A stretch of DNA of 35,608 nt. Source: Chitinophagaceae bacterium. GTDB lineage: Bacteria; Bacteroidota; Bacteroidia; Chitinophagales; Chitinophagaceae. Positions 1 to 35,608 of the stretch are shown in pieces; within the stretch, counting starts at the first letter, position 1, and each line of letters opens with the position of its first letter. The position numbers were made by a program, and so were the translations under genes. The notes below the pieces were generated by a model. The model searched no databases and was not told where the DNA came from. It saw only the letters and a list, made by a program, of their open reading frames with translations. The stretch covers positions 1-35,608 of the forward strand of contig JAICHT010000002.1 in assembly GCA_025924755.1 (NCBI GenBank), read 5' to 3'.

Positions 1-862
1 GTGGGGCAAATGTATTTTTAATCCATACCGGAATGCCTTTAGTCATCAGTGGTTGAAGCGTAGGCGGGTAAATAACTTTAGCGCCAAAGTGTGATAGTTC
101 CATTGCTTCCTGGTAGGAGATGTGCGGAATTACCTTAGCATTATTTACCAGCCGGGGATCGGCGGTCATCATACCAGACACATCGGTCCAGATATATACT
201 GCGGAAGCATTTGCAGCAGCTCCAATAATTGCAGCTGTATAATCCGATCCGCCACGACCTAACGTTGTAGTATAACCGTATTTATCCACTGCAATAAAAC
301 CCGGCATTACAAATAAAGTAGCTTTAGCCGTAGTAAAATAGTGGGCAATTTGCGGGTTGGTGATTTCAAAATCAACAGCGGCTTTGGTAAAGTTTGAATC
401 TGTAGTAATCAACTCGCGGCTGTCCTTCCAGGTAGGAGCAACTCCTGTAGAGGTAAGATAAGCTGCTACCAGTTGTGAAGAAATGATTTCACCATAACTT
501 AAAATGCGGTCTTTAGTTTTATTGGAAAGTTCGTTCAACAAAAAAACACCATTGCATAGATCTTCTATCTCGTTGCAACGCTGCATAATCTGGCTTAATA
601 CGCCGCTTTGATTGGTTACCGGTAGTAAAGCTTTAGCCGTATCTAAATGTCGCTGCACCAGCGCCTGTAAGTATTGTTTATACTCCTGGTTGCCTTGCGC
701 AGCCAGCGTGCCGCACTGAAGTAGCAAATCGGTAACGCCACCCAGTGCCGATACTACTAAAACTGTTTTTTCTTTTTTGATTTCTTCAGCAACTATAGCG
801 GCTGCTTTTTTTATATTATCGGCATTGGCTACAGAGGTGCCTCCAAACTTTAAAACTTGCAT
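1..862 (-). CDS. thrA: aspartate kinase, probably the N-terminal part of bifunctional aspartokinase/homoserine dehydrogenase I (truncated by the window edge)
   Basis: Reverse strand from 862 reads MQVLKFGGTSVANADNIKKAAAIVAEEIKKEKTVLVVSALGGVTDLL..., with the aspartokinase KFGGTSV motif and later TLGRGGSDYTAA. It is open to the window edge, so it is absent from the ORF track. Bifunctionality is inferred, not seen. Confidence 0.85.
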   Translation of the reverse strand, partial: MQVLKFGGTSVANADNIKKAAAIVAEEIKKEKTVLVVSALGGVTDLLLQCGTLAAQGNQEYKQYLQALVQRHLDTAKALLPVTNQSGVLSQIMQRCNEIEDLCNGVFLLNELSNKTKDRILSYGEIISSQLVAAYLTSTGVAPTWKDSRELITTDSNFTKAAVDFEITNPQIAHYFTTAKATLFVMPGFIAVDKYGYTTTLGRGGSDYTAAIIGAAANASAVYIWTDVSGMMTADPRLVNNAKVIPHISYQEAMELSHFGAKVIYPPTLQPLMTKGIPVWIKNTFAP

Positions 863-943
863 AAAAGGTAAAAATGTAAATGTGTGCCTGTTAAAGGCTT
901 GCAATATTAGTTAATGAAAATGGATTTATTTGGTAAGGGTAGC

Positions 944-1147
944 TTAAAAGCCCAGTTGGCTATATGGTAATATACAACCCTTTCGGGTTGTGGATGTGAT
1001 AATAATAGTTATAACAGCCAGGGTTGCTATAAAAATGGAAGTCGCAATATGTATAAAATGGGTAATCACTGGTATATAAACGCCGCCAAGATAAAAAAGA
1101 TAGGTGTAATAAACAAAACGAAATAAAAAAGAATAGGAATTGTTCAT
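944..1147 (-). CDS. thrL: putative Thr/Ile-rich leader peptide of the thrA-like gene (67 aa from ATG at 1147; the track ORF extends to 1216)
   Basis: Ends ...YIPVITHFIHIATSIFIATLAVITIIITSTTRKGCILPYSQLGF*, with 17 of 30 residues Thr or Ile before the TTRKGC segment. It lies 81 nt upstream of the aspartokinase start on the same strand. Confidence 0.55.
   Translation of the reverse strand: MNNSYSFLFRFVYYTYLFYLGGVYIPVITHFIHIATSIFIATLAVITIIITSTTRKGCILPYSQLGF
974..991 (-). promoter_or_regulatory. GAAA-tetraloop hairpin in the putative thr leader
   Basis: Minus strand ACAACCC-GAAA-GGGTTGT, a perfect 7-bp stem immediately after the Ile/Thr codon run. Confidence 0.55.
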
Positions 1148-1177
1148 AATAATTGAAAATTTGTTTGTTGCTATAAG

Positions 1178-1185
1178 TAGCTTTG
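1178..1185 (+). promoter_or_regulatory. candidate Bacteroidota -7 promoter element for ppc
   Basis: TAGCTTTG matches TAnnTTTG, 13 nt upstream of the first ppc ATG (1199). Upstream TTG/TTTG boxes are present but spacing is not ideal. Confidence 0.4.
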
Positions 1186-1198
1186 ACTTTCTAAAATT

Positions 1199-3787
1199 AT
1201 GGGCTTCATGAATCATCAGTCATTACAAGGGTTGCAGCAGTTTAAAAATTATGTAGGTATTAAATTCCAGCTTTATAATAGTTTATTTACTTCATTGCCG
1301 TTTCATCGTATAGAAAAAACGGGCATCCTGCTTTCCTTATTATTAAATAATTGTGAGGAAGGCTATAAGAAAAAGAAAAGCCCCGCTCAAATCATTGACG
1401 ATTTTTTTCAACGCTATACAGCTATTGTGAATGATAGGGAGAAGATTGATTTGCTCTTTCGCTTTGTACAGTATGTGGAGCGGCAGGTAGTGTTGTTTGA
1501 TGCGTTGGAAGATGCGGCTTTTAAAGAAGTAAATGATGTAACCGGTGCCGGTACTTTAAAACACCTGGAATCGGAAGTATTACAAAGAGGTAGTGAAGAA
1601 AAGCTGGCCGAAAAGCTGAAAGACTTTTCGGTACGGCTGGTGCTTACAGCGCACCCCACCCAGTTTTACCCAGGAACGGTATTAGGCATTATCAACGATC
1701 TATCACGTGCGGTAATTGAAAATAATTCGGCCCATATTAATATGTATTTGCAGCAGTTGGGAAAAACGCCGTTTTTCAAGCAAAACAAGCCGACGCCATA
1801 TGATGAAGCTATAAGTTTGATATGGTATTTGGAAAACGTTTTTTATAATGCGGCCGGCCGTATTGTGTCTTTTTTAGAAGAGCAGTTTCCAAACGTTATT
1901 CAGGATAATAACCCGGTGGTAACTATGGGTTTTTGGCCTGGCGGCGATAGGGATGGCAACCCCAATGTAAACAGTGATATTACCTTAAAAGTGGCCGATG
2001 CATTACGAACCAGTATTATAAAATGTTATTACCAGGATGTGCGCCGCTTACGCCGGCGGCTTACATTTAAGGGCGTAGAATCGATCCTTGCAGAATTAGA
2101 AGTTAAGCTATATAACAACCTGTTTATTCCGGGTAATAAAACGGATCTGGCCAAACAGGAAATTCTGGATGCTTTAAACAAGATCCGCGAGATTCTTATT
2201 TACCAGCACAACAGTTTGTTCTTATCAATGCTGGAGCGTTTAATAAATAAGGTGCATGTGTTTGGGCTGCACTTTGCCTCGCTGGATATACGGCAGGATA
2301 GTTCGGTGCATACCAGCGTATTAGAAGCAATAGCCGAAAAGGAAAACATTTTGCCAAAAGATTATGAAGATTTAAATGAGCAGCAAAAGATTGATATACT
2401 AACCAATATTACCAGCCAGGCTAACCCTGATGTATATGATGATCCGCTCATAAAAGATACGCATCTTTCCATACATGCCATCAAAACCATACAACAATAC
2501 AATGGTGAAATTGGCTGCAACCGTTATATTATCAGTCACAGCAATAGCGCTTTAAATGTAATAGAAGTATATGGGTTGTTTTTGTTAAACGGCTGGAAAA
2601 AAGAAAATCTCACTGTTGATATTGTTCCGCTTTTTGAAACCATCGACGACCTGAAACAGGCGCCGGAAATCATGAAGGTGTTGTATGATAATAAAGACTA
2701 CCGGGCGCATTTAAAAAGACGGGGGAATACGCAAACCATTATGGTGGGCTTTTCCGACGGTACCAAAGACGGCGGTTACTTAATGGCCAACTGGAGTATT
2801 TATAAGGCAAAAGAAAATCTTACTAAAATTTCTAAAGAATATGGGGTAGATGTTATTTTCTTTGATGGCCGTGGCGGTCCTCCGGCAAGAGGCGGCGGCA
2901 AAACCCATAAGTTTTATGCTTCTATGGGTAAAAAGATATCGAATAAGGAAATACAACTTACTATACAAGGTCAAACCGTGAGTTCCAACTTTGGTAATAT
3001 AGATGCGGCGCAATACAATATTGAGCAATTGATAAATGCGGGTCTCAGCAGCGAACTTTTTGCCCGGCAGGAAATACTATTAACTCCCGAAGACGAAGAG
3101 GTGCTGAACGAATTAGCTAACGAAGGCCTAAAGGCGTATCAGGAATTAAAACAACACCCCGATTTTTTACCATACCTGACGCACATCAGCCCGCTTAAAT
3201 TTTATAGCGAAACCAATATTGGTAGCCGTCCGGCCAAGCGCGGCAGCTCGTCTAAGTTTTCATTGAATGACTTGCGGGCTATACCATTTGTGGGTGCATG
3301 GAGCCAATTAAAGCAGAATGTGCCTGGATTTTACGGAGTAGGTACTGCCCTGCAGGCGTTGGACAAAAGAGGAAAATTTGCACAGGTAAAAAAATTATAT
3401 CAAGCCTCCACTTACTTTAAAACCCTGATGGATAATTGCGAAATGGCGATGAAGAAGAATTTCTTTCCGCTGACCGCCTTTTTATCAGACAGCCCGCAAT
3501 ATGGCGAGATATGGAATATGATTTACCAGGAGTATGAACTAACCTTGAAATATGTTTTTTTGCTGACGGATAAAAACGAATTAATGAGCGATTACCCTGT
3601 AGAGCAATTATCTATTCAAATGCGGGAACGCATTGTGCTGCCGCTCACCACTATACAGCAATATGCAATGGCGCAGATACGTGATATTGATGAAGGAAAG
3701 GCAAAGAACGATTTGAAAGAATCGCTACAGCGATTGGTGGTGCGTTGTTCGTTTGGTATCATTAATGCAGGCAGAAACTCTGTATAA
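1199..3787 (+). CDS. ppc: phosphoenolpyruvate carboxylase
   Basis: 862-aa ORF with PEPC signatures: VLTAHPTQ, GFWPGGDRDGNPNV, FFDGRGGPPARGGGKTHKF, NIGSRPAKR. The start may be the second Met at 1208. Confidence 0.95.
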   Translation: MGFMNHQSLQGLQQFKNYVGIKFQLYNSLFTSLPFHRIEKTGILLSLLLNNCEEGYKKKKSPAQIIDDFFQRYTAIVNDREKIDLLFRFVQYVERQVVLFDALEDAAFKEVNDVTGAGTLKHLESEVLQRGSEEKLAEKLKDFSVRLVLTAHPTQFYPGTVLGIINDLSRAVIENNSAHINMYLQQLGKTPFFKQNKPTPYDEAISLIWYLENVFYNAAGRIVSFLEEQFPNVIQDNNPVVTMGFWPGGDRDGNPNVNSDITLKVADALRTSIIKCYYQDVRRLRRRLTFKGVESILAELEVKLYNNLFIPGNKTDLAKQEILDALNKIREILIYQHNSLFLSMLERLINKVHVFGLHFASLDIRQDSSVHTSVLEAIAEKENILPKDYEDLNEQQKIDILTNITSQANPDVYDDPLIKDTHLSIHAIKTIQQYNGEIGCNRYIISHSNSALNVIEVYGLFLLNGWKKENLTVDIVPLFETIDDLKQAPEIMKVLYDNKDYRAHLKRRGNTQTIMVGFSDGTKDGGYLMANWSIYKAKENLTKISKEYGVDVIFFDGRGGPPARGGGKTHKFYASMGKKISNKEIQLTIQGQTVSSNFGNIDAAQYNIEQLINAGLSSELFARQEILLTPEDEEVLNELANEGLKAYQELKQHPDFLPYLTHISPLKFYSETNIGSRPAKRGSSSKFSLNDLRAIPFVGAWSQLKQNVPGFYGVGTALQALDKRGKFAQVKKLYQASTYFKTLMDNCEMAMKKNFFPLTAFLSDSPQYGEIWNMIYQEYELTLKYVFLLTDKNELMSDYPVEQLSIQMRERIVLPLTTIQQYAMAQIRDIDEGKAKNDLKESLQRLVVRCSFGIINAGRNSV

Positions 3788-3790
3788 TAA

Positions 3791-3815
3791 GAAAGGCACC
3801 ATAACGGTGCCTTTC
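3791..3815. terminator. bidirectional hairpin terminator between ppc (+) and amt (-)
   Basis: gaaaggcacc-ataac-ggtgcctttc, a perfect 10-bp stem between convergent genes. Confidence 0.75.
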
Positions 3816-3857
3816 CCGTTGTTTTATTAACCAACATTAAACAGTGAAAAAGAATTA

Positions 3858-5471
3858 TTATGTGGTGGCAGGATAGCTAGGCTGTTGTGAGAAACCTAAT
3901 TCCTCCATGAGTTCATCACTTACCGTTTGGTCTGGGTAAGCTTCAGTACCATGTTCGTACATGTCCAGGCCACCAATTCCGGTTTCTGCTTCTGCAGGTA
4001 CCCGAAGGTTCCAGGGATGCGGCAACTGGCGAACAGCCCACATCAAGGCAAATGCAACTGCAAATGTGGCTACGGTGACGATGGCACTTCCAATTAATTG
4101 TGCTTCGAGTATTTGCGTTCCTCCACCATAAAGTAAACCTCTTACAACAGAAGAAGTATCGGCACCCGTTGGCCCGGTAGCCCCAAATTGCCCCGATGCA
4201 AATAAACCCAATGATAAGGTTCCCCATATACCGCATAATCCATGTACTGGTACAGCTCCTACGGGGTCATCAATACGAAGGTATTCAAGTAAAGTTGTGC
4301 CTAAGTATATTACGACGCCAGCAACCAGGCCTAAAAGGATTGCTCCAAGAGGAGACACCCAATAGCAAGGACAAGTAATGGCAACAAGCCCCCCCAGCAG
4401 TCCATTAATCGTGAAGCCCAGATCAAACTTACCTTTAGTAGGTCCTGACCAAAGTGCAATAAGCATAGCAGATAATCCACCGGCACAAGCAGCTAACGTG
4501 GTGTTGGCAGCAATACGGCCAATGCCTTCTGCATCCATAGCGGAAAGCGTACTGCCAGGATTAAACCCGTACCAACCAAACCACAATAAGAATGCACCAA
4601 CAGAGGCAACTACCAGGTTGTGAGGTGCAGGCATGCCGCCCCGTTCTTTATCATCCCGTTTAAATATGCGCCCAAGGCGTGGACCGAGTACTATGGCACC
4701 AGCAAGAGAAATAATACCGCCAATGGTATGAACAACCGTAGAACCCGCAAAATCCCTAAAACCTGTACCTAATGATGGCAGGAAGTTGCCCGGAGTTCCC
4801 ATGGTAGCTAAAAAGCCATCAGGGCCCCAAGCCCAGTGGCCCACGATTGGATATATAAAACCAGTTACGCCTATGCTATAGAGAATATCACCTCGAAAAC
4901 TGGTACGGCCAATCATAGCACCTGAAGTAATAGTGGAAGTAGTATCGGCAAATGCAAACTGAAAAATCCAGTGTGCTAAAATTGGTACTCCTGTGGCTTC
5001 ATAGGCTGCTGGTGTGCCGGATAAGAAAAACCAATGATAACCTATAAAACCATTACCGTGGCTAAACATAAATGCATAGCCTATTGCCCAAAATAATATT
5101 CCACAAATGCAGGTATCGAAAATACATTCCATCAACACATTAACTGTTTCTTTTGTTCGTGCAAAACCTGCTTCCAGCATTACAAACCCTGCTTGCATAC
5201 CAAATACTAAAAAAGCGGCCACCAGTGTCCATACGGTATTCACCGAATTAATCAGAGCCGTTTCATGAGGTGTATACGTTTCACCGGCATAGGCTGGGGT
5301 TCCCAGTAAAACTGGTAAAAATTTCATTGCTGCTAATACTATCAGTAAGCCTAAAATTTTGCCCCCAAAAATTGTTAAGCCAAGGCGCCACTTTTCAGCT
5401 TTAGTCAGCATGTGGGCCGTTTTAGGAAGGGAGGAGCCCTTGCGGTTGGTAATTAAGTTTTGTAAAAGCAT
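3858..5471 (-). CDS. amt: ammonium transporter (Amt family)
   Basis: Amt motifs include FAGSTVVHTIGG and VPVHGLCGIWG (both pore His retained), multiple TM segments, and an N-terminal hydrophobic extension. Confidence 0.92.
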   Translation of the reverse strand: MLLQNLITNRKGSSLPKTAHMLTKAEKWRLGLTIFGGKILGLLIVLAAMKFLPVLLGTPAYAGETYTPHETALINSVNTVWTLVAAFLVFGMQAGFVMLEAGFARTKETVNVLMECIFDTCICGILFWAIGYAFMFSHGNGFIGYHWFFLSGTPAAYEATGVPILAHWIFQFAFADTTSTITSGAMIGRTSFRGDILYSIGVTGFIYPIVGHWAWGPDGFLATMGTPGNFLPSLGTGFRDFAGSTVVHTIGGIISLAGAIVLGPRLGRIFKRDDKERGGMPAPHNLVVASVGAFLLWFGWYGFNPGSTLSAMDAEGIGRIAANTTLAACAGGLSAMLIALWSGPTKGKFDLGFTINGLLGGLVAITCPCYWVSPLGAILLGLVAGVVIYLGTTLLEYLRIDDPVGAVPVHGLCGIWGTLSLGLFASGQFGATGPTGADTSSVVRGLLYGGGTQILEAQLIGSAIVTVATFAVAFALMWAVRQLPHPWNLRVPAEAETGIGGLDMYEHGTEAYPDQTVSDELMEELGFSQQPSYPATT

Positions 5472-5516
5472 TTGTTGATGATTTAAATTAGAAATGGGTT
5501 GCTCAATTGTAACTAT

Positions 5517-6581
5517 TTAAAAAGAATAGATTGCAGCTACTAAAACATTTGCATCTGTTTTAGTTAGGTTTCCATTGCTTTTTTGGAATAAAGCATGACT
5601 GGCATTATCAATACGGAATTCAGGTATCAAAATAATGTGATCCACCTTTATATTAGCAGAGAGGGTAGAGGCAAAGATGCTCCCGCCATAGGGCTGATTG
5701 CCATATGTTGTTAATTGGTTTTTATCGCTAAAATATTCTTCCCGTAGTGTTAAGCCAAAGTGGTCAGTAGGATCGAGGTTGAGATAAATTGCTGATCCCC
5801 ACCAGCTTTTTCCATCGCTATAGTCGTTTTTGCCAATATATCCTTTGGTGCGTTTAAGAGAACCATTGTAGGCCACGCTGAATTTGGAGCTTATCTTTTC
5901 AGTTAACACCACATCAAACTGGTGCGATTTTGCCGTATCAATATTTTTGCCTCCAACATAATTTATATAAGCTTTAAAATTATCTGTAGGTGCCCAGCTA
6001 TATTGAGCTAAAAGAATTTTTTTATTAATGACCCCATCCGGTACATATTTAAAATCGGTTGGGTTGGCAATACCTATCATAAAGCCACTTTTTTTCACGC
6101 TGAATTCGGCTTTGGCGCCTGTATGAAAAAAAGGTCCGTAAGAAAACATATACGACATGCTGTAATTGCGATTAGCATAGGCGTCTACCAATTCGTAACC
6201 AATATGAGTGGCCCAACTGCCAGCGGTGAATTTTACCCAACTATTAGGAGCGTAGCTGACATAAAGTTGTTTGATTGCGGCTACAATGCCTTCGTCGTTG
6301 TAAGAAAATTCCTGGGCTCTTTTGCCAAAGCCCAGGTCGGCAACCATATCTACTTTACTGGTTTTGTGTTCCAGTTTTACAGTGGCCATACCCAATTCAA
6401 AGGTGTTGTGCGAATTGGTGAAGCTGGTGAAATTGTTTGTCTTGTGTTCGCCAAAGTCGTACTTGTAATACACATCTGCTGATACTGAAATTGTAAGCGG
6501 TGCAGCAGTAGTAGAGTCTTGTGCAAAGGCCATGTTAAGTGAAGACATGGCGATGCCACTTGCAAGAAATTTTCGTAACAT
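5517..6581 (-). CDS. outer-membrane beta-barrel porin (BBP2/OmpL-like)
   Basis: Signal peptide (MLRKFLASGIAMSSLNMAFAQ), alternating beta-strand pattern, aromatic C-terminal residue (AAIYSF). Confidence 0.7.
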   Translation of the reverse strand: MLRKFLASGIAMSSLNMAFAQDSTTAAPLTISVSADVYYKYDFGEHKTNNFTSFTNSHNTFELGMATVKLEHKTSKVDMVADLGFGKRAQEFSYNDEGIVAAIKQLYVSYAPNSWVKFTAGSWATHIGYELVDAYANRNYSMSYMFSYGPFFHTGAKAEFSVKKSGFMIGIANPTDFKYVPDGVINKKILLAQYSWAPTDNFKAYINYVGGKNIDTAKSHQFDVVLTEKISSKFSVAYNGSLKRTKGYIGKNDYSDGKSWWGSAIYLNLDPTDHFGLTLREEYFSDKNQLTTYGNQPYGGSIFASTLSANIKVDHIILIPEFRIDNASHALFQKSNGNLTKTDANVLVAAIYSF

Positions 6582-6651
6582 TGCGTTGAATTTTGATTAT
6601 TAAATGAAGAGGTATTGTTGCATCTAAAGTTCCTGGTACGAGCTTTAGCTA

Positions 6652-8055
6652 TTAAAACAATACCTTTTCTGTTTTCTTTTTACTATCAAATAGCGCGTCA
6701 GCTTCTACAGAAAATGAAATGGGGCTGGCATACTCCTCATTGTGTTGAGAAGCATCCAGGCCTAATTCTTCTTCATGCAGACTTACTCGTAATGGCAAAA
6801 CAAAGTTGATGAATTTAAATAGGGCGTAAGAAACAGTAAAGCTATAGGTCACCACAATTGCCAACGCTTTTAACTGGGTAAAAAAGAATTCAGGATTTCC
6901 ATAAAACAATCCATTGTTACCAGCGCTGTTAACTGATTTTGTTGCAAAGATTCCAGTTAACAACATTCCAACCATACCACCTAAACCATGGCAGGGAAAT
7001 ACATCCAACGTATCATCTAAAGTAGATTTCTGTTTATAATGAACGGCCGTGTTTGAAATAATTGCTGCTACCACACCAATAAAAATGCTTTGAGGAATAG
7101 CCACATAGCCTGCTGCAGGTGTAATGGCCACCAGACCTACTACCGCACCGATGCAAAAGCCAAGTGCAGAGGGTTTTTTACCTTTTAATACATCAAAAAA
7201 CATCCAGGAGAGGCCTGCAGCACCTGCGGCGGTATTGGTAGTTGCAAAAGAAGATACAGCCAAAGAATTAGCCGCCAGGGCCGAACCGGCATTGAAGCCA
7301 AACCAGCCAAACCAAAGTAGACCAGTGCCAATTAATACATAAGGTACATTGGCAGGTGGAATTTCTTTGTTTTCTAAATGTGCTTTCCTGCGCTTCAGTA
7401 CTAGCGCTCCGGCTAAAGCGGCACAACCTGCTGATATATGAACAACTGTTCCGCCTGCAAAGTCCAGAACTCCCATTTTATTAAGAAAGCCGTCAGGGTG
7501 CCAGGTCCAGTGTGCTATTGGTGCATATACTAACAGGCTAAATAATACGATAAATAAAACATAAGCTGTAAATCGTATTCTTTCTGCTACTGCTCCTACA
7601 ACCAAACCCGGAGTGATGATAGCAAACATTAATTGAAATAAAGCAAAAAGTGTTAATGGAATGGTGGGTGCACCGCTCCATGGAGCACCGCTATTTACGT
7701 TTCTGAAAAAAAGGTGCGTAGTGGGATTTCCAATAAAGCCACCAATAGACTTTCCAAAACATAAACTATAGCCCACTGTTATCCACAAGATAGTTACTAC
7801 CCCGGCGGCAACCAGACTTTTGATCATGGTAGAGATTACATTTTTCCGGTGAACCATACCGCCATAGAAGAAAGCCAGGCCTGGAGTCATTAAAAACACC
7901 AGGGCAGTAGCGACTAAAATCCATACAATATCAGCAGAGTTATATACCTTGCCACTATCTTTAAAGTCCGGCAAGGATGGGGCAAATAAGGAGGCAACTG
8001 CTATCAATACCAGCACTAAAAAGGGGGCGATCTGTTTAAGGTTTGCTTTCTTCAT
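6652..8055 (-). CDS. amt: ammonium transporter (Amt family), second copy
   Basis: Amt motifs: TPGLAFFYGGMVHRKNVISTM, LDFAGGTVVHISAG, FPCHGLGGMVG. Confidence 0.94.
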   Translation of the reverse strand: MKKANLKQIAPFLVLVLIAVASLFAPSLPDFKDSGKVYNSADIVWILVATALVFLMTPGLAFFYGGMVHRKNVISTMIKSLVAAGVVTILWITVGYSLCFGKSIGGFIGNPTTHLFFRNVNSGAPWSGAPTIPLTLFALFQLMFAIITPGLVVGAVAERIRFTAYVLFIVLFSLLVYAPIAHWTWHPDGFLNKMGVLDFAGGTVVHISAGCAALAGALVLKRRKAHLENKEIPPANVPYVLIGTGLLWFGWFGFNAGSALAANSLAVSSFATTNTAAGAAGLSWMFFDVLKGKKPSALGFCIGAVVGLVAITPAAGYVAIPQSIFIGVVAAIISNTAVHYKQKSTLDDTLDVFPCHGLGGMVGMLLTGIFATKSVNSAGNNGLFYGNPEFFFTQLKALAIVVTYSFTVSYALFKFINFVLPLRVSLHEEELGLDASQHNEEYASPISFSVEADALFDSKKKTEKVLF

Positions 8056-8177
8056 TATACAAAGTATATAATTATATAATCTATGTTTATTTAACTAAGG
8101 TATTGGTTTTGGTTGTTAATTGGTGTAATATTTAAACATTTTTATAATTTTAATATGTAATTTACTGTATCGTACAT

Positions 8178-8219
8178 AATAAAAAAGGGGTTGTTTAATA
8201 AAACAACCCCTTTTTTATT
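8178..8219. terminator. hairpin terminator downstream of gltD
   Basis: aataaaaaaggggttgttt-aata-aaacaaccccttttttatt, a long perfect stem with A/T-rich flanks. Confidence 0.8.
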
Positions 8220-8233
8220 ATGTAATTGAAGAT

Positions 8234-9703
8234 TTATAAAGTAAGCAGACTCATATCTTTCGCCTCCAATAGGGATTGTCCCATCAAATATTCATCTACT
8301 TTACGAGCACATTCCCTTCCTTCGCTTATAGCCCAAACTACTAATGATTGCCCGCGACGCATATCACCCGCAGAAAAAATTTTAGCAATATTGGTTTGAA
8401 AGGCCCTTTCACTGGCTTTTACATTTCCTCTTTCATCTAATTCTACTCCTAATTCATTTAGTAACCCTTGGCGTTGGGGATGTACAAATCCCATAGCTAA
8501 AAGTGCCAGTCTGCAAGGCATTTCTCTTTCAGAACCGGCAACCTCTACAAAATGAGCTGGTCTGCCTTCTTCAGTGATCTTCCATTCCAGATCTACTACT
8601 TTTAATGCACGCAGGTTGCCGTTTTTATCTCCTAAAAATTCTTTGGTAACTACTGCCCAATGCCTATGAGCGCCTTCCTCATGCGAGGAGGTAACCTTTA
8701 AAACCATTGGATAGGTAGGCCAAGGCATCAAATGAGTCCGGTCTTCCGGCGGCTTAGGTAGCAATTCGAACTGAGTAACTGATGCAGCTTTTTGACGGTT
8801 GGACGTGCCGACACAATCGCTTCCGGTATCGCCTCCGCCAATTACCACCACATCTTTATCGGTCGCAAAAATATCTTCGCCACCCACTTCTAGCTTGCTT
8901 ACACGTTTATTTTGCTGCTTTAAAAAGTCCATAGCAAAATGAACGCCTTTTAAATTTCTCCCCGGTATATCCAGGTTCCTGGGAATGGTAGAGCCACCGG
9001 CTAAAACAATCGTATTGTATTCCCGGAGCAAATCATTGATGCTTATAGTAACACCCACATTGGCATTGCATTTAAATTGTACCCCTTCTTCTTCCATTAT
9101 CGCTATCCGGCGATCTATTACCCATTTTTCTAATTTAAAATCGGGTATGCCATATCGAAGTAATCCCCCCGGCGCATCATCCCTTTCAAAAACCGTTACT
9201 AAATGTCCTGCATAATTTAATTGTGCTGCAGCAGCTAAACCTGCGGGGCCAGAACCCACAATAGCTATTTTTTTACCAGTACGCATATTAGGCTTGCGTG
9301 CCTTTACAAATCCTTTGTCGAATGCTATTTCAATAATATGCTTTTCTATTTCCTCAATAGTAATAGGAGGTTGGTTAATGCCCAATACGCAAGCGCTTTC
9401 GCAAGGTGCCGGACATATACGGCCTGTAAATTCCGGAAAGTTGTTAGTTGACATTAAAATCTGGTAAGCTTCCAGCCAGTCTTTGCGGTAAACCGCGTCG
9501 TTGAACTCCGGAATGATATTACCTAACGGGCAACCACTATGGCAAAAAGGCACACCACAATCCATACACCGCGCAGCCTGGTGATTTAATTTTTCTTCCG
9601 GAAACCGCTCTACAAATTCATTATAGTCGTGCAAGCGCTCCTGTACGGGACGTTTGGCTGGTAACTCCCTGGCAAATTCTAAAAAACCTGTTGGTTTACC
9701 CAT
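8234..9703 (-). CDS. gltD: glutamate synthase small subunit
   Basis: CMDCGVPFCHSGCPLGN Cys motif, GSGPAGLAAAAQL FAD-binding motif, GGGDTGSDCVGTSNR, SAGDMRRGQSLVVWAISEGR. Confidence 0.95.
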   Translation of the reverse strand: MGKPTGFLEFARELPAKRPVQERLHDYNEFVERFPEEKLNHQAARCMDCGVPFCHSGCPLGNIIPEFNDAVYRKDWLEAYQILMSTNNFPEFTGRICPAPCESACVLGINQPPITIEEIEKHIIEIAFDKGFVKARKPNMRTGKKIAIVGSGPAGLAAAAQLNYAGHLVTVFERDDAPGGLLRYGIPDFKLEKWVIDRRIAIMEEEGVQFKCNANVGVTISINDLLREYNTIVLAGGSTIPRNLDIPGRNLKGVHFAMDFLKQQNKRVSKLEVGGEDIFATDKDVVVIGGGDTGSDCVGTSNRQKAASVTQFELLPKPPEDRTHLMPWPTYPMVLKVTSSHEEGAHRHWAVVTKEFLGDKNGNLRALKVVDLEWKITEEGRPAHFVEVAGSEREMPCRLALLAMGFVHPQRQGLLNELGVELDERGNVKASERAFQTNIAKIFSAGDMRRGQSLVVWAISEGRECARKVDEYLMGQSLLEAKDMSLLTL

Positions 9704-9805
9704 ATTATTTAATTAAATAAAATTTTTATAAAGTCTGAAATACAATATTCAGCAGGTAAATGAAAGTGGCTTATGGCCGGTAGTTCCATTTACATATTGA
9801 TATAC

Positions 9806-12800
9806 TTAATGGTTCATATTCAGAGATACGTGTTCTGCTTTTGCTTGTAATACTTTTTTATAATCTCTTGGAAATACTTTTATAAAGCTTTTTAATTGAT
9901 TCTCAAAATCGTCCAGCACAAACCTGGCAACGGTACTTCCGGTATAATTAAAATGATTTTCAATCATTTCTTTTAATTCAGCAGCATCATTAGTAGTAAC
10001 CGGGTCAAGGTCCACCATTTCTTTATTACAAAGCGTATCAAAGTTTCCTTTCACATCATAGACGTAAGCGATTCCGCCGCTCATTCCTGCTGCAAAATTT
10101 CTACCGGTATCACCTAATATTACTACCCGTCCACCAGTCATATATTCGCAGCCATGATCGCCCACGCCCTCTACTACGGCTTTTACACCGGAGTTGCGTA
10201 CAGCAAAGCGCTCACCAGCCTTACCCCTGATATAGGAAATGCCCGAAGTGGCGCCGTAAAAGGCTACATTGCCCACTATGATATTTTCTTCAGGTACAAA
10301 TGAAGCATCCGGAGATGGATAAATAACAAGCTTCGCACCGGATAATCCTTTACCAAAATAATCATTTGCATCGCCTTCCAACTCCAGCGTGATACCTCTT
10401 GTATTAAATGCACCGAAGCTTTGCCCGGCAGTTCCGGTAAATTTGAAATGAATGGTATCATCCGGCAAGCCTTCAGATTTATATTTTTTGGATATTTCAT
10501 TAGACAGTATTGTACCTACTGTTCTGTCTGTATTAATACAGTCCAGATCGGCATATACTTTTTGACCGCTTTCCAATGCCGGCTTCGCTACCTCTAATAA
10601 CTTCCAATCTATAACATTGTCTATTCCATGATCCTGCTCTTCCTGCTTGTATAAAGAAGTATAGAGTGCGGTCGGTTCTTTGTATAATACAGGTGATAGG
10701 TTTAGCTTGCTAAATTTCCAGTGTTTGATATCAGTTCTTGACTCCAGGCAATCTACCTGTCCTACCATTTCATTTATTGTTCTGAAACCTAATTCAGCCA
10801 TGATTTCCCGTAGCTCCAGCGTAATGAATTTAAAGAAGTTCACTACATGATCCGGATCGCCGGTAAAGCGTTTGCGCAATTCAGCATCTTGCGTAGCTAC
10901 CCCTACCGGGCAGGTATTGAGGTGGCATTTTCGCATCATAATACAACCTTCTACTATAAGGGCTGCAGTGGCAATGCCCCATTCTTCGGCACCCAATAAG
11001 GTAGCAATTACAATGTCTTTTCCGGTTCGTAACTGTCCGTCGGTTTGCACTACTACGCGGCTGCGCAATCCGTTTTTTACTAAAGTTTGATGAGTTTCTG
11101 CAAGGCCCAGTTCCCATGGCAAGCCAGCATGTTTGATAGAACTTAAAGGGGATGCTCCTGTACCGCCATCATGCCCGGCAATTAATACTACGTCTGCTTT
11201 TGCTTTGGTAACACCAGCGGCAATAGTACCAACTCCTGCTTTGGATACCAGCTTTACACTGATACGTGCTGCACGGTTTGCATTTTTTAAATCAAATATC
11301 AGCTGCGCCAGATCTTCAATAGAATAAATATCATGATGCGGTGGAGGCGATATTAACCCAACGCCCGGCGTGGCGTGCCGCACCTTCCCGATCCAGTCGT
11401 CCACTTTATGGCCGGGCAATTGACCACCCTCGCCAGGCTTTGCACCTTGTGCCATTTTTATCTGCAGTTCATCTGCCATGGTTAAATAATAACTGGTAAC
11501 ACCAAACCGGGCCGAGGCCACTTGTTTAATGGCAGAACGCATAGAATCACCATTGGGTAATGGCTCATAGCGCATTTCATCTTCACCGCCTTCTCCTGTA
11601 TTGCTTCTGCCACCTAAACGGTTCATGGCAATAGCCAGTGTAGCATGTGCTTCATGTGAGATAGAGCCAAAGCTCATAGCACCGGTGGCAAAGCGCCGGT
11701 AAATATTTTCTGCAGGTTCTACTTCGTCAATAGATATGGATGGCCTATTTCGTTTAAATTGAAATAAGCTACGAAGTGTACAGGCTTTTTCGCTCTGATC
11801 ATTAATATATTTCGAATATTTTTTAAAAGTGTTATAATCATTTGTTTTGGTGGCATATTGTAGCAAATGGATGGACGTTGGATTGAATAAATGAAACTCA
11901 CCTTTACGTTTCCACTGGTAAATGCCACCTACCGGCAAGCGGTCTACTGGTATATCTTTTTTACTAAAAGCAAAATAGTGTTTTGCCAGTGCTTCTCTTG
12001 CAATTTCATCTAAGCCCATACCTTCAATACGGGAAGTAGCGCCCGTAAAGTACGTGTCCACTACCAATTTATTAAGACCAACAATTTCAAAGATTTGTGC
12101 TCCCTGATAGGATTGAAGGGTGGAGATGCCCATTTTAGAAAATACTTTCAGCAGGCCATCATTAACCGCTTTGATATAATTCTTTTTCAAACCTTCTGCA
12201 TCAATATCCGTCTGCATAGCCCCCGACAGCTTCATATCGCGTATAGTAGAAAGCGTCAGGTAGGGATTGATAGCCGTAGCACCGAAACCAATTAAACAGG
12301 CAAAATGGTGCACTTCCCACACATCGCCGGCTTCTACTACCAAACCTACCTGTCCCCTGTAGCCTTTGCGTATTAAATGGTGATGAACGGCCGCTATTGC
12401 TAAAAGTGATGGGATAGGAGCATGCTCTGAATCAATAGCCCGATCGGATAATATCACCACTTCGAAGCCATCTTCTACGGCATCTACTGCGTAGCGGCAA
12501 AGGCGGTCAAGTCCTTTTTTTAAAGAGCCGGGTTTCCCATCGGCTTTAAAATAACATTGCAAGGTTTTAGCCTGGAAAATGCCGGTATCAATACTTCTTA
12601 TTTTTTCCAGTTCATGGTTGGTTAGTACCGGCTGTTTCAATGCCACACTATGGCAGGCCAGCGGATCTTCTATTAATAAGTTGCCGTTGTTACCCACAAA
12701 GGTGGCTAGCGACATCACCATTCTTTCGCGAATGGGGTCAATAGGCGGATTGGTTACCTGTGCAAACAATTGTTTGAAATAGCTGCTCAGGTGTTGCGGC

Positions 12801-14329
12801 TGATCGCTCAATACAGCCAATGGCACATCATTACCCATAGAGCCAATAGGTTCTTTACCATCCACAGCCATAGGCGTAATAATAGTTTCCAAATCTTCTT
12901 TAGAATAGCCAAATGCTTTTTGATATTTAAATACCTGGTCGGATTCTAACTCTGTAAACATTACCCTTGGATCCGGTAATTCCTCCAAACTTATTTTATA
13001 TTTATTCAACCATTCGCCATAAGGTTTTTGTGAACAGATGGTTTGCTTTAATTCTTCATCACTAATAATACGGCCCTGCTCCAGATCCACCACAAACATT
13101 TTGCCCGGTTGCAAACGGCCTTTTTCCTTTACCAGTTTTGGATCAACAGGTAAAGCACCGGTTTCAGAAGCCATAATCACCCGGTCATCGGTAGTTACAC
13201 AATATCTTGAAGGGCGCAGGCCGTTTCTATCCAGTGTAGCGCCAATAATTTTACCATCGGTGAATGATATGGAAGCGGGTCCATCCCAGGGCTCCATAAA
13301 GGCCGCATGAAAATTGTAAAAAGCTTTTTTTGCCGGATCCATTTGTTCATTGCCATCCCAGGCTTCCGGTATCAGCATCATCATTACATGAGGCAGCGAA
13401 CGGCCGCATAAAGTAAGCAGTTCAATCATATTATCCAGACAAGCCGAATCGGACTGGCCACCGGTGATAATAGGTAGCAGCATATCCATTTCTTCTTTGG
13501 TAAAATACGGAGATGTAAAGCTGCGTTCACTGGTTTTTAACCAATTTAAATTGCCCTGAAGTGTATTGATTTCTCCATTATGTGCAATATAGCGGAACGG
13601 TTGCGCCAGCCGCCAGGAAGGAAACGTATTGGTAGCAAAACGGGAGTGTACCAAACCAAATGCCGATACTACCCGTTTGTTATTTAAATCAGGAAAATAA
13701 CTACGTACCTGCAAACTGGTTAGCTGACCTTTATATACAATTGTTTTGTAGGAAAGAGAAGCAATATAAAAACCGATAACGTCTTTCTTTATCGTGTTTT
13801 CGATAGTATGGGCTGCATAATTTCGAAGTAAAAATAGCTTGCGCTCAAAGTCTTCCGGATTAGTAATATGGTCGGGGCAGGCAATAAAAACCTGTTCCAT
13901 TTCTGGTTCTACAGATAACGCTGTAGCGCCGATACCATCAGGGTTTACCGGCACTTTCCGGTAGGCCAATATTTCCAGCCCCAACTTTTCCGCCGCACGG
14001 TTAAACACATCTCGACACTCTTCTTTGGTGCGAATGTCTTTTGGAAAAAATAATACACCGACCCCATATTTGCTAAACGGCGGAAGGTGAACACCCAGTT
14101 TTACACATTCATCAAAGAAGAATTCATGTGGGGTTTGTATCATAATACCTGCACCGTCACCCGTATTGTTTTCGCACCCGCAAGCGCCTCTGTGCTCCAT
14201 ATTCTCCAGTATGGTTAACGCATCAGAAACATTCTGGTGTGATTTGTGGCTTTTGATATTTGCTACGAATCCGATACCGCAGGAGTCGTGCTCAAAAGCA
14301 GGAGAATATAAACCTTGTTCAATAGCCAT
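9806..14329 (-). CDS. gltB: glutamate synthase large subunit
   Basis: 1507 aa. N-terminal class II amidotransferase with HDSCGIGF (catalytic Cys after a short propeptide), FMN-binding/central region ([15 protein letters not shown]), GXGXG C-terminal domain. Confidence 0.97.
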
Positions 14330-14528
14330 TTTAAGCGCCTTTTAAATGTGATCAATAAAAATTAATGTTCAATATGGGCAAACAATCGCAAGCTCGTAAA
14401 ATACCAAAAAAATGGCAGCTTTCCTGTAGGATTTGGATGTATGGATTGTTAAATTATTATTTGTGTAACCGGCTTCCGTATTAGTGTTCATCTTTCCTTG
14501 CGCCGCACACTGCATCTCCTGTTCGTTA

Positions 14529-15812
14529 CTAAACCAAATAATCAAAAAGATTATCATTCTTATTGAGCTCAGTGTACTGAATGGTATATTTATTCATATT
14601 TTTTAGCAACGCCTTATAATCTTCTTTCGATCTTAATTCAATACCTACCAATGCATGACCGGTTTCTTTATTGTGCTTTTGCATATATTCAAACCGGGTA
14701 ATATCATCATCCGGGCCCAATACCAGGTTTACAAACTCTTTTAATGCGCCGGGACGTTGGGCAAATTTTATAAGAAAATAATGCTTCAATCCTTCATATT
14801 GCAGCGACCGTTCTTTTATTTCCTGCATACGGTCAATATCGTTATTGCTGCCACTGACAATGCATACTACATTTTTTCCTCTTATTACATCCGCATAATC
14901 ATCCAGCGCCGCAATAGAAAGGGCGCCGGCCGGTTCTACCACCAACGCATCTTCATTGTATAATTTTAATATGGTAGAGCATACTTTTCCTTCCGGTACC
15001 AGGTGCATTTCATCCAGCACTTCTTTGCAGATGGAAAAGGTAAGATCGCCCACCCTTTTCACCGCAGCGCCATCTACAAAACGTTCAATATTATCAAGTA
15101 TAACCGGGTGGCCGGCTTCCAGCGCTGCCGTCATAGAAGGAGCACCTTCCGGCTCCAGCCCGATGATTTTTGTTTTGGGAGAAAAAGTTTTAAAATAAGA
15201 ACCTACACCGGCACTTAAGCCACCGCCGCCTACTGGTATAAATACATAATCAATATCCGTTTGATCTTCTAATATCTCCACTCCAACTGTAGCCTGACCT
15301 TCAATGATACGATAATCATCAAAAGGCGGAATAAAGGTCATGCTGTGTTCCTGTGCATATTGCTTTGCGGCCACGGCACAGTCATCAAACGTATCGCCAA
15401 TCAGTTTTACTTCTATAAAGTCCTCACCAAACATTTTGGTTTGATATACTTTTTGGCCGGGCGTAATGCTGGGCATGAATACGACACCATTTACACCCAG
15501 CTTTCGACAGGAGTAAGCAAACCCTTGTGCATGATTGCCGGCACTGGCACATACCACGCCATTCTGCAATTGTTCTTTTGGCAACGAGCTAAGCATATTG
15601 TAGGCTCCCCGCAATTTGTAGGAGCGAACAATCTGCAGATCTTCTCTTTTTAAAAAAACATTGCAGGCATACTTTTTAGAAAGATTATGACTATAAACCA
15701 GTGGTGTTCTGGTCACCACTGGTTTTAACCGTTCTACCGCTTTTTCAAAATTTAGTTTTGTATTCGAAAACATAAATTTTGAAGCCGTGTTATTGATAGT
15801 TGTTTCAGACAT
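14529..15812 (-). CDS. ilvA: threonine ammonia-lyase (threonine dehydratase)
   Basis: PLP motif KREDLQIVRSYKLRGAYNM, CASAGNHAQGFA, GGGGLSAGVG, and an ACT-like C-terminus. Confidence 0.95.
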   Translation of the reverse strand: MSETTINNTASKFMFSNTKLNFEKAVERLKPVVTRTPLVYSHNLSKKYACNVFLKREDLQIVRSYKLRGAYNMLSSLPKEQLQNGVVCASAGNHAQGFAYSCRKLGVNGVVFMPSITPGQKVYQTKMFGEDFIEVKLIGDTFDDCAVAAKQYAQEHSMTFIPPFDDYRIIEGQATVGVEILEDQTDIDYVFIPVGGGGLSAGVGSYFKTFSPKTKIIGLEPEGAPSMTAALEAGHPVILDNIERFVDGAAVKRVGDLTFSICKEVLDEMHLVPEGKVCSTILKLYNEDALVVEPAGALSIAALDDYADVIRGKNVVCIVSGSNNDIDRMQEIKERSLQYEGLKHYFLIKFAQRPGALKEFVNLVLGPDDDITRFEYMQKHNKETGHALVGIELRSKEDYKALLKNMNKYTIQYTELNKNDNLFDYLV

Positions 15813-15819
15813 CTTTTAT

Positions 15820-16923
15820 TTAAAAGTTTGCTGCTACCAGGTCGGGTTTGTTTTCTTCAAACTCGCCAGTAGCTGGTTCTTGATTTTCAGGACGAAGGCT
15901 TCTTACTGTTTTTCCGGCCTGCCACATCTCGCTTTCACGTAATTCCTTCAATTCTTCATTTAGCTTTTCACGATAATCTGCCTGGCTGTTGGAGTCAATA
16001 GAACGCTGAGATTCTTTACCGGCTGCGACGCTTTCGTACAGTTCGGTAAATACTGGTAACGTAGCATCGCGAAACTTTTTCCACCAGTCTAATGCACCGC
16101 GCTGTGCAGTAGTAGAGCAGTTGGCATACATCCAGTCCATACCATTTTCAGCCACTAATGGCATTAATGACTGTGTTAACTCTTCGACTGTTTCATTGAA
16201 GGCTTCAGAAGGAGAGTGGCCTTTATCCCGCAATACCTGGTATTGGGCGGCAAAAATTCCCTGGATAGCACCCATAAGTGTACCGCGTTCACCGGTCAAG
16301 TCAGAAAATACTTCTTTACGGAAATCGGTTTCAAATAAGTATCCGCTACCAACAGCAATACCTAGCGCAATCACCCGGTCTTTTGCTTTTCCGGTGGCAT
16401 CCTGGTAGATGGCATAGCTACTGTTTAAGCCACGGCCTTGTAAAAACATTCTACGTAAGGAAGTACCAGAACCTTTAGGCGCTACTAAAAATACATCTAC
16501 ATCCTTTGGAGGAAGAATGCCGGTTTGCTCACTGAACGTAATACCAAAGCCATGCGAAAAATATAAGGCTTTGCCCGGAGTTAAATTCTTTTTAACTGTA
16601 GGCCACAATTGAATCTGGGCGGCATCGCTCAGCAAATAACAAATGATGGTGCCCCGCTCCAGTGCTTCTTCAATTTCAAACAACGTTTTGCCGGGTACGA
16701 AGCCATCCGCTACTGCTTTATCCCACGATTTGGAATCTTTGCGCTGACCGACAATTACATTAATACCATTGTCTCTTTGGTTTAATGCCTGTCCAGGACC
16801 TTGCACGCCGTAGCCTATAACCGCTACCACTTCATTCTTTAACACTTCCTGAGCTTTGGAAAGAGGAAACTCCTCGCGGGTTACTACATTTTCTTCTACG
16901 CCGCCGAAATTCAATTTTGCCAT
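15820..16923 (-). CDS. ilvC: ketol-acid reductoisomerase
   Basis: VAVIGYGVQGPGQALNQRDNG Rossmann motif, VAPKGSGTSLR, SDLTGERGTLMGA. Confidence 0.95.
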   Translation of the reverse strand: MAKLNFGGVEENVVTREEFPLSKAQEVLKNEVVAVIGYGVQGPGQALNQRDNGINVIVGQRKDSKSWDKAVADGFVPGKTLFEIEEALERGTIICYLLSDAAQIQLWPTVKKNLTPGKALYFSHGFGITFSEQTGILPPKDVDVFLVAPKGSGTSLRRMFLQGRGLNSSYAIYQDATGKAKDRVIALGIAVGSGYLFETDFRKEVFSDLTGERGTLMGAIQGIFAAQYQVLRDKGHSPSEAFNETVEELTQSLMPLVAENGMDWMYANCSTTAQRGALDWWKKFRDATLPVFTELYESVAAGKESQRSIDSNSQADYREKLNEELKELRESEMWQAGKTVRSLRPENQEPATGEFEENKPDLVAANF

Positions 16924-17039
16924 TTTTTACGTTTTAAGTTGTTTGTTATACGTTGTAAGTATTTATTCTGAACTGTATTTTTAGGATAAATGAGATTGAT
17001 GTGATACTATAATCATTCAACATTCATCATATATAATTC

Positions 17040-17636
17040 TTAATATCCTGTATCCGGAAATAGTTCTTCCTGCAAACTCAGGTATTCATTTTCCACTACT
17101 TCTTCGGCAGGTTCGGCCTGCTCAAATTCTTTTACTTTTTCATGGAAGCCTTTGCTTTCCTTTATGATTGCTACTCTTGCGCTGCGTACAAATTCTATCA
17201 GTTCATAAGGTGCTAATACTTCTACCAGTTTATCGGTTTCTTCACGGTGGCCGGTCGTTTCAAAAACCGTGTAATCTTTACGGATTACCACAGCCCTTGC
17301 TCCATATTGGCGTAATAACCGTTCTACCTTTACCTTTTCGGCAATTACTTCAGTAGGTACCTTATACAATGCCAGCTCCTGCCATACAATTTCATCAGCC
17401 GTATTAAAATAAGCCTTCAATACTTCCACCTGTTTCTCAATCTGGCGTATTAGTTTACGCACCACGTCTTCGGTTTCGTTGATAACAATAGTAAAACGGT
17501 GAATGCTTTCTACTTCGGAAGGTGAGGTATTGAGGCAGGCGATATTAATTTTTCTTCTGGAAAAAATAATAGCAATGCGGTTCAATAATCCAATATGGTT
17601 TTCAGTATAAACTGTGATGGTATATTCTTGTTTCAT
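17040..17636 (-). CDS. ilvN: acetolactate synthase small subunit
   Basis: ACT-domain start EYTITVYTENHIGLLNRIAIIFSRRKINI, located between ilvB and ilvC. Confidence 0.93.
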   Translation of the reverse strand: MKQEYTITVYTENHIGLLNRIAIIFSRRKINIACLNTSPSEVESIHRFTIVINETEDVVRKLIRQIEKQVEVLKAYFNTADEIVWQELALYKVPTEVIAEKVKVERLLRQYGARAVVIRKDYTVFETTGHREETDKLVEVLAPYELIEFVRSARVAIIKESKGFHEKVKEFEQAEPAEEVVENEYLSLQEELFPDTGY

Positions 17637-17674
17637 TGTTTTTGCTTTAAGCGTTTGGCAATTTGTCTTTTCTT

Positions 17675-19438
17675 TTATGCTAATCGTATTTCACTTACAC
17701 TGCACCCTTGCGGCACCATTGGAAATACATTGTTTTCTTTGCCCACCATTACCTCCAGCAAGTACGAACCATTATGGTTTAGCATCGTTTGTAACGCCTG
17801 CCTTACTTCTTCTCTTTTCGAGATTTTAGCGCCTTCAATGCCATATCCTTTCGCTACCATAATGTAATCGGGACTGGTGATGTTTACGAATGAATAGCGC
17901 CTGTCGTGAAACAACTCCTGCCACTGGCGCACCATACCCAAAAACTGGTTATTCAGAATCATGATTTTTACGTTCACGCCGCTTTGCATAATAGTACCCA
18001 GTTCCTGTATCGTCATCTGTATACCGCCATCGCCAATAATAGCTATTACGGTTCTGTCCGGTGCACCGAACTTAGCACCGATAGCAGCCGGCAAGCCAAA
18101 GCCCATCGTACCTAAGCCACCAGAAGTGATATTGCTCCTGGACTGGTTGAATTTGGCATAGCGGCAGGCTACCATTTGGTGCTGGCCCACATCAGTTACA
18201 ACAATAGCATTGCCTCCTGTTAATTCATTCATTTCGTTTACGATTTCCGCCATACTCAACACTTCTGAAGCAGGGTTCATTTCCGGAATAATGCATAGCT
18301 CTTCTTCCTTTTTTTGATAATCCTTAAACTTTTGTAGCCACTCGGTATGCTGTTTTTTCTCTATTAATTCGGTAAGTAAGGGAAGCGTTTCTTTACAATC
18401 GCCCCAAACCGGAACCGTAACTTTTACATTCTTATCAATTTCCGCAGGGTCAATATCAAGGTGAATGATTTTTGCCTGGCGTGCATATTTATCTAAGCGG
18501 CCGGTAACCCTGTCGTCGAAGCGCATACCGATAGCGATCAATACATCACACTCATTGGTTAGCACATTAGGGCCGTAATTACCATGCATACCTAGCATGC
18601 CCACATTGAGCGGATGGTCGGTAGGTATAGCGCTTTCACCCAGTATGGTCCAGGCGGCAGGCAAATTCCCTTTTTCAATAAATTTTTTAAATTCATTTTC
18701 AGCACTTCCCAGTACGACGCCTTGTCCCCAGATGACAAAAGGCTTTTCGGCATTATTGATTAATTCCGCAGCTTGTTGAATATATTCTTTACGTACAATT
18801 GGTTTTGGCCGGTAGCTGCGGATGTGATTGCATTTGGTATATCCCTGAAAGTCGAATTTTTGCAGCTGTGCATTTTTGGTAATATCAATCAGCACGGGCC
18901 CTGGCCTGCCGCTTTTGGCAATATAAAAAGCCTTGGCTAATACCTCTGGAATTTCAGTAGCATCGGTAACCTGGTAGTTCCATTTAGTAACCGGCGTAGT
19001 AATATTAACCACATCGGTTTCCTGGAAGGCATCCGTGCCTAACAGATGCGCAAACACCTGGCCGGTAATGCATACCAGTGGTGTACTGTCTATCTGCGCA
19101 TCGGCCAAACCGGTTACCAAATTGGTAGCACCGGGACCACTGGTAGCAAATACAATACCTACACGGCCGGAAGAACGGGCATAGCCTTGTGCCGCATGTA
19201 TGCCACCCTGCTCATGGCGCACCAGTATATGCTGTAGCTTGTCCATATAGTCATACAACGCATCATAGATAGGCATAATGGCTCCGCCGGGATAACCAAA
19301 AATAGTATCTACGCCTTCTTCAATCAACGCTTTTAACACGGCTTCCGAACCGCTTATTTGCTGGGGTGCTTGCCTGGCGGTAGTTTGAGCCGCGGTTTTG
19401 TTGTTAGAAAGCGTGGCTGTGTTTTCTTGTAAATTCAT
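17675..19438 (-). CDS. ilvB: acetolactate synthase large subunit
   Basis: ThDP enzyme: GYPGGAIMPIYDAL, RHEQGGIHAAQGYARSSG, GDGGIQMTIQELGT. Confidence 0.97.
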   Translation of the reverse strand: MNLQENTATLSNNKTAAQTTARQAPQQISGSEAVLKALIEEGVDTIFGYPGGAIMPIYDALYDYMDKLQHILVRHEQGGIHAAQGYARSSGRVGIVFATSGPGATNLVTGLADAQIDSTPLVCITGQVFAHLLGTDAFQETDVVNITTPVTKWNYQVTDATEIPEVLAKAFYIAKSGRPGPVLIDITKNAQLQKFDFQGYTKCNHIRSYRPKPIVRKEYIQQAAELINNAEKPFVIWGQGVVLGSAENEFKKFIEKGNLPAAWTILGESAIPTDHPLNVGMLGMHGNYGPNVLTNECDVLIAIGMRFDDRVTGRLDKYARQAKIIHLDIDPAEIDKNVKVTVPVWGDCKETLPLLTELIEKKQHTEWLQKFKDYQKKEEELCIIPEMNPASEVLSMAEIVNEMNELTGGNAIVVTDVGQHQMVACRYAKFNQSRSNITSGGLGTMGFGLPAAIGAKFGAPDRTVIAIIGDGGIQMTIQELGTIMQSGVNVKIMILNNQFLGMVRQWQELFHDRRYSFVNITSPDYIMVAKGYGIEGAKISKREEVRQALQTMLNHNGSYLLEVMVGKENNVFPMVPQGCSVSEIRLA

Positions 19439-19488
19439 TATTCAAAATTTTGTGCAAACCTGTTGGTCTACCTGTTTTTGTTTCTGTA

Positions 19489-21171
19489 TTATGCTTCATC
19501 CGTTACACATCCGTCAGCAGCCGTTTTCACCTGTTTTGCATATTTAAAAAGAATTCCTTTGGTAGCTTTTAAGGCCGGTTGCTTCCAGTTGCTTTTCCGC
19601 TTAGCTATTTCCTCGTCTGACACTTTCAATTTGATGGTATTGTGGATAGCATCCAGTTCAATCGTGTCCTCATCCTGTACCAATGCTATCAGACCGCCAT
19701 CATAGGCTTCGGGAGTAATATGGCCGACGACAAAACCATGCGTGCCGCCGCTGAATCTTCCATCGGTTATCAAGGCTACGGATTTGCCTAAACCCGCACC
19801 AATAAGCGCAGAGGTTGGCTTCAACATTTCGGGCATACCAGGGCCGCCCTTTGGCCCCACATAGCGGATTACCACTACATCGCCTGCTTTTATTTTTCCG
19901 GAATTAATACCATTGATTAATTCAAATTCGCCATCAAATACACGGGCCGGACCTTCAAAACGTTCGCCTTCTTTACCACTTATTTTAGCAACGCTTCCAC
20001 CTTCGGCAAGATTGCCATATAAGATTTGCAAATGACCAGTAGCCTTTATCGGGCTTTCCATCTTCCGGATGATTTGCTGCTTATCAAAGTCCAAATCCGG
20101 AGCACCGGCTAAATTTTCTGCAATTGTTTTACCGGTTACGGTGAGGCAATCGCCGTGCAATAAACCTTTTTGCAACAGGTATTTCATTACTGCAGGCAAG
20201 CCACCGTGTTCGTGCAAATCCTGCATTAAAAATTTACCACTGGGTTTAAAATCGGCTAATACCGGAATTCTATTACTTACCGCCTGAAAGTCGTCTTGTG
20301 TGAGTTCGATATCCACACTTTTTGCCATAGCTATCAAGTGCAATACTGCATTGGTAGAACCGCCCAAAACCATAATGGTTACTATCGCATTTTCGAATGC
20401 TTTCCGCGTCATGATATCTTTAGGTTTGATATCGTGCTGAAGCAGGTATTGAATAGCTTTACCAGCAGCTAAACATTCCTTTCTCTTCTCTTCGCTAAGC
20501 GCCGGGTTGGACGAAGAATAAGGCAAACTCATTCCAAGCGCCTCAATAGCCGCAGCCATTGTATTAGCCGTGTACATGCCACCGCAGGCGCCGGCGCCGG
20601 GGCAGGCATGTTGTATGATACCTTTAAAATCTTTTTCGGATAACTGTCCGGCAATTTTTTGTCCCAATGCTTCAAAAGCAGAAACAATATTTAAATCCTG
20701 ACCGTTATAATGACCCGGTGCAATAGTGCCGCCATATACCATAATGGCCGGCCGGTTTAAGCGTCCCATTGCTATAATAGAACCGGGCATATTTTTATCA
20801 CAACCTGGCAGGGCAATTACAGCATCATAATACTGTGCGCCACAAACGGCTTCAATTGAATCGGCAATCAGGTCGCGGCTTACTAATGAATATCGCATGC
20901 CATCGGTACCATTACTCATGCCATCGCTCACGCCAATAGTATTAAAAATAAGGCCTATCAAATCGGCGTCGCCTACTCCTTGTTTTACAATACTAGCTAA
21001 GTCGTTCAGGTGCATATTACAGGTGTTGCCTTCATAGCCCATACTTGCAATACCTACCTGCGCTTTCTTTAAGTCTTCGTCGGTAAAACCAATGCCATAA
21101 TACATGGCCTGGGCAGCCGGTTGTGTTACATCCTGTGTAAGAACCTTGCTATATTTATTTAGTTCATTCAT
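19489..21171 (-). CDS. ilvD: dihydroxy-acid dehydratase
   Basis: [47 protein letters not shown]. Start codon overlaps the ilvE stop as ATGA. Confidence 0.97.
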
Positions 21172-22067
21172 GCTACAGCTAATGAGGCTTTAAATTCTTT
21201 CCCTAAAACTTTACATTTATATGCGTTTTGAATAACAGCGCCTAAGCTCTCACTCCATTTTTTCTTAAACGGCACTTTGTCTAATGAAGCAATACCTATC
21301 ACTTCTGCAGCCGTACCGCAGAAAAAAGCGCTGTCAGCACCGTGTGCTTCCTCGGGTTTGATTTGTTTTTCCACTACTTCGATGCCCAACTCTTCGCATA
21401 TCTCTAATACAGTAGCACGGGTGATACCGGGTAAGATGTTGCCCCGCTGTGGCGTATATAAAACATTATCCCGCTCAACAAAAATATTGGCGCCAGGACC
21501 TTCTGCTAAAAAGCCGTTCATATCCAGCAAAAGCGCTTCATCAAAACCTTTTGCTTTGGCTTCCTGGCTTGCCAGGATAGAATTTACATAATGGCCAGCG
21601 GCTTTGGCTTCCATTATAAAACCTTTTGGATTAGGACGTTGAAAAGAAGATGTCATTACTTTCAACAACGTTTCACCTAAAAAAGGTTCCATTTTCCAGG
21701 CTGCTATCATGAGGTACGATTGCTCGTTGGGATTGAACGACATATTGGGTGGTGCAAAAACCAATGGCCGTATATAGGCATCCTGAAGATTATTTCTTTC
21801 CAATACTGTATAGGTGGCTTCAATTAAAGATTCCGTAGTATAGGTATAAGGCATATTGAGCGCCTGTGCGGAAGCTTTTAAGCGATCATAGTGTTCTTTT
21901 TCCTTAAAGATTTTTGTTTCGCCATTTGCTGTTTTGTAGGAGCGGATGCCTTCAAATACGGCATATCCATAGTGCATAGACTGGCCAAACAAATCGCCTT
22001 TGGCTTCAGCGGCTTTTATATACGCACCATTGAGATAAATAATCGTGTTTTCATCGTAGTAATTCAT
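21168..22067 (-). CDS. ilvE: branched-chain amino-acid aminotransferase
   Basis: Class IV aminotransferase: [45 protein letters not shown]. Confidence 0.95.
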
Positions 22068-22156
22068 AACTTCCTTTTTGAGAATTGTTTCTTTAATACT
22101 TTATGGTTTACGTTTTGTTTATACTGAAATCCACTATGGTTTTTGTCCATAAAAAA

Positions 22157-22178
22157 ACCCGCCTTTTTGGAGGCGGGT
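22157..22178 (-). terminator. intrinsic terminator (attenuator) in the ilv leader
   Basis: Minus strand ACCCGCCTCCAAAAAGGCGGGTTTTTTT, an 8-bp G/C-rich stem followed by a T7 tract. It lies between the leader ORF and the ilvE start. Confidence 0.9.
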
Positions 22179-22197
22179 CGTGTATTTCTTTATTACG

Positions 22198-22296
22198 TTA
22201 TATACAAGTTCCACCTCCATACAGTGCTGGAATAATAATGACTACCACAATAATTATTGTAGTGTCGATGATCTTATTCAAGCTGCTTCTTAACAT
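22198..22296 (-). CDS. ilvL: ilv operon leader peptide, MLRSSLNKIIDTTIIIVVVIIIPALYGGGTCI (32 aa)
   Basis: Manual translation from ATG at 22296 to TAA at 22200-22198: 9 Ile, 3 Val and 3 Leu, with the block IIIVVVIII, directly upstream of an intrinsic terminator and ilvEDBNCA. Below the length cutoff of the ORF track. Confidence 0.88.
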   Translation of the reverse strand: MLRSSLNKIIDTTIIIVVVIIIPALYGGGTCI

Positions 22297-22314
22297 GAAG
22301 GATGTTTATTGCTG

Positions 22315-22345
22315 CTAATATACAACCTTCTGTTTTATATATAAA
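22315..22345 (-). promoter_or_regulatory. candidate promoter for the ilv leader
   Basis: Minus strand TTTA-N19-TATATTAG, one mismatch in each box from TTTG/TAnnTTTG, in the leuB-leader gap. Confidence 0.35.
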
Positions 22346-22357
22346 GAACTATTTCTT

Positions 22358-23473
22358 TTAAATAATGGTTGATTTTCTCAACTCAATATTAGAATGATTT
22401 ACCGCCGATGGTATTCTTCCACTTACATGATCGCTTATCAACTCGCCGATTGTAGAAGTGAAATACGAATTTACCGGGTCAATATCCCGCGTTACAAAAC
22501 CATTACTCAACGTCCACGAAACGGCTTCTCTTACTACCGCTGCCTCATCGGATAAACCAAAATGTTCCAGCAGCATCGCTGCAGATAAAATAGAACCTAT
22601 TGGATTGGCAATATCTTTACCCGCAGCTTGCGGATACGAACCATGAATGGGTTCAAACAAAGCCGTGGCTGCACCTACCGATGCGGAAGGCAACAATCCC
22701 AGCGAACCACTGATGACACTCGCTTCATCGCTTATAATATCGCCAAACATATTTTCAGTAAGAATTACATCAAACTGTTTGGGGTTAACAATGATCTGCA
22801 TCGCAGCATTATCTACAAACATATAATCTACCTGCACATCGGCATATTGCGGTACAATTTCCTGCACCACTTTGCGCCACAACCTCGATGTTTCCAATAC
22901 GTTTGCCTTATCTACCAGCGTTAATTTCTTTTTTCGTTGTTGCGCTGCTTTAAATGCTAAGTGGGCAATGCGTTCAATTTCGCTTTTAGTATAAATGCAT
23001 AAATCAGAGGCTTCCGTATATGCTTCATTTACTTTTTTCTCGCCAAAATAAATACCACCTGTTAGTTCGCGATATACTACAAAGTCCACGCCTTCCAGTT
23101 GCTTTTCTTTTAGCGGTGATAAATGACTTAAAGAAGGGTAGGTGCTTACGGGCCGTATATTAGCAAACAACTGCAAAGACTTTCTAAGCTTCAGCAAGCC
23201 CTGCTCCGGACGCACTTTTGCCGTTGGGTCGTTATCATATTTCGGATGGCCTATAGCGCCAAATAAGATGGCATCACTTTTTAAACAAACATCCAGTGTT
23301 TCATCGGGCAACGGGTTACCGGTTTTGTCAATCGCATCCGCACCCATCAGGCAATAGGTATATATAAATTCTTGCTTAAATTGTTCGGCAATCGCATTCA
23401 ATACTATTATCGATTGTTGCGTTACTTCGGGCCCTATTCCATCTCCTAATATCACTGCAATATTCTTCTTCAT
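22358..23473 (-). CDS. leuB: 3-isopropylmalate dehydrogenase
   Basis: MKKNIAVILGDGIGPEVTQQS start at 23473 (track ORF extends to 23497); TGGIYFGEK; GSLGLLPSASVG; EPIHGSYPQAAGKDIANPIG. Confidence 0.95.
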   Translation of the reverse strand: MKKNIAVILGDGIGPEVTQQSIIVLNAIAEQFKQEFIYTYCLMGADAIDKTGNPLPDETLDVCLKSDAILFGAIGHPKYDNDPTAKVRPEQGLLKLRKSLQLFANIRPVSTYPSLSHLSPLKEKQLEGVDFVVYRELTGGIYFGEKKVNEAYTEASDLCIYTKSEIERIAHLAFKAAQQRKKKLTLVDKANVLETSRLWRKVVQEIVPQYADVQVDYMFVDNAAMQIIVNPKQFDVILTENMFGDIISDEASVISGSLGLLPSASVGAATALFEPIHGSYPQAAGKDIANPIGSILSAAMLLEHFGLSDEAAVVREAVSWTLSNGFVTRDIDPVNSYFTSTIGELISDHVSGRIPSAVNHSNIELRKSTII

Positions 23474-23486
23474 GATCGCTGTTCTT

Positions 23487-24971
23487 TTACGCGGCAATTA
23501 TTTGTTTAATATTCCTATTACTGATAACGGCGTGGCCGTTGTTTAATTCTAATTTTTTATCAATGCAAGATGGTATTTCTCCATCGTAATGGCTTACATA
23601 TATCAATGTTTTATTGGCCCGGACGCACAATTCGTCAATGAGGCTGTTAAACTCCTGCGTTAGCTGGTCATCCAGTCCCTGGCAGGGTTCATCTAATATT
23701 AAAAGCGGCGGATTTTTTACCAAGGCTCTTGCCAGCAATACCAGTCGCTGCATACCGGACGATAAAGAAGAAAGCGGCTTGTGCTGCACCGATTTTAAAT
23801 CGAAATATGCCAGCCATTGTGCTAATACCTGTTCCTGTGCGGTGCTTAATGCACGATACAATCCCATGGTATCAAAAAAGCCGGAAGCAACTGCATGATA
23901 GCAACTCAGTCCTCTATCGAAATACATATGCACTTCCGGTGAAATGTAACCTATGTTTTTCTTAATATCCCATATGCTTTCACCGCTGCCTCTTCTTTTG
24001 TCAAACAAATAAATTTCATTAGCATACGCCTGCGGATTATCGCCGGTGAGTAAGCTTAACAAAGTAGATTTTCCCGCACCGTTCGGACCTTTCAATAACC
24101 ATTTTTCACCGCGGGCTACCTGCCAGTTGATATTATTTAATATTACTTTTTCACCATACTGTACCGAAGTGTTTTTAATAGCAATGGCGTTTGTAAAATC
24201 AGTCCGTTCTTTTGTATGTGGTATGGGTTTGTTGGCAAACAAAATGGGTTGAGCAATCTTATGCTGGAACTGGTTTTTTTTGCTAAAGCTTTTCAACTTT
24301 CCTTTACTTAACTCCGCAATATGGGTAATGCAGGCAGGAACTTCTCCGATGCTTGTTATGATGATAATGGCAGTATGAACCGCCAGTTCATTAATAACGG
24401 TATGCAATGCTTCGCGGCTTTTTACATCGAGGCCGATGAATGGCTGATCAAGTATTAAAACCTGGGGCTGATGTAGAAAAGCACTCACTAATTGAAACCG
24501 CTTGTGCTCGCCATTTGATAATTGAAGCAGCGGCGTATGCCTTCGATAGGAAAGGTTAAAGCGTTCAAGTACTTCTTGTATTCTGTTTCTTCTCTCATTA
24601 CTTTCTGTTATAACGGCAAGGGATATGCGCTCTAATTCCTGTTCGACTGTAGCTGCATCTTCTGCTTCCGTGCTGTTATACCGTTGCTGATAATAAAAAG
24701 AAGATTGATTGGATAAATTTTTAAAATGGTCTTGTTGCTCTACAAAAACAACCCGTCTGGTAGCAGTGGTTTCGCTACTGGATAGGTGAATAGTTCCTGC
24801 ATGAAAAACCTTTCCGGATAGAGCTTTTGCCAATGTGGTTTTGCCGCTTCCGGATTCGCCTGTAATCGCTAAATGTTGCTGCGGCTCTAGTTCAAAAGAG
24901 ATATCATCCAGCACAGTATTGCCTCCGAGTTTTACGGCAAGATTCTTTACTATGATAGATGGGTTGCTCAT
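23487..24971 (-). CDS. ABC ATPase with two nucleotide-binding domains (ModF/PhrA-like, no transmembrane domain)
   Basis: Walker A GESGSGKTT and GPNGAGKST; signatures LSNGEHKRF and LSSGMQRLVLLARAL; Walker B VLILDQP and LLILDEP. Confidence 0.85.
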   Translation of the reverse strand: MSNPSIIVKNLAVKLGGNTVLDDISFELEPQQHLAITGESGSGKTTLAKALSGKVFHAGTIHLSSSETTATRRVVFVEQQDHFKNLSNQSSFYYQQRYNSTEAEDAATVEQELERISLAVITESNERRNRIQEVLERFNLSYRRHTPLLQLSNGEHKRFQLVSAFLHQPQVLILDQPFIGLDVKSREALHTVINELAVHTAIIIITSIGEVPACITHIAELSKGKLKSFSKKNQFQHKIAQPILFANKPIPHTKERTDFTNAIAIKNTSVQYGEKVILNNINWQVARGEKWLLKGPNGAGKSTLLSLLTGDNPQAYANEIYLFDKRRGSGESIWDIKKNIGYISPEVHMYFDRGLSCYHAVASGFFDTMGLYRALSTAQEQVLAQWLAYFDLKSVQHKPLSSLSSGMQRLVLLARALVKNPPLLILDEPCQGLDDQLTQEFNSLIDELCVRANKTLIYVSHYDGEIPSCIDKKLELNNGHAVISNRNIKQIIAA

Positions 24972-24977
24972 ATTTTC

Positions 24978-25562
24978 TTACAAATTTGCTGCTTCAAATG
25001 CTTCTATATCTTTCCGAATACTTAGTAGAAAATCAATATCATCGTACCCGTTTAATAAACAGGTTTTTTTATAATTATTAATATCAAATGTTTCCTGGTC
25101 GCCTGTGGCGTCAATAGTAATGGTTTGGGCATCCAAGTTAATGGTTAACGTAGACTGATTATTTTGTTCAAATATTTTTTGTAAAAAGGCATCACTCACT
25201 TTTACCGGGAGCACGCCATTATTTAGCGCATTATTTTTAAAAATATCAGCAAAAAAACTGGATACCACTACTTTAAAACCGTAATCTAAAATAGACCAGG
25301 CAGCATGCTCCCTGGAAGATCCGCAACCAAAGTTTTTGCCAGCCACTAAAATTTCGCCGCTATATAATGGGTTATTTAAAACAAAATCTTTTTTGGGTTG
25401 CTGGTCATTATCATTTTCATATCGCCAATCGCGAAATAGATTTTTTCCAAATCCTTCCCGCGTAGTAGCTTTTAAAAATCGTGCAGGAATAATCTGGTCC
25501 GTATCTACATTTTCCAGCGGCAGCGGAACAAAAGTGCTATGTACTGTTTTTAATGGTTGCAT
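24978..25562 (-). CDS. leuD: 3-isopropylmalate dehydratase small subunit
   Basis: [36 protein letters not shown]. Confidence 0.95.
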
Positions 25563-25566
25563 TTTC

Positions 25567-26967
25567 TTAACTTAAAAATTCTCTTACATCGGTTACTACG
25601 CCTGTAATGGCTGCGGCAGCGGCTGTTAACGGGCTGGCCAATAAAGTTCGGGCTCCGGCGCCCTGCCTCCCTTCAAAGTTTCTATTGCTGGTAGAAATGC
25701 AATATTCACCTGCCGGCACCTTATCTTCGTTCATGCCTAAACAGGCGCTGCATCCTGCTTGTCTTACTTCGAAACCCGCTTCTTCAAATATCTGGTTCAG
25801 GCCTTCTGCCTTGGCTTGTGCCGCCACTTGTTGCGATCCGGGCACAATCATTACTTTTACATGCTCATTTTTTTTCTTGCCTTTTACCATATCAGCTACC
25901 AGCCGTAAATCCTCAATTCTCGAATTGGTGCAGCTACCTATAAATACATTTTGCACCCGCATTCCTTTTAACGGCTTTCCTTCCTCAAGGCCCATATACT
26001 GAAGCGCTTTGATAATGTTTTTCCGTTCACCTTCGGGCAGGGTTTCCGTAGCAGGAATTAAACTGTTAATAGCCATACCCAGGCCCGGATTGGTTCCATA
26101 GGTAATCATCGGCTCAATATCCGCAGCATTGATTGTTATTTCTTTATCAATCACGGCATCTGCATCGCTGTAAAGTTCTTTCCATTGCGCCACTTTCTTT
26201 TCCCATTCTTCACCCTGAGGTGCAAACGGACGACCTTTCAGATATTCAAATGTAGTTTCGTCCGGAGCAATCATTCCGCCACGGGCGCCCATTTCAATAC
26301 TCATATTGCAAACCGTCATACGGGCTTCCATGCTAAGAGAACGAATAGCCGAACCTGCATACTCTACAAAATAACCGGTAGCGCCGCTGGCAGATATAAG
26401 CGATATAATATAAAGAATAATATCTTTTGAAACGACTCCTTTATTGAGTTCGCCTTCCACGTTGATGCGCATGCGCTTTGGCTTCATTTGCAACAAGCAT
26501 TGCGATGCAAAAACCATTTCTACTTCGCTGGTGCCAATGCCAAAAGCAATAGAGCCGAAAGCGCCGTGTGTAGAGGTATGACTATCGCCACATACAATGG
26601 TCATACCCGGTTGCGTAATGCCCAACTCAGGACCAATCACATGTACGATGCCCTGGAAGGGATGCCCAAGGCCATATAATTCAAGACCAAATTTTTTACA
26701 ATTTTCAATTAACTGGTCTACCTGGTGTTTGGATAATTGATCTCTTATAGGTAAGTGCTGGTTGATAGTAGGCACATTATGATCGGCAGTTGCTACTATT
26801 TGCTGCGGCCTGAATAAAGGAAGTCTTCGCTTCTCCAAACCTGCAAACGCCTGCGGAGAAGTTACTTCGTGTATAAAATGCTTATCAATATACAATACAT
26901 CCGGGCCGCCCGGAATGGACTTTACCACATGCTTATCCCAAATCTTTTCAAATAGTGTTTTTGCCAT
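25567..26967 (-). CDS. leuC: 3-isopropylmalate dehydratase large subunit
   Basis: [58 protein letters not shown]. Confidence 0.96.
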
Positions 26968-26976
26968 AGGTCGTTT

Positions 26977-28149
26977 TTATGCGATGCTTGCAGTTTCTGG
27001 TTGATGTTGCTGTGCCAATTGCACCAGGTCTTCTTCTCTTACTTCTTTTTTAGAATCGGCTACTTTCAAAAATGCTTCATACAATACATCAATATCATTA
27101 CGGGTATATTGATATCCCAGTTTTTGAAAACGATAGGCTAGTGCACTGCGGCCGCTCCGGGCTGTCAATACAATCTTGCTTTGCTCTGCGCCTACTTCTT
27201 CCGGGTTGATCGTTTCATAAGTTTGCGCATCTTTTAAAAAGCCATCCTGGTGAATACCGGAGGAATGTGAAAACGCATTGGCACCTACAATGGCCTTATT
27301 AGGTTGCACCGGCATCCGCATTATTTCTGAAACCTGCCTGCTGAGCGGGTTTAAGCCTTTTGCATTAATATTAGTATAGTAGCCCAGATCTTTATGTTGT
27401 TTTAATATCATGACAACTTCTTCCAGCGAAGTATTGCCAGCTCTTTCGCCCAGGCCGTTCATAGTACACTCAATTTGCCGTGCGCCATTCATAACACCCG
27501 AAATAGAATTTGCCGTGGCCAATCCAAGGTCGTTATGGCAATGGCAGGAGATGATGGCTTTATCAATATTAGGAACATTATTTACCAGGAATGCTATTTT
27601 TTCACCATATTGATTTGGCAGGCAATAACCTGTAGTATCCGGAATATTAACGGTAGTAGCCCCTGCTGCAATTACCGCTTCAATCACACGGGCCAGGTAT
27701 TCGTTCTCGGTTCTGCCGGCATCTTCTGCATAAAACTCCACATCGTCGGTAAAGTTGCGTGCCCATTTTACACACTGCACCGCCCTTTTTAAAATATCTT
27801 CGCGAGTAGAATTGAATTTACTTTTTATATGATAGTCTGATGTGCCAATACCGGTGTGTATCCGGCAATGACGGGCCGGCTTTAAAGCCTGTGCCGCTAC
27901 TTCAATATCTTTTTGTACGGCACGGCTAAGGCCGCATACGGTGGCGTTTTTTACGATAGCTGCAATACGGCTTACCGATTCAAAATCGCCTGGGCTGGAT
28001 ATAGGAAACCCCGCCTCGATGATATCAACTCCTAAAGCTTCCAACTGCAACGCTAACTCCAGCTTTTCGGTAGTATTCAGTTTGCAACCGGGTACTTGTT
28101 CACCGTCGCGCAGCGTGGTATCAAAAATATATACTTTGTTTTGTGCCAT
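26977..28149 (-). CDS. leuA: 2-isopropylmalate synthase
   Basis: Likely start [21 protein letters not shown] at 28149; [40 protein letters not shown]. Confidence 0.94.
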
Positions 28150-28352
28150 AAGAAATTGAAATAAGGGGTAAAAAATGATGGCTAAATTTGCTATTAATTT
28201 CCTAACAGCACTATAACACAACCTTCCCTTTCAAATTTCGTTCAATTAATAGGGTGGCCGTATATAAAATAGTGTCAATTTTACGTTAGCGAAAGGAGTT
28301 AAAAGTTGTTAAAGTGCTTTACAGGCCTGATTTGTAGAAAAATTTATTTACG

Positions 28353-29906
28353 ATGCCCAACCGCTCTACTGATACCTTATATCAATTGATCCGCTCCCTG
28401 CAAAAGTCGGAAAAGCGTAATTTTAAGCTGTATGTAAATCGAAATTCGTCGAACGAAGATCTGAAAATAGTACAATTGTTTGATGCGCTGGACCGCATGA
28501 ATGAGTATGATGAAGAGGCATTGCTCCGGCGGGCACCTTCTATAAAAAAGCAGCAATTATCTAATATCAAAGCACACCTGTATAAACAGATACTGGCCAG
28601 CCTGCGGTTGCTGGAAAGCGAAGAAAATATCGATATTCAATTACATGAGCAACTGGATTATGCCCGCATCCTGTATAATAAAGGATTGTATCATCAAAGC
28701 TTAAAAATACTTGACAAAATAAAGGAACACGCCAAAGCTACCAACCAGCTTAGCTTTTTGATGCAGGTATTGTTTTTAGAAAAAAAGATTGAATCGCTGC
28801 ATATTACCCGAAGTATGCAGGACCGTGCCGACCAACTTACCAGCGAAGCGGATAACGTAAACGAACACTTAACGGCCATTACAAAACTATCAAACCTGGC
28901 CCTGCAGCTATACAGTTGGTATATTAAAAACGGCCATGCCCGCAATGAAGCTGATGAAATATCTATTACCCGGTTTTTTAAAGAAAACCTGCCCGCGGAA
29001 TCATTTAATAAAAAGGGTTTTTACGAGGAGTTATATTTATCGCAAAGCTATTGCTGGTATGCTTTCATTCGACAGGATTTCTTAATGTATTACCGCTATA
29101 CGCAAAGATGGGTGGATGTATTTTACGAGCAGCCTTTTATGATTGATATTGAAACAGCTCATTTTATAAAGGGGCTGCATAATTTAATAAGTGCACATTT
29201 TGATTTACTGAATTATAAGAAGTTTGATGATACCTTAATAAAGTTTGAAGCATTTGCAGCTTCGCCTACGGTTACTGAAAACGACAACAACCGCATACAG
29301 GTTTTTGTGTATTTGTATATAGCAAAAATTAACCAGCATTTTTTGCACGGCACCTTTACCGAAGGATTAAAACTGGTGCCTTACATTGAAGAAAAGCTGG
29401 TGGAGTATCTGTTATACCTGGATCGCCACCGCATATTGGTCTTTTATTACAAAATAGCTTCATTATATTTTGGCAGCGGCGATTATGGAAGAACGATAGA
29501 TTATCTCAATAAGATCATTAACTGGAAAGTTGATTTGCGAACCGACCTGCAATGCTATGCCCGGTTGCTGCATTTGATTGCTCATTATGAGTTAGGTAAT
29601 TTTGAAATATTAGAATATCTTATCAAATCGGTTTATCGCTTTATGGCCAAGCTGGGTAATTTAAGTGTAGTGGAAGAAGAGATATTTTAATTTCTGCGCA
29701 ACTCCTTTCATTTATCGGCCCGGCAGTTAAAACCTGAATTTGAAAAACTGCTGTGCCGGTTAAAGCAAATTGAGAACAGCCGTTTTGAAACCCGCGCTTT
29801 CGCTTATCTTGATATTATTTCGTGGCTGGAAAGTAAAATAAGCAGCAAGCCAGTACAAGATATTATCCGTGAAAAATATATAAATGCATCCGAAAAACGG
29901 AAGTAA
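28353..29906 (+). pseudogene. TPR-like helical hypothetical protein interrupted by an in-frame TAA at 29688-29690 (445 aa as called; 517 codons if the stop is bridged)
   Basis: After the TAA the same frame continues 71 codons as FLRNSFHLSARQLKPEFEKLLCRLKQIENSRFETRAFAYLDIISWLESKISSKPVQDIIREKYINASEKRK*, with protein-like composition. Confidence 0.65.
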
Positions 29907-30001
29907 GCAGATTAATATCCTTCATTAATGAATAGCTGCTTAATTTTATAACAGTTTAGTCGTACCACAGGTATGAATTCCTTAACCATAATCTTGATAC
30001 A

Positions 30002-31075
30002 ATGAAAAACGCTTTTTCTTTGCCTGATACATACGCCTTTCAGCAAACTATTGATGACAAACCTACCAATTTATATATTCTTAAAAAGGGCAACCTGCAA
30101 GCTGCTATTACCAATTTTGGCGGCAGGCTGGTTAGTTTATTAGTGCCGGACCGCAAGAATATTTTAACCGATGTGTTAGTGGGTTTTGATAGCGTTAGCG
30201 ATTATCAAAAATCTACCGAACCGTACTATGGTGCTACCATTGGCCGCTATGGCAACCGGATAGCAAACGGCAAGTTTACCTTAGACGGGCATGCGTATAC
30301 GCTGGCAATTAATAATGGTCCTAACAGCCTGCACGGTGGTATAAAGGGTTTTCAATATGTGGTGTGGGATGCCGAACAGGTAAATGAATATACGCTGCAG
30401 CTTAGCTATGTATCAAAAGACGGCGAAGAAGGATATCCGGGAAACCTGCACGTAAAAATTATTTTTTCATTAACCGACCGCAATGAATTGCATATTGCCT
30501 ATGAAGCTACTACAGATAAACCTACAGTCATTAACCTTACTAACCACGCCTATTACAATTTAAACGGGCAGGGGAGTGGAACTATATTAAACCATCTTTT
30601 GCAAATTAACGCCGATGCATATACGCCGGTGAATGATACGCTGATTCCATTTGGAACAATAATGCCTGTAGCCAATACGCCATTTGATTTTACAAAGCAA
30701 ACGGTTATTGGCTCAAGAATAAATAAGGATAATGAGCAATTAAAAAATGGCAAGGGATACGACCATAATTTTGTAATAAACGGGGCAGCGGATGCTGTGA
30801 AATTTACCGCCCGTGCCGTTGGCAATGAAACCGGCATTACAATGGAAGTGTTTACCCGCGAGCCTGGCGTACAGTTTTATACCGGCAACTTTATGAAAGG
30901 GGAAAACCAAATCAAAGGAGGGTATATGGATGATTATCGTACTGCTTTTTGCCTGGAAACACAGCATTATCCGGATTCACCAAACCAACCCAATTTTCCT
31001 TCTACGGTTTTAAATCCGGGTGAAGTGTATCATACCGAAACCCTATACCGGTTTTCAGCAACGAATATGGATTAA
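30002..31075 (+). CDS. galM: aldose 1-epimerase (galactose mutarotase)
   Basis: TNFGGRLVSLLVPDR, YGATIGRYGNRIANGKF, NLTNHAYYNLNG, QFYTGNF, CLETQHYPDSPNQPNFPS. Confidence 0.95.
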   Translation: MKNAFSLPDTYAFQQTIDDKPTNLYILKKGNLQAAITNFGGRLVSLLVPDRKNILTDVLVGFDSVSDYQKSTEPYYGATIGRYGNRIANGKFTLDGHAYTLAINNGPNSLHGGIKGFQYVVWDAEQVNEYTLQLSYVSKDGEEGYPGNLHVKIIFSLTDRNELHIAYEATTDKPTVINLTNHAYYNLNGQGSGTILNHLLQINADAYTPVNDTLIPFGTIMPVANTPFDFTKQTVIGSRINKDNEQLKNGKGYDHNFVINGAADAVKFTARAVGNETGITMEVFTREPGVQFYTGNFMKGENQIKGGYMDDYRTAFCLETQHYPDSPNQPNFPSTVLNPGEVYHTETLYRFSATNMD

Positions 31076-32263
31076 CTATTGCGCAACCAGGCTGGTGCCT
31101 TGTTCTATTTCAGCAATATAGTAGGTAAGATCCAGTGCCATGGCTTGTTTATAGGCTTTAGTAATATCAGCAGCCAGGCCGTCGATGGCCTCATTTTTTA
31201 TGATATTGATGGTGCAGCCACCAAAGCCACCACCCATCATACGGGCGCCTAATACGGCCAGATTGCCTTTTACATAATCCACCAAAAAATCCAGTTCTTT
31301 GCAGCTTACTCCATATTCTTTACTCAGTCCCTCGTGCGTTTGAAACATCTTTTGGCCCAAAGCGGCAATATCACCTTTTTTTAAATCTTCACAACCGTTC
31401 AGCAGCCGCTGTATTTCTTCTACCACATATTTGCACCTCCGGTAAATTATTTCATCTTTTGGTTTCACATATTGGTTCAGCATTTCCATTGTAGCATCTC
31501 TCAGGCTGTTTACCTGCGGATGGCGTTCTTTAATCCACGCTACGCCTTGTTCACACTGCTGTCTTCTAACATTATATTCTGAAGAAGCCAATGAGTGCTC
31601 CACATTTGTGTTAAACAGCACGAGCTTCATATTGTGAAGTTGAAAGGGGACATATTCATGTTGGAGCGACCGGCAATCCAGTTTTATTACATGATCTTTT
31701 TTACCAAACATGGAAGCAAACATATCCATAATGCCTACCCGCACTCCGGCAAAACTGTGCTCTGCTTTTTGAGCCATTTTTACCATTTCCATTTTATCAA
31801 TACCTAACGAGAACAATTCGTTTAGCGCAAAAGCTGTAGCGCATTCTACCGCGGCGGATGAAGAAAGTCCGGCGCCGATTGGCACATCGCCATCAAGCGC
31901 CAGGTTGAAACCATTGATAGGATGCCCATTTTTTACCAGTTGATCTACCACACCCAGCACATAAGTAGCCCAGCCTTTTACGGGTTTAATATCGGCCAGA
32001 TTTACTTGGAGGGTTTCATCAAAATCTACGGAATATAAATGAATGGTTTTATCGGTTCGGGTGCTAACCGCTACATAAATAGCTTTATCAATGGCGCCGG
32101 GCAAAACAAAGCCTTCATTATAGTCCGTATGCTCACCAATGATATTTACCCGGCCCGGAGAGCGGATAACCAACGGCTTCGCTTTAAAAAGCGCTTCAAA
32201 CTTCTGTTGAACCTTATCGGCCATAGGGCGGTTGATATCCTGCGGTTGCTGCATGCGTTTCAT
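31076..32263 (-). CDS. galK: galactokinase
   Basis: SPGRVNIIGEHTDYNEGFVLPGAID, GDVPIGAGLSSSAAVECA, GARMMGGGFGGCTI. Confidence 0.96.
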   Translation of the reverse strand: MKRMQQPQDINRPMADKVQQKFEALFKAKPLVIRSPGRVNIIGEHTDYNEGFVLPGAIDKAIYVAVSTRTDKTIHLYSVDFDETLQVNLADIKPVKGWATYVLGVVDQLVKNGHPINGFNLALDGDVPIGAGLSSSAAVECATAFALNELFSLGIDKMEMVKMAQKAEHSFAGVRVGIMDMFASMFGKKDHVIKLDCRSLQHEYVPFQLHNMKLVLFNTNVEHSLASSEYNVRRQQCEQGVAWIKERHPQVNSLRDATMEMLNQYVKPKDEIIYRRCKYVVEEIQRLLNGCEDLKKGDIAALGQKMFQTHEGLSKEYGVSCKELDFLVDYVKGNLAVLGARMMGGGFGGCTINIIKNEAIDGLAADITKAYKQAMALDLTYYIAEIEQGTSLVAQ

Positions 32264-32472
32264 TTTATAAGAGGGTGAAAGTTAATACTTTCCACAGAGA
32301 TTCCGGCGATAGAATCTTCGATATTATCGGTCTCGTCTGCTATATTTTCTGTTTCAACGACAAAAAACCAATTTAACACGATTTAAGGATTGCATTTGTG
32401 CAACTTTCCCATTATTTTGAGTTCTAATTCTAAAGAACAGAATTAAAATTTATTATCCAAATTATCCCTACT

Positions 32473-33612
32473 ATGTTACCTACTAAAACATTGCACTCCG
32501 TTCCGGAAAACGATCCTGATCTTCATAAGCGATGGTCTGAAGAAAAAGCGACCGCCTGGTTTGAAAAAAATGGCTGGATGGTAGGCTGTAATTACATTCC
32601 TCATTCGGCTATCAACCAATTGGAAATGTGGCAGGCAGAAACGTTCGATCCATTTTTAATTGATAAAGAATTGAGCTGGGCTGCTGGTTTGGGTTTTAAT
32701 ACCGTACGCGTTTTTTTGCACGATCTGCTATGGCAACAGGATTCGGCCGGGTTCTTACAACGCATTGATCAATTTTTGGCTATTGCCCATAAGTATAATA
32801 TCAGAACCATGCTGGTGCTTTTTGACGCCGTATGGGATCCCCATCCAAAACTGGGTAAGCAGCCGGAGCCACGGCACAACGTACACAATTCGGGCTGGGT
32901 GCAGTCTCCGGGCTATCATGTTTTAAATGATGCCAATCGGTACGATGAATTACACAGCTATGTACATGGTATTGTAAGTCATTTTAAAGATGATGAGCGG
33001 GTGCTGATATGGGATTTATTTAATGAGCCCGATAATATGAACCTGGCCAGCTATAAAGATGATAGCTATGCGGCAGATAAAGCGGCTTTGTCTATGAAAT
33101 TGCTGAAGAAAACCATTGGCTGGGTAAGAAGTATCGATCCATCGCAACCCATTACTATGGCACCTTGGCAATACGACTGGAGCGATCATGACAAGCTTAC
33201 GGACCTGGATAACTATATGTTCAGCCATGCCGATATTATCAGCTTTCATTGCTATGAAAAAAGGCACGGGATCAAGAAAAGAATCTTACAGTTAAAACGC
33301 TACAACCGGCCCATGATGTGTACGGAATATATGTCGCGCCAGTCCGGAAGTACATTTCAAAAAATATTGCCGGTATTAAAAAAGCATAATGTAGGTGCTT
33401 ACAACTGGGGATTTGTAGCCGGTAAAACGCAAACACATTGCCCATGGGATTCCTGGCAGAAAAAATATAAAAAAGAACCTAAGGTTTGGTTTCATGATGT
33501 CTTCCGCTCTAATGGCGAACCGTTTGATGCCGAAGAAATTACTTTTTTGAAAAAGATTACTAAAAAAGAAACCCGGATTAAAACCAGGGCCAACTATCAA
33601 AAAGTAGCTTAG
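32473..33612 (+). CDS. cellulase-family (GH-A clan, GH5-like) glycoside hydrolase, no signal peptide
   Basis: LGFNTVRVFLHDLLW, VLIWDLFNEPDN (acid/base Glu after NEP-type motif), MCTEYM (candidate nucleophile). Confidence 0.75.
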   Translation: MLPTKTLHSVPENDPDLHKRWSEEKATAWFEKNGWMVGCNYIPHSAINQLEMWQAETFDPFLIDKELSWAAGLGFNTVRVFLHDLLWQQDSAGFLQRIDQFLAIAHKYNIRTMLVLFDAVWDPHPKLGKQPEPRHNVHNSGWVQSPGYHVLNDANRYDELHSYVHGIVSHFKDDERVLIWDLFNEPDNMNLASYKDDSYAADKAALSMKLLKKTIGWVRSIDPSQPITMAPWQYDWSDHDKLTDLDNYMFSHADIISFHCYEKRHGIKKRILQLKRYNRPMMCTEYMSRQSGSTFQKILPVLKKHNVGAYNWGFVAGKTQTHCPWDSWQKKYKKEPKVWFHDVFRSNGEPFDAEEITFLKKITKKETRIKTRANYQKVA

Positions 33613-33635
33613 TAGCTTTTTTTATACAACTTTAA

Positions 33636-33676
33636 GCAACAAAAAAGCACTAATCCATTAGTGCTTTTTTTGTTGC
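33636..33676. terminator. bidirectional terminator between the GH gene (+) and the aldo/keto reductase (-)
   Basis: gcaacaaaaaagcactaat-cc-attagtgctttttttgttgc, a long near-perfect stem (one bulged T) between convergent genes. Confidence 0.8.
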
Positions 33677-33693
33677 TACAAAAAGAAAGTCTG

Positions 33694-34689
33694 CTACTTC
33701 AAAATACTATTAATGCGGTTGATTTCTTCGGTACTAAAATGGTAATTATCGAGGCATTTTATAGAGTCGGTTACCTGCTCTGGCTTGCTTACCCCAAGAA
33801 GTACCGAGGTAATACGTGGGTCTTTTAATATCCAGGCAAGCGCCATCTGGGCTAACTTTTGTCCACGCTGCTGTGCCAGTTCATTCAGCTGGCGTACTTT
33901 ATTAATTTTATCTTCTGTTAGCTGGTCTTCCTCCATAGCGCCATTGCCGCGATGGCTTGCCGCACGGGAGTCTTCGGGTATGCCGCCTAAATATTTATTA
34001 GTAAGAAGCCCTTGCGCCAGAGGGGAAAATGGAATGCAGCCTACGCCTTCCTTACCTAAAAGATCCAACAAACCATTTTCAATCCAGCGGTCGAACATGG
34101 AATATTTAGGCTGATGAATTAAACAAGGCGTACCCAAACTTTTCAGTATCTGTATGGCTTTTGCGGCTTCCTCCGGCTGATAGCTGGAGATGCCTACATA
34201 TAATGCCTTGCCCTGCCGAACCATCAGGTCAAGTGTCATCATCGTTTCTTCCAGTGGTGTTTCTGGGTCGGGACGGTGATGATAAAAAATATCCACATAA
34301 TCCAATCCCATCCGCTTCAAACTCTGGTCTAAGCTGGCTGTCAAGTATTTTTTAGAACCCCAATCGCCATATGGCCCTTCCCACATTTTCCATCCGGCTT
34401 TTGTGGATATAATCAGTTCATCGCGGTAGCTTTTAAAATCTTCGGAAAAAATTTTTCCGAAAGTCTCTTCGGCCGATCCGGGCGGCGGCCCGTAATTGTT
34501 GGCTAAATCAAAATGCGTGATGCCACTATCGAAGCTAAGGTGTAAAATATTGCGGGCATTTTGCAATACATCAATATGGCCGAAGTTGTGCCACAAACCC
34601 AGCGACACGGCAGGTAGCTTAAGGCCACTATTACCACACCGGCGGTACTCCATATGCTGGTAACGTTGATCATTAGGTGTATACGACAT
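33694..34689 (-). CDS. aldo/keto reductase (YghZ / L-glyceraldehyde-3-phosphate reductase-like)
   Basis: FDLANNYGPPPGSAEETFGK, ISTKAGWKMWEGPYGDWGSKKYL, LDYVDIFYHHRPDPETPLEETM, IPFSPLAQGLLTNKY. Confidence 0.9.
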   Translation of the reverse strand: MSYTPNDQRYQHMEYRRCGNSGLKLPAVSLGLWHNFGHIDVLQNARNILHLSFDSGITHFDLANNYGPPPGSAEETFGKIFSEDFKSYRDELIISTKAGWKMWEGPYGDWGSKKYLTASLDQSLKRMGLDYVDIFYHHRPDPETPLEETMMTLDLMVRQGKALYVGISSYQPEEAAKAIQILKSLGTPCLIHQPKYSMFDRWIENGLLDLLGKEGVGCIPFSPLAQGLLTNKYLGGIPEDSRAASHRGNGAMEEDQLTEDKINKVRQLNELAQQRGQKLAQMALAWILKDPRITSVLLGVSKPEQVTDSIKCLDNYHFSTEEINRINSILK

Positions 34690-34789
34690 AAAACTGAAAC
34701 TGTGGTTTTGATTTCAATAATTAAATAATATCAGGCAACTATTTTCCTGCTTTTACAGATGATAAAAATAGAACTTAAGTAGTACGAAT

Positions 34790-34820
34790 GTATCAAATAC
34801 ACCTGAAGTAAATTTGATAC
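34790..34820. repeat. inverted repeat, operator-like
   Basis: GTATCAAAT-N13-ATTTGATAC, a perfect 9-bp inverted repeat in the intergenic region upstream of the aldo/keto reductase. Confidence 0.6.
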
Positions 34821-34894
34821 CAAATTTTCTATCCTTTTCTAACCTGTTTTAAATGGATAGAAACGCCATCAGGCGACTGGGGTTTAGTTTAGCA

Positions 34895-34924
34895 TTTGTA
34901 ATTAATTTATCCTCTTTATATTTG
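34895..34924 (+). promoter_or_regulatory. Bacteroidota-type promoter for the SAM riboswitch transcript
   Basis: TTTG-N18-TATATTTG, exact to the TTTG/TAnnTTTG consensus; the -7 element ends 20 nt before riboswitch P1. Confidence 0.65.
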
Positions 34925-34943
34925 CGCCAGTTCTTACCAAACA

Positions 34944-35050
34944 CTTATCAAGAAAGGCTGAGGGATATGGCCCTTTGAAGCCTTGGCAACCTATTAAGCA
35001 GCAGTTTAATAAGGTGCTAACTCCATCACGTATTATGCGTGAGAGATAAG
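34944..35050 (+). promoter_or_regulatory. SAM-I (S-box) riboswitch aptamer
   Basis: CTTATCaagaaaggctGAGGGATatGGCCCttTGAAGCCttGGCAACC...aaGGTGCTAAcTCC...gaGAGATAAG. Conserved S-box core, with P1 arms CTTATC/GATAAG. Confidence 0.93.
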
Positions 35051-35083
35051 TCAGATCCAGCTTTATAACTAAATTTTTATAAG

Positions 35084-35111
35084 CGCTTCTGATTTTTCAG
35101 GAGCGTTTTTT
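35084..35111 (+). terminator. expression-platform intrinsic terminator of the SAM riboswitch
   Basis: CGCTTCTGA-TTTT-TCAGGAGCG (9 bp with one G:T) followed by TTTTTTA. Confidence 0.8.
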
Positions 35112-35171
35112 ATTACGTTCCTACCTGCCTTGCTGAGCGGTTTTGTAAGCCTTTTATTTAAAAATATAAAG

Positions 35172-35608
35172 ATGTGTAATCAAGAAAAACTTGTTATTGG
35201 CTTAGTAGGATTTGGCGTCGTAGGAGAAGGTATTTACCAGGTATTGCAACAGGCGCCTTCCTTGCAGGCCACCATAAAAAAAATATGCATCCGGCAAAAA
35301 AATAAATTACGGAATGCTCCTGCAGATATGTTTACAACTGACTATAACGAACTCCTGCAAGATGATACTATTAACGTCATAGTAGAATTGATAGACGATG
35401 CAAAAGAAGCGTACACGATAGTAACAAAGGCATTAAAAAGCGGCAAGGCGGTAGTAAGTGCTAATAAAAAAATGATTGCGGTACACTTATCCGAATTGTT
35501 AGACCTTCAGCAGCAATATGGCACTCCATTTTTATACGAAGCAGCGGTGTGTGGCAGTATTCCTATTATAAGAAATCTGGAAGAATATTACGATAACGAT
35601 TTGCTGCA
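35172..35608 (+). CDS. hom: homoserine dehydrogenase (truncated by the window edge)
   Basis: MCNQEKLVIGLVGFGVVGEGIYQVLQQ...VVSANKKMIAVHLSELLDLQQQYGTPFLYEAAVCGSIPIIRNLEEYY, with the Rossmann motif and the ANK and E-A-A-V-CGSIPII motifs. Confidence 0.9.
   Translation, partial: MCNQEKLVIGLVGFGVVGEGIYQVLQQAPSLQATIKKICIRQKNKLRNAPADMFTTDYNELLQDDTINVIVELIDDAKEAYTIVTKALKSGKAVVSANKKMIAVHLSELLDLQQQYGTPFLYEAAVCGSIPIIRNLEEYYDNDLL

Follow-up and report, generated by a model that had tools for sequence, protein, structure and literature searches.

The operon ilvE-ilvD-ilvB-ilvN-ilvC-ilvA of this Chitinophagaceae bacterium is very probably (at roughly 0.93) controlled by a ribosome-mediated transcription attenuator that would respond to charged tRNA-Ile and tRNA-Val. 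The element lies on the minus strand of the window, by which we mean the whole 35,608-nt stretch of DNA that was analysed, and its parts follow one another as a promoter box, a leader ORF carrying region 2 at its end, a stop codon, a terminator and ilvE. Ribosome-mediated attenuation has long been known as a kind of regulation. An earlier note on this DNA had proposed the leader peptide from the letters alone; it mentioned neither the terminator nor the promoter box, nor the complementarity that would form the antiterminator.

The minus strand carries, in order, leuA, leuC, leuD, an ABC ATPase gene, leuB, the leader, ilvE, ilvD, ilvB, ilvN, ilvC and ilvA, followed by glutamate synthase genes. 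The upstream neighbour leuB (22358..23497, TIGR00169) is outside the control of the attenuator and ilvE (21168..22067, NCBIfam PRK06606/TIGR01122) is the first controlled gene. Between the leuB stop at 22358 and the ilvE ATG at 22067 lies a gap of 290 nt which contains the leader ORF (22198..22296). Translation of this ORF gives the 32 residues MLRSSLNKIIDTTIIIVVVIIIPALYGGGTCI*, as claimed, and both the spacing of 131 nt from its stop at 22198 to the ilvE ATG and the composition of nine Ile, three Val and three Leu codons proved accurate. It has no Shine-Dalgarno sequence and is kept in relatives. Its control codons (22231..22257) read ATA ATT ATT GTG GTA GTC ATT ATT ATT, or III VVV III. A chance ORF was considered and dismissed on its conservation and on the outcome of shuffling the 290-nt gap 20,000 times, which never produced an ATG ORF with a 9/9 Ile/Val run.

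Between the ORF and ilvE stands an intrinsic terminator, CCCGCCUCC-loop-GGCGGG-U7 (22179-22151). It was scored as a terminator-like site (GACCCGCCTCCAAAAAGGCGGGTT followed by T's) that begins 19 nt past the ORF and has the top score in 14000-29000. The sequence GGAGGUGG at the end of the ORF is complementary to the 5' arm of this terminator. More precisely, region 2 (GGAGGTGG, 22211..22218, minus strand), which starts 12 nt past the last Ile codon, is complementary with one G-U pair to CCGCCTCC in that arm and pairs with region 3 (CCCGCCTCC, 22169..22177, minus strand). Region 3 is common to the antiterminator and the terminator, the latter being completed by region 4 and the U tract (GGCGGGTTTTTTT, 22151..22163, minus strand). 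With the terminator 5' arm shared, the two structures are mutually exclusive, and folded alone the antiterminator segment reaches -16.1 kcal/mol and the terminator -14.3 kcal/mol.

The element is widespread among relatives. We examined 150 genomes of the family, of which 56 have a close ilvE, and read 55 ilvE upstream regions. A leader followed by a terminator is present in 50 of the 55; a script found 46, and a covariance model recovered four more in which the terminator finder of the script had overlooked the site. Four loci (L030, L031, L042 and L055) are without the element, leuB and ilvE being close together there, and in a fifth (L056) it is weak. The covariance model, R1, was built from 45 members and has one match apiece in 89 of the 150 family genomes; 52 of the 56 genomes with a close ilvE are among them. 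In the genome of the window it gives a single strong match of 112 bits, the next reaching 29.8, and matches below 30 bits in this genome include ordinary terminators. Additionally, a DNA pattern made of regions 2, 3 and 4 only, and therefore blind to codons and genes, was scanned over 85,462 GTDB species genomes and returned 58 stretches. Chitinophagaceae, uncultured Bacteroidota or related records account for nearly all of them, and Stutzerimonas for one; 55 are Ile/Val leaders, and in 52 of these the next gene matched is ilvE or ilvD. Conservation across relatives was a check that the earlier note had asked for, and an ORF with its Ile/Val run precedes ilvE or ilvD in most members, with drift at third codon positions. 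Because the ORF and the Ile/Val codons are present in most of the family, the lack of conservation that the note had named as counting against its proposal is not what was found. In one genome of the window's own genus (G005) the leuB-ilvE gap has lost its leader; an ilv-type leader is found there before a small ACT-domain gene (IlvM/N-like, PF13710; L229), 500 kb from ilvE.

Conservation of the pairing can be followed in the same alignments. Across 45 relatives the terminator helix is 98.6% paired and shows 14 double-change cells where shuffles give 1.0, and in 45 sequences the helix between regions 2 and 3 has 90.8% standard pairs, against 48-58% when one strand is slid along the other. One locus (L009) retains GGAGGTGG with a shifted reading frame (REVV*); in four others (L041, L043, L047 and L053) both pairing partners are altered. 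The own partners of region 2 and region 3 beat swapped partners in 4,999 of 5,000 permutations within the family and in 5,000 of 5,000 for 19 leaders of other Bacteroidota families, counts which are not strict probabilities because the loci share kinship. Dinucleotide shuffling of the upstream segment is a weaker control because region 3 is GC-rich: region 3 finds 10.1 pairs where 6.4 are expected, and 8.9% of shuffles do as well. These patterns point to selection acting on the RNA pairing between regions 2 and 3.

Selection appears to act on the Ile/Val codon classes as well. Over the nine codons that end the block, identity among relatives is 97% at position 2, 70% at position 1 and 59% at position 3, and the changes interchange Ile, Val and Leu. 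Among 45 relatives, Ile makes up 21.5% of leader codons compared with 6.2% in ilvE, and Val 15.2% compared with 5.3%, whereas Leu is not enriched (7.4% compared with 8.2%). Leu as the main signal was dismissed on this ground. The earlier claim that the leader senses branched-chain aminoacyl-tRNA in general would thus hold for two of the three amino acids, Ile and Val, and probably not for Leu. Two codons are over-used, GTC for Val (29% vs 8%) and CTA for Leu (13% vs 3%), as if they served to slow the ribosome. Region 2 follows the last Ile/Val codon at a distance of 11-13 nt in 31 of the 45 leaders, close to what a ribosome spans past its A site.

Promoter-like elements stand directly upstream of the leader. 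The sequence TATATTAG at 22315..22322 on the minus strand, about 26 nt before the ATG, resembles the sigma-A promoter box of Bacteroidota (consensus TAnnTTTG) and would be the -7 box; the form TAnnTT[TCA][GA] occurs in all 45 upstream regions. An upstream promoter-like element, AGTTCTTT (22343..22350, minus strand, the -33 region), is kept in family leaders: AG[TC]TCTT is found in 42 of 45, and in 40 of 45 it is properly spaced from the -7 box, compared with 0.08% of shuffles. In Flavobacterium psychrophilum the sigma-A box TAnnTTTG is reported at -12 to -5 (PMC9723704), so transcription here would start near 22310 and the 5' UTR would be about 14 nt long. An inverted repeat, GAAGGnTGT...ACATCCTTC, surrounds the -7 box (22296-22330 of the window) in loci L001 and L029, with a partial copy in L040 and L052; it may be an operator or have arisen by chance.

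The ORF, the terminator, the complementarity between them, and their conservation and co-variation were computed directly, and from these we infer promoter use, translation, stalling and termination as follows. Transcription would begin some 14 nt upstream of the leader ATG, with a ribosome trailing RNA polymerase through the leader. A shortage of Ile- or Val-tRNA would make the ribosome stall in the III VVV III run, and its front edge would leave GGAGGUGG exposed to pair with CCGCCUCC once that is transcribed; this pairing would capture the terminator 5' arm and allow read-through into ilvE. When both Ile and Val are plentiful, the ribosome would reach the stop codon and mask GGAGGUGG, CCCGCC would then pair with GGCGGG and transcription would halt in the U tract. 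It is the complementarity of GGAGGUGG to the terminator 5' arm that leads us to expect an antiterminator upon stalling at Ile/Val codons.

Folding models agree with this scheme in several respects. An equilibrium model of truncated transcripts was used to fold the RNA not covered by a ribosome, which was placed at three positions or absent. In this model region 3 forms a median of 0.07 upstream pairs with the ribosome at the stop codon, and 9.5-9.9 with it stalled at the last or middle control codon. With no ribosome region 3 has 9.9 upstream pairs and the antiterminator forms in all modelled sequences, so untranslated RNA should read through. A protector hairpin 1:2 was not predicted in the folding models of the leaders, and we hold with moderate confidence that the default without translation would be read-through with no such hairpin. 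Folding at full length favours the terminator in most relatives even when the ribosome is stalled (median 0.96; 0.26 for the window itself), and therefore the switch must be co-transcriptional if it operates. The features by which ribosome-mediated attenuators are recognized in sequence, namely a codon run, a terminator, an exclusive antiterminator and biosynthetic genes downstream, are all present: the downstream genes ilvE, ilvD, ilvB, ilvN, ilvC and ilvA (ilvE or ilvD in relatives) make the amino acids that would be sensed. On these features the element can be placed in the class of ribosome-mediated attenuation with high confidence.

Other explanations were weighed against attenuation. The ORF product could be a functional small hydrophobic peptide acting in trans, which we consider improbable. 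Its amino-acid sequence, xIIIVVVIIIPAxxGGG, is well conserved, and a precedent is described in peTrpL, a leader peptide that acts in trans (PMC7298713). However, the Gly run is preserved as RNA and not as protein in L009 and L041, a hydrophobic stretch of nine residues is short for a membrane span, and leaders of other Bacteroidota families have the same codons and architecture with a different peptide. Still less probable is that the hairpin is a plain terminator of the leu transcript and the upstream Ile/Val ORF incidental. In favour of that reading, the element sits between leuB and ilvE and has the strongest terminator of the vicinity. Against it, the Ile/Val codons and region 2 are kept together with the terminator, a promoter box stands upstream of it, and the element also occurs without leuB upstream (L035, L037, L047 and L053) and before the ACT-domain gene far from ilvE in L229. 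Least likely of all, at the very edge of plausibility, is that a riboswitch, T-box or RNA-binding protein exerts the control and the ORF is a by-product: such systems use similar terminator/antiterminator switches, but the codon-position pattern requires translation, and the Rfam search of the window gave no T-box and reached the gathering threshold for one family only, a SAM riboswitch away from this element.

Among known systems, attenuation at this locus resembles the ilvXGMEDA attenuator of E. coli, which also has a 32-aa Ile/Val-rich leader with VVVIIIP ahead of ilv genes including ilvE and ilvD. The statement in the earlier note that VVVIIIP occurs in E. coli IlvL was correct (MTALLRVISLVVISVVVIIIPPCGAALGRGKA in NC_000913). 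IlvL is, however, richer in Leu codons and extends into a long tail (PPCGAALGRGKA), whereas the leader described here has no Leu enrichment and carries region 2 inside the end of the ORF. The note had left the choice between a conserved leader and convergence; the leader is conserved within the family, while its likeness to that of E. coli is probably convergent. VVVIIIP is common to both, leaders in other Bacteroidota families look different, Rfam leader models stay below threshold and a search for an RNA-level family link to the E. coli ilv leader found none. The differing leaders of the other families favour convergence as likelier than homology, which is possible. Sub-threshold Rfam matches on the element include Phe_leader (RF01859, 24.5 bits), Thr_leader (RF00506, 21.8 bits) and Trp_leader (RF00513, 20.1 bits), far below the respective gathering scores of 55, 55 and 41, and no Rfam family reached its gathering score on the element. 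In the E. coli trp system the protector hairpin 1:2 releases the terminator in the absence of translation, and no equivalent is predicted for the element here. The ilvBNC attenuator of Corynebacterium glutamicum is similar in its start very near the leader ATG, its overlapping antiterminator and terminator and its Val/Ile/Leu codons, but its leader (MTIIRLVVVTARRLP) is unrelated in sequence and it has a third, anti-antiterminator hairpin that is not predicted here (PMC11857589).

Within the phylum, a search of open literature for ilv attenuation in Bacteroidota gave general remarks only, and no published example from the family turned up. Attenuation in the phylum may already have been predicted by Lopatovskaya in 2010 (cited in PMC4833913). 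Leader-peptide attenuation has been reported for amino-acid operons of F. psychrophilum (PMC9723704), and sORFs in long 5' UTRs have been described (PMC7366714). The F. psychrophilum report shares with our element the phylum, the proposed mechanism and the position before amino-acid biosynthesis operons; its main text names no ilv leader and gives no sequence, and the leader described here is a different, family-specific element.

Several other features of the window and its genome deserve mention. In LeuA (390 aa, 26977-28149, minus strand) Pfam recognizes the catalytic and post-catalytic domains; the regulatory domain at the C-terminus (LeuA allosteric) has no match, and feedback by leucine may therefore be missing or located in another place. 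The gap upstream of leuA was inspected for another attenuator and held no minus-strand terminator-like site and no visible candidate. Between leuD and leuB (23487-24971, minus strand) lies an ABC ATPase resembling the molybdate protein ModF (PRK10938, below cut-off), an odd neighbour in a leu operon. The SAM riboswitch (RF00162, 86.6 bits) is at 34942-35052 on the plus strand, near the end of the window.

Weak R1 matches turned out to be other amino-acid leaders of the same layout. They include a Thr/Ile leader (MYNSTIIITIIITTGRNLAEE; L254, 1501-1628) before an aspartokinase gene, a His leader (MNLLQLHHHRHHHTCSQARW; L251) before an apparent hisG and a Phe/Tyr leader (..FYYFFFYFSFPEGGG..; L260) before a prephenate dehydratase gene. 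The genome of the window has a Lys/Thr-rich leader, MKKTTYTKRIKKHFSDREGA, before asd (L154/L261; G000:C58:7142-7208, plus strand), and similar leaders, which in relatives typically read MKHTKRTKK.., stand upstream of asd in 29 of the 30 family genomes examined (L262-L290). The leader goes with GGGAAGG...CCTTCCC-loop-GGGAAGG-T7, making it a candidate Lys/Thr attenuator. Leaders in other families were screened with loose criteria and no shuffles, which means that individual cases among them could be due to chance. It is conceivable, at somewhat less than even odds, that leader peptides of one design make up a broad attenuation regulon in Bacteroidota (ilv, thr, his, phe and the Lys/Thr type before asd), in which the 3' end of a near-leaderless leader ORF would also serve as the antiterminator, no protector hairpin would form and untranslated RNA would be "on."

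Overall, the leader is a gene of the kind that annotation pipelines are likely to miss, and the RNA model finds the element in most members of the family, and no Rfam family covers it. Translation initiation in Bacteroidota largely proceeds without Shine-Dalgarno sequences, and the attenuator proposed here supports the idea of a coupling between ribosome and RNA polymerase tight enough for attenuation in such a phylum. For this large environmental family it would provide a precise and testable switch for Ile/Val synthesis.
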